Source: Acidobacteriota bacterium (GTDB taxonomy: Bacteria; Acidobacteriota; Vicinamibacteria; Vicinamibacterales; 2-12-FULL-66-21). Taken from it: DNA of 64,000 bases. A program made the translations under genes and the position numbers. The DNA lies in assembly GCA_016184105.1 (NCBI GenBank), contig JACPDI010000012.1:134506-198505 (forward strand). Reading direction: 5' to 3'. The first letter of the stretch is position 1, and the number at the start of each line of letters is the position of its first letter. Under the pieces are notes generated by a model. It worked only from the letters and a program-made list of their open reading frames with translations. It had not been told where the DNA came from and made no database searches. Below are positions 1 to 64,000 of the stretch, piece after piece.

Positions 1-2
1 AG

Positions 3-620
3 GAGTTCGACTGCCTCAAGAAGGGCGGGGCGCGCTGCTTCGCGGTGGATGGCGAGAACCAGTACCACGCGATTCTCGGCGGCGGCCCCTGCCACATCGT
101 GCACCCGTCGAGCCTGGCCGTGCCGCTCGTCGCGCTCGGCGCGAAGATCCGCATCGCGTCGCCGTCGGGATCGCGCGAGGTCGACGCCGGCGAGTTCTTC
201 GTGCTGCCATCGCAGAATCTCGCGCAGGAGAACGTGCTCGCGCCCAACGAGCTGGTGACGCACGTCCTCGTACCCGCCGCGCGCGGCAGGAAGAACGCCA
301 CGTACGAAGTGCGGTTCAAGCAGTCGCACGACTGGCCGCTCGCGATGGCGACGGCGGTGCTCGACATCACGGCCGGAAGAGTCCGGGGCGCGCGAATCGT
401 CATGGGCGCGGTGGCGCCGGTGCCCTGGCGGTCGGATGCGGCCGAGGCGGCACTCGTGGGCCAGGCGATCACCGAGCAGACGGCAGCGGCGGCGGCCGAC
501 GCCGCGCTCAAGGACGCGCAGCCCATGACCGACAATGCGTACAAGGTGCAGATCGCGCGCACCGCCGTGAAGCGCGCGATCCTGAAAGCGTCGGGCGCAC
601 CGGTGCCCGCGGGCGCGTAG
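3..620 (+). CDS. Xanthine dehydrogenase-family FAD-binding subunit M (5' end outside window)
   Basis: This is the C-terminal two thirds of the FAD-carrying medium subunit of a molybdenum hydroxylase; the reading frame is already open at the window edge. The visible part has the CLKKGGARC and ILGGGPCHI Cys-containing segments typical of the YagS/PaoB type, where extra cysteines are thought to bind an iron-sulfur cluster, followed by the HPSSLAVPLVALGA FAD-domain motif. The remainder matches the CO dehydrogenase flavoprotein C-terminal domain. The subunit should pass electrons between FeS and FAD in a three-subunit oxidoreductase whose other genes would lie upstream. Substrate cannot be told from this subunit. 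Confidence 0.9.
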   Translation, partial: EFDCLKKGGARCFAVDGENQYHAILGGGPCHIVHPSSLAVPLVALGAKIRIASPSGSREVDAGEFFVLPSQNLAQENVLAPNELVTHVLVPAARGRKNATYEVRFKQSHDWPLAMATAVLDITAGRVRGARIVMGAVAPVPWRSDAAEAALVGQAITEQTAAAAADAALKDAQPMTDNAYKVQIARTAVKRAILKASGAPVPAGA

Positions 621-629
621 GAGCACGAC

Positions 630-848
630 ATGGACCACCCGACACCCGCATCCCGCCTCGTGACACCGCTGCACTGCTCGCACCTGCGGCACAAGGGCAT
701 GTACGTCAGGGCCGAGGAGGACCCCGATCTCACCAGCGTGCTGGGCGCCACGGCGTACTGGTGCGCGAAGACGCAGAAGTCCTTCGGCCCGGACGGCGAC
801 GCCGTGAGCCGCGATGCGTGCCAGCACGGGCGAGGGTGTTGCGGGTAA
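630..848 (+). CDS. Small cysteine-rich hypothetical protein
   Basis: A 72-residue protein of unknown function that I do not recognise. A strong AGGAG ribosome site lies 6 nt before the ATG, and only 9 nt separate it from the dehydrogenase subunit stop, so it is probably the last gene of that operon. It has five Cys and four His residues, including HCSHLRHKGMY near the N-terminus and CQHGRGCCG at the C-terminus. That composition would suit metal or cluster binding, but this is inference only. Confidence 0.6.
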   Translation: MDHPTPASRLVTPLHCSHLRHKGMYVRAEEDPDLTSVLGATAYWCAKTQKSFGPDGDAVSRDACQHGRGCCG

Positions 849-896
849 CGCCGCTGTCAAGGCCGAAGGCCGGCAATGCTTTCGCGGCCTCGCCGG

Positions 897-902
897 TATA
901 AT
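897..902 (+). promoter_or_regulatory. -10 element of the DUF1326 gene promoter
   Basis: A perfect TATAAT lies 20 nt upstream of the ATG at 923, with a G-rich ribosome site (GGGGGGA) between them. No good -35 is visible. Unlike many genes in this window, this promoter would give a normal short leader. Confidence 0.5.
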
Positions 903-922
903 CGAGCCGGTAGGGGGGAACC

Positions 923-1594
923 ATGCGAAAGCTCATCGCTTGCGGCGCCGCTGGGCTCGTCGCCGCGCTGACCGCGTCGGAGGCCCGCGCGGCGGACTCG
1001 CCGTCGATCGCCGGCCATTACGTCGAAACACGCACCGCCGAGGTGTTCACCGGCGGGTGCCTCATGAACAGCGAAGGGGAAACCGGCGGGCGCGAAGCGC
1101 TCATGGCCTGGCGCATCGACCGCGGTGCTTTCGCGGGCGTTCCGCTCGACGGCCTCAGCGTGGTCGCCGCCGTGACGGCCGACGTGAACCTCGGCACGCG
1201 CGAGCTGGGCGGCGTCCCGCCGAGCTCGATCCGGTCGGTTGTTTATGTGGACGATCGGGCGACCCGCGCGCAGCGCGACGCGCTCGTCACGCTCGTCCGC
1301 TCGCTCTCGAATGGCTTTGTCGGCGAGGTCGTGGCCGTCAAGCCGGTGGCGATTGGCTTCTCGCGCGACGAGCACGCGATTGCCGTTCGCGCGGGGGATG
1401 CGGCGATCGACGTCGGCACCCACATGGCGCACGACACGAACTGCAGCGCGTTGCAGTGGTTCCATCCGCTCGCGGCCATCGACAGCGCGACCCTCGGCGT
1501 GACCAATCGCCAGGCGTACAGCGGCGCGCTGCTCGGCAGGCGGTGGGAACAGATCGATCGCCGGTCGGCATTCTTTGGAGAGTTCAGATACTGA
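923..1594 (+). CDS. DUF1326 domain secreted protein
   Basis: The 223-residue product starts with a Sec signal peptide (MRKLIACGAAGLVAALTASE, likely cleaved after ARA near residue 24). The mature part has the opening of DUF1326 proteins, GHYVETRTAEVFTGGCLMNSE, which covers nearly the whole chain. The biochemical role of DUF1326 is not established. It is translationally coupled to the next gene: its TGA stop overlaps that gene's CTG start. Start choice is supported by the GGGGGGA site 7 nt upstream and the -10 at 897. Confidence 0.8.
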   Translation: MRKLIACGAAGLVAALTASEARAADSPSIAGHYVETRTAEVFTGGCLMNSEGETGGREALMAWRIDRGAFAGVPLDGLSVVAAVTADVNLGTRELGGVPPSSIRSVVYVDDRATRAQRDALVTLVRSLSNGFVGEVVAVKPVAIGFSRDEHAIAVRAGDAAIDVGTHMAHDTNCSALQWFHPLAAIDSATLGVTNRQAYSGALLGRRWEQIDRRSAFFGEFRY

Positions 1595-2007
1595 CCATCC
1601 TGCTGCTCTCGCTCCTGATCCAGGCGGCGGGCGGCACGGCGCCGCTCACCGTGTCGAAGACCGACGCCGCCCCGCCGGAAGCGCTCGCGCCGGGCGTGTA
1701 CACGCTGCGCTTCGCGCTCCAGCCGATGAATGGCGATCACCTCGGCGTCTCGCCGCACCGCGAGTTTCTGCTCGTCAGCCCCGCCGCGGTGGACACGAAT
1801 CCCGCGCCCGCGGGATACCAGGGAACGGTCGATCTCTCGAAGCAGACAACCGGCGCGTCGCACCCGGCGGCGTGGAGCATCGATCCGCCGGCGACCACCG
1901 ACGAACCACTGCGCTCGTTGACGAACGATGCCGGTCACCACGGCGTCGTCTTCAGTGCCGGGACGCTGCGGTTCGGCGTGATCCTGATCGGGAAGATCGA
2001 GGCGTAG
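1591..2007 (+). CDS. Small secreted hypothetical protein with a likely CTG start
   Basis: A 138-residue open frame with a hydrophobic signal segment at its very start (TILLLSLLIQAAGG) followed by an Ala/Pro-rich region and a beta-rich body (GVYTLRFALQPM, FSAGTLRFGVILIGKIE). No ATG, GTG or TTG exists in frame near the signal peptide. A CTG at 1591 overlaps the preceding TGA as CTGA, and TGGAGAG lies 8 nt upstream, so CTG is the probable start with coupling to the DUF1326 gene. I do not recognise the family; it is probably periplasmic and functionally linked to its DUF1326 partner. Confidence 0.6.
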   Translation: MTILLLSLLIQAAGGTAPLTVSKTDAAPPEALAPGVYTLRFALQPMNGDHLGVSPHREFLLVSPAAVDTNPAPAGYQGTVDLSKQTTGASHPAAWSIDPPATTDEPLRSLTNDAGHHGVVFSAGTLRFGVILIGKIEA

Positions 2008-2012
2008 CGCGC

Positions 2013-2753
2013 ATGGATCTCAACGCGCGCGCCGTCCTGATCACCGGTGGGAAACGCATGGGCCCCGCGGTGGCGGCGTTGCTCGCCTCCCGCGGCGCCG
2101 ATGTGGCATTGACATTCAATCGATCGCGAGACGAGGCTGATGCCGCCGCCGCGCGCGTCCGATCGGAGGGGCGGCGCTCGCTGGTGCTCCACAAAGATCT
2201 GTCGCGGCCGGAGGACTGCGCGTCGGCGGTGAACGAAGCCGTGGCGGAGTTCGGCCGGCTCGACGTCCTCGTCAACATGGCGTCCGTGTACACGGCCGTC
2301 GAGTTCGACCGCATGACGCTCGACGACTGGACCCGGCCCATGGAGATCGATCTGCGCGCCGCGTACCTCTGCGCGCGGGCGGCGGTACCGCACATGCGCC
2401 GGGCGGGCGGAGGGCGCATCGTCAACTTCTCCGATTGGATCGCGCGGAGCGGCCGCCCCCGATACAAGAACTATCTCGCGTACTACGTCGCCAAGCACGC
2501 GGTCATCGGCCTGACCGAGGCGCTCGCGCTCGAGCTCGCCGCGGATCAGATCCTGGTCAACGCGGTGGCGCCCGGCCCCATCATGGCGCCCGAGGGCACG
2601 ACCGACGAGGAGCAGGAAACGGTCGAACGCGCCACTCCCCTGGGCCGCTGGGGTGGGCCCGAGGAAGTCGCGCGAGCGGTCCTCAGCCTCGTGGAATCAG
2701 ACTTCGTGACGGGGGAGACGCTGCGAGTGGACGGCGGACGGCACGTGAAGTAG
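2013..2753 (+). CDS. SDR family oxidoreductase
   Basis: A 246-residue classical short-chain dehydrogenase/reductase. The nucleotide-binding TGGKRMG is at 11-17, the NMAS variant of the NNAG motif at 88-91, the catalytic Ser140, and Tyr157-x3-Lys161. The C-terminus VDGGRHVK is typical of pteridine-reductase-like and FabG-like members. It should reduce a carbonyl or oxidise an alcohol with NAD(P); the substrate is unknown. It starts 5 nt after the small secreted protein gene and faces the aminotransferase gene convergently across a 22-nt gap. Confidence 0.85.
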   Translation: MDLNARAVLITGGKRMGPAVAALLASRGADVALTFNRSRDEADAAAARVRSEGRRSLVLHKDLSRPEDCASAVNEAVAEFGRLDVLVNMASVYTAVEFDRMTLDDWTRPMEIDLRAAYLCARAAVPHMRRAGGGRIVNFSDWIARSGRPRYKNYLAYYVAKHAVIGLTEALALELAADQILVNAVAPGPIMAPEGTTDEEQETVERATPLGRWGGPEEVARAVLSLVESDFVTGETLRVDGGRHVK

Positions 2754-2775
2754 AGCTGAATCGACTTCGACGACC

Positions 2776-3984
2776 TTACGACGCAGCTCCGGCTGATGCT
2801 GGAGAGCGATCCGCAAACAGCGCACGCATAGATTCCAGCGCCCCAGCCAGTTCCTTGCGCTCGCGCGCGAAACAGAACCGGACGTAGCCCTCGCCGTGCG
2901 CGCCGAAGTCCACACCCGGGACGCACCCGATCCGGGCGCGGGTGATCAAGTGCTCGGCCATCGCCCACGACCGCGACTGCGAAAGTCCGGCCGGCGGGAT
3001 CCACGACGGGTCGATCTTGAGGAACGCGTAAAACGCGCCCGCCGGCGGTTCGCCGCCGAGAATGCCGGCGGCCGCCTGGCGGATGCCGGTGTAAAACAGG
3101 TCTCGACGTTCCTTCAGCTCGATCCTGAACTGCTCGACGCAGTCCTGGGGGCCTTCAAGCGCCCCAATCCCGCCGTACTGGACGACGGTTGCGACGTTGC
3201 CGGCGGTGTAGAAGAGCACCTTCTTCATACGCTCGCGGATCCGCGCGTCCCGGATCGCCAGGTATCCGAGCCGCAGCCCGGTCATCGCGTACGTCTTGCT
3301 GAACGTGTAGATCGGGATCGTGCGGTCGTACAGTCCCGGCAGCGACGCGATGCTCACCTGCTCCACGCCGAACGTGATGTCCTCGTACGCCTCGTCCGAG
3401 AACACCCAGAGGCCGTGCCGCTCGGCGAGTTCCGCGATCCGTTCGAGATCGGCACGCGCGAGCACGCCGCCGGAAGGGTTGTTCGGCGAGTTCACATAAA
3501 TCGCGCGCGTCTTCGGCGTGATCGTGGCGGCGAGCTCGTCGAGATCCCAGCGCCATCCGAGCGACTCGCGAAGCGGGCAGGGGACGGGCACCGCCTGCGC
3601 GCTGAGGATGTTGCCCATGCACGGGGGCCACTCCGGATCGGGGACGATCACTTCATCGCCTGGTTCGAGCAGCCCCATGCAGGCGACGTAGCCGCCGTGA
3701 ATGCCCCCGGTCGTCACCATCAGCTCGTCGGAGCCGCCGACGGGGATCCGGTTGCGGTCGCGCAGCTTCGCCGCGAGCAGGTCGAGCAGCCGCGGCACGC
3801 CCGTCGTCTGAGCGTAGTGCGACCGGTTCTCGGCGATCGCGCGGGCCATCGCGTCCTTGACGGTGTCGGGCGCGTCGAAACTGACGTCCCCCTGGTCGAG
3901 CCGAAAGGGATTCCTGACGCCGTACATCATGTCGCGGATGCGGATGATGCCCGAGAACGGCACGCGATCCTGATAGGCGCCCAT
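2776..3984 (-). CDS. PLP-dependent class I/II aminotransferase
   Basis: A 402-residue fold-type I aminotransferase. Substrate and PLP motifs are clear: SPNNPSGG at 166-173, SDEAY at 196-200 and the Schiff-base Lys230 in TFSKTYAMTGLRLGY. It transfers an amino group from an amino acid to a 2-oxo acid; exact specificity is not readable. It lies 18 nt downstream of the metF-like gene on the same strand, so the two are probably one operon, which hints at a methionine or one-carbon role. A TATAAT on the minus strand (4007-4002), 17 nt before the ATG, might allow separate transcription. Confidence 0.88.
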   Translation of the reverse strand: MGAYQDRVPFSGIIRIRDMMYGVRNPFRLDQGDVSFDAPDTVKDAMARAIAENRSHYAQTTGVPRLLDLLAAKLRDRNRIPVGGSDELMVTTGGIHGGYVACMGLLEPGDEVIVPDPEWPPCMGNILSAQAVPVPCPLRESLGWRWDLDELAATITPKTRAIYVNSPNNPSGGVLARADLERIAELAERHGLWVFSDEAYEDITFGVEQVSIASLPGLYDRTIPIYTFSKTYAMTGLRLGYLAIRDARIRERMKKVLFYTAGNVATVVQYGGIGALEGPQDCVEQFRIELKERRDLFYTGIRQAAAGILGGEPPAGAFYAFLKIDPSWIPPAGLSQSRSWAMAEHLITRARIGCVPGVDFGAHGEGYVRFCFARERKELAGALESMRALFADRSPASAGAAS

Positions 3985-4002
3985 GGCGGTTCGACGGCGG
4001 GA

Positions 4003-4842
4003 TTATATGCGCTCGAGCACGCGCGTGAAAGTCGCGATGGCCGTCGCGTTGGGCAGGTTGCTGATGTAGAAGTGCCGCGCGCCGGCGTTCATGAGCGTGC
4101 GGATCGTCCGGGCGCAGACGTCTTCGGGCGTCGCTCCCGCGGCGAAGTCCGCCGCCAGCTCCTCGACAGGCACCGGCAGGAAGGCGCGCAGCCGCTCGAG
4201 CGTCCGCGTGTTGGCGCTGCGGTAGTAGAACACGCCGAAGACACCCGGCGTGTCGAGCCCCTGGCTGCGTGCCCGGTTCACGAACGCTTCCACCCTTCCC
4301 GCGTCGTGATGCGACACGACCTGGGTGAGGAAGAACTCCGCGTTGGCGTCGGGTGCGACGAGGTGTTCGACCTGCCGCTCGGGATCGGCGTGCGGGTTCG
4401 CCCATCCTCCAAGCGCCAGCTCCGGGCGTCGCTCCCGGATCGCCGCCCGCAGCTGCCAGGCATGCGGCACGCACCGCGGGGCCCCGACGCTCGTGTCGCC
4501 GCCCAGCACGACGAGCGCCGGGAAGCCGTGCTGCCACGCGCGGTCGGCGTAGTTCAGGCAGTACTCCAGCTCGTGCTTGCACGTCAGGAACGGCACGATC
4601 CGATCGCGCGGGACGTCGGTTCCGAGATTGATGATCAGGTGGCGGAGGTTGTCTTCCTCGCGGAGCCCTACGGCGCTGTCGGTCAGGAACACGTGCGTGT
4701 TCCGGCGTACGAGCGCGCGCACCGAGTGGTACGTGTCGATCCAGGCATCCATGCCTGCCGGCGCGGCGAGTTCCGCGCGCGGGGGGCGCAGTTCGGCCGC
4801 GACGACGTGGCCTCCTCCCCCGAGCGCGTCGAGTAGGGACAT
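4003..4842 (-). CDS. Methylenetetrahydrofolate reductase-like protein
   Basis: A 279-residue TIM-barrel protein of the methylenetetrahydrofolate reductase type. Supporting motifs are RRNTHVFLTDSAVG near the N-terminus, LVVLGGD in the middle, FFLTQVVSHHD (the family's 'QxF/TQ' strand) and a C-terminal ISNLP. It is divergent and lacks the textbook N-terminal signature of E. coli MetF, so it may be closer to the flavin-independent mycobacterial type; that is inference. GGAGG sits 6 nt before the ATG. A divergent gene begins 11 nt away, so both promoters must overlap the start regions. It heads an operon with the aminotransferase. Confidence 0.75.
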   Translation of the reverse strand: MSLLDALGGGGHVVAAELRPPRAELAAPAGMDAWIDTYHSVRALVRRNTHVFLTDSAVGLREEDNLRHLIINLGTDVPRDRIVPFLTCKHELEYCLNYADRAWQHGFPALVVLGGDTSVGAPRCVPHAWQLRAAIRERRPELALGGWANPHADPERQVEHLVAPDANAEFFLTQVVSHHDAGRVEAFVNRARSQGLDTPGVFGVFYYRSANTRTLERLRAFLPVPVEELAADFAAGATPEDVCARTIRTLMNAGARHFYISNLPNATAIATFTRVLERI

Positions 4843-4853
4843 CGGATCCTCCG

Positions 4854-5846
4854 ATGATACTATGCCGTTCTGTGCGTCCTCCGGCCCTGCGCGGCGCCGC
4901 GGCCGTCCTTCCACGGGCCCCTCTCCTCACCGCGCCCACGCCCGTCGAAGAACTGCCGCGCCTGCGCGACGCGATCGGCGCCTCCGCCCGGCTCCACGTC
5001 AAGCGTGATGACGCGATTCCGTTCGGGTTCGGCGGGAACAAGGTGCGCAAGCTCGCGCTCGTCGGGGGACGCGCGGCGGCCGACGGCGCGGACACGCTGA
5101 TCACCTGCGGCGGGGTGCAGTCGAATCACGCGCGCGCCACGGCTTCGGCCGCCACCCGGCTTGGCATGCGCTGCCTGCTCGTCGCGAACGGATCGCCGCC
5201 GGACCGGCTCACGGGAAACGCGCTGCTCGACCGGCTGCTCGGCGCGCAGGTGCACTTCGTCGACAGCCGCGACGACCGCGCGCCCGCGATGGAGCGGCTT
5301 GCCGCGGAGGCACGCGCCTCGGGGCACCGGCCGTTCGTGATTCCGCTCGGCGCCTCGACGCCGCTCGGCGCGGCGGCGTTCGTCCTCGCGGTCGCGGAAC
5401 TTGCCGAGCAGATGGATCCACCGGACGCCATCGTCCATGCGTCTTCTTCTGGCGGTACGCAGGCGGGGCTCGTGGCGGGCTGCCGGGCGCTTGGATGGGC
5501 GACGCGCGTCGTCGGCATCAGCGCCGACGAGGAGGCCGCCACGCTGCGCGGCGTCGTCGAGGAGATCATCGAGGGAATCGCCGATCTCCTGCCCGGCGTG
5601 CCGGTGGGTGGAGGAGCGGCGGTCGAAGTGGACGATCGTTTTGTCGGCGAGGGCTACGGCATTCCGACACTCGCGTCGCGCGAGGCGCAGTCGCTGGCAG
5701 CGCGCACCGAAGCCCTGTTCCTCGACCCGACCTACACGGCCAAGGCGATGGCGGGGCTCATTGCGCTCTGCCGCGGCGGCAGCCTGGCGCGCGCCCGCTC
5801 CGTGTTGTTCTGGCACACCGGCGGGCTGCCGGGGATCTTCGCATAG
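4854..5846 (+). CDS. D-cysteine desulfhydrase / ACC deaminase family protein
   Basis: A 330-residue fold-type II PLP enzyme. The lysine expected to bind PLP is Lys63 in FGGNKVRKL, followed by the ITCGGVQSNHARATA motif of this family and the glycine-rich SSSGGTQAGL phosphate loop. Family members cleave D-cysteine to pyruvate, ammonia and sulfide, or deaminate 1-aminocyclopropane carboxylate; the two cannot be separated here. A GTG at 4872 is an alternative start that would begin just before the conserved region. The gene is divergent from the metF-like gene with 11 nt between starts. Confidence 0.85.
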   Translation: MILCRSVRPPALRGAAAVLPRAPLLTAPTPVEELPRLRDAIGASARLHVKRDDAIPFGFGGNKVRKLALVGGRAAADGADTLITCGGVQSNHARATASAATRLGMRCLLVANGSPPDRLTGNALLDRLLGAQVHFVDSRDDRAPAMERLAAEARASGHRPFVIPLGASTPLGAAAFVLAVAELAEQMDPPDAIVHASSSGGTQAGLVAGCRALGWATRVVGISADEEAATLRGVVEEIIEGIADLLPGVPVGGGAAVEVDDRFVGEGYGIPTLASREAQSLAARTEALFLDPTYTAKAMAGLIALCRGGSLARARSVLFWHTGGLPGIFA

Positions 5847-5850
5847 AGAA

Positions 5851-5883
5851 TCTGGTCATCTGGTCATTTGGTGATTTGGTGAT
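5851..5883 (+). repeat. Short-period repeat running into a start codon
   Basis: Repeated TGGTCAT / TTGGTGAT units (about 8-10 nt period) fill the gap between two genes and reach the ATG of the metallo-hydrolase at 5882. No ribosome site is visible within it. Confidence 0.7.
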
Positions 5884-7279
5884 GGCGTCATTGACGTTTC
5901 TTGGTGCGGCTGGCACGGTGACCGGCTCGAAGCACCTCTTCGAAGTGAACGGCGCGCGCGTGCTCGTGGACTGCGGGCTCTTCCAGGGGTTGAAGGAACT
6001 GCGCGAGCGCAACCGGCAGCCGCTGCCCGTGGAGCCGGCATCGATCGGCGCAGTCGTCCTCACCCACGCGCACCTCGATCACTGCGGCTACCTGCCGCGG
6101 CTCGTCTCCGAGGGGTTCAAGGGACGGATCTTCTGCACGTCAGCCACCGCCGATCTCTGCCGCATCGTGCTGCCGGACGCGGCAAAACTACAGGAAGAAG
6201 ACGCCGAGAACGCCAATCGCGGAAAGTACACGCGCCACGCCCCCGCGCTGCCGCTGTTCACGATGGAAGATGCGGCGCGGGCCCTGTCGCTGCTGCAGCC
6301 CGTCGGGTACGACCGCCGCGTGCCGGTGGCACCGGGCGTCGACGTGGAGTTCGTCAACGCCGGCCACCTGCTCGGATCGGCGTACGCAAGCATCCGCACC
6401 AACGGATCGCACGTGCTGTTCGGCGGCGACCTGGGGCGTTACAGCCGGCCGGTGCTCCCGGATCCGAAAGCCGTGGAAGAGGCTGACGTGCTGCTCGTCG
6501 AGTCCACGTACGGCAACCGCAGGCACCCGTCCGATGACAACGGCGAAGCCCTCGCGGAGATCGTGCGCAGCACGGCGGAACGCCGCGGGAAGATCATCGT
6601 CCCCTCTTTTGCCATCGGCCGGGTGGAGGAAGTCCTCTATTGGATCAAGCGCCTGGAGGACGAGGGACGAATTCCCGTGATTCCTGTCTGGGTGGACAGC
6701 CCGATGGCGTCCCAGGCGCTCGTGCAATACGGGCGACGGCTCGAGGAGCTCGATCCGGAGATGGCTCCGGAACAGCCGGTGCCGCGGCACAACCGCGAGG
6801 TGGCGGCGTTTGCGACCGATCGGCTCCAGATCGTCGCCTCGCCGCAGCAGTCGCGCGATCTCGTGCGATCGCGCGGCCCGGCCGTCGTCATTTCTTCAAG
6901 CGGGATGGCCACCGGCGGCCGCGTCCTCCATCATCTCGCCGCCGCCCTGCCGCGACCGGAGAACACGGTGATGTTCGTCGGATTCCAGGCCGCGGGCACG
7001 CGGGGGCGACAGCTGATCCAGGGGGCGAAAACCGTCAGGATCCATGGCGTGGACGTCGCGGTGAACGCGCGCGTGGCGCACCTCGACTCCATGTCGGCTC
7101 ACGCCGACGCCGACGAGATCCTCCGCTGGCTGCGCGGGTTCAAGCGCGCACCCGCCGATACCTACATCGTGCACGGCGAGCCTGACGCGGCGGCGGCGCT
7201 GCAACGGCGGATCGCCGGCGAGCTGGGGTGGCAGGCGCACGTGGCGGGGCATATGCAGACGGTTGATTTGAGGATTTGA
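5882..7279 (+). CDS. MBL-fold beta-CASP RNA-processing-type metallo-hydrolase
   Basis: A 465-residue beta-lactamase-fold protein. The zinc ligands HAHLDH are at 62-67, a further metal-ligand region is FVNAGHLLGSAY, and the beta-CASP insertion carries VESTYGNR, PSFAIGRVEEVLYWI and SSSGMATGGRVLHHL before the C-terminal SAHADADEIL His motif. This arrangement belongs to the CPSF73/YSH1-like family, which acts on RNA or nucleotides by metal-dependent phosphodiester hydrolysis. The cellular substrate is unknown. The last codons (VDLRI) are encoded by the 8-bp repeat at 7265-7288. Confidence 0.88.
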   Translation: MASLTFLGAAGTVTGSKHLFEVNGARVLVDCGLFQGLKELRERNRQPLPVEPASIGAVVLTHAHLDHCGYLPRLVSEGFKGRIFCTSATADLCRIVLPDAAKLQEEDAENANRGKYTRHAPALPLFTMEDAARALSLLQPVGYDRRVPVAPGVDVEFVNAGHLLGSAYASIRTNGSHVLFGGDLGRYSRPVLPDPKAVEEADVLLVESTYGNRRHPSDDNGEALAEIVRSTAERRGKIIVPSFAIGRVEEVLYWIKRLEDEGRIPVIPVWVDSPMASQALVQYGRRLEELDPEMAPEQPVPRHNREVAAFATDRLQIVASPQQSRDLVRSRGPAVVISSSGMATGGRVLHHLAAALPRPENTVMFVGFQAAGTRGRQLIQGAKTVRIHGVDVAVNARVAHLDSMSAHADADEILRWLRGFKRAPADTYIVHGEPDAAAALQRRIAGELGWQAHVAGHMQTVDLRI

Positions 7280-7288
7280 GGATTCGAG
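7265..7288 (+). repeat. 8-bp tandem repeat across a stop codon
   Basis: Three direct copies of GATTTGAG (third copy GATTCGAG). The TGA stop of the metallo-hydrolase is inside the second copy, so the repeat supplies that protein's last residues. It ends 8 nt before the start of the next gene. Confidence 0.8.
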
Positions 7289-7296
7289 GATCTCGT

Positions 7297-9285
7297 ATGT
7301 GGAGAGGATGGTTCATGCTGGTGGCAGCGATGGCGGCGACGACGCCCGTGGCGGCGCGGGAGGAGACGGGCCGAAAGTACCTGCTCGAACAGATCGACGA
7401 TGCGGCCGTGGCGCAACTGTACGCCGATGGGTTCCATGCGCTGCCGCTCAATGACAAGATCCTGATCTGGCATCTGTACCAGGCGGCGCTCGCAGGGCGG
7501 GACATTTTCTACGACCAGCGGTACGCGCACAACCTCGAGATGCGCGAGGTCATCGAGGAGATCGTCTCGCATCCCGGGAACGTCGATCCGCAGACGCTCG
7601 GCGAGATCCTGCGGTATGCCAAGCTGTTCTGGATCAACACCGGGCCCTACAACAATCTCACCGCCCGCAAGTTCGTGTTGCGGTGCGCGCCGCAGGCGTT
7701 CGCGACAGCGGCGAAGGCGGCGCAGGCCGCCGGCGCCCGGTTTCCGCAGAAGCGCGGCGAGACGCTCGACGCGATGCTTGCGCGCATGCAGCCGCTGTTT
7801 TTCGATCCCGACGTGGACCCGATCGTCACGAACAAGACACCGGGCGCAGGCCGGGACATGCTTGCGACGAGCGCGAACAACCTGTACGTCGGCGTGTCGA
7901 TGAAGGACCTGGAGCAGTTCGAGGAACGACACCCGTTGAACTCCCGCCTCGTGAAGAAGGACGGAACGCTCGTCGAGGAGGTCTACCGCGTCGGAGGGCT
8001 GTACGGCCGGCAGATCTCGGAAATCGTGAAGCACCTCGAGGCGGCGATTCCTCACGCGACGGCGCCGATGGCGAGCGCGCTGAAGGCGCTGGTCAGGTTC
8101 TACCAGACCGGCGAGACCGCGGACCGCGAGGCGTACGACATCGCGTGGGTGCAGGACAAGCACTCCCCCGTGGACACGATCAACGGATTCATCGAAGTGT
8201 ACATGGATCCGCGTGGGCAGAAGGGCGCCTGGGAATCGCTCGTGTACTACGTCAACCGGGAGAAGACCGAGGAGATTCGCAAGCTGGCGGCCGAGGCGCA
8301 GTGGTTCGAGGACCACATGCCGTGGGATCCGCAATACCGCAAGACCGGCGTGCACGGCATCACGGCGAGCGCGATCGACGTGGTGGTGGAATCAGGGGAG
8401 TCCGGACCGATTACGCCGGTCGGCATCAACCTGCCGAACGACCAGGCGATCCGCGAGCGGTACGGCAGCAAGTCCGTCTCGCTGTCGAACGTGACCGAGG
8501 CCTACGACAAGTCGCAGCTGCCGTCGTTCCGCCGCGAGTTCTCCTGGACGGACGAGGAAGCGGAACGGGCGCAGAAGTGGGGCAGCTTCGCCGGCGAGCT
8601 GCACACGAACATGCACGAGGTGATCGGCCATGCCTCCGGCCGCGTGTCGGAAGGGCTGAAAGGGACGCCGCAGGCGGCGCTCAAGGAGCAGTACTCGGCG
8701 CTCGAAGAGGCGCGGGCCGACCTCGTGGCGCTCTACTACCTGCCCGATCGCAAGCTCGCGGAGCTTGGGCTCGTCAAGGCCGCGGACCAGGAAGAGATCG
8801 TGCGCTCCGAGTACGAGTCCTACACGCGCAACGCGCTCGTCCAGCTCCGGCGGATTCGGCACGGATCGCAGATCGAAGAAGATCACATGCGCAACCGCCA
8901 GATGATCGTGCACTGGCTGATGGCGAACACCGAGGCGATCGAGGTCCGCAGGCGTAACGGCAGGACGTTCTACGTGATGACCGACGCGCGCGCGTTTCGC
9001 GAGGGGGTCGGCCGGCTGCTGGCGGAGGCGCAGCGGATCAAATCGGAAGGGGACTACGCCGCGGCCAGGGCGCTGTTCGACACCTACGGCGTGCACTTCG
9101 ACACTGCGCTTCGCGACGAGGTGGTCGCGCGCGTCGAGAAGCTGAAGATGCCGTCCTACACCGGGTTCGTGCAGCCGCGTCTCGAGCCGGTCACTGCGCC
9201 GGACGGCACGATCACGGACGTGAAGATCTCGTACCCGATGGATCTGACGGCGCAGATGCTGGAGTACTCGGGAAAAAAGCGGTGA
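7297..9285 (+). CDS. Dipeptidyl peptidase III (M49), exported
   Basis: A 662-residue zinc peptidase that removes dipeptides from oligopeptide N-termini. The M49 hexapeptide HEVIGH starts at His440 and the second zinc-ligand motif EEARAD at Glu470, with the right spacing. The N-terminus MWRGWFMLVAAMAATTPVAA is a signal peptide, so unlike eukaryotic DPP III this enzyme should act in the periplasm. GAGGA lies 6-10 nt before the chosen ATG; an upstream in-frame ATG at 7276 is less likely because it would bury the signal peptide. It fits the window's other exported peptidase, DPP IV. Confidence 0.92.
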   Translation: MWRGWFMLVAAMAATTPVAAREETGRKYLLEQIDDAAVAQLYADGFHALPLNDKILIWHLYQAALAGRDIFYDQRYAHNLEMREVIEEIVSHPGNVDPQTLGEILRYAKLFWINTGPYNNLTARKFVLRCAPQAFATAAKAAQAAGARFPQKRGETLDAMLARMQPLFFDPDVDPIVTNKTPGAGRDMLATSANNLYVGVSMKDLEQFEERHPLNSRLVKKDGTLVEEVYRVGGLYGRQISEIVKHLEAAIPHATAPMASALKALVRFYQTGETADREAYDIAWVQDKHSPVDTINGFIEVYMDPRGQKGAWESLVYYVNREKTEEIRKLAAEAQWFEDHMPWDPQYRKTGVHGITASAIDVVVESGESGPITPVGINLPNDQAIRERYGSKSVSLSNVTEAYDKSQLPSFRREFSWTDEEAERAQKWGSFAGELHTNMHEVIGHASGRVSEGLKGTPQAALKEQYSALEEARADLVALYYLPDRKLAELGLVKAADQEEIVRSEYESYTRNALVQLRRIRHGSQIEEDHMRNRQMIVHWLMANTEAIEVRRRNGRTFYVMTDARAFREGVGRLLAEAQRIKSEGDYAAARALFDTYGVHFDTALRDEVVARVEKLKMPSYTGFVQPRLEPVTAPDGTITDVKISYPMDLTAQMLEYSGKKR

Positions 9286-10323
9286 TCAAGCCACCGCCGG
9301 CGCCAGCATCCGGATCGTCGCGCGCGTGGCGTCGATCTCGACCTCGGCGCCGACCGGCAGCGTGAACTGCGGCATGCGGTGTCCGATCATGGCGCCGCGC
9401 CACGACGGCACGTTCAGCGGGCGCACGTGGTCGTCCAGCACCTCCTCGAGCGTGAGCGAGCCATAGCCGTCGCCGGGCTCGCACTCCTCGCACGTTCCGA
9501 ACACCAGCCCGCGCAGCTCGCCGAGAACCCCGGCGAGCTTCAACGACGTGAGCATCCGGTCCACGCGGTAGATGTCCTCGCCCACATCTTCGAGGAAGAG
9601 AATGGCCCCGTCCCACGAGGGCAGGTAAGGGGAGCCGAGGAGCGCGGTGAGCACCGTGAGGTTTCCGCCAAGCAACCGCCCGCGCGCCACGCCGCCGACG
9701 ATCGTCTGGGTGCGGTGTTCGGTCTGGGCGAGGAACTCGCCGCGCTCCCGCGGGTTCTCGAACCTCACCGCTTCGCCGGCAAACAGCACGCGGCGCACGA
9801 ACCCGGCGCTCCAGGCATCCCATCGCCCCATGCCATTCGGGCCGTGGAACGTGACCAGCCCGGTCCGCGCGGAAATCGCGAGCAGCAACGCGGTGATGTC
9901 GCTGTAACCGAGCACGACCTTCGGGTTGCGCGCGATCGCCGCAAAATCCAGGTACGGCAGCAGCCGGCTGCTGCCCCAGCCGCCGCGGATCGGCAGGACA
10001 GCCCGGATCGACGGATCGGCGAAGAACCGGTTGATGTCCGCCGCGCGGGCCGCATCGCTGCCGGCGAGGTACCCGTGTCGATCACGAACGTGGTCGCCGA
10101 TGACGACTTTGAGCCCCAGCGCCTCGAGAGACTCGCGCGCGATGTCGAGATCCATCCGCTCGAAGGTCGCACTGGCCGGCCCGACCAGCGCCACCGTGTC
10201 CCCTGGGGCGAGCCGGCGCGGGTAAACCGTTCGTGCCGCAGTGGTTCGCTGCACGGGCTGCACAGCCAAGGCGGCGAGCAGCGGGGCGCCCGCGGCTCTT
10301 TCCAGCAATTCACGTCTGTTCAT
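9286..10323 (-). CDS. LD-carboxypeptidase (S66), Tat/Sec exported
   Basis: A 345-residue S66 peptidase of the LdcA/MccF group. The nucleophile is Ser118 in IRGGWGSSR, followed by VLGYSDIT, the Glu in FLEDVGE and the His in MIGHRMPQ. LdcA enzymes cut the terminal D-Ala from recycled murein tetrapeptides; MccF relatives inactivate microcin C-like compounds, and the two cannot be told apart safely. The N-terminus NRRELLERAAG followed by a hydrophobic stretch looks like a twin-arginine-type signal, which would place it in the periplasm. The gene abuts the DPP III gene convergently. A TAAGAT sits 7 nt before the ATG. Confidence 0.87.
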   Translation of the reverse strand: MNRRELLERAAGAPLLAALAVQPVQRTTAARTVYPRRLAPGDTVALVGPASATFERMDLDIARESLEALGLKVVIGDHVRDRHGYLAGSDAARAADINRFFADPSIRAVLPIRGGWGSSRLLPYLDFAAIARNPKVVLGYSDITALLLAISARTGLVTFHGPNGMGRWDAWSAGFVRRVLFAGEAVRFENPRERGEFLAQTEHRTQTIVGGVARGRLLGGNLTVLTALLGSPYLPSWDGAILFLEDVGEDIYRVDRMLTSLKLAGVLGELRGLVFGTCEECEPGDGYGSLTLEEVLDDHVRPLNVPSWRGAMIGHRMPQFTLPVGAEVEIDATRATIRMLAPAVA

Positions 10324-10330
10324 TGGGGCA

Positions 10331-10336
10331 ATCTTA
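10331..10336 (-). promoter_or_regulatory. -10-like element close to the LD-carboxypeptidase start
   Basis: TAAGAT on the minus strand, 7 nt before the ATG, with no ribosome-binding site between. It fits the leaderless pattern seen at several other genes of this window. Confidence 0.4.
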
Positions 10337-10506
10337 CCCGACCAGGCAATTACAAATTTGTTATCGCGTTGTCCATTCCGCGTTCCTGCTGGACGAAACA
10401 GCCTGCCGAACCGAGAAATCGTTTGGAAAACTTCACGTTTTTGGTGGGTCGGCCCGATCGTACGTGGCTTTTCCATTGCAGATAGGCGAAAGTTTCAGAA
10501 GGTTTC

Positions 10507-13014
10507 ATGCTCTCCTCGTCGGGTTTCCGAGACGGCCTGGGCGAACGGGATCTGTTCTTCGATCGCGAGTCGGGAGAGATCCGCGAGCGGCTCTTCCCGC
10601 GCCCTGAGTTTGCCGCGTATGAATCCGCCCTGCGCCGCCGAATCGGGCGGCTCGCTTCGATCGCCGACCCCCGCCTCGTGTCGGTTCGAGGCGTCGAGCA
10701 CGACCGCGCGACGGGGCGGCTGACCGTCATTTCGGACCACATCTCGGGCATGCGCCTGAGCGACGCGCTCCGCGCCGCGCGGGAGCGCGAGCTGATTCCC
10801 GACCTCACGATCGGCCTGTTCCTTGCCGCGGAGATTCTCGCCGCGACGCACACCTTTCACTCGCTCTCCGGGTTGCCGCACGGCTGCCTCCATCCGGATC
10901 GCGTCATCGTCAGCGCCGAAGGTGAAGTGGTGGTCGCCGACTACGCGTACGCGGAGGTGATCGAAGCGTCGAACTTCGCGCCGGCGCGCTTGTGGCGGGA
11001 GTTCGGCATTGCGCACTGGCTGGGAGAGCCGTTCTCGTTTGCCGCTGACGTTCGTCAGGCCGCGCTTGTCGCGATCGCGCTGATGCTCGGACGTCCGGTG
11101 GATGCGGGGAACTCCGTCGAAGGAGCCGATGCGCTCCTGGTCGAGGTCGAAGAAGCGGCGATGATTCGCGGCGGCCGGCTCTTCGCAGAGCCGGTGATTG
11201 GCTGGCTGACGCGCGCGACGGGGGCGGGCAGCGCGGGCGGCTTCAGCACATCGGACGCCGCGGCGGACTCGTGCGCCCTGCTGCTGACCGACCGCGAGCG
11301 CGCGCTGGCGCGGCCGGCACTCGTGCAATTTCTCGTCGATCTCGAAACGCCGCTGCCATCGGAGGTGGACTTCGCGTTCACGGAGGTCGAGCCGCTGCCG
11401 GAGCCGGAGCCATCCTTCGAGCCCGAGCCGGTTCGTGAGCCCGAGGCGACGCTCGAACCGGAGCCGGCGCCTGCCGTCATGACGGAGGAGCCCGCACCAG
11501 AGCCGATCGCGCAGCCCGAGCCGTTGGTCCTCGCCCGCGAGGAGCCCGTCGAACCCGTCGAACCGTTCGAACCCGCCCCCCCCCCGGACAGACCTGCTGC
11601 CGTCGCCGCCGCGGAGTCGGCCTCGGTCGCGTGGGCGCGGAATCCGTTGCCTGAGATCGCGGTCGAGACGGGGCCCCGCGTCGTGTCGCCGAGCCCGCTT
11701 GCGCCGTTCGACCAGGGCGCGGGCGCCGCTCAGGCGACGCCGCCGCCCGAAGTACCGCGTCCGCCAATCGCCTGGCCGCCGCCGGTCCCGTCGCTGCCGG
11801 CGGCAATGCTCCCGCCAAGCCCGTTTGCGCCAATCACGCAGGAGGCTGATTCGTTCCCTCGGAGCGCCGCCGTGTCGCCGCAGTCGCCGATGGTCGAGCC
11901 CGCGGCTGGTGGCGGTGCCGGACCGGTGATGTCGCCGGCCGCGCCCGTGACGATTCGCCTGAAGAACGCGCCACCTGCGAAGAAGAGCGCGCCCGCACGC
12001 GCAGAATTCACGGACCGTCCCGCGTCCATCTTCGAGCGTCCCGCGGAGGAGCCGGAGCGGGGTTTCCGCCTCCCGTGGAAGGCCGTCGCCGCCGCGGTGG
12101 TCGTGCTGGTGGCGGGCGTTGCCGCGACACAGATGAAATGGTCAGGCACGTCTCCCGCCGCCGCGGTTGCGCCGGGGATCCTCGTGATCGAAAGCACGCC
12201 ACCCGGAAGCGACGTGTTCATCGACGGAGAGAAGAAAGGGGAGACGCCCGCCGTGTTGCAGGTGCCGCCCGGCCGTCATGCCGTGAAGCTGACACGCAAG
12301 GGCACGGAGCACACCTGGTCGGTTGACGTCGCGTCCGGCGCACGGCGCGTGGAGCGCCTCGACTGGACTGCGCTCGTGCAGACGGGCGGCATCGAGGTGA
12401 TCTCGAACACGCCCGGCTCGAAGGTGTTCGTCGACGGCAAGCTGCGCGGCGAAACGGGCGGCGAGACGCCGCTCGTGCTCACCGATCTCCCGCCGGGACG
12501 GCATCTCGTCGTCGTACAGGGGCCAAACGGCAACGTCCGCCGTCGCGTCACCGTCATCGCGGGAGAAACGACGAAACTGGATCTGGCGATCTACTCCGGC
12601 TGGGTGATCGTGTCGGCGCCGATCGAGCTCCAGATTTTCGAGAAGGGAAAGCAGATCGGCACCGCGGGCGAGGGGCCGCTGGTGCTGTCGGCCGGCGCGC
12701 ACACGATCGAACTGGTGAACGAGTCGCTGGCGTATCGGTCCTCGCACGGGGTCGACATCGCGCCGGGCGAAGAAGAGCGGCTGGCCGTCACCCCCAAAGG
12801 TCTCATCAACGTCAACGCAATACCGTGGGCCGAGGTCTGGGTGGACGATGAACGGCTGGGCGAGACACCGCTGGCCAACGTCAGCGTGACCCTCGGTTCG
12901 CGCGAGCTGGTCTTCAAGCACCCGGAGTACGGCGAGCGCCGCGTGCCCGTCACGGTCACCGGCGGCGCCGCGCAGCAGGTCAGCGTCGATCTGACGAAGC
13001 CCTCTTCACCCTGA
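10507..13014 (+). CDS. Pseudokinase - proline-rich linker - TM - PEGA repeat protein
   Basis: An 835-residue membrane protein. Residues about 1-290 resemble a bacterial Ser/Thr kinase domain, but the catalytic loop reads HGCLHPDRVIV instead of HRDLKPEN and the DFG motif is replaced by VADYAYAEV, so it is probably catalytically dead. A long Pro/Glu linker (about 295-390) and a further Pro-rich region lead to one membrane helix at about 527-545. Outside it are four PEGA-like beta domains beginning near residue 557 (TPPGSDVFIDG, NTPGSKVFVDG, then two weaker copies). It probably links an envelope signal or structure to a cytoplasmic partner. Function is unknown. Confidence 0.8.
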   Translation: MLSSSGFRDGLGERDLFFDRESGEIRERLFPRPEFAAYESALRRRIGRLASIADPRLVSVRGVEHDRATGRLTVISDHISGMRLSDALRAARERELIPDLTIGLFLAAEILAATHTFHSLSGLPHGCLHPDRVIVSAEGEVVVADYAYAEVIEASNFAPARLWREFGIAHWLGEPFSFAADVRQAALVAIALMLGRPVDAGNSVEGADALLVEVEEAAMIRGGRLFAEPVIGWLTRATGAGSAGGFSTSDAAADSCALLLTDRERALARPALVQFLVDLETPLPSEVDFAFTEVEPLPEPEPSFEPEPVREPEATLEPEPAPAVMTEEPAPEPIAQPEPLVLAREEPVEPVEPFEPAPPPDRPAAVAAAESASVAWARNPLPEIAVETGPRVVSPSPLAPFDQGAGAAQATPPPEVPRPPIAWPPPVPSLPAAMLPPSPFAPITQEADSFPRSAAVSPQSPMVEPAAGGGAGPVMSPAAPVTIRLKNAPPAKKSAPARAEFTDRPASIFERPAEEPERGFRLPWKAVAAAVVVLVAGVAATQMKWSGTSPAAAVAPGILVIESTPPGSDVFIDGEKKGETPAVLQVPPGRHAVKLTRKGTEHTWSVDVASGARRVERLDWTALVQTGGIEVISNTPGSKVFVDGKLRGETGGETPLVLTDLPPGRHLVVVQGPNGNVRRRVTVIAGETTKLDLAIYSGWVIVSAPIELQIFEKGKQIGTAGEGPLVLSAGAHTIELVNESLAYRSSHGVDIAPGEEERLAVTPKGLINVNAIPWAEVWVDDERLGETPLANVSVTLGSRELVFKHPEYGERRVPVTVTGGAAQQVSVDLTKPSSP

Positions 13015-14448
13015 GTTCGGCCGCCAGTCCTTCACGTGTGTATCCCGGACCGGCGCCGGATCGTGCCCGGTCACTTTCCTCACGTAAAACGTCCACCAGT
13101 CCGCGAGCGCTGCGCGGTGCGGATCGTCGCGCGGCAGGGGCTCTTTCTCGAGCGTTTCGCCCAGGCGCTGCCAGAGCGCATCGGCGCGCGCGCGCGCCTC
13201 GCCCAGGCCGCCAGGCAATTCGGGTTTGAGGCACCGGCGCGCGACCTCGACGTGCAGAACCTCGTCGGCCCAATCAAAGTCATGGAACAGCGCGGAGAGC
13301 GAGTCGCCTGACTCGACGGCGATCCGGTGCTCGTACGGTTTCCCGGTCGTCTTCGGCATCAGGGACTGCTCGATCGCGTAGAGCAGGATGTGTCGTTCGA
13401 CCGGTGTGCAGTGGCGCGCCAGCTTGTACGAGAACGTCATGTTGATCGGCAGCCGCCGCCAGTCCACGCCGTGATGTTCGAGCAGGATCTCGCCGAGCAT
13501 CGCGTGGCGCGCTTCGTCCCACATCTGCCGGAACAGATGCACGTAGTACGTCCAGTCCGGTCCGGCCGGCGGGGCGCCCTCCCGGACCGCATTGCGCGCG
13601 GCCATCCATCGCTCCGCGATGATGCCGGCGATGACTTCCGGAACATCCATTTCCCTGACCCGCTTGAACATCAGCGCGGCATTGCGCTCGGCAGGGTCGC
13701 GGCTCTCGTCCAAGTACGCCACATCGGCCGGCGTCGACGTATCGAACAGCCCGGAGAACCGGGCGTCGCGCCGCGGAACAACGGCCGGCTCGTACCGCGC
13801 GGCCGCGCGCCGTTTCGGCTCGCGCGCGGGCCTTGTCGCATGCCCGTCCACGCCGCCGGCGGCGTCGAGCCATGCCGCCACGTGCCCGGCCAGGCGTTCT
13901 TCGCCGCCGGCCTCCCGCTCAACCGCGAGCGCGCGCTCGCTCCAGGCCGCGATCGCTTCGTAGTCGTGCTCAATCGCCGCCATGAGGCGAACGGAAGGTT
14001 GATCCGCGATGGGATGGGTCCGCCGGCGGTACTCGGCGACCGCGTGCTGAAACGCGGGACGGACCACGCCGTACATGACCGACACGCGATCGAGCGTCGA
14101 GGCGGCGGCGCCCGCTTCGTCGAGCGCCGCCTCGAGCCGCGTGTCGGGGATGTCGTGCATGGCGGGAGGCGGCTCGCGCATCTCGGCGATCCGCGCGTAC
14201 AGCCACGCCGCGTGCTGCGCATCGATCCAGCCGTGGAATGCAAGCGCCTGCTTGACCTCCCACTCCGGTGTCGACGGCAGCCACGCGGCCGTCATGATCG
14301 CGACGCGCTGCGCCACGTACGCGAGGCGGTGCAGCACCGCGGCGCACGTTTCGACCGGCTGCCCGCCACGCTGGGCGTCGGCGCGCGCGCACAGCCCTGC
14401 CAGCGGCGGGAACTGGTGGAGGCGTTCCGGCATGCGGACATTATTCAT
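13006..14448 (-). CDS. Ferritin-like-fold hypothetical protein
   Basis: A 480-residue helical protein that I cannot name. It contains Glu/His patterns of ferritin-like di-iron bundles: EHDYEAIAAW in the middle, then MWDEARHAMLGE and DWADEVLHVEVAR. These could supply the E...ExxH pairs of a di-metal site, but this needs structure prediction. There is no signal peptide or membrane helix, so it is probably cytoplasmic. Its 3' end overlaps the pseudokinase gene by 9 nt, and its 5' end lies 43 nt from the divergent amine oxidase gene. Confidence 0.65.
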   Translation of the reverse strand: MNNVRMPERLHQFPPLAGLCARADAQRGGQPVETCAAVLHRLAYVAQRVAIMTAAWLPSTPEWEVKQALAFHGWIDAQHAAWLYARIAEMREPPPAMHDIPDTRLEAALDEAGAAASTLDRVSVMYGVVRPAFQHAVAEYRRRTHPIADQPSVRLMAAIEHDYEAIAAWSERALAVEREAGGEERLAGHVAAWLDAAGGVDGHATRPAREPKRRAAARYEPAVVPRRDARFSGLFDTSTPADVAYLDESRDPAERNAALMFKRVREMDVPEVIAGIIAERWMAARNAVREGAPPAGPDWTYYVHLFRQMWDEARHAMLGEILLEHHGVDWRRLPINMTFSYKLARHCTPVERHILLYAIEQSLMPKTTGKPYEHRIAVESGDSLSALFHDFDWADEVLHVEVARRCLKPELPGGLGEARARADALWQRLGETLEKEPLPRDDPHRAALADWWTFYVRKVTGHDPAPVRDTHVKDWRPNSG

Positions 14449-14491
14449 TCATCCATTCCCCTTGACCAATAGGACCGGCAAGGCCGCTGCT

Positions 14492-15865
14492 ATGCTGGTG
14501 GACGTGGTTGATGCGCTGCGAAACCCGTCCGTTGTCATTGCCGGAGGAGGACTCGCGGGGCTCACGGCCGCGTACGAGCTGCACAAAGCTGGAGCGCACG
14601 TGACCGTCATCGAGGCCCGGCGGGATCGCCTGGGCGGCAGGGTCTGGACGCGACGCGACTTCGAGCAGGGCCAGTGGGCGGAAGCGGGTGCGGACCTCAT
14701 CGAGGGCTCGCAGGCGGAATTGCTGCGGCTGGCGGCAGAACTCGGGTGCGAGCCCGTGCGGATTCTGCGCGGCGGCTTCGCCTACTACTCGACCGCGCGA
14801 CGCAAGATCGAAAGCGGCCCGAAGGCCTGGGAACGTCTCGCGTCGCATCTCCAGGACGAGATCCGCGCCTACAAGCTCAGCGAGCAGCGCTGGCACGGCG
14901 GCGTGGCGACACAGCTCTCGCGGCGCTCGGTCCAGAGCTGGCTCGACGATCTCGGCGACGAGGACCTCACGCGCGTCGCGGTCGGCCTGCGCGGGTTCTT
15001 TCTCGCCGACCCTCCAGATCTTTCGCTGCTCGCGCTCGTGGATCAGTTCTCCAACGATCAAAATGCTCGAGGGGATCCGGCCAGCGCGCGGCTGTTTCGG
15101 CTGCGTGGCGGGAACGACTCAATCATCCAGGCGCTCGCCCGGCCGCTCGCCCGCGACGTGCGCCTGGGCACGACGGTCGTCGCGATCGCGCAGGGCGCGA
15201 CCCGCGTGCAGGTGCGGCTCCGCGAGCGGAGCGGCGCGCTCGAGGAAATCACCGCCGACTACGTCATCTGCGCCATGCCCGCGGCGACGCTGAAGGCGAT
15301 CGAAATGGACCCGCCGCTGCCGGAGCGGCAGGCCACGGCGATTGCCTCGCTGTCCTACGGCGCGGCCACGCGCGTGCTGGTGCAGTTCGATCGCCGGTTC
15401 TGGCGGGCGCCGGGGCGAGTGCGCGCGTTCGGCACCGATCTGCCGGTCGGCGCGGTGTGGGAAGGCAACGAAGACCAGGCGGGGCGCGCGGGAATCCTCA
15501 GTTTCCTCGCCGGCGGTCGCGCCTCGTCGCACATACAGGCCATCATGGCGCGCGAAGGGGCGCGCGGCCTCCCGGCGCATCTCGCGTGGCTCGGCGCCGA
15601 GCGGACGGCCGTGCTGGCCTCCCAGATCGTCACCTGGGAAACCGATCCGTGGGCGCAGGGTGGCTACGCGGTGTTCAAGCCCTCGTACGATCCCGAGCTG
15701 CGGGAATGGCTCGGCCGGCCGCACGGGCGCGTCTTCTTCGCCGGCGAGCACACCTCGTGGCGGTGGCAGGGTTACATGAACGGCGCGGTCGAGAGCGGCT
15801 TGCGCGTCGCGCAGGAGGTCCTGCTCGCGCGGACGTCTGACGTCAGGCGGACACCGGCTCCGTGA
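14492..15865 (+). CDS. Flavin monoamine oxidase family protein
   Basis: A 457-residue FAD amine oxidase. The dinucleotide motif VVIAGGGLAGLTAAYEL is near residue 11, followed by the RDRLGGRVWT Arg-rich loop. The C-terminal FAD motif is FFAGEHTSWRWQGYMNGAVESG, which is typical of the family. It should oxidatively deaminate an amine, or act as a related desaturase, with FAD as cofactor. The ATG at 14492 has AAGG about 9 nt upstream; an in-frame ATG at 14432 would overlap the divergent gene and adds no conserved sequence. It overlaps the next gene's 3' end by 23 nt, tail to tail. Confidence 0.85.
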   Translation: MLVDVVDALRNPSVVIAGGGLAGLTAAYELHKAGAHVTVIEARRDRLGGRVWTRRDFEQGQWAEAGADLIEGSQAELLRLAAELGCEPVRILRGGFAYYSTARRKIESGPKAWERLASHLQDEIRAYKLSEQRWHGGVATQLSRRSVQSWLDDLGDEDLTRVAVGLRGFFLADPPDLSLLALVDQFSNDQNARGDPASARLFRLRGGNDSIIQALARPLARDVRLGTTVVAIAQGATRVQVRLRERSGALEEITADYVICAMPAATLKAIEMDPPLPERQATAIASLSYGAATRVLVQFDRRFWRAPGRVRAFGTDLPVGAVWEGNEDQAGRAGILSFLAGGRASSHIQAIMAREGARGLPAHLAWLGAERTAVLASQIVTWETDPWAQGGYAVFKPSYDPELREWLGRPHGRVFFAGEHTSWRWQGYMNGAVESGLRVAQEVLLARTSDVRRTPAP

Positions 15866-16328
15866 GATCGCTCCACGTGTCCGGATCCTGTCCCGCGAGC
15901 GTGGCGAAATAGAGGTCCACGTCCTCCGCCGGGAACTCGTGCCGCAGGGCCTTGACGGCAGTCGCCATGCGCGCCTTCTCCGGCCGCTTCACGTCCTCTT
16001 CGGAAATCAACCCGTCGTCGTGCGCGATACCCAGCAGGTCCAGGAAACGTCCCATCATCGGACGCTGTCGCGCGAGGTGATAGGCCACCAGCAGGCGCGA
16101 GGCAAGCAGGTCTGAAATCGAAGGGAGCCCAGCCAGGTACCTCGCGCGTCTTTCAACGGGGAGCGCGGCGGCGCTCTTCGGCCTGAACTTCAGCTGCTGC
16201 GCGATCGCCGCGACCGCCTCCGGGTGCTGTTCCACCGACTGCTCGTCGTCCCAGAACGCGCGCGCGGCCTCGAGACGGCGCTCCTGGGGCATCTGTTTCC
16301 AGAGCTTCGACGGGCGTAGCTGTTCCAT
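15843..16328 (-). CDS. Conserved-looking hypothetical protein, helical
   Basis: A 161-residue, charged, mostly helical cytoplasmic protein with no signal or membrane segment. It starts MEQLRPSKLWKQMP and contains many Arg/Lys/Glu residues. I do not recognise the family. A TATCAT lies 6 nt before the ATG with no ribosome site, one of the clearest leaderless-type starts here. Confidence 0.6.
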   Translation of the reverse strand: MEQLRPSKLWKQMPQERRLEAARAFWDDEQSVEQHPEAVAAIAQQLKFRPKSAAALPVERRARYLAGLPSISDLLASRLLVAYHLARQRPMMGRFLDLLGIAHDDGLISEEDVKRPEKARMATAVKALRHEFPAEDVDLYFATLAGQDPDTWSDLTEPVSA

Positions 16329-16334
16329 GAAGCG

Positions 16335-16340
16335 ATGATA
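16335..16340 (-). promoter_or_regulatory. -10-like element 6 nt before a start codon
   Basis: TATCAT on the minus strand, 6 nt from the ATG at 16328. The intervening GAAGCG (plus strand) gives no Shine-Dalgarno, so translation would be leaderless if this is the promoter. Confidence 0.45.
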
Positions 16341-16390
16341 TCAACGTCCAGGGTGGATCCGGCCGTCGCGTTAGAGGCAGAATGATGTAG

Positions 16391-17548
16391 TTGCCTCCGC
16401 CTCGCCCGCTGTTCACCCCGCGCTTTTTCGTGATGTGCGGGTTCAGCTTCACCGTCTTCATCTCCGCGTTCCAGCTCTTTCCGACCGCGCCGTTCCACAT
16501 ACGCGACCTTGGCGGCAGCACGTTCGCCGCCGGGCTGTTTCTGGGCCTGCTGACGTACGCCTCCGCCTGTTCGGCGCCGTTCACGGGAGCCTTTGCCGAT
16601 CGCATCGGGCATCGACGCATGTTGCAGATCGGCAGCCTGGCGATCTCGGGGTTCTCGGTGGCCTACGCGCTGGCGCCGAGCCCCGCGGTCATGCTGGCGC
16701 TCGTCGTCCCGCACGGCATCTTCTGGTCGGGACTGATGGTCGCGTCGGGCGCCTACGTCACGGCGCTGGTGCCCGAGGAGCGCCGCGCCGAAGGGATCGG
16801 CTATTGGGGACTTTCGACGGTGCTGGCGATCGCGCTGGCGCCGAACATCGGGTTCCTGGTGTACCGCCGCGGCTGGCTGCTGCTGTGCGGCGTCATGCTT
16901 GCCCTGAACCTGATCATGGCCGCGATCGCGTGGTCGCTCGAGGAGCTGCACCGACCCGCCGATCCGTCCGAGCACCGCTTCACGCTCGAGTGGCGCGTGC
17001 TCGTGGTCTCACTGTGCGTCTTCCTGTATTCGTTCGGCTACGGCGGCGTCACCAGCTTCTCGGCGATGTACGCCGAGGCTGAGGGCATCTCACCACGGGC
17101 CATCTATCTCACGAGCGTGGCAGCCGCCATCCTGCTGAGCCGTCCGTTCGCGGCGCGGCTCGGCGATCGGTTCGGGTACCGGCGCGTGTTCCTGCCATCG
17201 ATGATCGTTGCGGGCATCGGGCTTGCGGTGCTGGCAGTGCTGCCGGCGTCGCGGGGGGCCATGATCGCGTCGGCCGCCGTTTTCGGCGCGGGCTACGGCA
17301 CCGCGTGGCCGGTATTCATGGCCTACATGCTTGGACGCGTGGATTCCCACCGCCGAGGCGCGGCGTACGGCGCGATGATCGCCGCGCTCGACACGGGAAT
17401 CGGCACCGGATCCACGGCCCTTGGATGGATCATCCAGCAGTACGGCTACGCGGCCGCGTTCGGCTTCGCCGCCGCGCTGTCATCGCTGGCCGTCCCGTAT
17501 TTTCTCGTCGCGGATCGCGCGATGCGAACGGTCAAGTCGCAGTCGTAA
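16391..17548 (+). CDS. MFS transporter
   Basis: A 385-residue membrane protein with about 12 hydrophobic helices. The MFS loop motif between helices 2 and 3 is GAFADRIGHRRMLQIG, and its repeat in the second half is ARLGDRFGYRRVFLPS, so both halves of the fold are present. It probably exports or imports a small molecule by proton coupling; the substrate cannot be read from the sequence. The start is uncertain: TTG at 16391 gives the full first helix, while ATG at 16433 would cut into it. It converges on the DUF349 gene. Confidence 0.85.
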   Translation: MPPPRPLFTPRFFVMCGFSFTVFISAFQLFPTAPFHIRDLGGSTFAAGLFLGLLTYASACSAPFTGAFADRIGHRRMLQIGSLAISGFSVAYALAPSPAVMLALVVPHGIFWSGLMVASGAYVTALVPEERRAEGIGYWGLSTVLAIALAPNIGFLVYRRGWLLLCGVMLALNLIMAAIAWSLEELHRPADPSEHRFTLEWRVLVVSLCVFLYSFGYGGVTSFSAMYAEAEGISPRAIYLTSVAAAILLSRPFAARLGDRFGYRRVFLPSMIVAGIGLAVLAVLPASRGAMIASAAVFGAGYGTAWPVFMAYMLGRVDSHRRGAAYGAMIAALDTGIGTGSTALGWIIQQYGYAAAFGFAAALSSLAVPYFLVADRAMRTVKSQS

Positions 17549-17576
17549 CACTCTCTTTTCCCGAAGAGAAGGTTCC

Positions 17577-17606
17577 GGCGGATTCTGCGCGTTCTGCGGT
17601 GAAACA
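17577..17606 (-). repeat. CCGCGGA-type dispersed repeat, copy 1
   Basis: Read on the minus strand it begins TTTCACCGCAGAACGCGC, exactly 4 nt after the TGA of the DUF349 gene. Similar sequences with the same head stand at 22901, 43344, 52297 and 63619. Confidence 0.65.
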
Positions 17607-17608
17607 GA

Positions 17609-20485
<2,877 letters not shown>

Positions 20486-20641
20486 CAGCAGATCTCAAAT
20501 CACTGGCGGGCACGACCTCTGGCTTAGAGAAGAGGACCCGCACGACGAGGCAAGAACTCTATTGTAGGACACGCCACGGCGTGGGATCACCCCGGTGTTA
20601 TCATCCAGATTCCCCGGTTTTTCCCGCTGCGAGGAGTATCC

Positions 20642-22897
<2,256 letters not shown>

Positions 22898-22900
22898 CCT

Positions 22901-22933
22901 GTTCACCGCGGAAGGCGCCGAACACGCAGAAGG
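22901..22933 (+). repeat. CCGCGGA-type dispersed repeat, copy 2, shared by two gene ends
   Basis: The TTCACCGCGGA head starts 4-5 nt after the DPP IV stop and is followed by CCGAACACGCAGAAGG. On the other strand the same bases encode the last residues of the MoaD/ThiS-like protein and supply its TGA stop. Confidence 0.8.
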
Positions 22934-23217
22934 GGCAATCCGCCGCTGATTGCCGGCAGGATGACGATCTCGGCGCCGTCGCGGATCGGCGTGGCGAGCC
23001 CGCCTGAGTTGCGGATGTTCTCTCCGTCGACGAAGACGTTGATGTGGGCGCGCACCTCGCCGAGCTCCGTCAGCACGCGGTCCCGGACGGCTGGGTGCGC
23101 CGCCCACAGCAGCGCCAGCGCGGCGGACACCGACGCGGCGCCCCCCTCGACGAGCACCTGCCCGCGCCCGCCGGTGAACTGCCGCAGGTGACCGGGAATC
23201 ACGAAGGCGATCGACAT
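22903..23217 (-). CDS. MoaD/ThiS-family ubiquitin-like sulfur-carrier protein with masked Gly-Gly tail
   Basis: A 104-residue beta-grasp protein. It has the typical core (VEGGAASVSAALALLWAAHP, AHINVFVDGENIRN, GAEIVILPAISGG). MoaD and ThiS proteins carry sulfur as a C-terminal Gly-Gly thiocarboxylate, so GG must be terminal. Here GG is at 92-93 and 11 residues (LPLLRVRRLPR) follow, all encoded by the dispersed repeat at 22901-22933. The gene shares one base with the stop of the upstream BNR gene (TGATG), so the two are coupled. It may need processing, or may be inactive as a carrier. Confidence 0.8.
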   Translation of the reverse strand: MSIAFVIPGHLRQFTGGRGQVLVEGGAASVSAALALLWAAHPAVRDRVLTELGEVRAHINVFVDGENIRNSGGLATPIRDGAEIVILPAISGGLPLLRVRRLPR

Positions 23218-24338
23218 CACGCGACCGCGGCCGCCGTTACCGAGACCACGGGAGGCAGTCCGTCGAGCAGCTCGGACCATGTCTCCCCTTCGTCCCGCGA
23301 TCCAAAGAGCTTCCCGCTCCGCGTTCCGAAGTACACGCCGGCGGGCGCGAGCGGGTCCACGGCCATCGCGTCCCGCAGCACGGTTTCGTAGGCGTCCTCC
23401 TGCGGCAGCCCTTTCGACAGGGCTTCCCAGCTCGCACCGGCGTTGCGCGTCCGGTAGACCCGGAGCTTCCCCTCCGGCGTGCAACGGAACTCGTCGGACT
23501 CGAGCGGCACGATCCACGCGCAGTCCGCGTCCGCGGGGTGGATGGCGAGCGCGAAACCGAAGTCCGACGGGACGCCGTTGGCAATATCGGACCACGTTTC
23601 TCCGCGATCGTCGCTGCGATACAGCCCCCAGTGGTTCTGAAGGAACAGGCGATCGGGCTGGCGGCTGGCCTGCGCCACCTTGTGCACGCACTGGCCGAAC
23701 TCGGGGTACTTGTCGGGAAGGAACTCCGCGCGCACGCCACGATTCGACGGCCGCCACGTGGAGCCGCCGTCATCGGTGACGTACATGCCGGCGGCGGACA
23801 CCGCAATCCGGATGCGGTTGGGATCGGCCGGATCGAGGAGGATCGTGTGAAGGCACAGGCCGCCGCCGCCCGGCTCCCAGCGCGGCCGCTGCGGGTGGTT
23901 CCAGAGGCCGTCCACGAGCGCCCACGTCGAGCCCGCGTCACGCGAGACGAAGAGCGCGGCGGGCTCGACGCCGCAGTACAGCGTGTCGGGCTCCGCGTCG
24001 CGGCCGGGAGCGATCTGCCAGATCTGCTTGAGCGCGGCGCCAGCGCCCTCGGGAAACTTCACGTTGGCGGCCTCGGGATTCGTCCAGCTTCGTCCGAAGT
24101 CATCGCTCGAACGGAGCAGTCCCCCCCAGTGCATGCTGGTGGGGCCCGCCCAGACGCGGTGGCGTCCCGCGCGGCCGTCGTAGGCCAGCGCGTACACCGC
24201 GCTGCCCGGCAAGTACGGGCCGCCCAGCTCCCAGTCGCGTCGATCGGTGCCGGCACACGCGATGAAGGCGCCTTTCATGGTGCCGACGAGCAGAAGGATG
24301 CTGCCGCTGCGAGGGCTGAGGTGGCGGGTGACCGGCAT
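23217..24338 (-). CDS. BNR/sialidase-like beta-propeller protein
   Basis: A 373-residue protein built of BNR/Asp-box-like propeller blades: SSDDFGRSWTNP, SRDAGSTWALVD, TDDGGSTWRPS, SDDRGETWSDI, RNAGASWEAL and SRDEGETWSEL. The fold resembles exo-alpha-sialidase or photosystem-assembly Ycf48-type proteins. No signal peptide is seen after the ATG, so it is probably cytoplasmic and not a glycosidase in the classical sense. AGGAGGA is 8 nt before the start. It is coupled to the MoaD/ThiS-like gene, which suggests a shared function such as thiocarboxylate-dependent chemistry; that link is inference. Confidence 0.75.
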   Translation of the reverse strand: MPVTRHLSPRSGSILLLVGTMKGAFIACAGTDRRDWELGGPYLPGSAVYALAYDGRAGRHRVWAGPTSMHWGGLLRSSDDFGRSWTNPEAANVKFPEGAGAALKQIWQIAPGRDAEPDTLYCGVEPAALFVSRDAGSTWALVDGLWNHPQRPRWEPGGGGLCLHTILLDPADPNRIRIAVSAAGMYVTDDGGSTWRPSNRGVRAEFLPDKYPEFGQCVHKVAQASRQPDRLFLQNHWGLYRSDDRGETWSDIANGVPSDFGFALAIHPADADCAWIVPLESDEFRCTPEGKLRVYRTRNAGASWEALSKGLPQEDAYETVLRDAMAVDPLAPAGVYFGTRSGKLFGSRDEGETWSELLDGLPPVVSVTAAAVA

Positions 24339-24350
24339 ATCGTGTTCCTC

Positions 24351-24382
24351 CTGTCGAAGAATCTTCCTGTCGAAGAATCTTC
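24351..24382. repeat. 16-bp tandem duplication between pepF and the BNR gene
   Basis: Two perfect head-to-tail copies of CTGTCGAAGAATCTTC. Each contains the palindrome GAAGA-A-TCTTC. It begins 12 nt upstream of the BNR gene start, next to its AGGAGGA site, and ends 6 nt beyond the pepF stop. Confidence 0.9.
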
Positions 24383-24388
24383 CAGCCG

Positions 24389-26200
24389 TCAGAGCCTCGC
24401 GAGCTCTTCCTCCAGCCGTGTCACGAGGCCGTCGAGCTGATCGATCACCGCGCGCACGGTGTCCGGCTTCGAGAGGTCGACCCCCGCGCGCTTCAACTGC
24501 TCCATCGGGTAATCGCTGCCGCCCGAGGCGAGCAGCTCCAGGTAGCGGTCGCGCGCCGCCGGCATCTCCTTCGCGATTCGCGCCGCCGAGGCGAAGCACG
24601 TGGCGTACTGGTAGACGTAGTACGGCGTGTTGAAGAAGTGCGGGATGCGCGCCCACGTCACCGCGGCGAGCGGATCGACATCCACCGAGTCGCCGTAGTA
24701 CTCGCGCATGAGCCCGAGGTAGAGATCGTTCAAAATGGTCGACGTGATCGGCTCGTCGCGCTCCACCATCCGGTGCGCGCACAGCTCGAAATCCGCGAAC
24801 ATCACCTGCGTGTAAAACGTGCTGGTGATGTTGTCGATGGCGTGCTGGAGGAGCACGGCGCGCTCGCGCGGGTCGGTGGTCCGCTGCAGCAGGTGCTCGA
24901 GCAGCAGCGCCTCGCCGAGCGTCGACGGCACCTCGGCGACGAAGATGGTGTAGCTCGAGTAGATGAACGGCTGCGCCTCGTGCGACAGCATCGTGTGCAT
25001 CGAGTGGCCCATCTCGTGCGCCAGCGTGAACACGTCGTCCAGGGTGTCGTTGTAGTTGAGGAGCATGTACGGGTGCACGCCGTACACCGGCGCGGAGTAC
25101 GCGCCCGAGCGCTTCCCCTCGTTTTCGTAGACGTCCAGCCACCCGCCGGAGAATCCCCGCCGCATGCGCGACTGGTACTCGGGGCCGAGCGGCGCCACCG
25201 ACTCGACGATCGCGTCCAGGACGTCGGCATACGGGTACTTGCGTTCGAGGTCGACGAGCGGAATCGCGAAGTCGTACGTGCCGTACTTCTCGAGCTTCAG
25301 CGCCCGCCGCCGCAGCGCGTGATAGCGGCGCAGCGGCTCCACGCCCGCCCTGGTCGTCGCAATCAGATTCTCGACGACTGCCGGAGGGATGTTGTCCCCG
25401 TGGAGCGCGGCGTCGAGCGTCGTCTTGTAGCCGCGCGCCCGCGCGTGGAACCAGTCGCGCTGGCAGACCGCGTTGTACAGCGACGCGTACGTATTGAGCG
25501 AGGCTTCGTAGGTGCCGTGCAGCGCCCGGAACGCCGCTTCGCGATCGGGCTGCGCCCGCTCGGTGGCCAGGATCGCGCGGTACTGCCCGTACGAGACCGT
25601 GACCGTGCGGCCGGTGCCGAGCGTGATCGCGGGAAATCGGGCGTCGGCGGTGGAGAGCGCCCAGTAGGAGTCGTTCGCCGCGCTGGAGAGCCGGCTCGAG
25701 AGCGACATCAGCTTTTCGCCCTGCTCGTCGAGCACGTGCTCCTGCTGCCGGTACAGATCCTCGACCGCGAAGCGGTACATCTGGAGCGCGGCAGTGGCGT
25801 CCATCCAGCCGCGGACCGTCGTCAACGGGATTTGCAGCAGCTCGGGGTTGAACCACGAGCCCGCCTCTTTCCATCTCGCGAGCAGGATCTGCACGCGCTG
25901 CCTGCGCGCGTTCACCGCGTTGTCGCGCTGGTCTTCGTCGTAGCGGAGCGAAGGGTAGTACCAGACGCGGTACGCGAGCTGTCCCAGCTCGTCGCCGAGC
26001 TGGAATGCGCGAAGCAGCGCATCGGGCCCTTCCGAGAGCGTGCCCCGGAGCGCCGCGTACCGATCGATCTGCGTGTCGAGCGTCTCGTACGCGCGCGCCC
26101 ATGCGTCCCAGCCGGGATAGATGTCCTCGAGATTCCACTTGTAAGCGGGGGATATGTCTTCGCGCCGGCGGGTCGGCGCGGCCGCGGCAGCCGTGTCCAT
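24389..26200 (-). CDS. pepF: Oligoendopeptidase F (M3 metallopeptidase)
   Basis: A 603-residue cytoplasmic zinc peptidase that cuts short peptides. The HEMGH zinc motif lies in FTLAHEMGHSMHTMLS and the third ligand region is FVAEVPSTLGEALL. Length and domain plan match PepF. There is no signal peptide. The ATG at 26200 is preceded by a TATCAT only 7 nt upstream and no ribosome site. The BNR-MoaD pair follows on the same strand after 50 nt that hold a tandem duplication, so read-through is possible. Confidence 0.93.
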   Translation of the reverse strand: MDTAAAAAPTRRREDISPAYKWNLEDIYPGWDAWARAYETLDTQIDRYAALRGTLSEGPDALLRAFQLGDELGQLAYRVWYYPSLRYDEDQRDNAVNARRQRVQILLARWKEAGSWFNPELLQIPLTTVRGWMDATAALQMYRFAVEDLYRQQEHVLDEQGEKLMSLSSRLSSAANDSYWALSTADARFPAITLGTGRTVTVSYGQYRAILATERAQPDREAAFRALHGTYEASLNTYASLYNAVCQRDWFHARARGYKTTLDAALHGDNIPPAVVENLIATTRAGVEPLRRYHALRRRALKLEKYGTYDFAIPLVDLERKYPYADVLDAIVESVAPLGPEYQSRMRRGFSGGWLDVYENEGKRSGAYSAPVYGVHPYMLLNYNDTLDDVFTLAHEMGHSMHTMLSHEAQPFIYSSYTIFVAEVPSTLGEALLLEHLLQRTTDPRERAVLLQHAIDNITSTFYTQVMFADFELCAHRMVERDEPITSTILNDLYLGLMREYYGDSVDVDPLAAVTWARIPHFFNTPYYVYQYATCFASAARIAKEMPAARDRYLELLASGGSDYPMEQLKRAGVDLSKPDTVRAVIDQLDGLVTRLEEELARL

Positions 26201-26207
26201 GCCGCTA

Positions 26208-26213
26208 ATGATA
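26208..26213 (-). promoter_or_regulatory. -10-like element 7 nt before pepF
   Basis: TATCAT on the minus strand, separated from the pepF ATG by 7 nt (TAGCGGC) with no Shine-Dalgarno. It fits the leaderless pattern. Confidence 0.45.
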
Positions 26214-26343
26214 TCGGACGGCGTCGATTTCCCGGATGGGAACCGGCTTCCATGCCAAGCGGTCGAGTTCCCGCCGGCGGCCCGCCCGACAATCGTCCTG
26301 AGCCCGCGGGACGCGCCCCCCTGCGGTCGAACCCGCGCGTGGG

Positions 26344-26372
26344 TCGACAAAACGCATATATGCATGTAGATT
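26344..26372 (+). promoter_or_regulatory. ArsR-methyltransferase promoter with palindromic operator
   Basis: TCGACA (26344-26349), a 17-nt spacer and TAGATT (26367-26372) form a good sigma-70-type promoter ending 7 nt before the GTG at 26380. A perfect 10-bp palindrome GCATATATGC (26354-26363) fills the spacer, an ideal site for repression by the ArsR-type protein encoded just downstream. It is an AT-rich island in a GC-rich region. Confidence 0.65.
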
Positions 26373-26379
26373 AACGTAT

Positions 26380-27360
26380 GTGAGTTCGAGCCCCACGGCG
26401 TTGTACCGGCTGCTCGCGGACGAAGCGAGGCTGCGGCTTCTGCGCCTCCTGGCCGCCGGGCGGCTGAACGTATCGGAGCTGACCGGCATCCTCGGCATCG
26501 CCCAGTCGGGCGTCTCGCGCCACGTCGGATTGCTCAGGGACGCCGGGCTGGTCAGCGAGGACAGAGAGGGGGGCTACACCTACCTCCGGATCGCGGACGA
26601 CCTGCGGAGCGCGCGCGATGGCTTCGGCCCGCTGTGGTCGCTGCTCGAGTCCCAGTTCGCAGCGATGCGCGGCACGCCGCGCGTGCGCGAAGACGAGGCC
26701 AGGCTGCAGGAGGTGCTGCGGCTGCGGAAGGAGAACTTCGATGCGCACGCGGGGCCTGACGGGAAACGCGCGGGGCAGGTCGTCCCGGGCCGCAGCTGGG
26801 CGGCCTGGGCGCGCGCGCTCGGGCACCTGCTGCCCCCGCTCGAGGTCGCGGACCTCGGGTGCGGCGAAGGCTATCTCGCGATCGAGGCGGCGCGCTTCGC
26901 GAGACGGGTGATCGCGATCGACCGTTCGCCGGTCGTCCTCAAGCAGGCGAAGTCGCTTGCGGCTCGACGCAAGATCAGGAACATCGCCTGGAAGCGCGGC
27001 GAGATCGAACAAGCGCCGCTCGCCGACGATTCCGTGGATGTGGCGGTGCTCTCGCAGGCGCTGCACCACGCGGTGAGCCCCGCGGCCGCGCTGCGCGAGG
27101 CGGCCCGGGTGACCAGGCCGGGCGGCCGCGTCCTCGTGCTGGACCTGCGGCGTCACGAGGAGAGCTGGGTGCGCACGCGCCTCGGCGACAAGTGGCTCGG
27201 CTTCGACGACGAGGAACTGAGACGGCTCTTGAAGGGCGCCGGGCTGGAGCAGGTGAAGGTCGGCGTCGGCGCGCGCAGGACGGGTGACCCGTTCACCGTG
27301 CTCGTCGCGAGTGGCAGAAAGACGGCGTACACCACAAAGGCCACGAAGGACACGAAGTAG
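26380..27360 (+). CDS. ArsR-family regulator fused to SAM-dependent methyltransferase
   Basis: A 326-residue two-domain protein. Residues 1-75 are a winged helix ([26 protein letters not shown] is the recognition region). Residues about 145-260 are a class I methyltransferase with [12 protein letters not shown] as SAM-binding motif I. Its place just upstream of metH suggests control of the methionine/SAM cycle, perhaps sensing SAM or SAH through the methyltransferase fold; this is inference. The promoter carries a palindrome in its spacer. The C-terminal tail TTKATKDTK is encoded by a CACGAAGG-type repeat and is probably not part of the original protein. Confidence 0.85.
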
Positions 27361-27425
27361 AGCACGAAGGGAATCGGCCTCGTGCCTCGAGATCTGCTTC
27401 GTGTCCCTGGTGGTCGTCGTGGTTC
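27329..27425 (+). repeat. CACGAAGG-type repeat pair forming a long imperfect hairpin
   Basis: Two 29-nt arms, 27329-27357 and 27397-27425, match as an inverted repeat at 22 of 29 positions; the inner 9 (GACACGAAG) are perfect. The 39-nt loop contains a smaller stem GCACGA/TCGTGC (27362-27367 and 27380-27385). The left arm encodes the tail of the ArsR-methyltransferase, and its stop follows at 27358. The structure lies between that gene and metH. Confidence 0.75.
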
Positions 27426-27436
27426 AGAGAAACAGC

Positions 27437-31162
<3,726 letters not shown>

Positions 31163-31641
31163 TCGAGTTGCCAGGTACCAGAGGCCGGGTACGCGGGATC
31201 TCGGCGCAGCGACATGGAGGCGCGTCGGGGCCACCGCGGCGTGCCGCCCGCCTCGCATCGCCCGCACCCGTTTTGGACTGAATGGTTGGATCAGGTGGCC
31301 GTGATCCGACGGTGTGCTTCGGCCGCGAGGCAGCGAGTTTAGAAACCCGTACCGTCGCGACCGATGTAGAGCAGCCTCAACGTGAATTCGATCTAGTCGC
31401 GGTACATTCGCGCTGGTCGTTTCGGCGCGCGTCCGTCTGCTCAGATTGACGGATTATCGAATCGCGTTGCTGTTGCGCTTCCTGAGCGATTCGGTCAACG
31501 GATTCCCAGTACCGCCTACTCTCGTCGTCCTGACGTCTCTCCAGGGGCATCACGTCTCCTTCGAGTTCGATCGGTTGTACATCGTCGCTTCAGACAAGGA
31601 CAAGCCGCTTATTGTTGCGGCGTCGAGTGCCACTGCCGCTA
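31163..31641. other. Region without a confident gene at the left edge of the defence insertion
   Basis: After metH there are 479 nt with no convincing gene. Base composition drops visibly after about 31280. A weak 77-codon frame (31446-31679, TTG start) is annotated separately with low confidence. I see no tRNA, integrase, direct-repeat attachment site or terminator. A regulatory RNA is possible but cannot be shown. Confidence 0.5.
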
Positions 31642-31679
31642 TTACTGGCCACCTGTTTCATCTCGACCGCGCCGGCTGA
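31446..31679 (+). CDS. Doubtful small ORF
   Basis: A 77-codon frame starting at TTG (MTDYRIALLLRFLSDSVNG by translation) with no ribosome site and no recognisable family. It overlaps the 3' end of the RHH gene by 38 nt on the opposite strand. It could be a fragment of an older gene in this transferred segment, or chance. Confidence 0.2.
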   Translation: MTDYRIALLLRFLSDSVNGFPVPPTLVVLTSLQGHHVSFEFDRLYIVASDKDKPLIVAASSATAAITGHLFHLDRAG

Positions 31680-31941
31680 TCAACCGCAGCGGTTCACCTA
31701 TTGTCTCGCTGACGCCACTTAGCAGACGCTCTCGCGCCTCCAAAAAGCGATCACGTAAATCGCTGTCTCGCTCTGTCTCGTACTTGATTAGCCGCCGAAC
31801 CGCCTCAGCAATGACGGCGTTCTGTCTGGCGCCGTAATGTGCCTCGCAAAAAGCGTGCAGGTCCACCGCATCATCGGGGGACAGCTTCAGCGGAATCTGC
31901 TTCCGAACGCCAGGTCGTGGAGCGATGGCAGGCCTCGGCAT
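31642..31941 (-). CDS. Ribbon-helix-helix (CopG/Arc-like) regulator candidate
   Basis: A 99-residue protein whose residues 13-53 follow the RHH pattern: a short basic strand (RKQIPLKLSP) and two helices (DDAVDLHAFCEAHY, RQNAVIAEAVRRLIKYE). A charged helical tail follows. RHH proteins dimerise and bind short inverted repeats, often next to their own gene. This gene is divergent from the dCTP deaminase gene, with 69 nt between starts that hold CGAAGAT inverted repeats. It is therefore a candidate repressor of itself and the deaminase; the assignment comes from pattern only. Confidence 0.55.
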   Translation of the reverse strand: MPRPAIAPRPGVRKQIPLKLSPDDAVDLHAFCEAHYGARQNAVIAEAVRRLIKYETERDSDLRDRFLEARERLLSGVSETIGEPLRLISRRGRDETGGQ

Positions 31942-31975
31942 CGAAGATACTTTAATACATCTTCGGACATCTTCG
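31942..31975. promoter_or_regulatory. Candidate RHH operator between divergent genes
   Basis: CGAAGAT (31942-31948) and its inverse ATCTTCG (31959-31965) are separated by 10 nt, and a second ATCTTCG follows at 31969-31975, a 10-nt period. The cluster begins directly at the RHH start codon and precedes the deaminase promoter region, as expected for an autoregulatory site. Confidence 0.5.
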
Positions 31976-31998
31976 TCAGCCGAATACCTGTTCAGCTA

Positions 31999-32004
31999 TA
32001 TATT
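31999..32004 (+). promoter_or_regulatory. -10-like element 6 nt before the dCTP deaminase start
   Basis: TATATT separated from the ATG at 32011 by TCCTCA, so no Shine-Dalgarno is possible after it. It lies just downstream of the candidate operator. Confidence 0.4.
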
Positions 32005-32010
32005 TCCTCA

Positions 32011-33531
32011 ATGGCGACCGCCCCTATCGTCGAGGCACTCAGTCTTCCACAACCCGAGCTGTTTTTCGGGCTCGTGGCGCCCACTGGCATCGACTTGGAG
32101 GCGTTTCAGAACCTCGCGTGTGATCTACTTCAGCAATATTCCTATTCGACTAAGGTGGCTCGCCTCAGCGACTTAGCGAGACGTGCTGCAGTCACGACCG
32201 TCGACGACTCCAGCCATTTTTCACGTGTCACCACGTTGCAAAACGCTGGCAACGAACTTCGTCGCAACACGCAACGCGGCGACGTGCTGGCGCTCCATGC
32301 CATCTTCCAGATCAGCAATGCTCGCGAGGTCATTGCGAAGGATGCCGGGGCGCACCGGCAGCCTTTGCCGGGCGTCGCGCACGTGTTTAGGAGCCTCAAG
32401 CATCCTGAAGAAGTTGAAACGCTTCGACGCGTGTACGGCGCTGGCTTTTTTTTGATTGGAGTGTATGCGTCCGAAGAGGATCGCTACCGTTATCTGCGGC
32501 GACGGCTGGGTATGTCGGCTGAAGATGCGCGGCTCGTTCTGCAGCGAGACGAGGATGAACCGAAGGATCCGTTCGGACAGCACACACGAGACACGTTCCG
32601 AATGGCCGACGTCTTTGTTAGAGAAGGCGACGAAGAACAACTCGTGCGCTTTTTTGACCTCGTCTTCGGCGCACCGTTCGTTACGCCGACGCTGGACGAA
32701 TACGCCATGTTCTTCGCCTTCGCGTCAGCGCTACGGTCGGCACAGTACGGCCGACAGGTTGGGGCGGTAGTCGTATCTCGTGAAGGCGAGATCATCGGTG
32801 TCGGTGCCAACGATGTCCCGAAGTTTGGCGGCGGGCTCTACTGGCCAGGGCCAAAGGAGAAGGATCGCCGTGACCACAACTACTACCCGGATGGGGCGGA
32901 CTCCAACGAGAAGGAGATCGCTCGAATAATCGATGACGCCATCGAGCGACTAGCCCCTTTCCTGCAGACGCAGGTCGACAGGGACGCGATTCACGAAGCG
33001 TTGGCAGGGTCAAGGCTCGACGATCTTACTGAGTTTGGCCGAGCAGTTCACGCCGAGATGGAGGCTTTGCTGGCGTGCGCCAGAACGGGCGTCAGCGTAA
33101 AGGGTGGAACAGTCTACACGACGACTTTCCCGTGTCATAACTGCGCGCGGCACATCGTTGCTTCGGGAATTGCAGAACTGCAGTACGTCGAACCCTACCC
33201 AAAAAGCAGAGCACTCCGCCTACACAACGATAGTATTGCGCTGGATCAGCATTCCTACGAAAGTCGCGTCCGCTTCAGACCGTTTCTCGGCGTATCCGCC
33301 AGACGGTATTTTGACCTGTTCTCGATGAAGCTCAGCGGAGGGGTTCCCCTGATCCGCAAGAAGCATGGGCGTGCGGTTGAATGGACGCGGGAGACGGCCA
33401 ACCCTCGAGTTCGACTATCGCATTGGTCGTACATTCAAAGAGAAGTCGAAGCCGCCGGCCAACTAGCTGGCACGATTACGGCTTCACGCAGACACAATCC
33501 GGACCCAGGCAGCGAAGAGCACCGTAAGTAG
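32011..33531 (+). CDS. Anti-phage dCTP deaminase (AvcD/DCD type)
   Basis: A 506-residue two-domain protein. The N-terminal half starts with a P-loop-like strand-turn, FFGLVAPTGIDLEAF (about 18-32), which lacks the usual Lys. The C-terminal half is a zinc deaminase with His347 and catalytic Glu349 in HAEMEALLACARTG and the Cys pair PCHNC at 375/378. This architecture is that of standalone phage-defence deaminases (AvcD in Vibrio, DCD in E. coli), which destroy dCTP on infection and starve phage replication. Codon use and GC are lower than in neighbouring genes, which suggests transfer. No phage or integrase gene is adjacent. Start at ATG 32011 keeps the P-loop strand near the N-terminus. Confidence 0.85.
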   Translation: MATAPIVEALSLPQPELFFGLVAPTGIDLEAFQNLACDLLQQYSYSTKVARLSDLARRAAVTTVDDSSHFSRVTTLQNAGNELRRNTQRGDVLALHAIFQISNAREVIAKDAGAHRQPLPGVAHVFRSLKHPEEVETLRRVYGAGFFLIGVYASEEDRYRYLRRRLGMSAEDARLVLQRDEDEPKDPFGQHTRDTFRMADVFVREGDEEQLVRFFDLVFGAPFVTPTLDEYAMFFAFASALRSAQYGRQVGAVVVSREGEIIGVGANDVPKFGGGLYWPGPKEKDRRDHNYYPDGADSNEKEIARIIDDAIERLAPFLQTQVDRDAIHEALAGSRLDDLTEFGRAVHAEMEALLACARTGVSVKGGTVYTTTFPCHNCARHIVASGIAELQYVEPYPKSRALRLHNDSIALDQHSYESRVRFRPFLGVSARRYFDLFSMKLSGGVPLIRKKHGRAVEWTRETANPRVRLSHWSYIQREVEAAGQLAGTITASRRHNPDPGSEEHRK

Positions 33532-33768
33532 CCGTGCCGTGGGGTCACATTCCACGCCGCGGTGCAAATTCAGGAACGAGTTGGTGGTGCAATTCGAGCA
33601 GGTTGGGCCGCGGTCCATCGACGTCACTACGCGCTAGTTCCCATCGAGCGAAACGAACGACACTTGTCGCCTTCACCCCGCGGTGCGGCAGGACAGCGAA
33701 TCGGCGGTCGTTTCCCGCGCCGAGCGAGTCGAACCGGACGGCGAGGCAAGCCGCCCGAGCGCGTAGGC

Positions 33769-33774
33769 TAGACT
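33769..33774 (+). promoter_or_regulatory. -10-like element 6 nt before pnuC
   Basis: TAGACT followed by CTCCGG and then the GTG start at 33781. No ribosome site is present after it, which fits the leaderless pattern. The 237 nt between the deaminase stop and this site hold no other feature that I can see. Confidence 0.45.
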
Positions 33775-33780
33775 CTCCGG

Positions 33781-34356
33781 GTGAGCTGGGTCGAGATCCT
33801 CGGGTTCGTGACGGGTGCGGCGTCCGTCTGGCTGGCGGTGAAGGAGAACGTCTGGAACTGGCCGATCGCCGCGGCCAACGCGGTGTTCTTCTTCATCCTC
33901 TTCTTCGAGCATCGCCTGTACGGCGACATGGCGCTGCAGGTGATCTTCTTCGCGCTTGCCATCCTCGGCTGGTATCGATGGCTGCGAGGCGGCGAGCATC
34001 ACACGGCCCTCCACGTGTCGCGCATCACCCTGCCGCAGGTCATGGCCGCCCTCCTCGTCACCATCGCGGCGACGGCAGCGACAACCGCCTACCTGCGACG
34101 CGTCAATGATGCCGCGCCGTTCCTCGATGCCCTGACGACCGTGCTCAGCCTCGTCGGGCAGTACCTGCTGACGAAGAAGATCATCGAGAACTGGTACGTA
34201 TGGATCGCGGCCGACGTGCTCTACATCGGCCTGTACATCCAGCGCGGCCTGTACCTGACGAGCGTGCTCTACGTGATCTTCCTGCTGATGTGCGTCGCCG
34301 GGGCGGCGGAATGGCAGAAGACGCTTCGGGCCGCGCCCGCCACGCAGGGCCTGTGA
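33781..34356 (+). CDS. pnuC: Nicotinamide mononucleotide/riboside transporter PnuC
   Basis: A 191-residue membrane protein with about seven hydrophobic helices. Family motifs are ENVWNWPIAAANAVFFFILFF near the N-terminus and KKIIENWYVWIAADVLYIGL with YLTSVLYVIFLLMC towards the end. PnuC proteins let nicotinamide riboside or related vitamins cross the inner membrane by facilitated diffusion driven by intracellular phosphorylation. It starts with GTG. It marks the return to ordinary chromosomal GC after the defence segment. Confidence 0.9.
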   Translation: MSWVEILGFVTGAASVWLAVKENVWNWPIAAANAVFFFILFFEHRLYGDMALQVIFFALAILGWYRWLRGGEHHTALHVSRITLPQVMAALLVTIAATAATTAYLRRVNDAAPFLDALTTVLSLVGQYLLTKKIIENWYVWIAADVLYIGLYIQRGLYLTSVLYVIFLLMCVAGAAEWQKTLRAAPATQGL

Positions 34357-34370
34357 TCGTGGCGAGGCGC

Positions 34371-35144
34371 TCAGGCCGCTTGGTTCACGCCGAATACGCC
34401 GAAGGTCGCCCCCAGGGGATCGCGGAGCACGGCGGAGCGTCCCACCATCGGGATGTCCATCGGCCGGCCGAGGATTTTCGCGAAGTGCCGCCGCGCCACC
34501 TGCACCGTGTCATCCACGTCGGTGACGGCAAAGTACGGCAGCCAGTGCGAGCCGACGCCCCCCCGGCCCGGAGGCGTGCGCAGCAGGCCGGCGGCCAGCT
34601 CGTCGCCGCGCAGGAACTCGACGTACTCGCTGAAGCGATGACGCTGAGACGACCAGCCAAACAGCTTCGTGTAGAACGCTTCGGCGGCGCCCACGTCGTT
34701 CGAGATCAGCTCGGTCCAGCAGAGGCATCCCGGCTCGTTCAGCCGATGCGCGCCGATCGCCTCCCTGGCCTGCCACGCGTACACGACCGCGCCGGTGGGG
34801 TCCTGGATGCCCGTGAACCGCCCGGCGCCGCCGACCTCTCCCGGACCGGCCACTACCGTCCCGCCGAGCGCGACCGCGCGGGCCGCGACCTCATCGACGC
34901 TCTCCACCGAAACGTACGAGTTCCAGCGAGGCGTGGGATCGGCCTGCTGCGGAGGTATCCGACTGGCGGCGCTGACGTTCTGCCCCTCGATCTGGAAGAG
35001 GGTGTAGCCCTGGCTTCCCTTTCCCCTGGTCGACGCCGACCAGTCGAAAAGGGCCCCGTAAAACCGGGCGGCGGCGGCCGTGTCCGTGGTGGCGAGTTCG
35101 GGCCAGCAGAAGACGCCCGGAGGGTGCGCGATCACGGCCGACAT
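34371..35144 (-). CDS. VOC family protein with two glyoxalase-like domains
   Basis: A 257-residue protein made of two tandem beta-alpha-beta modules of the vicinal-oxygen-chelate fold. The first starts PGVFCWPELATTDTAAAARFYGALF and the second CLCWTELISNDVGAAEAFYTKLFGW; each ends with a DPTGA or DPLGA motif. Such two-module proteins include glyoxalase-like enzymes and antibiotic-binding proteins; substrate is unknown. The chosen ATG is preceded by TAGAAT 10 nt upstream and has no good ribosome site. Confidence 0.85.
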   Translation of the reverse strand: MSAVIAHPPGVFCWPELATTDTAAAARFYGALFDWSASTRGKGSQGYTLFQIEGQNVSAASRIPPQQADPTPRWNSYVSVESVDEVAARAVALGGTVVAGPGEVGGAGRFTGIQDPTGAVVYAWQAREAIGAHRLNEPGCLCWTELISNDVGAAEAFYTKLFGWSSQRHRFSEYVEFLRGDELAAGLLRTPPGRGGVGSHWLPYFAVTDVDDTVQVARRHFAKILGRPMDIPMVGRSAVLRDPLGATFGVFGVNQAA

Positions 35145-35154
35145 GTCCGGGGCA

Positions 35155-35160
35155 ATTCTA
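35155..35160 (-). promoter_or_regulatory. -10-like element 10 nt before the VOC gene
   Basis: TAGAAT on the minus strand, 10 nt from the ATG at 35144. A TACAAT on the plus strand at about 35163 could serve the divergent NYN gene. Confidence 0.4.
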
Positions 35161-35320
35161 CGGTACAATAGCGGCTGATTTCGCGCGTTGGCAGCGGCCG
35201 TCCCTGACGTCGGCCCCGCTCAGCCAGCAACAAGCGCCGCAATTGCGTCGCGGGAACTTCCAGCGGGAAGACCTCCGGACCCATTCGCTCGCTCCCACCG
35301 CGCACAGATAAACACGTCAG

Positions 35321-35341
35321 CCGCCGGCCATTGGCCGGCGG
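35321..35341 (+). other. Perfect GC-rich hairpin in the leader of the NYN gene
   Basis: CCGCCGGCCA-T-TGGCCGGCGG, a 10-bp perfect inverted repeat around one base, 33 nt before the GTG at 35375. No T-tract follows, so it is not a classical terminator. It could slow translation or be a protein site. The rest of the 35161-35374 leader shows nothing else I recognise. Confidence 0.5.
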
Positions 35342-35374
35342 GATCCGCGCAGATTGGCGCGGCCAGGTACTTTT

Positions 35375-36877
35375 GTGGTCACACCCGACACCCGTCTGAA
35401 GATTGCGGTCTTCATCGACTTCGACAACATCGAAATCGGCGTCAAATCCACCCTCAACACGAACGTCGACATCGGCACCGTGCTCGACGCGCTCAAGGAG
35501 CGCGGCGAGGTCGTCTCGAAGACGGCCTACAGCGACTGGAAGCGCGCCGGCGATTACAGCCGCTCGCTCAGCCAGCACGCGATCAAGATGGTGCAGCGCA
35601 ACCTCACCCCCGGGGGGGACAAGAACGGCGCCGACATCAACCTCGCGCTCGACGCACTCGAGATGGCGTTCACGCACCCCCACATCAACGCGTACGTCAT
35701 CGTCGGCGGCGACAGCGATTTCATCACGCTCGTCGAGAAGCTGAAGCAGTACGACAAGAAGGTGCTGGTCGTGGGCGGCCGGTCGTTCACGAGCGGCATC
35801 ATGCAGCGCAACTGCCACGAGTTCATCGCCTACGAGAACCTCATCTCCACCGGCCGTTCCGGGCGGCGGGCGGCCGACCGCGGGCGCGCGCCACGCGCCG
35901 CGGCGCACGCCGCGGGCATCGAGCAGGCGATTCCGCTGGTGGAACGCGCGCTCGAAGTGCTCGCCGACCGCGAGGTGTCGCCCCAGCTCGGGCTGCTCAA
36001 GAGCACGCTCCTCCAGCTCGATTCGACCTTCTCCGAGCGCAGCTACGGCGCGAGCTCGTTCCGCGACTTCGCGGAAAAGCTCGAAAGCGCCGGGCTCGTC
36101 ACCCTCAAACACTCGGGGCGCAACATCCTCGTTGAACTGAAGGACGGCGCCGCGGAGCGTCCCGACTCACCGCGAGCCGCGGACACCCAGCGGAGCCCGG
36201 AGCCTCGACGCGTTGCGGAGCCGGAACAGGAGACCGTGGGACTGTCCCACCCGTCAGGACAGTCAGCGGCGCCGGCGGCAACAGGCAGCATCGCCGACCT
36301 GCGCCGCATCCTGGCGCGCTCGAAGCCGCAGCGGTTCCCGATGTACATCCGCAACATGAAGCAGCTGCTGCGACAGGCCGAGCCCGGCTTCGACGAGCGG
36401 CGCTACGGCTTCGCCAATCTCGTGGATCTGCTTCGCGCGCTCGGACGTGACGGCCTGCTGCGCCTGGAGCGCGATCGCCAGGGCGCGCTGCGCGTGTTCC
36501 AGGGTCCCGCGTGGCCCCAGGCTTCGGCCGAACGGGAAGACGCGCCCGCCAGCGAGGGTATTGCTGCCCCCGAGGAGCATGGCGTGTTCCTCGAGACGGC
36601 TTTGCTGGATGATGCCGCTGCCGATGCCGATGCCGAGGCCGATGCCGAGGCGGATGCCCCTGCACGGCCAGCCGTCGTCGTGGAGGCCGAAGAGGCGGAG
36701 GTGCGGAGGCCGGACGCGCGCAAGCGGGCCCGGAAGCCGAAGAGCGCGAACGCACCAGCCGAAGGTCAGGCGGCCAAGTCCAGGAAGAGCCGAAATCCGC
36801 GGCCAGCGAAAGCGGCCGGCACGCGCACATCGCGCCGCCGCTCAGCCAAGAAGGGTCCAGAAGTTACTGCCACGTAA
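35375..36877 (+). CDS. NYN/LabA-like domain protein with two OST-HTH (LOTUS) domains
   Basis: A 500-residue protein. The N-terminal NYN domain has the acidic nuclease residues in VFIDFDNIEIG and VIVGGDSDFITL. Two OST-HTH/LOTUS modules follow: one around LLKSTLLQLDSTFSERSYGASSFRDF and a second around RRYGFANLVDLLRAL. The C-terminus is a low-complexity acidic then Lys/Arg-rich tail encoded partly by GATGCC repeats. NYN-OST proteins are predicted RNA-binding ribonucleases; targets are unknown. GTG at 35375 has AGGT 7 nt upstream; TTG at 35354 is an alternative start. Confidence 0.82.
   Translation: MVTPDTRLKIAVFIDFDNIEIGVKSTLNTNVDIGTVLDALKERGEVVSKTAYSDWKRAGDYSRSLSQHAIKMVQRNLTPGGDKNGADINLALDALEMAFTHPHINAYVIVGGDSDFITLVEKLKQYDKKVLVVGGRSFTSGIMQRNCHEFIAYENLISTGRSGRRAADRGRAPRAAAHAAGIEQAIPLVERALEVLADREVSPQLGLLKSTLLQLDSTFSERSYGASSFRDFAEKLESAGLVTLKHSGRNILVELKDGAAERPDSPRAADTQRSPEPRRVAEPEQETVGLSHPSGQSAAPAATGSIADLRRILARSKPQRFPMYIRNMKQLLRQAEPGFDERRYGFANLVDLLRALGRDGLLRLERDRQGALRVFQGPAWPQASAEREDAPASEGIAAPEEHGVFLETALLDDAAADADAEADAEADAPARPAVVVEAEEAEVRRPDARKRARKPKSANAPAEGQAAKSRKSRNPRPAKAAGTRTSRRRSAKKGPEVTAT
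36618..36659 (+). repeat. GATGCC hexanucleotide repeat inside the NYN gene
   Basis: About seven units of GATGCC/GATGCCGAGGCC encode the acidic DADAEADAEADA stretch of the protein tail. It is a likely site of length variation. Confidence 0.8.
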
Positions 36878-36935
36878 TAAGTTAGGTCCTGTGGAACTTT
36901 CCTGTTTGGCCTGACGTCCAACGCTGTTAGTCTGA

Positions 36936-36966
36936 TGAACAGTGTTCAGTTATTGAGAACTGTTCA
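36936..36966. promoter_or_regulatory. Candidate TetR operator
   Basis: TGAACAGT (36936-36943) and its inverse ACTGTTCA (36959-36966) flank a 15-nt spacer that itself contains a second GTTCA/TGA-type symmetry. The site ends 15 nt before the regulator ATG at 36982, so it overlaps the likely promoter of the efflux operon. Confidence 0.6.
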
Positions 36967-36981
36967 CCAGAGGTGGCAGCA

Positions 36982-37668
36982 ATGGGAGTCAGGGAACGCC
37001 AGGAACGCGAGCGCGAAGAGGTCCGGCAGAAGATCCTGGAGGCGGCGCGCGAGCTTTTCATCGCGGAGGGTTACCGCAGCGTCTCGATCCGCAAGATCGC
37101 CGAGAAGATCGAGTACAGCCCCGCAGCGCTTTACAGCTACTTTCCCAGCAAGGACGACCTGTACTTCGCTCTGGCGGAGGAAGGCTTCCGCGCGCTGTTC
37201 AACTTTACGAACCTCGAACTCGAGGGCTCGCTCGATTCCATCCGCGCGGGCTTTCTCCGCTACTACCAGTTCTCGCGCCTGCATCCCGAGTACTTCGATC
37301 TCATGTTCGTGGACCGCACGGTGCCGCGCATCGGGCGCGACTGGGAGCGGTTCTCGTTCGTGATCCAGATGATCGACGACGTCTGCAAGGCGCTGAGGCG
37401 CGCGATCGACGCCGGCGTCTTTCCGCCTGAGACCGACCCCGAAGTCGCGTTCCACATTCTCTGGGCCGCGGTGCATGGGCCCGCCACGGCGGCGCTCTGC
37501 CAGCGGCTCGCCCCGGACGAAGATCCCGACGCGCTCGCGCGCGACACGCTCGAAGCCGCGCTCGCCGGCCTGCGCGCCGGCATTCCGACCACGTTCAAAC
37601 CATCCCAGTGCAACGAACCGACCGCGCTCACTGCGGCCAAGCGGGGAGACGAAGATGTGCCGTCTTGA
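36982..37668 (+). CDS. TetR/AcrR family regulator of the efflux operon
   Basis: A 228-residue repressor. The N-terminal DNA-binding domain has ILEAARELFIAEGYRSVSIRKIAE followed by YSPAALYSYFPSKDDLYFAL, the canonical TetR helix-turn-helix. The C-terminal half should bind a ligand and release DNA. AGAGG lies 8 nt before the ATG. An inverted repeat just upstream is a candidate operator. The gene overlaps the adaptor gene by 14 nt, so repressor and pump are co-transcribed, which fits drug-induced autoregulation. Confidence 0.92.
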   Translation: MGVRERQEREREEVRQKILEAARELFIAEGYRSVSIRKIAEKIEYSPAALYSYFPSKDDLYFALAEEGFRALFNFTNLELEGSLDSIRAGFLRYYQFSRLHPEYFDLMFVDRTVPRIGRDWERFSFVIQMIDDVCKALRRAIDAGVFPPETDPEVAFHILWAAVHGPATAALCQRLAPDEDPDALARDTLEAALAGLRAGIPTTFKPSQCNEPTALTAAKRGDEDVPS

Positions 37669-38806
37669 TTCAAGGAGCCGGCGCGCCACGGCCGGCGGGC
37701 TCGTCATGGCCGCATTGGCGATGACGGCTGCGGGTTGTGGCGGGGATCGCGCCACGCAGGCGGCCGAAGCCGCCGCGCCGCTGCCGGCCGTGCCGGTGGT
37801 GCGCGTCGCGGCGGGGACGGTTGAAACCGCCGTGGAGTTCTCCGGAAGCCTGGCGCCGCAGGCGCGCGTGGACGTCCACGCGAAGCTGGGGGGCACGCTC
37901 GACAAGGTGTTCGTGCAGCTTGGCGATCGAATCGCCGAGGGGGCCGTGCTCGCGACGCTCGATCGGCGCGAGATCGACGCGCAGGTCGACGCCGCCGCGG
38001 CCGCGGTGAGCGTCGCGCGCGCGGGGCTCGATGCCGCCGACGCCGGACTGACGAACGCCGCGGCGGAAGTGGAACGCGCCCGCAATCTCTTCGAAAAGGG
38101 CGCGATGCCGAAGCAGCGCCTCGACGCAGCGGACACCGCGTGGCGCGCGGCGCGGGCGCAGCGCGATCTCGCGAACGCGACGATCGCCCAGGCCGAGGCC
38201 GCGCTCCGCCGGGCGCACGAAGTGCAGCGCGATGCCACGCTTCGTGCCCCCGTCTCGGGCGTGATCGTCGAGCGCAACTTCGACGCCGGCACCCTCGTCG
38301 GACCGGGCTCGGAGCGTGCCGTCGTGTCGGTCGCCGACATCCGCACGCTGAAGCTTGAAGCCGGCGTGTCCGAGCTCGAGGCCGGGCGCCTGAAGCTCGG
38401 TTCGACGGCCACGATCACGCTGCCCGCAAAGCCCGGGGAAACATACCAGGGCACGCTCGCCGCGATTGCGCCCGAGATCGATCCGCGCAACCGGCATTTC
38501 CAGGTCGAGATCCGGGTGGACAACCGCGCGCAGCAGCTGCTCGGCGGCATGTATGCCTCCGCACGCATCCCGGTCGCGCGGGCCGACGGGATCGTCGTGC
38601 CGCGCGAGGCCATCTTCGACCGGAACGGCGGCCGCGCCGTGTATCGCGTGGAGGGCGACACGGTCAGCGTCGTGACGGTCATCGAGGGACTCAGCGACGG
38701 CACGCGCACCCAGATCGTCAGCGGCCTGAAGGCAGGCGAACTCGTGGTGTCCGACGCCAGGCGTGACGTGGCGGGAGGGGCGCGGGTGCGGCCGGTCGCG
38801 AAATGA
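37655..38806 (+). CDS. RND efflux periplasmic adaptor lipoprotein
   Basis: A 383-residue membrane-fusion protein. A lipoprotein signal ends with MTAAGC (Cys at about residue 28), so it should be anchored in the membrane by lipid. The biotinyl-lipoyl half (VDVHAKLGGTLDKVFVQLGDRI), a coiled-coil hairpin (about 110-190), the second half RAPVSGVIVERNFDAGTLV and the beta-barrel/MP domains follow in the usual order. It bridges the RND pump to the outer-membrane channel. GGGGAGA is 6 nt before the ATG, which lies inside the TetR gene. Confidence 0.92.
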   Translation: MCRLDSRSRRATAGGLVMAALAMTAAGCGGDRATQAAEAAAPLPAVPVVRVAAGTVETAVEFSGSLAPQARVDVHAKLGGTLDKVFVQLGDRIAEGAVLATLDRREIDAQVDAAAAAVSVARAGLDAADAGLTNAAAEVERARNLFEKGAMPKQRLDAADTAWRAARAQRDLANATIAQAEAALRRAHEVQRDATLRAPVSGVIVERNFDAGTLVGPGSERAVVSVADIRTLKLEAGVSELEAGRLKLGSTATITLPAKPGETYQGTLAAIAPEIDPRNRHFQVEIRVDNRAQQLLGGMYASARIPVARADGIVVPREAIFDRNGGRAVYRVEGDTVSVVTVIEGLSDGTRTQIVSGLKAGELVVSDARRDVAGGARVRPVAK

Positions 38807-38866
38807 ACGGAGGCCAGCGGGCAGAGGCGCGGTACCAGGGCACCGTCACACGCACGTCCGATTCAT

Positions 38867-41800
38867 ATGTGGATCTCTAATACTTCCATCAAACGTCCGG
38901 TCTTCGCGACGATGTTCATCCTGAGCTTCGTCGTGCTGGGCATCGTGTCGATGACCCGGCTCGGGGTCGATCTGTTTCCCGACGTCAGCTTCCCGTACGT
39001 GAATATCGCGACGGTCCATCCCGGCGCGTCCCCCGAGGAAGTCGAGACCCTCGTCACCAAGCCGATCGAGGACGCGGTAGCGGGCATCGAAGGGGTGAAG
39101 CGGGTCGAGTCCAGCTCGAACGAGAGCTTCTCGCGCGTGGGGATTGAGTTCAACCTCGGCGTCGATCCACAGGGAGCCGCCGCGGAGGTTCGCGAAAAAG
39201 TATCAGCGGTGCGTTTCCGCCTGCCGAAGGAGGTGGAGGACCCGACGATCTCGCGATTTGACGTGGCGTCGCTGCCGATTGCCACCTACGCGGTGTCGTC
39301 GTCACTGCCGGCCGACAAGACGCGGCTGCGGGTGGAAGACGACCTCAAGCCGCTGCTCCAGCAAGTGGAAGGCGTGGCCGGTGTCCAGGTCAACGGCGGT
39401 CTGGTCCGCGAGATTCAGGTCAACCTGGACCCGCGCCGGCTCGAAGCGCTGCGGCTCCCGATTTCGGCCGTCGCGGAGGCGCTTGCCGCGGCCAACCTTG
39501 ATCTGCCCGGTGGAAAGATGACGACCGGTGGCCAGGACGTCGCGCTGCGCACCAAGGGGGAGTTCGCCTCGGTTGCGGAGGTCCGCGAGGTGATCCTGCG
39601 CTCGCAGGCCGGCTCCACGGTGCGGCTGAAGGACGTGGCAGCGATCGTCGACGGCTACGAGGATCGCAAATCGACGACGCGCCTGAACGGCGCCGACGCG
39701 GTGTCGTTTTCCGTCCGGAAGCAGTCCGGGGGCAACACCGTCGCGATCACCGAGCGGCTGAACGCCGTGCTGGCGAAGCACGCGAGCGCCTTTCCGGATC
39801 TGACGATCAGCCCGGTGTACGAGGACGCGCGCTTCATCCGCGCGAATCTCCTGGACGTGCGCACCAACATCGTCTTCGGCGGGCTCATGGCGGTGCTGAT
39901 CGTGTTCGTGTTCATGCGCGACTGGCGCTCGACGCTGATCACGTCGCTCGCGCTGCCGACTTCCGTCGTCGCCACGTTCTTCTTCATGTGGGTCGCCGGC
40001 TTCTCCTTCAACATGATGACGATGATGGCGATCTCGCTCGTCATCGGCATCCTCATCGACGATGCGGTCGTCGTGCGCGAGAACATCTACCGCCACATGG
40101 AGCACGGCGAGGACGCGATGACGGCGGCGATGCGAGGCACGTCGGAAATCGGCCTGGCGGTCATGGCGACGACCTTCACGATTCTGGCGGTATTCCTGCC
40201 GGTCGGGTTCATGCAGGGCATCGTCGGCCAGTTCTTCAAGTCGTTTGCGCTGACCGTGGCGTTCGCCGTCGCCATGTCTCTGGTCATCGCGTTCACGCTC
40301 GACCCGATGCTCTCGTCGCGCTTCGTCCGGTACGTCCCGCCCGAGGAGCGCATGCGCACGCGGCTCGGGCGGCTGCTCGAGGGCTGGGGGCGCGCGTACG
40401 ACCGGCTCGATCGGCTCTACCACCGCGTGCTGCAGTGGGCGCTCTCGCGCCCGTACCGCGTGCTCGCGGCGGCCGTCGTGGTCTTCGTGGCCAGCCTCTC
40501 CACGCTGTTCTTCATGGGCACGGAGTTCATGCCGAAGGAGGACCGGGGGGAGTTCAACCTGATGGTGGACCTGCCCCCCGGCGTCTCGTTTGACGAGGCG
40601 GTGAAAGAGGTTGCCGCGCTCGAGCAGATCGTCTCAGAGGAGCCGGAGGCGCGGCAGATCTTCACCACCGTCGGCGTGAACGGCGAGATCCGGCGATCGC
40701 AGCTGCGCGTGAGGACCACCGACAAGCACGAGCGCGCGCGATCGCTGGATCAGATCAAGGCGGATCTTCGGCAGAAGCTGCGGGATCGTCCGTTTGTGGG
40801 TATCCGCGTGTCCGATCCCCCCATGATGCAGGGGGCGCCGATCGAGCAGCCGATCATGGTGTACGTGCGCGGCAACGACCTGCCGGAGCTGCGCCGGATC
40901 AGCAACGAGCTGGCGCGCCGGATCGAGACCGTCGCCGGGGCCGTGGACGTCAACAACAGCCTGGTCGCCGGCCAGCCGGAGATGGTCGCGCGCGTCGATC
41001 GCGGCCGCGCGGCCGACATGGGCTTCAGCGTCGGGTCCGTGGCGCTGCAGATGCGCAGCATGGTCGAAGGCATCGTCCCGAGCAAGCTGCGCGACGGTGA
41101 CCACGAGTTCGACATCCGCGTGCGGCTCGCGCCGGAGTTCAGGAACGAGGTCGGTGCCGTCGGCGCGGCGCCGATTTACTCGCCCACGGGCGCCGTCGTG
41201 CGCACGGGGGACCTCGTCCGGATGGAGCCCGCGGTCGGCCCGAGCGGCATCGACCGCGAGCAGCGCGTCCGGCAGGCGAAGATTGGCGTAGACCTGAGGG
41301 GGCGGTCGCTCGGCGATGTCACGGCGGACATCCAGGAGGCGATCGACGGGATGAACATCCCGGCGACCTTCCAGGTGGGCTTCATGGGGGACGTGGAACT
41401 CATGGAGGAGACAGCGCACGGCATGCTGCTCGCCATGGTGCTCGCCGTCGCGTTCATCTACATCGTGCTCGCGTCGCAGTTCGAGTCGTTCACCGAGCCG
41501 CTGATCATCATGCTCTCGCTGCCGCTCGCGGTCGTCGGCGCGCTGCTCCTGCTGCTCGCGACCGGTCAGCACCTCGGCCTTCCCGCCTGGAGCGGCATCG
41601 TCATGCTCATGGGGCTCGTGACGAAGAACGCCATTCTCCTCGTGGACCTCACCAACCAGGTGCGGCGGGAGAAGGGCAGGAGCGTGATCGACGCGATTCT
41701 CGAGGCCGGGCCGACCCGGCTCCGCCCCATCCTGATGACCACCTCCGCGATGATCCTCGGCATGCTGCCCGGCGCGCTTGGGGTCGGCGAGGGAGGAGAG

Positions 41801-43339
41801 TTCCGCGCACCGATGGCGCTGGCCACGGTCGGCGGGCTCATCACGTCAACCGGGCTGACGCTCGTGCTCGTCCCCGTGGCGTACATGCTGCTGGACCGCG
41901 CGATCGGGCGCATCCGGGCATGGCGCAAGGCGCCCACGCCCGCGGCGGCGGCGGCGATGCGGGTCGCCGGGGTTCTCCTGATCCTCGCGATCCTCGGCGG
42001 CGTGTTCGCGGCGGCGAGCGCGTTCGCGCAGGAGAGAGAGCCGGTGAAGGGGACCGGGACCGGCGCCGGCCTGCAGGCAGGCGCCTACACGGGAGGGTAC
42101 ACGCTGACGTTCGACGAGGCGCTGCGGATGGCGCTCGAACGCAACCAGGAGCTGAAGATCGCCGAGCAACGGCTGCGTGAATCCCAGGGGCGCGTGTCCG
42201 AGGCAAAGGCTGATTTTCTGCCGACGCTCGACGCGAGCTACCTGTTCACGCCCGCGCAGGCAGGCACGCTGCTTCGGGTGCCGGCGGGCGTGTTCGGGCC
42301 GACCGAGCAGAACCTCCGGCTGAAGTTCGTCCGCGAGAACGTGTTTCGCTTCGATCTCACCCAGCCGATCTACACGGGCGGCCGCCTGCAGAACGCGTTT
42401 GCCGCATCGGCGTCCCAGGCGGAGTCATCGCGCCAGCAGCTCGAGCGCGCCCGCCAGGGGCTCGCGCTGAGAGTCGTGGAGGCGTACTACGGCGCGATGC
42501 TCCAGCGGCAGGGCATTTCGGTCGCCGACGAGGGGGTGCGCCGCGCCGAGAACCACCTCGGCCTCGCGAAGACGCGCTACGAGGCGGGCACGGTGGCCCG
42601 GCTGGACGTCCTCCGCGCCGAGGTGGAACTCGCCAACCAGCGGGCGCGGCTGATTCGCGCGCGGAGCAGCGCCGATATCGCCATGCAGGCGCTGCGCGCC
42701 GTGCTGTCGCTCGACACGAAGACGCCGCTGGCGCTCACCGGTTCGCTCGACCAGCAGACCGACGGGCCACCCGAAGACGAGCTGCTCGCGCGTCTGCCGG
42801 CGCGGGCCGACGTGCAGGCGCTGGCCGCCCAGCGCGAGAGCGCGGGCAGGCTGAAGGCCCTGGCAATGGCGAACCTGAAGCCCACCCTCGCCTTCACGGG
42901 GAACCTGCAGTACCAGGAGGACGCCTGGAGCGGCGTGTGGAAAGGGGACAACCGCAGCTACCAGTTCGCGTTCGCGGTGAGCGTGCCCCTGTTCGCGGGG
43001 CCGCGCGTGGCCGCGCAGAAAGCGACTGCGGCCGCGCAGGAGAGGCAGGCCCAGCACGGGATCAACGCCACGCTCGACGCCGGACGGCTGGAGGTCACCT
43101 CCGCCTACCGGGAGCTGGAGGCGGCGCGCGAGATCGTGGCGACGCAGCTGAAGGCGTTGGATCTCGCGCGCGAAGGGTTGTCGATCGCCGAGGTGTCGTA
43201 CGAGAACGGCGTCATCACGTCCACCGAGCTCAACGACGCGCGCCACTCGCTTCTCGAGACCGAGTGGGAGCTGATGCAGGCGAAGTACAGCGTCATCGTC
43301 GCCTCCGCGAGGACGAAGTTCGCGGCGGGAGTCAGCTAG
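38867..43339 (+). CDS. RND efflux pump fused in frame to a TolC-family outer-membrane channel
   Basis: A 1490-residue polypeptide. Residues 1 to about 1025 are a complete RND permease: 12 membrane helices and two large periplasmic loops, with the helix-4 proton-relay residues in [19 protein letters not shown]. At Met1031 (41957) a second signal-peptide-like segment ([20 protein letters not shown], then FAQ) begins and is followed by a TolC-type channel to the end ([20 protein letters not shown], then the second repeat). Pump and channel are normally separate genes. The fused protein may be cut after AFA to release the channel, or Met1031 may be used as an internal start, although no good ribosome site is visible there. 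Confidence 0.9.
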
Positions 43340-43343
43340 AAGA

Positions 43344-43376
43344 TTTCACCGCGGAGCACGCAGAAACCGCGGAAGG
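43344..43376 (+). repeat. CCGCGGA-type dispersed repeat, copy 3
   Basis: TTTCACCGCGGAGCACGCAG starts 4 nt after the stop of the RND-TolC gene, the same spacing as at the DUF349 and DPP IV genes. CCGCGGAAGG follows. The rest of the 234-nt gap to the next gene shows nothing I recognise. Confidence 0.75.
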
Positions 43377-43573
43377 GAATCAAAGCAACTCGCCGCCGCG
43401 CAGCATTTCTTCTTTTCACCGTAAAGTATCTGGTCTAGTCAAGTCACAAGTTAGCTTTGCTTGCTGCCCCGGCGTAGATGGACCATAATCCCCGCCACTT
43501 CATTCCACACGACGTGCCGCGCCGTGCATGGCGCTTGGCCAGGTCCGGCGCCGGCGTTTCTATGGAGCCCACG

Positions 43574-43996
43574 ATGCGTCGAACCTGTATTCTGCTTGCG
43601 CTTGTGATAGGCCCGCTCCTCACTCGGCCGTGTGCGGCCCAGTCCAGTGGCTCGCAGTGGGCTGCGCAGGCGACGCTCGCACCGCGGTGGACGGTCTCAG
43701 ATCAGTTCAAAACACTATTTGATGCCGACGACGTCGACATCACTGGCACTGAGTTTCGCATCGGATTAGGACGCGGTCGCAGACTCGGCGGCGATTGGGC
43801 GATCGTGTACGTGCGCAAGCGCGTGAACGACGACGCGCGCGCGAGTACCGAGCGATTCGATCGCGTGGCCCACGATATCACCGTGTCTGGCGTCAGCATC
43901 GACAAGTTCGCATCGTTCGGTACGATCAAGGAACGCGTTCAGATTGGAATGGTGTTTGGCGGCAGGATCGCGCAAACAGCACAGTCGACACCATGA
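43574..43996 (+). CDS. Outer-membrane barrel-like secreted protein, N-terminal part (frameshifted)
   Basis: A 140-residue frame with a signal peptide (MRRTCILLALVIGPLLTRPC, cleavage near AQS) and alternating beta-strand sequence (EFRIGLGRGRRLGGDWAIVYVRKRVND). It ends with GMVFGGRIAQTAQSTP. The frame starting at 43993 continues with strands that look like the missing end of the same barrel, so an indel near 43965-43990 probably splits one gene. GGAG lies 6 nt before the ATG. Function is unknown; it opens a coupled operon of secreted proteins. Confidence 0.55.
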   Translation: MRRTCILLALVIGPLLTRPCAAQSSGSQWAAQATLAPRWTVSDQFKTLFDADDVDITGTEFRIGLGRGRRLGGDWAIVYVRKRVNDDARASTERFDRVAHDITVSGVSIDKFASFGTIKERVQIGMVFGGRIAQTAQSTP

Positions 43997-44178
43997 CAGC
44001 ACGGCAGTTTTTCAGCCCGTTTGGTGCCGAACTGCCGGTGGTTCCGCTGGCGCGTCTCGAGTTGGCGGCCGCAGTTATTCTCGCACCTGCGGCGAAGGTT
44101 CGGATCTCCGGCGGGTTCAATTACCCGGGCGTGTCCACCGCCACGATCACCGGAGTAGTCCTGTTCGGAGGGCGCTGA
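43993..44178 (+). CDS. Outer-membrane barrel-like protein, C-terminal part (frameshifted)
   Basis: A 61-residue frame that overlaps the previous stop as ATGA. It ends in KVRISGGFNYPG...TGVVLFGGR, typical of the last strands of an outer-membrane beta-barrel. It lacks its own signal peptide, so it is best read as the end of the 43574 gene after a frameshift. Reading back in this frame, TVDTMTARQFFSPFGAELP joins smoothly to GGRIAQ of the first part. Confidence 0.45.
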   Translation: MTARQFFSPFGAELPVVPLARLELAAAVILAPAAKVRISGGFNYPGVSTATITGVVLFGGR

Positions 44179-44180
44179 GC

Positions 44181-46892
44181 ATGAGGCTCGTGGGGCTTGC
44201 GCTGACTGTCCTCGTACACGCTCCCGGCCTCGCCCTCCCAGCCGCGGGAGCGGTGCCGTTTCAGGGATGGACGACCATGTCCGTGCCTGGAGGCTCAGCG
44301 GCCTTGCGCTGCGTCGCACAACTGCCCGCCGATATTCCCAGGGCCGAGTTGCTGATCGCGCTGAGCCGCAGAGTGGCACTCAACACGCTCCCCGAGACGA
44401 TCCTCGAGGACCTCGCGCAGTACGCCAGGTGGTTGGACGAGTTTGACGAGCGGGCCGCGAAAGCTGATGCGACCAAGGGTGTGTCGCTTCGCGACGTGGC
44501 AAATGGGCGCAGGCTGCGTGATCTCCTTGAACATGCCGGGTTCAAGGTGCGCGAAAGGAAGGCGGTCATCACGGTCGAGCCGTCGAGTGACCGTGATGGC
44601 CAACGCGCGTTCTTTAGGTCGTGTTTGGGCCTCAAGCCGGCGGCAATCGCCCAGAAACTGAATGCGGGCGAGACTCTTCAGTTGCTGCCGGCCCGTGACG
44701 ATCTGCCGTCGCCCCTGACACCTGCGGAATGGTCGGCCGTACTCGACCGCGATTCGCGGCAGCACGCTTTCTTGGGCATCATCAGTGATGTTCGGATGCT
44801 GCGCCTGTATCAGGGCCTGACGGCGGTTGACACCGAAACCGCACGATACATCGCGGCACGTCCGTCGCTCGCTCATGACCTGGTCGACGGCGATCGTCGG
44901 GTATTTGCCGTTTTTGCCTCGTCACTCACCGTGAGGGGACGCTCCGTCGCGGTACCCGGTGGCGTGTCCTGCGAACGGGTCTGGGAACGGATCGTCGGTA
45001 CCGCGCCGGCAGACGCCGAGCGGTTCATCCGCCGCATCTTCAACGACGATGACGGCCGACTCGCGTATTTCTACTCCGCCGTCGAATCGTTGCCCCCTGT
45101 AGACGTCCGCAGGGCTTTTTTCGACCAGACGGGCAAGTCCTCCGAAAAGGCCGCGGAGCGCCTCTACGAGATCTTCCGCCAATCGCCCCCGGCGTGGGAC
45201 ATTCGCCAACGTCCGATTCCTGTCGCATTCGATCCGGCCGCAGCTCTCATCGATCTTGAATGGGGTCGCGATGGTCGTCTCCTCGGTCCGCCCTGGCAGC
45301 GCCTGTGGCGCGAGGTGCTCGATCGGAACGACATCCCGGAACGGCCGGAACGCACGGTTCGTGATCTGGATAACGACGGCTTGATCACCACGAGCTGGAT
45401 CATGGGGATGGTTTTCGCCGATCCGGAGCTTACTCGAGCACGGTTCGATCTGGTCCGCTTCGCCCAGCGCATGTATGCCACGCCCACAAAGCAGCAGGCT
45501 GCCGACGTGCTCGTTGGCTTGATCGCGTTTCGGAGATACCCGTCGCTGATGCTCGGATTCGAACGCATGGGACTCCGCGACCCTGGACTGCTCGCGGCCC
45601 TCGCGCGCGCTACCGAGCGCCTGGGCGACGGCCAGTCCGAGGAGAGCGCTCTAGCGATTCAGCAATGGCAGGGGATTGTGGCCCTGCTGGAGGCGCTACG
45701 GCGAACCGGAGCTTTGGACGTCCAAACCGTCTCGTCGTGGTTGAAGAGCGCAGCGGCAGTGCAACCGTCGGGCAGCGGTGCTTTCGAGGGGCGGCTGGCT
45801 CGATGGCTTGACACTACCTTGGTGCCTCGTTTGTCTCGGGAAGCAGCCGCCGGCGAAAGCTTTGAGGCGAACCTGCTTCCATTGCTCGCAGGCCCGGTAG
45901 CTGCCGCTGGACAAACCGTTGAATGGGAAGGTCTGGCATACCGCGTCGACATCCAAGGCGCTCAGAGTGCCCGTGCGCTTCGGATCGCGCGGATCCAATT
46001 GCGGCCATCGCTCGACGATGTTCTGGCGCTTGCGCGCGGGGCCGAAGCACTCGCGTCGGCGAAAAAGGTTGAGCAGGTGAGGAGAACGGCGGTGGAGCTT
46101 CGGGCCAGACTAACGGCATTCAAGGCGCCGCTCCCGGCAGGGACCGGGCCCGCACCGAAGAAACCCCGTAGTGGTGCGGACCATCTGACGAAAGTCCTCA
46201 AGGATCTCGACCGCATCAAACGCGACAAGGATGTACGGCGTGCCGAAAGGATTGCACCTGTTCTGAAGTGGCTCTCTGACGTGACACTCGCCGATGTAAT
46301 ACCGGCGCTGTTGTACGCGGGTCGACTCGGCGCCGCCCTAGGTGCACCGGATCAGTATGCCGATCTGTGGAGGCGACACGATTTTGGCTTCGGGCTGAAG
46401 ACGAGAGGCGTTGTTGCCGTCCCTTGGCGTCCGGCTGAGCTCGAGGCGGACGACGGTCGCGGCGGATTTCTCACGGGGTCCCTTATTGGATTTGACGTCG
46501 CGCTCGGCAGGTCGCTGCTGCGGCGACTTGCTGGCGAGAACATCGCGGAACCCGGCGTTGTTCCAGAAGCGGACGTTCTTGCGATGCTGCAGACGGTGGC
46601 CTTGTCGGCGTCGAGGAACAGTACACCTGACGGTGCGGATCCCCTGCCTGCACTCGTTGCCGCGGTTCAGCGCGGCCGCGAGCGCTGGCAGCAGATGCGG
46701 CGTTCGCAAGAAACCAACCTCTCCGAGGTGGTCGGCGCGCGGCGTGCCGCCATCACGAGGTGGTCGGAGGTACACGAACGCGGCGCCGTTGCCGACCAGA
46801 TCACGCTCGTCGAACTCCTGACGCGCTGTCGATTCTCGGTATCGCGTCAACCGTCAAGGACGGCTGCTGGTGTACACGCTTTCCCAAACTAG
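44181..46892 (+). CDS. Large secreted protein of unknown function (C-terminus probably frameshifted)
   Basis: A 903-residue protein with a signal peptide (MRLVGLALTVLVHAPGLALP, cleavage near AGA). The body is mainly helical with charged segments and no domain I can name. It starts 2 nt after the barrel gene stop. The natural end is probably lost: after VVELLTR-like sequence near 46820 this frame degenerates (SVSRQPSRTAAGVHAFPN), while other frames carry protein-like sequence to 47191. It belongs to the same operon as two VWA proteins and is probably periplasmic or surface-exposed. Confidence 0.6.
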   Translation: MRLVGLALTVLVHAPGLALPAAGAVPFQGWTTMSVPGGSAALRCVAQLPADIPRAELLIALSRRVALNTLPETILEDLAQYARWLDEFDERAAKADATKGVSLRDVANGRRLRDLLEHAGFKVRERKAVITVEPSSDRDGQRAFFRSCLGLKPAAIAQKLNAGETLQLLPARDDLPSPLTPAEWSAVLDRDSRQHAFLGIISDVRMLRLYQGLTAVDTETARYIAARPSLAHDLVDGDRRVFAVFASSLTVRGRSVAVPGGVSCERVWERIVGTAPADAERFIRRIFNDDDGRLAYFYSAVESLPPVDVRRAFFDQTGKSSEKAAERLYEIFRQSPPAWDIRQRPIPVAFDPAAALIDLEWGRDGRLLGPPWQRLWREVLDRNDIPERPERTVRDLDNDGLITTSWIMGMVFADPELTRARFDLVRFAQRMYATPTKQQAADVLVGLIAFRRYPSLMLGFERMGLRDPGLLAALARATERLGDGQSEESALAIQQWQGIVALLEALRRTGALDVQTVSSWLKSAAAVQPSGSGAFEGRLARWLDTTLVPRLSREAAAGESFEANLLPLLAGPVAAAGQTVEWEGLAYRVDIQGAQSARALRIARIQLRPSLDDVLALARGAEALASAKKVEQVRRTAVELRARLTAFKAPLPAGTGPAPKKPRSGADHLTKVLKDLDRIKRDKDVRRAERIAPVLKWLSDVTLADVIPALLYAGRLGAALGAPDQYADLWRRHDFGFGLKTRGVVAVPWRPAELEADDGRGGFLTGSLIGFDVALGRSLLRRLAGENIAEPGVVPEADVLAMLQTVALSASRNSTPDGADPLPALVAAVQRGRERWQQMRRSQETNLSEVVGARRAAITRWSEVHERGAVADQITLVELLTRCRFSVSRQPSRTAAGVHAFPN

Positions 46893-47191
46893 AGAGGTTT
46901 CGCTCTTCGGCGGCTGATAGGACGCTTGCAAGGGCGGCGGCAGATCTGTCGATCAGGCTGGCCGAGCTGCTGGTCGAAGTCGGGATGCCCGTCGCGGTGT
47001 TCCCCTCGGTACTCGCCGCCGCCATCACGGATGTCCTGGACAGGTTCGCTCCGTTTGTCGAGGATGACTGGGCAGCGCTGGCTCGGCTCGTGCGTGGGGT
47101 CGCACGGGATCGCGAGGAGCAATTTCTGTTCGCGCTGGTGTCCACCCGTGAGCTTGCGACCACTCGTGCCGCGACCGCCGGACGAGAATGA
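46760..47191 (+). CDS. C-terminal continuation of the large secreted protein (frameshift fragment)
   Basis: A 143-codon frame. Only the part from about 46910 looks like protein: LARAAADLSIRLAELLVEVG, then PSVLAAAITDVLDRFAPFVEDD and LARLVRGVARDREEQFLFAL. This helical sequence resembles the expected end of the 44181 product. Its TGA overlaps the next gene's ATG as ATGA, the coupling expected for the true end of that gene. The first 50 codons overlap the other frame and are doubtful. Confidence 0.45.
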   Translation: MVGGTRTRRRCRPDHARRTPDALSILGIASTVKDGCWCTRFPKLERFRSSAADRTLARAAADLSIRLAELLVEVGMPVAVFPSVLAAAITDVLDRFAPFVEDDWAALARLVRGVARDREEQFLFALVSTRELATTRAATAGRE

Positions 47192-48324
47192 CCTGGACGA
47201 CGACGCCCTTGGTTCTGAGCGTAGTGCTCACTGCGCAGAATCCTCCCGTTCCGAGTCTGGAGATCGTGTCTCCGACGCCCACCGATTATGTCGTGGGCGA
47301 AACGACGATCTACCTCGATGCCACGCCTGGGAACGACCGAATCGTTTCCATCACGGTTGCCGTTGACGGCGCGCTGGCTTGCCGGCTGACCTCCCCGCCG
47401 TACCGGTGTCACACAACTGTCGGTCCGGAACTGAGGCAGCGGACGATCCGTGTCGTGGCGATACTCGCGTCGGGCCGGCGAATCGTGAGAACCATGTCGA
47501 CAGCTGACGTACCACTGGTTGAAACCTCCGAGGTCAGATCGGTACTCGTGCCGGTGTCGGTCCGGGATTCCCGCGGCCGCTTCGTACCGGGGCTGCAGCG
47601 GGAAAACTTCGCGCTTTTCGAGAACGACCGCGCGCAGGCGATTACGTTCTTTGCTCCAGAAGGGTCATCCTGCGAAATCATTCTGGCCGTGGACATCAGC
47701 GGCAGCATGGCGGATCAGTTGGGGAAAGTCCAGCAGGCGGTCAAGACGTTCCTCGCTGCTCTGCGGCCAGACGATACTGTGACGCTCGCCGCGTTTAACA
47801 CGGCATTTTTCACGATCGCGCCGCGCGGCGCCTCAGCGGCGGCGCGGCACCGAGCGATCGATCGCTTGGCGTCCTGGGGTGGTACGGCTCTGTACGACGC
47901 GATGTTCTCTGCGTTGGACGTGCTGACGGACCGACAGGGCCGGCGGTCGCTCGTCGTGTTCACGGACGGCGAAGACCGGTCAAGCCAGGCTTCGCCGACG
48001 CGGGTCGAACAGCGCCTCCTGGCCGACGATGTCGTTCTCTATGTGGTTGGACACGGATCCGCCGCCGATCTGCCAGCGCTTCGCGACCAGCTGAAGTCAA
48101 TGGCGGAGGCCAGCGGCGGGAGGGCGATCTTTCTCTCGAGCTTGGACAAGGCTGACGAAGCCTTCCGCGAAGTGATGGAAGATCTCGCGCAGCTGTACAC
48201 GCTGGGCTTCTCTCCGGATTCCCCTGGCGCTCCCGGAGAGTGGCGAAAGCTCCGTGTCGAGCTCGCGCGGCGTAAGTACCGTGTCCGTTCGCGGGCGGGG
48301 TATGTTCTCAAGAGTTCGCGGTAG
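47188..48324 (+). CDS. VWFA-related domain secreted protein 1
   Basis: A 378-residue protein with a short N-terminal export signal and an N-terminal beta domain (about 25-110). A von Willebrand A domain follows with an intact MIDAS site: DISGS within ILAVDISGSMADQLGKVQQA, the Thr in GGTALYDAM and the Asp in VFTDGEDRSS. The C-terminal LAQLYTLGFSPDSPG...RKLRVELARRKYRVRSRAGY is the signature of the acidobacterial VWFA-related family. It should bind a metal and a protein partner outside the cytoplasm. It is coupled to the upstream gene by ATGA and overlaps the next gene by 23 nt. Confidence 0.85.
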   Translation: MTWTTTPLVLSVVLTAQNPPVPSLEIVSPTPTDYVVGETTIYLDATPGNDRIVSITVAVDGALACRLTSPPYRCHTTVGPELRQRTIRVVAILASGRRIVRTMSTADVPLVETSEVRSVLVPVSVRDSRGRFVPGLQRENFALFENDRAQAITFFAPEGSSCEIILAVDISGSMADQLGKVQQAVKTFLAALRPDDTVTLAAFNTAFFTIAPRGASAAARHRAIDRLASWGGTALYDAMFSALDVLTDRQGRRSLVVFTDGEDRSSQASPTRVEQRLLADDVVLYVVGHGSAADLPALRDQLKSMAEASGGRAIFLSSLDKADEAFREVMEDLAQLYTLGFSPDSPGAPGEWRKLRVELARRKYRVRSRAGYVLKSSR

Positions 48325-49342
48325 CAGTATCGGCGCCGCCGTACTCATGATCGCGGTGTGCGCACAGGCATCGCCCCAGCCCACGTTCAGAAGTCGCGTC
48401 GTCATCCAGACACTCGATGTAATCGCCGTGGACGATCGCGGCCAACCCGTACGGGATCTTCAGCCATCGGAGCTCCTCGTCGAGGTTTCCGGTCGTCGCC
48501 GTCGCGTCACCGCTATCGAACTGCTGGGAGACTCAGCGCCGGGAAGCGACCGCCCGGCTCCGGTGAGTGGGAGACGCGACAGCGTGAGCAATCGAACCGC
48601 CATTACGCAGCCCGCGCCGTCGCCGCCCGTCTCTTTGGTCTTCCTGATCGACGACGAATCGTTCGACCCCGGGGAAGGCATGGGCGTTCTCAAGGCCGCC
48701 GTCGATTTTGCGGCCGCGGCTCCGAAAGCGAACCAATATGGCGTCGGATATACCTCCACCAATGGCGCCCTCACGTTCGCCTCGGACTTTTCGTCGATCG
48801 CGGCACTTGTGACCGCGGCCCTCCGCGGCACAAGGCCGCTCGCGTCCTACGGCGTCGGGCCGATTGTGCGCGAAGGCGCAATCGGAATCGTGGAAGCGAT
48901 CGAGATCAGTTCGGAACGAAACCGGTTTGCCAAGGACAGCGCGATCGATCGACTGTGTTGGCCGTTCACCGAGAAGCCAAACGAGCACGCGTTATGCGTC
49001 GCAGACATCGAGCGGCAGTCCGTTGCCATTATGGCCGCGGCGCGGCAGAAGGCACAGGCTCAGTCGAATGCCGTCCTGAAAGTGCTTACGGCCCTCAGCC
49101 GCTGGCCGGGCATCAAGCACCTCGTGCTTGTGAGCGGTGGGATCATCGCGCCAGGCGAACAGATGCCTTGGCGGTCCCTCCAGCGCCAGGGGGCAGCCGC
49201 CAGTGTGATCGTTCATGTGCTATACGTTCGACCGAATGCGTCGGACGTAGCCGTGCCGGGCCGCTCGCCAACAGCCGGACGCGACGCGGCTGAAGGCAAG
49301 AGCACACTGGCAAATATTGCCGGCGCTTCAGCGCGCATTTGA
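48302..49342 (+). CDS. VWFA-related secreted protein 2, N-terminal part (frameshifted)
   Basis: A 346-residue frame with a signal peptide (MFSRVRGSSIGAAVLMIAVC) and the VWFA-related fold (VIQTLDVIAVDDRGQPVRDL, then VSLVFLIDDESFDPGEGM and HLVLVSGGIIAPG). The MIDAS Ser residues are not conserved, so metal binding is doubtful. It stops at TLANIAGASARI just where family members continue with a segment of the type FDRIAGE...YRIGVE. That segment is found in the frame starting at 49317, so one gene is split by an indel near 49315-49340. Confidence 0.7.
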   Translation: MFSRVRGSSIGAAVLMIAVCAQASPQPTFRSRVVIQTLDVIAVDDRGQPVRDLQPSELLVEVSGRRRRVTAIELLGDSAPGSDRPAPVSGRRDSVSNRTAITQPAPSPPVSLVFLIDDESFDPGEGMGVLKAAVDFAAAAPKANQYGVGYTSTNGALTFASDFSSIAALVTAALRGTRPLASYGVGPIVREGAIGIVEAIEISSERNRFAKDSAIDRLCWPFTEKPNEHALCVADIERQSVAIMAAARQKAQAQSNAVLKVLTALSRWPGIKHLVLVSGGIIAPGEQMPWRSLQRQGAAASVIVHVLYVRPNASDVAVPGRSPTAGRDAAEGKSTLANIAGASARI

Positions 49343-51059
49343 TCGGATAGCTGGTGAGATGCTGGCAGTCTATCGAATCGGTGTTGAGCTCGATCCGGCC
49401 GATCTAGAGGCGGACGGCCTCAACGTGAAGATACGCAGCCAGCGCCAAGGCGTCGTCGTCCGGACGCGGAACGTGCTGATTCCGGCCAAGACTCCCAATT
49501 CTGCGTCTGCGACATCTCCAGACGAACGATTGACGGCGCTGCTCGGTGGACGCGACATGGATCAGTCGCTGCCGCTTGCGCTGAAAACGTACGTTTCCCG
49601 AGATGCCGGCCGCGCAGGATTGCGGCTCCTCATCGCCGTCCAGGCAGATGGGCCCGGCCCCATTCAAACGGCCTACGTACTGTCAGGCGGAAACAGCGAC
49701 GCCGTGTCCGCGGGAGTCGCGCGCGATCGCCGCGCCCACTCAGGGCAGACGATTACGCGGATGGCAGTATCCGAGGTGCTGCCACCGGGGGAGTACACGC
49801 TCCATCTCGCCGCCCTCGATGATCGGGGGCGTGGCGGATCGATCGAACACCGCTTGCTGGCGCGCCTCAACACAGCGGGCACGGTGGTCTTCTCGGATCC
49901 GGTGATCGGTACGCCAGAGAGTGTCGATTCTCCGAGAGCCGGCGACGACATCGAGGTGGCCGATACGTTGTCGGTCGCCATCGAGCTATACGCCTCGACA
50001 TCGCAGTCGTCGCCGAGCGTGAACATACGAGCAGAATTGTTCGCGGAAGGAGCAGCGGCAGTCGCGACGAGCCGGGTGTCAAAAACGGAACTCGCGGCAG
50101 GGGCACCGTCACTCGTGAAGCTGGAGCTGCCGGTCGCCACGCTCGCACCGGGAACGTACACCCTCGGAGTGCAGGTGGGTGATGACGCGAACAGGCCCCT
50201 CGGCTCGTGGAGGGGATCGGTCCGGCTCAGTCGCGCCACGTCGATGTCCCGTGCCAGAGCGGCAGGAGCCGCGCCCGTCCTGCAGAACGAAGCGGCCTCA
50301 CAGATCCGCGCCTTCACACTTCGCGACCTCCTTCGCGACCGGCTGGACGGTATTCTCGACAAATTGGCCGCGCGCACCGGTGCGTTGAATAGGGACCGCC
50401 AGGCGATTGTCGCATCTTTGCGTCAGGACCAGCCGGTTGCCGCTGACGCATTGCCGTCGCTTACGGCAGGTGGCGCCAGCGAGAACATCCAGAATCATGT
50501 CCTTGAATCGTTGGCGCACCTCCTTGCTGGGCAAGTGCCGCAAGGGCACGCTGCCGTGAACCGGCTTGCCAGCCTTGCGCCGGACTTCGGGCCGACGATG
50601 TTTCTACTTGGTGTATGCCATGCTGCTTCGGGACGCGACGCGGAGGCCGCAGCCGCGTGGCAGATGGCGACCTTGGCGCCAGACCCAGAACCGGCCACCT
50701 ATGTCGCTGCCATCGACGCTTGGCTGCGACTCGGACGTCCGAGCTCCGCCGAACCGATCGTGCTGGAGGGGCTCGACCGATGGCCGACGCATAAGGCGCT
50801 ACTCGACCGGCGGGTGCTGGTTGCAGCACTGCAGGGAAAGCCGGAACTCGTGCGCGAAATCACCAGCCAGCAGAAAGAGTCCTGGTCCGATGCCGCAGTG
50901 GTGCTCCGTCTCGCAGCTCTACGCGATCTTGCCGCCGGGAAGGACGAGAGCTCACCGGATCGCCGCGCGTTCGTCGACGAGACGACGAGGTATCTTGCGG
51001 GAAACGGAGCGCACAAAGCACGGGTCCAAGACTGGCTGTCAGCCAGGCCGCTGCCGTGA
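49317..51059 (+). CDS. VWFA-related secreted protein 2, C-terminal part (frameshifted)
   Basis: A 580-codon frame that begins in mid-protein: LQRAFDRIAGEMLAVYRIGV is the conserved tail of the VWFA-related domain. It continues with a beta-domain region (GEYTLHLAALDDRGRGG, LAPGTYTLGVQVGDDANRP) and a helical TPR-like C-terminus (HLLAGQVPQGHAAVNRLASL, then GRDAEAAAAWQMATLAPDPE). It overlaps the first part by 26 nt in another frame and has no export signal, so it is the continuation of the 48302 gene. The full product would be about 920 residues. Confidence 0.65.
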   Translation: MPALQRAFDRIAGEMLAVYRIGVELDPADLEADGLNVKIRSQRQGVVVRTRNVLIPAKTPNSASATSPDERLTALLGGRDMDQSLPLALKTYVSRDAGRAGLRLLIAVQADGPGPIQTAYVLSGGNSDAVSAGVARDRRAHSGQTITRMAVSEVLPPGEYTLHLAALDDRGRGGSIEHRLLARLNTAGTVVFSDPVIGTPESVDSPRAGDDIEVADTLSVAIELYASTSQSSPSVNIRAELFAEGAAAVATSRVSKTELAAGAPSLVKLELPVATLAPGTYTLGVQVGDDANRPLGSWRGSVRLSRATSMSRARAAGAAPVLQNEAASQIRAFTLRDLLRDRLDGILDKLAARTGALNRDRQAIVASLRQDQPVAADALPSLTAGGASENIQNHVLESLAHLLAGQVPQGHAAVNRLASLAPDFGPTMFLLGVCHAASGRDAEAAAAWQMATLAPDPEPATYVAAIDAWLRLGRPSSAEPIVLEGLDRWPTHKALLDRRVLVAALQGKPELVREITSQQKESWSDAAVVLRLAALRDLAAGKDESSPDRRAFVDETTRYLAGNGAHKARVQDWLSARPLP

Positions 51060-51202
51060 CGCCGCTGCGCATGATTGAGCGAAGCCGAAGCCTGCTTCAC
51101 GACCGGCTTTCATCACGTGCTGCGCGGGGACTCAGATCGCCTTGACCTGATTCCCTATCAGCCGTAGACTGCCCTTCTTCCAACACAGCAAGGAGAACGT
51201 GC

Positions 51203-52111
51203 ATGTCTCTTGCGGCCGCTATCGCACTTTGTGTTGGCCTGATCGCCCCCATATCAGACAACCAAACAACCACTCCAAAACCGCAGCCGTCTGGTCGGGC
51301 CGCCGTGTCATCGGCGAAGATGACCAACGGTGACGTCATTCAGATGATATCGGCCGGATTGTCGGAACAGGTCATCATGGAGGCGATCCGCCAAGCATCT
51401 GCAAAGAACTTCGATCTGACTCCGGCCGGCCTCGTGACGCTGAAAAAGGCAGGGGCATCTGACACGTTGATTCTGTCGATGCAAGCGGGTGACGCCCGCG
51501 CCGGGAACGGCGGCTCTGCCGCGGCGGATGCGGCGAGCCCTGCAAGGGTTTCACCGGCGGTGTCTTCCGAGAAGAAGTCTCTTGCAGGTGTGTTGCCCGC
51601 GATTCCGGCAGCCGTTCGAACCGAGGACGGCGTCTACTATGCCGAGGATCGTTCGGTGCACCGAATCGAGGCGAAGACGCCTTACCAGACACGAACCGGT
51701 AGCACGGCGGTGAGCCGGCTGACATTCGGAATCAAAAAGGCCAGGTTGAACGCGATGCTGCCTGGGTTGAGCGCCGATCTTCAGGTGAGTCAGTCGCCAG
51801 GATTCTACGTACACCTTGCCGAAAATGAGTCAGTAGGTGAGTACTATCTCGTTCGTTTCACGGTCAAACAGCAACAGGGACGGCGGGAGCTTGAAGTCGG
51901 CTCGGCTGGTTTTGGCAAAGCACAAGCCGGGTTCGCGGAGAAGGACATTTTTCTGGTTGATGCCAAACGCCTCGACAGGGACATCTACTTCGTGACGCCC
52001 AAAACGGCGCTGCCCGAAGGGGAGTACTCGCTGTTGGTGGTTCCCCAGGTCACAGGATCAGGTCAGACAGGCCTTACGCCCAGAAAGATCTTTGACTTCG
52101 GTGTTCGCTGA
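51203..52111 (+). CDS. Secreted hypothetical protein with conserved N-terminal helical motif
   Basis: A 302-residue protein with a weak signal peptide (MSLAAAIALCVGLIAPISD). The conserved part is KMTNGDVIQMISAGLSEQVI followed by MEAIRQASAKNFDLTPAGLVTLKKAGASDTLI, a helical motif I associate with acidobacterial exported proteins. A beta-rich domain fills the C-terminal half. AAGGAG lies 8-10 nt before the ATG. It is 143 nt downstream of the VWA operon on the same strand and may belong to it. Function is unknown. Confidence 0.65.
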   Translation: MSLAAAIALCVGLIAPISDNQTTTPKPQPSGRAAVSSAKMTNGDVIQMISAGLSEQVIMEAIRQASAKNFDLTPAGLVTLKKAGASDTLILSMQAGDARAGNGGSAAADAASPARVSPAVSSEKKSLAGVLPAIPAAVRTEDGVYYAEDRSVHRIEAKTPYQTRTGSTAVSRLTFGIKKARLNAMLPGLSADLQVSQSPGFYVHLAENESVGEYYLVRFTVKQQQGRRELEVGSAGFGKAQAGFAEKDIFLVDAKRLDRDIYFVTPKTALPEGEYSLLVVPQVTGSGQTGLTPRKIFDFGVR

Positions 52112-52383
52112 CGATAAGTCTCAAGTGTGTTGATGATTCGTAGCTGCCAAGCCAAAGGCGGCCTGTTCTTCGGAACGCCTGCGACATCAGCGATGACTGG
52201 ATCGATGCGATGCACGTATGGGCCGAACGTGCGTGCAGCCTGGTGTCCCCTGGCGGTGGAGTTCTGACGGAACCCTGAAAAACGCCGAACGCGAGCTCTC
52301 ACCGCTGAACACGCAGAAAACTCCGAGGCTTGTTTTGAAAAAGGAGTTCTGCGGGTTTCGCGGCGGGAGTCAGCTGAAAGAGC
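52112..52383. other. Repeat-bearing gap downstream of the VWA operon
   Basis: This 272-nt stretch holds no gene I can support. It contains copy 4 of the CCGCGGA-type repeat (52297-52320) and borders the REP-like palindrome at 52384. With that palindrome and the 15-bp duplication, the gene-free interval reaches 342 nt. Confidence 0.6.
52297..52320 (+). repeat. CCGCGGA-type dispersed repeat, copy 4
   Basis: CTCACCGCTGAACACGCAG, a shorter and diverged copy, lies 185 nt after the nearest stop instead of directly at it. Confidence 0.55.
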
Positions 52384-52440
52384 GAAGGGGACAGTCACCC
52401 TTTTCGTCCGGGTCTCGCGAAAAGGGTGACTGTCCCCTTC
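52384..52440. repeat. REP-like palindrome, copy A
   Basis: Perfect 23-bp inverted arms (52384-52406 and 52418-52440; core GGGGACAGTCACCCTTTTC) around an 11-nt loop. Copy B is at 63801-63857. The layout is that of REP elements mobilised by RAYT-type transposases, none of which is in this window. It lies immediately beyond the 3' end of dinB. Confidence 0.85.
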
Positions 52441-52464
52441 AAAACGGCACCCTTCAAAACGGCA
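52435..52464. repeat. 15-bp tandem duplication at the REP/dinB junction
   Basis: CCCTTCAAAACGGCA occurs twice in direct succession (52435-52449, 52450-52464). The second copy contains the dinB stop; the first overlaps the last bases of the REP arm. It may be a footprint of the REP insertion. Confidence 0.85.
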
Positions 52465-53539
52465 GCCAGCCGGCCGCCGCTTCTTCGTCGGTCAGCAGGT
52501 TGTGCACGCTGACGCCGAGCAGGCGCACCGGGGTCGTCGCGGCGCCCGTCCTGGAGAGCAGGTCGATTGCGGCAGCGCGGATCAGGGCGGCATCGCGGGT
52601 TGGGGCCGGAAACGTCCGGCTTCGCGTGATCGTGGTGAAGTCCGAGTACCGGACTTTGATCGTGACCGTGCGGCAGACGCGGCGCTTTCGTTCGAGCCAC
52701 TGGATGCACTCGTCTGCCATCTCGCCGAGCGACTCGCGCATCTCGTCGATGTCGGTGAGGTCTTTCGCGTAAGTATTCTCCGTCCCGCAGGACTTCGCCG
52801 GGCGGTTCGGCTCGACTTGGCGGTCGTCGCGGCCGTGGGCGAGATCGATGAGACCATCCGCCCAGCTGCCCACGGCTTCCTCGAGGACCCTCGGATCCGC
52901 GTTCCGGACGTCCACCAGCCTTTCTATCCCGCGCGCGCGCAACTTCCGCGCGGTCACCGGCCCGACCCCCCAGAGCGCGTCGACCGGGAGCTGCTGCAGA
53001 AACGACTCCATCCGCTCCGGCGCGATGACCGTCAGGCCATCCGGCTTCTTCCATCCGGACGCGATCTTCGCGAGGAACTTGTTCGGCGCAACGCCGGCTG
53101 ACGCGGTGAGCTGCGTGCGCTCGCGGATCGCCTCTTTGATCCGCCTGGCCACGTTCACCCCGAGCGGCTCGTGCCACGCGTTCTCGGTCACGTCGAGATA
53201 CGCCTCGTCCAGCGACAAGCCCTCGACGAGCGGCGTGACCGATCGAAAGATGTCGAACACCTGGCGGGAGGCAGCGGTGTATTTCGCAAAATCCGGCCGC
53301 ACGATGACCAGCTCGGGACACAGGCGGGCCGCCTTGGCCATCGACATCGCCGAATGCACACCGAAGGCACGGGCCTCGTAGCTCGCCGCGGCCACGACGC
53401 CCCGATGCTCGGGCGATCCCCCGACGACCACCGGCCTGCCGCGCAGCGACGGGTCGTCACGCTGCTCAACAGACGCGTAGAAGGCGTCCATGTCGACGTG
53501 AAGGATGCGGCGCATCACAGGGTTCAGGGAGACCATCAT
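52454..53539 (-). CDS. dinB: DNA polymerase IV
   Basis: A 361-residue Y-family translesion polymerase. Catalytic acids are in HVDMDAFYASVEQRDDPSLRG (near residues 14-34) and SLDEAYLDVTE. The helix-hairpin-helix region is LWGVGPVTARKLRARGI and the little-finger domain is complete. It copies past DNA lesions at the cost of fidelity. ATG at 53539 or 53515 are both possible; the second begins MRRILHVDMDAFY and is closer to the usual family start. A REP-like element abuts its 3' end. Confidence 0.95.
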   Translation of the reverse strand: MMVSLNPVMRRILHVDMDAFYASVEQRDDPSLRGRPVVVGGSPEHRGVVAAASYEARAFGVHSAMSMAKAARLCPELVIVRPDFAKYTAASRQVFDIFRSVTPLVEGLSLDEAYLDVTENAWHEPLGVNVARRIKEAIRERTQLTASAGVAPNKFLAKIASGWKKPDGLTVIAPERMESFLQQLPVDALWGVGPVTARKLRARGIERLVDVRNADPRVLEEAVGSWADGLIDLAHGRDDRQVEPNRPAKSCGTENTYAKDLTDIDEMRESLGEMADECIQWLERKRRVCRTVTIKVRYSDFTTITRSRTFPAPTRDAALIRAAAIDLLSRTGAATTPVRLLGVSVHNLLTDEEAAAGWLPF

Positions 53540-53606
53540 GCCACGGTAGAGCTTCTCAAACGGCTTGCTTGACTCGCAGTCGCGACGGGCGCAGCATTCA
53601 CCCTCA

Positions 53607-53627
53607 TTGACCCTGAACCCTGAAGCC
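53607..53627 (+). repeat. CCCTGAA-type short repeat upstream of the radical SAM gene
   Basis: TTGACCCTGAACCCTGAAGCC, a 7-8-nt period repeat in the 106-nt divergent gap between dinB and the radical SAM gene. I see no clear promoter here. Confidence 0.5.
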
Positions 53628-53645
53628 TAAATCCCAGCCCCTGAC

Positions 53646-55220
53646 GTGAGAGCCCTCCTCCTCTCCATGCCCGACTCCTTCGAGCACACGCCCGCGCTGA
53701 CCATGCGGATGCCGAACGCGGCGTTGACCTCGCTGGCGGGCAACGTGGACGCGCATCACCAGGTTTACGTGGCCGACCTGATTTGCGTGCAGAACCGCGT
53801 GGCGGCGACGGTGCGCGAGCTGATGGCGCAACTGCGGCCGGAGGTCGTCGGCCTCTCGATCATGACGTTTCAGCGGCGAACCGCCCTTGGCATCATTCGC
53901 ATCGCCCGGGACCTGTCGCCATCCGCGCGGGTCGTCGTCGGCGGATACGATGCGAGCCTCGCGCCCGAGGAGTACGAGCGGCCGGAGTCAGGCGTGGATT
54001 TCATCGTGCGCGGGGAAGGGGACCTGACGTTCCGCGATCTGTTGCGCGCGCTGGAGAGAGCGGAGCCGTTCGACGGCATCGCGGGGCTGTCATGGCGGCG
54101 GCGGGACGGCGAGGTCGTGCGCAACCCTCCGCGCCCGGTGAGCCGGCTCGGCGACGAGATCCGGCCGCCGAACCGCGCCGCGCGCGTGCTGCGCGGGTAC
54201 ACGTTCCTCGGCCGGCACATCGACATCGTGGAGACATCGCGAGGCTGTACGTACGACTGCAGCTTCTGCTCGATTATCGAGATGCGGGGCCGCAACTTCG
54301 AAACGTGGGCCTTCGACCGCGTCCTGGCGGACATCGCCGATGCGCAGCGGCACGGCGCGCGCACGATCTTCATCGTCGACGACAACATCACGCTGAACGT
54401 GCGCCGCTTCGAGGCGCTGTGCGAGGCGATCATCGCTGCCGGGCTGAATCGCGTGGACTACATCGTGCAGGCGATGACATCGTCCATTGCCGCTCACGGG
54501 GAGGCGCTGGCGCCGCTGATGCGCCGCGCGGGGTTCCGCTACGTGTTTCTCGGCATCGAGAACATCGTCGAGCGCGACCTGGCGTTTCTCAAGGCCACGG
54601 CGAAGAATACCGCGCGGGCGGGCGGGCGGGCGGCGGGGAACGCCAGCGCGCGGGCGTGCGAGCACATCCGGCGAAACGGCATGTTCGTCGTCGGGGGGCT
54701 CATCGTCGGCAACCCCGACGATACGTGCGAATCAATTGAAGCGAACCTCGCGTTCGCGCGCGAGCACGTGGACTGGCCCTACATCCAGCACCCGACGCCG
54801 TATCCGGGGACGCCCATGACGAAGGACTTCCGGGAGCACGGCCTCATCGTCAATGAGAATGTGGACGAATACGACGGGACGACCGCGGTGGTGCGCACCA
54901 GGCATCTCGCCGCCGAGGACGTGGAGTTCCTGCGGTGGCGCGCCGAGCGATGGATGAAGTCGCGGCATTTTCCGAACGTGCTGCGCCACGATCCCGCGTT
55001 CGTGCTGAGGCACGCCAGACGGATGTTCGCTCACACGTTCCGCGGGTGCGGCGTGCGCACGATTCTCGGCCTCGAGGACGAGCGAACGGCGTTCGCACGC
55101 TACAAGGCGATCCGCCGGCGCGAGCGGGACTACATGGGGCCGGACGCGCCGAAGGCGACGCGGTGGCGGTCGATCCAGTACGGCCACGGCACGAGCAGCC
55201 AGGCGGCAAGCGCGCCGTAG
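53646..55220 (+). CDS. B12-binding domain radical SAM protein
   Basis: A 524-residue protein. The N-terminal cobalamin-binding-like fold (about 1-150) contains VVGLSIMTFQ and VVVGGYDASLAPEEY but no clear DxHxxG. The radical SAM cluster motif is Cys201, Cys205 and Cys208 in SRGCTYDCSFCSI, followed by FIVDDNITLN and YVFLGIENI. Relatives include methyltransferases and the bacteriochlorophyll, hopanoid and lipid-modifying enzymes; the substrate is unknown. It starts with GTG. Its 3' end overlaps the YdjM-like gene by 91 nt in antiparallel. Confidence 0.85.
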   Translation: MRALLLSMPDSFEHTPALTMRMPNAALTSLAGNVDAHHQVYVADLICVQNRVAATVRELMAQLRPEVVGLSIMTFQRRTALGIIRIARDLSPSARVVVGGYDASLAPEEYERPESGVDFIVRGEGDLTFRDLLRALERAEPFDGIAGLSWRRRDGEVVRNPPRPVSRLGDEIRPPNRAARVLRGYTFLGRHIDIVETSRGCTYDCSFCSIIEMRGRNFETWAFDRVLADIADAQRHGARTIFIVDDNITLNVRRFEALCEAIIAAGLNRVDYIVQAMTSSIAAHGEALAPLMRRAGFRYVFLGIENIVERDLAFLKATAKNTARAGGRAAGNASARACEHIRRNGMFVVGGLIVGNPDDTCESIEANLAFAREHVDWPYIQHPTPYPGTPMTKDFREHGLIVNENVDEYDGTTAVVRTRHLAAEDVEFLRWRAERWMKSRHFPNVLRHDPAFVLRHARRMFAHTFRGCGVRTILGLEDERTAFARYKAIRRRERDYMGPDAPKATRWRSIQYGHGTSSQAASAP

Positions 55221-55804
55221 GCGAGCGCGCGCGCGTCCGGCGGCGGAGGACCGAACGCGTTCAGTAGATAGATGACGAGGAGAAACGCGACAAGGCCGAG
55301 CAGTGACCATCGGCCCACCGCGTCGCGCGGCCGCGTCGAGCGGACGTAAACGGCCAGGCCTGCGGCGAACAGGGTGCCCTCGACGAGCAGCGTCGCGGGA
55401 ACGGAGTTCCACAATCCGAGCCCGACATGAGGGCCATCCGGCAGCACGGGCATGTCCGGACCGTGGCTGACGAAGTCGAGCACCCAGTGGCTCATCACGG
55501 CTGCAGCGACGACAAGCGCAGCCCGCCCGGCGCGATGCCGCGAGTACCACAGGCCCGCCGCCAGCGCGGCCCAGAGCAGGCCGCCGGGAACGCTATGGGT
55601 GATCGGATAGTCATAGAAATCGAGCGGCGTAAACGCCGTGTTCCCCGGATCGATGCGAGCGTGCTCGAGGCCGAGAACGAGGAAGATCGGCCAGAGGAGA
55701 TCGACCAACGAGACGGCGACAAACAGGGTACCCAGCGAAACACGCGGCGCAATCCGCTTGGCGGCAAGACCCACGGCAACGTGACCTATGAACACACTGC
55801 TCAT
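55130..55804 (-). CDS. YdjM/DUF457-like inner-membrane protein
   Basis: A 224-residue protein with about six hydrophobic helices. Conserved His/Asp positions fit the YdjM-like putative membrane hydrolase family: FIGHVAVGLAAK at the start, YPITHSVPGGLLWAAL, and VMSHWVLDFVSHGPD. Catalysis in this family is not proven. The start codon overlaps the divergent DUF1684 gene start by 17 nt, and its last 30 codons run antiparallel into the radical SAM gene; the natural end may be near YWIDRHR. Confidence 0.65.
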   Translation of the reverse strand: MSSVFIGHVAVGLAAKRIAPRVSLGTLFVAVSLVDLLWPIFLVLGLEHARIDPGNTAFTPLDFYDYPITHSVPGGLLWAALAAGLWYSRHRAGRAALVVAAAVMSHWVLDFVSHGPDMPVLPDGPHVGLGLWNSVPATLLVEGTLFAAGLAVYVRSTRPRDAVGRWSLLGLVAFLLVIYLLNAFGPPPPDARALAYGALAAWLLVPWPYWIDRHRVAFGASGPM

Positions 55805-56603
55805 TGTAATGGCGCTGGCGATACAGCCCGCGGTTGACGGGTATGTCGCTGAAATCCAGAAGTGGCGCGCCGGGCGCGAAGCGGCGCTGCGTGCCGACGA
55901 CGGGTGGTTGAGCGTCGCGGGCTTGTACTGGCTGAAGGAGGGCATCAACACCGCCGGCAGCGCCGCATCGAACGACATCGTGCTGCCCGGCGCCGCGCCG
56001 CCGCGGCTCGGCCGCTTCGAGTTGAAGCGGCAGACGGTGACGTTCACGGCCGCGCCGGGCGTGGCCGCGGCCGAGCACGAGGGCCTCGTGCGCTTCGGCC
56101 CGCTGACGATGTTCCCCATCAAGCGCGGCGACCGGCATGCCATCAGGCTTCGGGACACGGAGAACGCGCGTCGCCGGGAGTTCAGAGGCCTGCGCTGGTA
56201 TCCGGTCAAGCCGGAGTACCGGGTCAGGGGCCGGTTCATCCCGCACGACGAACGGCGCGTCGAGATCGCGAACGTGCTGGGGGGCACGTTCGAGATGATC
56301 AACCCGGGCCGGATCGAGCTGACAATCGACGGCCATACCGTGCGCCTCGAGGCCCTGTACGAGACCGACGAGAAAGAGGAGTTCTTCCTGATCTTCCGCG
56401 ACCGTACGAGCGAAACCGAGACCTACCATGCCGGCAGGTACCTGTATGCCGATCTTCCCAAGACGGGGAGCGGCGCGGTCGTCGTGGACTTCAATAGGGC
56501 ATACAGCCCGCCGTGTGCATTCACCGACTACGCAACCTGCCCCCTGCCGCCGCCGCAAAACCAGCTGCCGTTTCGCATTCCGGCGGGCGAAAAACGGCCG
56601 TAA
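55788..56603 (+). CDS. DUF1684 domain protein
   Basis: A 271-residue protein with the DUF1684 core: IQKWRAGREAALRADDGWLS, LYWLKEG, then RFIPHDERRVEIANVLGG and a C-terminal FNRAYSPPCAFTDYATCPLPP with paired Cys residues. The short hydrophobic start suggests export, but the signal is weak. Function is not established for this family. ATG at 55788 overlaps the divergent gene start; ATG at 55809 is an alternative that would remove the overlap. The stop is followed at once by a GGCACAA repeat. Confidence 0.8.
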   Translation: MNTLLIVMALAIQPAVDGYVAEIQKWRAGREAALRADDGWLSVAGLYWLKEGINTAGSAASNDIVLPGAAPPRLGRFELKRQTVTFTAAPGVAAAEHEGLVRFGPLTMFPIKRGDRHAIRLRDTENARRREFRGLRWYPVKPEYRVRGRFIPHDERRVEIANVLGGTFEMINPGRIELTIDGHTVRLEALYETDEKEEFFLIFRDRTSETETYHAGRYLYADLPKTGSGAVVVDFNRAYSPPCAFTDYATCPLPPPQNQLPFRIPAGEKRP

Positions 56604-56881
56604 CAGGCACAAGGCACAAGAACGAAGCGTCAGGCAACGGGCTCCGGGCATGACATACGAGCCGTGCCTTCTGCCTCGTCCCCCGCCCTCTGGCAGCGCC
56701 CTTGCTCGAGGGGCGGGGCGAACGACCTCAGCGGTTGCCTGCTATGGCACGGAACCGCGCAGGTTCGCACTTGCTGGAGACGGGTGTCAGGCCTGATAAT
56801 GCAGGTCCAATCTCTGGCGGGGAAGCGAGGGGCACTCCCCGTCCCACCCGACTCCAGCATTCCAGAAGGAAGGACGCGCCG
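56604..56881 (+). other. glnN leader region with GGCACAA inverted repeat
   Basis: This 278-nt gap has AGGCACAAGGCACAAG at 56605-56620 directly after the DUF1684 stop. GTGCCTTCTGCCT at 56664-56676 is its near-inverse and could pair with it (11 of 13). Towards the gene an AAGGAAGGA ribosome site precedes the glnN ATG. No known riboswitch consensus is evident to me. Confidence 0.45.
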
Positions 56882-59101
56882 ATGGGTTCCGCGGCACTTA
56901 GCGAAGCGATCAGAAGCATTACTGAGTGGGGCATCAATGTCGGCCGCGCGCAACAGGCCGACACCAACGGCGCGCGGATCGACGAACAGGTGCAGCAGAT
57001 ACAGCACGCGGCCGAGTTGTTCGGCTCCCTGACGTTCAACGACGACGTGCAGCGGTCGCGCCTGCCCAAGGAGGTGTACCGCGCGCTGCGGCGCACGGTG
57101 ACGATGGGGGAGCCGCTCGACCACACGATCGCCGACATCATCGCGACGGCGATGAAGGACTGGGCGGTCGAACACGGCGCGACCCACTATACGCACTGGT
57201 TCCAGCCGATGAGCGGCATCACGGCGGAGAAGCACGACTCGTTTCTCGTGCCGACGCCGGATGGCCGGGCGATCGCCGAGTTCGGCGGCAAGGAACTGAT
57301 CAAGGGGGAGCCGGACGCGTCGAGCTTTCCGTCCGGCGGCATGCGGTCCACCTTCGAGGCGCGCGGCTACACCGCGTGGGACCCGACGAGCGCCCCGTGG
57401 CTGCTGGTGAGCTCGAACGGGACGACGCTCGTCATCCCGAGCGCCTTCGTGAGCTGGACGGGCGAGGCCCTCGACAAGAAGACGCCGCTCCTGCGCTCGA
57501 TGGAGGCGCTGTCGAAGCAGGCGGTGCGGATCCTGAAGCTGTTCGGCTCGCGGGCGCAGCGCGTGGTGACGACGTGCGGCCCCGAGCAGGAGTACTTCCT
57601 GATCGATCGCAACTTCTACTTCAACCGTCCCGACCTGATCAACGCCGGCCGCACGCTGTTCGGGGCGCGGCCGCCGAAGGGCCAGGAGATGGAGGACCAG
57701 TACTTCGGGTCGATTCCCGACCGCGTGCTCGCGTGCATGATGGAGGTCGAGCGCGAGCTGTACAAGGTCGGCGTCCCCGTGAAGACGCGGCACAACGAGG
57801 TTGCGCCGAGCCAGTACGAGATCGCCCCGATCTTCGAGAATGCCAACGTCGCCACCGATCACCAGATGATGACGATGGAGACGCTCAAGCGCGTGGCGCC
57901 GAAGTACGGCCTTGCGTGCCTGGTGCACGAGAAGCCGTTTGCCGGCGTCAACGGCTCCGGCAAGCACTTGAACTGGAGCATCAGCGACGACCTGGGGAAC
58001 AACCTGTTGAACCCGGGAGAGACGCCGCACGACAACATCCAGTTCCTGGTGTTCTGCTCGGCGGTGATGCGCGCGGTGAACCGCTTCCAGGGCCTGATCC
58101 GATCGAGCGTCGCGAGCGCGGGAAACGATCACCGGCTCGGCGCGAACGAGGCGCCGCCGGCGATCATCTCGATCTTCCTCGGCGACATGCTCACCGACAT
58201 CTTCGAGCAGATCGAGCACGGCCGGGCGAAGTCCACGCGGAGCGGCGGCATCCTCGAGACGGGCGTCACCGTGCTGCCGAAGCTTCCGCGCGACGCGGGG
58301 GATCGGAATCGCACGAGCCCCTTCGCGTTCACCGGCAACAAGTTCGAGTTCCGCGCCGTGGCGTCAAGCCAGAACGTCGCGTTCCCGGCGATCTCGCTGA
58401 ACCTCGCGGTCACCGAGTCGCTGGATTACGTCGCGACGCACCTGGAGAACGCGCTCAGCAGCGGCCGGCAGCTCGAGGACGCGGTGAAGGACCTGCTCGT
58501 CTCGCTCGTGAAGGAGAACAAGCGGATCGTCTTCAACGGCAACGGGTACGCGCCGGAGTGGCACGCCGAGGCCGAGCAGCGCGGGCTGCTGAATCTGAAG
58601 ACGTCGGTCGACGCCTACGGCGAGCTGATCAAGCCCGAGGTGGTCAAGGCGTTCGAGAAGTACAAGGTCCTCAACGAGCGCGAGCTGCACGCGCGCTATG
58701 AAGTGAACGTCGAGGCTTATTGCAAGACCGTGAACGTCGAGGCGCAGCTCATGGTGCTGATGGCGAACCGGTACATCCTGCCGGCCGCCCTCGAGTACCA
58801 GACCGCCGTCGCCAATACGGTGAATGCGACCAGGGCGGCGGGCGTGGAGCCGGGGGAGACGCCGAAGATGCTGGCGCGCGTGGCCTCGCTCGTGAGCGAG
58901 CTGCGCACGCGCACAGATGCGCTGGCGTCCGCCTGCGAGCACGAGAACTCCGGGTCGTCGGACGCGCACGCGCGCTACATGCGCGACACGGTGGTGCCGG
59001 CCATGGCCGCGCTGAGGGAGACGGGCGACACGCTGGAGACGCTCGTGCCGCACGCGATGTGGCCGCTGCCGACGTACAGAGAGATGCTGTTTATCAAGTA
59101 G
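56882..59101 (+). CDS. glnN: Glutamine synthetase type III
   Basis: A 739-residue GSIII, the long dodecameric class that is distinct from GlnA. Diagnostic segments are [78 protein letters not shown] and [17 protein letters not shown]. It makes glutamine from glutamate, ammonia and ATP in the cytoplasm. AAGGAAGGA ends 5 nt before the ATG. A good hairpin terminator follows 37 nt after the stop. Confidence 0.96.
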
Positions 59102-59130
59102 TGGTCAGTGGTCAGTGGCCAGGGGCCAGG
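59099..59130 (+). repeat. GTGGTCA short repeat directly after the glnN stop
   Basis: TAGTGGTCAGTGGTCAGTGG followed by CCAGGGGCCAGG: 7-nt units that begin inside the stop codon of glnN. Confidence 0.7.
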
Positions 59131-59138
59131 TACGGACG

Positions 59139-59170
59139 AAGGGCCGGCTGAAGGATGCCGGCCCTTTTTT
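59139..59170 (+). terminator. Rho-independent terminator of glnN
   Basis: A perfect 10-bp stem AAGGGCCGGC / GCCGGCCCTT (59139-59148 and 59157-59166) with an 8-nt loop, followed by a run of T. It also borders the stop of the convergent PhzF gene at 59169. Confidence 0.9.
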
Positions 59171-60074
59171 ATTGTGCCTGAAGGGTTCCTTCGCCGACGA
59201 GGACCGCTTTCCCGCCCACGCGGACCCGCGTGACCTCGTCCCCCTCAGCATCGATCGACACGTGAACGCGGCTTGGCCTGCCCATCTTCACGCCCTGCAG
59301 GCTGACGAAGTGCCTCGCGCGATCCGCGTCGAGCAGGTCGTGCCTGACCAGGTAGCAGCCCAGAGGCCCGCTCGCGGCACCGGTGGCGGGATCCTCGGAG
59401 ACGCCCAGCCCCGGGGCAAACATGCGGCTGTACGCGGTCGCTTCGTCCGGCCCTTCGTCGAGCGAAAAGAGGAACAGCGGGTACAGCGGCAGGTTCCGAT
59501 CGTGGAAGAAGCGATGCATCGCGAGGCGGTCGGGCTCGGCCTGGTCCACAGCCTTCCGTGACTTCAGCGGCAGGAACACGAACGGCACGCCGCACGAGAC
59601 TTCCTCGACCGGCAGGTCCATCACCTGGTCGGGATCGATCCCGAGCGCGTCGGCAAGCGCGCGCGGCCGCTCCGCCACCGCGCCGTAGGTCGGGACCTGC
59701 TGCCTCATCCACGCGAACGACAGCCGGTGGGCCTCCCATTCGAGCTCCACGGGCGTCGGGCCGACGGGGAGCTCGAAGGTGAACACGTGCCGCCCGGGCT
59801 CGATCACACCGAGGTGCGCCAGCGCAAACGTGCTGCCGATCGTCGGATGCCCGGCCATCGGCATCTCTTCGCCGGGCGTGAAGATCCGCATCCGCACGTC
59901 GCCCGTCTTCTCGGGAGGCAGGATGAAGGTGCTCTCCGAGAAGTTCATCTCGCGCGTCATCCGCAGCATGGCTGCGGGCTCCAGCCCCTGGGCCTGGGGA
60001 AAAACGGCGAGCTGGTTCCCCTCGAAGGCGCGGTCGGTGAACACGTCCAGGTGGAGGTAGCGGTACTGGCGCAT
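59169..60074 (-). CDS. PhzF family isomerase/epimerase
   Basis: A 301-residue PhzF-fold protein. Family signatures are HLDVFTDRAFEGNQLAVFP at the start, the catalytic Glu in MNFSESTFILPP, TPGEEMPMAGHPTIGSTFAL and EDPATGAASGPLGCYLV. PhzF-like enzymes catalyse proton shifts on small ring or sugar substrates; only one member makes phenazine, so no phenazine pathway is implied. The gene ends in the glnN terminator and starts 15 nt after the stop of the type II topoisomerase gene, so it may share that gene's transcript. Confidence 0.9.
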   Translation of the reverse strand: MRQYRYLHLDVFTDRAFEGNQLAVFPQAQGLEPAAMLRMTREMNFSESTFILPPEKTGDVRMRIFTPGEEMPMAGHPTIGSTFALAHLGVIEPGRHVFTFELPVGPTPVELEWEAHRLSFAWMRQQVPTYGAVAERPRALADALGIDPDQVMDLPVEEVSCGVPFVFLPLKSRKAVDQAEPDRLAMHRFFHDRNLPLYPLFLFSLDEGPDEATAYSRMFAPGLGVSEDPATGAASGPLGCYLVRHDLLDADRARHFVSLQGVKMGRPSRVHVSIDAEGDEVTRVRVGGKAVLVGEGTLQAQ

Positions 60075-60089
60075 ACGGTGGTGCGAGCC

Positions 60090-62477
60090 CTAGTCGCCTC
60101 CCAGCTGCGTCAGCTCGGGCGGCGGCGGAATGACGCGCGTGAACTGGCCGCGCTGGAGCAGCTCCCGCCCCTTGCCGCCGCGGCCGGTGACTTCGTACTT
60201 CGCCGTGCTGATCGTCTGGGTGCCGCCGCGGTTCGTTTCGACGGTGAGCAAATGGCGATCGCCCACCGACGCGACGAAACCGAGAACCCGGTCCTCCCCC
60301 TTCTGCAGCTTGATCAGCGTGACCCCTTTACCGGGCCCTGACAGGAAGTTGATCTCTTCTGCGGGGCAGAGAATCGCGCGCGCCTGCCTGGTGGCGGCGA
60401 TGATTGTCTCATCGCCGGTGTACTTCGCCACGCCGACGACTTCCGTACCCTCGGCCGGCCGCGCGAAGCGGCGGCCCGCGCGCGTGCTCGGCTCGATGAA
60501 CGGCTCGAGGCTGAAGCGCAGCGCGAAACCATCGCTGGTGACTGCGAGTCCCTGCACGGGCGGCTCCTGGCCCTCTTTGGGCGCCCGGATCTTCGGCGAC
60601 ACGCGCGGGTCGAGGCTGAACGCCGCGACGACACGCTCCTGGTCCCGGAACTTGAACAGCCGCTGGATCGGCTCGCCGTAGCCGGTCGAGGCCGGCACGT
60701 CGGCGAGGCGGGCGGTATACGCGACGCCGAAGTTCGTGAAGAGCACCGCCGTGCTGCGCGTGCTGCCCGGCAGCACGGCCAGCACCTCATCGCCTTCGCG
60801 GAGGCGCGTGGAGGAGAGGTCGCGCACCTCCTTCTGCCGCTTCACCCACCCGTCGCGCGACACGATGACGACGGTGTCCTCCTCGACGATGAAGTCGTCG
60901 GCGGTGTACTCGACCTCCTCGACGCTCTCGATCCTGGAGCGCCGCGCGTCGCCGTACTTCTTCTGGATCTGATCGATTTCTTCCCGCACCAGCGCCCACC
61001 GCGAGTCTTCATTCCTGAGCAGCACGTTGATCTGCCTGGCGCGCTTGCGCTTCTCGTCCAGCTCCTTCTGGATCACCAGAATCTCGAGCCGTGCGAGCCG
61101 GTAAATCTTCAGCTCGAGAATGGCGTCGGTCTGCTCCGCGTCGAGCGAGAACCGCTTCATGATCTGTTCTGCGGCATCCGCCTTGCCGTCGGACCTCCGC
61201 ACGATCTTCAGGATCTCGTCGAGCGCGTCGAAGACCTTCTCGAAGCCTTCAAGAACGTGGATGCGCCTCTTGAGCGCGTCCAGCTCGTGCTCCAGACGCC
61301 TGGTGACGACGTCGAGGCGGAAGTGGAGGAAGTGCCAGAGCATCTCGTGGAGGCCGAGCCGCTCGGGGCGGCCCACCTCGGGGTTCCCCTCCGTCGGCAC
61401 GAGACACGTGAGGTTCACCGCGAAGTTGGTCTGCAGCGGCGTGTGCTTGTAGAGATACGCCATCACCAGCTTCACGTCCGCGTCCCCCTTCAGCTCCAGG
61501 GCAATGCGGACGTCTTCGGTCGAGAGATCCTTGACGTCGATGAGCGGCGGCAGCTTCCGGCTGATCGCGACTTCCGCGATGCGCTCGACGAGCGACGCCT
61601 TGTTCACGGTGTAAGGAATGCTCGTGATGTAGATCGTGCGGCCGCTGCGCGTGACCGGGCCCGATTCCCACGTGCCACGGATGCGAATCGCACCGCTCCC
61701 GGTCCTGTAGATCTCCCTCAGCTCCTCCTGCGTGTTGAGGATCTGCGCGCCGGTGGGGAAGTCGGGGCCCTTGACGTACCGGCAGAGCTGCACGCTGGAC
61801 AAATCCGGGTTGTCGAGGAGCTTGACGAGCGCGGTGCAGACCTCGGACAGGTTGTGCGGAGGGATGCTGGTCGCCATGCCGACGGCGATACCGGTGGCGC
61901 CGTTCACGAGCAGGTTCGGGATCCGGGCGGGGAGCACGACCGGCTCGGTCTTCGTGCCGTCGTAGTTGGCACGGAAGTGGACCGTCCGCTGATCGATCTC
62001 CGACAGCATCTCGTCGGAGGGCCGCGCGAGGCGGCACTCCGTGTACCGCATCGCCGCCGCGCTGTCGCCGTCGAGCGACCCGAAGTTGCCGGACCCGTCC
62101 ACGAGCGGGTACCGCAGCGAGAAGGGCTGCGCCATCCGCACGAGCGTGTCGTAGATCGCCATGTCGCCGTGCGGGTGATAGTTGCCCATCACGTCGCCGA
62201 CGACCTTCGCGCACTTGCGGGGTTTGGCGTCCGCGGTCAGGTTCTGCTGCCACATCGTTAAGAGGATGCGGCGCTGCACCGGCTTGAGCCCGTCGCGCAC
62301 GTCCGGCAGGGCGCGCGAGGTGATGACCGAGAGCGCGTAGTTCAGATACCGCGTCTGCGCGGCCTCATGGAGCGCCACGGCATCCGGACCGGCCGGATCC
62401 GCCGGGCGCGCCTGGATTTCTGCGCCGCCGTTGTCGAGACGATCGAACAGCGACGGGTCCTTCTTCCGTTTTGCCAA
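60090..62477 (-). CDS. Type IIA topoisomerase subunit A (GyrA/ParC family)
   Basis: A 795-residue DNA gyrase/topoisomerase IV A subunit. The breakage-reunion domain has [39 protein letters not shown] and the active Tyr145 in AMRYTECRL. The C-terminal beta-pinwheel is present. Near its end a [10 protein letters not shown] sequence resembles but does not equal the GyrA box (QRRGGKG), so gyrase versus topoisomerase IV is uncertain. The start is TTG with GGAGG 9 nt upstream; TAATAT lies further up, giving a normal leader. PhzF follows on the same strand. Confidence 0.9.
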
Positions 62478-62506
62478 CCGGTGTGCCTCCAGGAACTCGC
62501 TGGAGA

Positions 62507-62512
62507 TATTAT
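62507..62512 (+). promoter_or_regulatory. -10-like element 9 nt before a GTG start
   Basis: TATTAT followed by CAACGAACC and the GTG at 62522. No ribosome site follows it. On the other strand the same AT-rich island can serve the topoisomerase gene. Confidence 0.45.
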
Positions 62513-62521
62513 CAACGAACC

Positions 62522-63118
62522 GTGCGCATCCGCGGCGTTCCCGGCGCTGACAATCCGCTCCTCCAGTGGCTCCTTCTGACGCTCTGTCTCATCATCGTCG
62601 GCCTGGCGGCGCTGCTGGTCAGGCGCGACCGCGAGATGCAGAGGGGCATGCGCGCGATGGCAGAGGAACTCCGCCAGGCGCAATCCCGGGAATCGGCGCC
62701 CGAGCGCGAGCTGGCACGCGAGCGATCGGCACGCGACGCGTTCGAGATCGGACTTGGCAGGGAGCGTGCGGCGAACACGCTGCCCGGAATTCCTCTCGAG
62801 CCGGGGCTCGACCCGTCCGGCAAGCCCAGGCAGCAAGTACGCCTTCCCCCAGACGCGACGCGCGTGCAGCTGGTGCTGCCGGTTGGCGACAGGCGATTCG
62901 ACCGGTATCGCGCGGCGATCCAGCGATGGACGGGGGGCGACGATCTGTGGGTGCACGCGCTCGTCACGGCGACGGTTGACCGCCGCCGCCTGTTCGTCGC
63001 TGTTCCGGTCGACGTGCTCGCACCGGGCGCGTACTCGCTGCTGCTGAGCGGCATCAAGCCGGACGGGACCCGAGATGATTTTGCCGTGTTTTCCTTCGAG
63101 GTGACCGCGCCGCGCTAG
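62522..63118 (+). CDS. Membrane-anchored coiled-coil protein with anti-sigma-like beta domain
   Basis: A 198-residue protein. One membrane helix ([20 protein letters not shown], about 13-33) is followed by a charged coiled coil (to about residue 85) and a beta-sandwich domain ([20 protein letters not shown] ... [13 protein letters not shown]-like end). The last domain resembles the periplasmic domain of acidobacterial zinc-finger anti-sigma factors as I recall them, but no zinc finger or sigma gene is present. It is divergent from the topoisomerase gene. Role unknown. Confidence 0.6.
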
Positions 63119-63129
63119 CAGGAGGGCCC

Positions 63130-63654
63130 ATGGACATTGCCGCCGAGTACCTACGCGACCTCCCGGAGCAGTTCGAGAAGCTGAAATCGCTCGCCGACAA
63201 GGCGGTGGCGCGGGTTTCAGACGAGGAGTTCTTTCGTGAGATCGATCAGGCCTCGAACAGCCTGGCCGTGATCCTGCAGCACGTGGGGGGCAACCTCCGC
63301 TCGCGCTGGCGGGATTTCCTGACCACAGACGGCGAGAAGCCGGACCGCGATCGCGACGGCGAATTTGTCGCCTCGGACAGGACGCGCCAGGAGGTCCTGG
63401 AGGTCTGGGAAGCGGGCTGGCGCGTCCTGCTGGACGAGCTGCGGGCGTTGGCGCCAGCCGATCTCGCGCGTGACGTGTTCATCCGTGGCGAGAGACATTC
63501 AGTGGTGCGGGCGGCGAACCGGTCGTTTCAGCACACCGCCTATCACGTGGGGCAGATCGTGTTCCTCGCGCGCCACTTCCGGGCCGGCGACTGGCAGTCC
63601 CTGAGTATTCCGAAGAGATCGCCGCAGAACGCGCGGAACACGCAGAAAATCTGA
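63130..63654 (+). CDS. DinB/DUF1572-like four-helix protein
   Basis: A 174-residue helical protein of the DinB-like metal-binding superfamily (not the polymerase). Candidate metal ligands are the His in LAVILQHVGGNL and the pair in FQHTAYHVGQIVFLARHF. Members often act as thiol-dependent transferases; the role here is unknown. GGAGG lies 7-10 nt before the ATG. Its C-terminal tail RSPQNARNTQKI is encoded by copy 5 of the CCGCGGA-type repeat, so the natural protein probably ended near LSIPKR. Confidence 0.8.
   Translation: MDIAAEYLRDLPEQFEKLKSLADKAVARVSDEEFFREIDQASNSLAVILQHVGGNLRSRWRDFLTTDGEKPDRDRDGEFVASDRTRQEVLEVWEAGWRVLLDELRALAPADLARDVFIRGERHSVVRAANRSFQHTAYHVGQIVFLARHFRAGDWQSLSIPKRSPQNARNTQKI
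63619..63650 (+). repeat. CCGCGGA-type dispersed repeat, copy 5, inside a gene end
   Basis: TCGCCGCAGAACGCGCGGAA followed by CACGCAGAAAA. It encodes the last 11 or so residues of the DinB-like protein, just before its TGA. Confidence 0.7.
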
Positions 63655-63668
63655 CGGAATCTCTCGGC

Positions 63669-63674
63669 TAGAAT
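63669..63674 (+). promoter_or_regulatory. -10-like element 9 nt before sucA
   Basis: TAGAAT followed by ATATAGCTT and the ATG at 63684. No Shine-Dalgarno lies between; the surrounding AT-rich island stands out from the GC-rich context. Confidence 0.5.
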
Positions 63675-63683
63675 ATATAGCTT

Positions 63684-64000
63684 ATGCCGGGGTGGGACGA
63701 GTTCCAGGGAGTCAACGAGGCGTACGTAGCCGAGCTGTACGAGAAGTACCGTCGCGATCCGGGGTCCGTGGACCCCGGATCGCGACGGTATTTTGAGCAG
63801 AAGGGGGACAGTCACACTTTTCACAGTGATGCGACGAAAAGTGTGACTGTCCCCCTTTCCTCTCAGATCGTCGGCGCGGTGAACTTTGCGCAGTCGATCC
63901 GCCGCTACGGCCACCTGGCGGCGCAACTCGACCCGCTTGGCAGCAAGCCAAGCGGCGATCCCTCGCTCGACCCGGCGACACACGGCATCACGGAGGAGGA
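63684..64000 (+). CDS. sucA: 2-oxoglutarate dehydrogenase E1 component, N-terminal part (runs off window)
   Basis: The frame is open from the ATG to the window end (105 codons). NEAYVAELYEKYRRDPGSVD near the start and IVGAVNFAQSIRRYGHLAAQ with LDPLG...DPSLDPATHGITEE later are the conserved N-terminal segments of the TCA-cycle E1 component. Between them, codons about 40-58 (QKGDSHTFHSDATKSVTVPL) are supplied by a REP-like palindrome that keeps the frame open. A perfect 44-bp palindrome also lies in the codons just before it. TAGAAT stands 9 nt before the ATG. Confidence 0.88.
   Translation, partial: MPGWDEFQGVNEAYVAELYEKYRRDPGSVDPGSRRYFEQKGDSHTFHSDATKSVTVPLSSQIVGAVNFAQSIRRYGHLAAQLDPLGSKPSGDPSLDPATHGITEE
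63747..63790. repeat. Perfect 44-bp palindrome inside the sucA coding region
   Basis: Two 21-bp arms (63747-63767 and 63770-63790) with a 2-nt loop and no mismatch; the inner arm is GATCCGGGGTCC. It encodes YRRDPGSVDPGSRR, a conserved stretch of E1, about 21 codons from the start. Confidence 0.95.
63801..63857. repeat. REP-like palindrome, copy B, in frame inside sucA
   Basis: Perfect 22-bp arms (63801-63822 and 63836-63857; core GGGGACAGTCACACTTTTC) with a 13-nt loop. Compared with copy A at 52384 one arm base differs and its partner differs to match, so pairing is kept. Confidence 0.9.

Follow-up and report, generated by a model that had tools for sequence, protein, structure and literature searches.

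How a palindrome of a mobile type that is normally found between genes comes to be read as protein, within a gene for a metabolic enzyme, is the question raised by the end of the 64,000-nucleotide stretch of acidobacterial DNA analysed here (hereafter, the window), where the gene sucA for the 2-oxoglutarate dehydrogenase E1 component begins. A sequence-only reading of the window had proposed that a REP-like element was inserted in frame in the N-terminal linker of that enzyme and is translated there. The features on which the argument rests are the following.

63684..64000, forward strand: start of sucA (2-oxoglutarate dehydrogenase E1, 953 aa), continuing past the window end; whole gene at L009:685-3546, identified by ORF, Pfam and NCBIfam.
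63747..63790, forward strand: second coding palindrome, with 21-bp perfect arms and a 2-nt loop, encoding YRRDPGSVDPGSRRY (residues 22-36).
63801..63857, forward strand: REP-like element, with 22-bp arms and a 13-nt loop, encoding residues 40-58, KGDSHTFHSDATKSVTVPL.
63801..63822, forward strand: left arm AAGGGGGACAGTCACACTTTTC (family arm consensus, AAGKGGGACAGTCACACTTTCC).
63836..63857, forward strand: right arm GAAAAGTGTGACTGTCCCCCTT.
52384..52440, no strand assigned: second copy of the REP family in the window (AAGGGGACAGTCACCC / GGGGACAGTCACCC variant), where a 302-aa ORF and a DinB-like ORF face each other with their 3' ends.

The element in sucA (AAGGGGGACAGTCACACTTTTC-ACAGTGATGCGAC-GAAAAGTGTGACTGTCCCCCTT) forms a perfect 22-bp inverted repeat around its 13-nt loop, and its 57 nt begin at codon position 1 and comprise exactly 19 stop-free codons within an intact ORF of 953 aa, downstream of which lies an E2-like ORF; the claim that it is carried without a stop or frameshift was therefore borne out. 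The conserved E1 segments that had been said to continue on both sides were recovered by Pfam, with 2-oxogl_dehyd_N (residues 9-40) upstream of the element and E1_dh, Transket_pyr and OxoGdeHyase_C downstream, and the protein scored 1077 against NCBIfam model PRK09404 (cut-off 764). In an AlphaFold2 model of the N-terminus (105 residues), helices were predicted at residues 10-24, 31-40 and 58-80, and the REP residues 40-58 appeared as a low-confidence coil between the last two of these, as would be expected of the tolerant linker that had been suggested; the mean pLDDT of the model was 70.6, and it is therefore supportive only. Translation of the element in E1 would yield the tryptic peptides GDSHTFHSDATK and SVTVPLSSQIVGAVNFAQSIR.

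A search of the 4.2-Mb genome with the half-site GGGGGACAGTCACNCTTTT, at no more than three mismatches, returned 127 + 119 matches (246 in total), as compared with 0 for a reversed control pattern, corresponding to a family of approximately 120 elements. Because shuffled windows held 0-1 inverted repeats with arms as short as 12 bp, and because of the contrast between those 246 half-sites and the empty control, the inverted repeat in sucA is not a product of chance. From 95 distinct elements collected with their flanks, spread over many contigs, it was established that the two 22-nt inverted arms (consensus AAGKGGGACAGTCACACTTTCC) are approximately 99% conserved at most positions, and that conservation drops sharply at the variable loop and beyond the arms, with loops and flanks differing among copies. 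The 79 elements with enough flanking sequence have convergent coding frames on either side in 17 cases and divergent ones in 0, in agreement with the assumption that the palindrome is normally intergenic, and intragenic cases could be recognised for only 8 of the 95 elements; the copy at 52384..52440 is an example of the ordinary extragenic placement. The family is thus a REP family in the general sense, that is, a high-copy, dispersed, short palindrome that is mostly extragenic and near 3' ends. Flank positions 3 and 5-6 outside the arms vary from copy to copy, and were nonetheless observed (in 81 elements) to be complementary within individual copies at a higher rate than in shuffled sequences.

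The partner to be looked for with such a family, a RAYT transposase, is present. The genome contains two Y1_Tnp (RAYT-type) genes, one of which (L204:2346-3032, 228 aa) has the sucA-type repeat on both sides, with one repeat upstream and the other overlapping its stop codon, so that a cognate Y1 HUH transposase gene is flanked by the repeat. Its protein matched NF047646 (REP-associated tyrosine transposase) with an E value of 3.8e-16 and 59.3 bits, below the cut-off of 80. The other RAYT-like gene (L203 2413-3309) also matches NF047646 below the curated cut-off, and is flanked by a different repeat of its own, AAAAAGGGGTCGGGAGCC / AAAAAGGGGTCGGGAGCCTTTTT. The GTAG tetranucleotide that marks the stem foot of GTAG-type REPs is absent from the arm consensus AAGKGGGACAGTCACACTTTCC, and the arm contains, as GGGGACAG, the GGGGWSAS motif as defined in PMC3733652; by motif, the repeat would accordingly be assigned to the GGGGWSAS (TIRYT) class and not to the GTAG class.

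No related E1 protein in the comparison (20 relatives taken from whole genomes, plus a further set drawn from GTDB contigs) has the REP residues, an absence that rules out the element as an ancient, E1-wide feature. The linkers of those relatives are unrelated in sequence and usually consist of W-T-P-P followed by a low-complexity stretch. From the TRxxF motif to the next conserved helix, 53 relatives have 27-44 residues, as compared with 32 in the present protein, 19 of which are contributed by the element; since the total length remains within the range of the relatives, the native linker has been largely lost. Judged from these sequences, the event in sucA must have been a replacement, or an insertion followed by a deletion, rather than a plain insertion, and the original proposal of an insertion into the linker holds as to frame and site and fails in that the insertion was not clean. 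The segment is thus very probably, on sequence comparison, a lineage-specific copy of a RAYT/TIRYT-associated REP-like element that replaced most of the native N-terminal linker and is translated.

The second palindrome of sucA (TACCGTCGCGATCCGGGGTCC gt GGACCCCGGATCGCGACGGTA), which the sequence-only reading had not pointed out, lies 10 bp upstream of the REP element and encodes a peptide that is itself near-palindromic. No other copy of it was found in the genome, and it was ruled out as a second mobile family on that ground. Relatives encode DPxSVDxxTRxxF at the equivalent position, without a long palindrome. Template switching has been reported to make imperfect inverted repeats perfect, altering several adjacent residues in the process (PMC8604942, PMC8794818, PMC6649704); with those inverted repeats and coding palindromes as a model, and with an ancestor reconstructed from genus-level relatives alone, the comparison suggests that the 21-bp hairpin arose from a short quasi-palindrome around GTCCGTGGAC that was perfected in this manner. 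When both stems are folded together as RNA, the first 221 nt of sucA reach -122.1 kcal/mol, as compared with -77.6 for shuffles (z -10).

The sucA case had been offered as an example of a REP element turned into protein sequence, which it appears to be, and it is not an isolated one. Intragenic copies were called where a stop-free frame had the codon usage of a coding sequence to either side of the element, or where a domain spans it, and in-frame copies lying within recognised domains were identified on this basis in at least six genes besides sucA:

TrmFO (L015:1302-2864): element at 230-249; Pfam and Thermus alignment.
Thiolase FadA (contig C40): element at 251-269.
FadB-like 3-hydroxyacyl-CoA dehydrogenase (contig C40): element at 395-414.
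UbiE-type methyltransferase: element at 153-172; Pfam.
ABC exporter, nucleotide-binding domain: element at 685-703; Pfam.
PLP enzyme: element at 270-290; Pfam; the weakest case.

The copies in FadA and the FadB-like gene lie approximately 3.5 kb from each other. In the alignment with the sequence of the Thermus TrmFO structure, the match stops at residue 183 on one side of the element and starts again at 183 on the other, and native loop sequence is missing around the element in TrmFO and UbiE as well as in sucA; FadA, set against L283, looks as though it had gained 16 residues almost cleanly, for an 18-residue element. An open frame in a recognised gene, together with absence of the element from orthologues, was found for sucA, TrmFO and FadA. 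In an eighth intragenic case, the reading frame of a Cof-type HAD hydrolase gene (L011 1957-2568) is shifted by a copy close to its 3' end, and the gene is probably broken. Seven of the eight intragenic copies are therefore in frame, an excess with a probability of 0.003 under a neutral expectation of 1/3 that is to be read as a trend only, because recognition favours intact genes and broken ones are harder to spot. Five of the in-frame cases involve elements of 55, 58 or 61 nt, so that the frame must have been kept through additional gain or loss at the junctions and not through simple insertion; a frame probability based on lengths divisible by three was dropped, as the in-frame cases include non-multiples of three. 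Several long ORFs that run through elements were set aside as antisense or spurious, on the basis of codon composition and the lack of Pfam matches. The accepted cases provide a clear set of natural loop replacements in housekeeping enzymes, and they caution that annotated proteins in such genomes include transposon-derived segments.

The strict arm pattern was not found in 11 other genomes of the family; several of these genomes have related arms, such as AAGGGGGACACTCAC in genome G004 and AAGGGGGACAGGCAC in G007. The same TrmFO loop carries other REP-class palindromes in G001 (KGDSHLF...KKVTVPF), G002, G004 (where it is imperfect) and G009 (loci L219-L228), and the same FadA loop carries other, unrelated coding palindromes in G007 and G004 (three genera counted; L277, L281 and L286). 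Further translated elements were identified in relatives: G007 has one in a TPP enzyme (L248), G009 has one in a protein with a carboxyltransferase domain (L253), and G004 has a tandem REP array that is translated as a linker (ESVTVTVPSTESGTVTVPAPESVSVPVSERGTLTV) in a TPR protein (L259 738-2888). A REP match in G001 near the orthologue of the ABC exporter (L249) was rejected, being intergenic between two genes, and single-arm matches inside ORFs of relatives (L251, L263) were set aside when the second arm was not found. Because of the palindromes in the TrmFO and FadA loops and of the further translated elements, the carriage of translated REPs is, from these sequences, a habit of the family, with some loops hit repeatedly. 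It is possible, albeit somewhat unlikely, that these enzyme loops (TrmFO, FadA and perhaps the E1 linker) are recurrent landing or exchange sites that are overwritten by the successive REP families of each lineage, with a domesticated transposase system renewing the same loops. The presence of different palindromes in different genera makes tolerance versus active targeting a testable matter for the TrmFO and FadA loops.

The arrangement of repeats around the transposase gene, taken together with what is known of its enzyme class, suggests that a Y1 (HUH) transposase acting on a single-stranded hairpin would spread the copies, most of which would persist at intergenic 3' ends. The minority inside genes would be retained only in flexible loops or linkers whose reading frame they leave uninterrupted, and would contribute protein sequence there with little or no effect on fitness. 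One objection to this account, according to which E1 simply has its own linker here and the palindrome is a coincidence, can appeal to the variability of that linker in sequence and length, and is next to impossible: a perfect 22-bp stem identical to a family of 246 half-sites excludes coincidence, and the idea is refuted by copy number and identity. It is almost as improbable that a high-copy repeat was misjoined into sucA during assembly. The source is a 69-contig assembly, in which repeats of approximately 60 bp present a risk, but the sucA copy has its own loop, lies deep within a 252,750-bp contig and is exactly in frame; six other genes are alike with different loops, and a misjoin would not preserve both halves of one gene.

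Transposition followed by tolerance in a linker is also preferred over two explanations of a different kind. If the sucA palindromes were kept for their RNA, two stable adjacent hairpins close to the start of the sucA-sucB transcript would control how it is translated or how fast it decays, with the peptide as a by-product, a view to which the z of -10 for the 5' fold lends some support, as does the presence here, 10 bp apart, of two of the three strongest inverted repeats of the window. Such a fold, however, is expected from any inserted perfect palindrome, the mid-gene copies in TrmFO (230-249), FadA (251-269) and the ABC exporter (685-703) make a 5' regulatory role unlikely, and equivalent hairpins are absent from related sucA genes; this explanation is accordingly regarded as improbable. 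Rather less so, and still unlikely, is the acquisition of the gene copies without transposition, through template switching or gene conversion that would place a REP arm into a loop or exchange one palindrome for another. The loss of native loop sequence around the elements in sucA, TrmFO and UbiE is consistent with such a process, as are the different palindrome classes in the TrmFO and FadA loops of different genera and the perfect hairpin, unique to sucA, that adjoins the REP element; against it stand the near-identity of the arms throughout the genome, the transposase locus that they flank, and the apparently almost clean gain in FadA.

Precedents for translated palindromes are known (PMC3733652, PMC10969869). 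GTAG and CGTC REPs, which have GTAG or CGTC at their ends, are mostly located at 3' ends or between convergent genes, with some copies wholly inside ORFs and translated, and in recB of two Xanthomonas species different REPs have been reported at roughly equivalent positions (Di Nocera et al. 2013, PMC3733652). The present family resembles them in being composed of short, high-copy palindromes with a bias towards convergent genes and with translated intragenic copies, and differs in that its arm begins AAGGGGGACAG (GGGGWSAS class) and in that the host genes are metabolic and tRNA-modification genes. The passages of PMC3733652 consulted make no mention of intragenic copies of the GGGGWSAS class, and a search of open-licence papers turned up no account of such repeats being translated; the present cases add the GGGGWSAS repeats of Acidobacteriota to the palindromes that code for protein. 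In the TIRYT/TnpA-Y1 subclass 2.1, Y1 transposases are flanked by inverted repeats that contain GGGG[AT][CG]A[CG], Acidobacteriota account for one sharply delimited group, and the TIR families reported occur either as single copies or in moderate abundance (PMC3733652, PMC6006769); the motif and the repeats around a Y1 transposase are shared here, whereas the present family comprises approximately 120 elements that are closed palindromes, some of them translated. Rickettsia palindromic elements (RPEs), as summarised in PMC10969869, are approximately 150 bp long and lie in frame in unrelated metabolic genes of a reduced alphaproteobacterial genome. By description alone, the present elements are similar in being palindromic and in frame in unrelated metabolic genes; they differ in their length of approximately 57 nt, which falls short of the approximately 150 bp characteristic of RPEs, in the 4.2-Mb size of their genome, and in the RAYT-like gene that accompanies them.

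Apart from the copies enclosed within genes, some REP copies in this genome lie at the ends of reading frames, where they encode the C-terminus of the gene upstream together with its stop codon (L013, L014, L038, L173 and L199).
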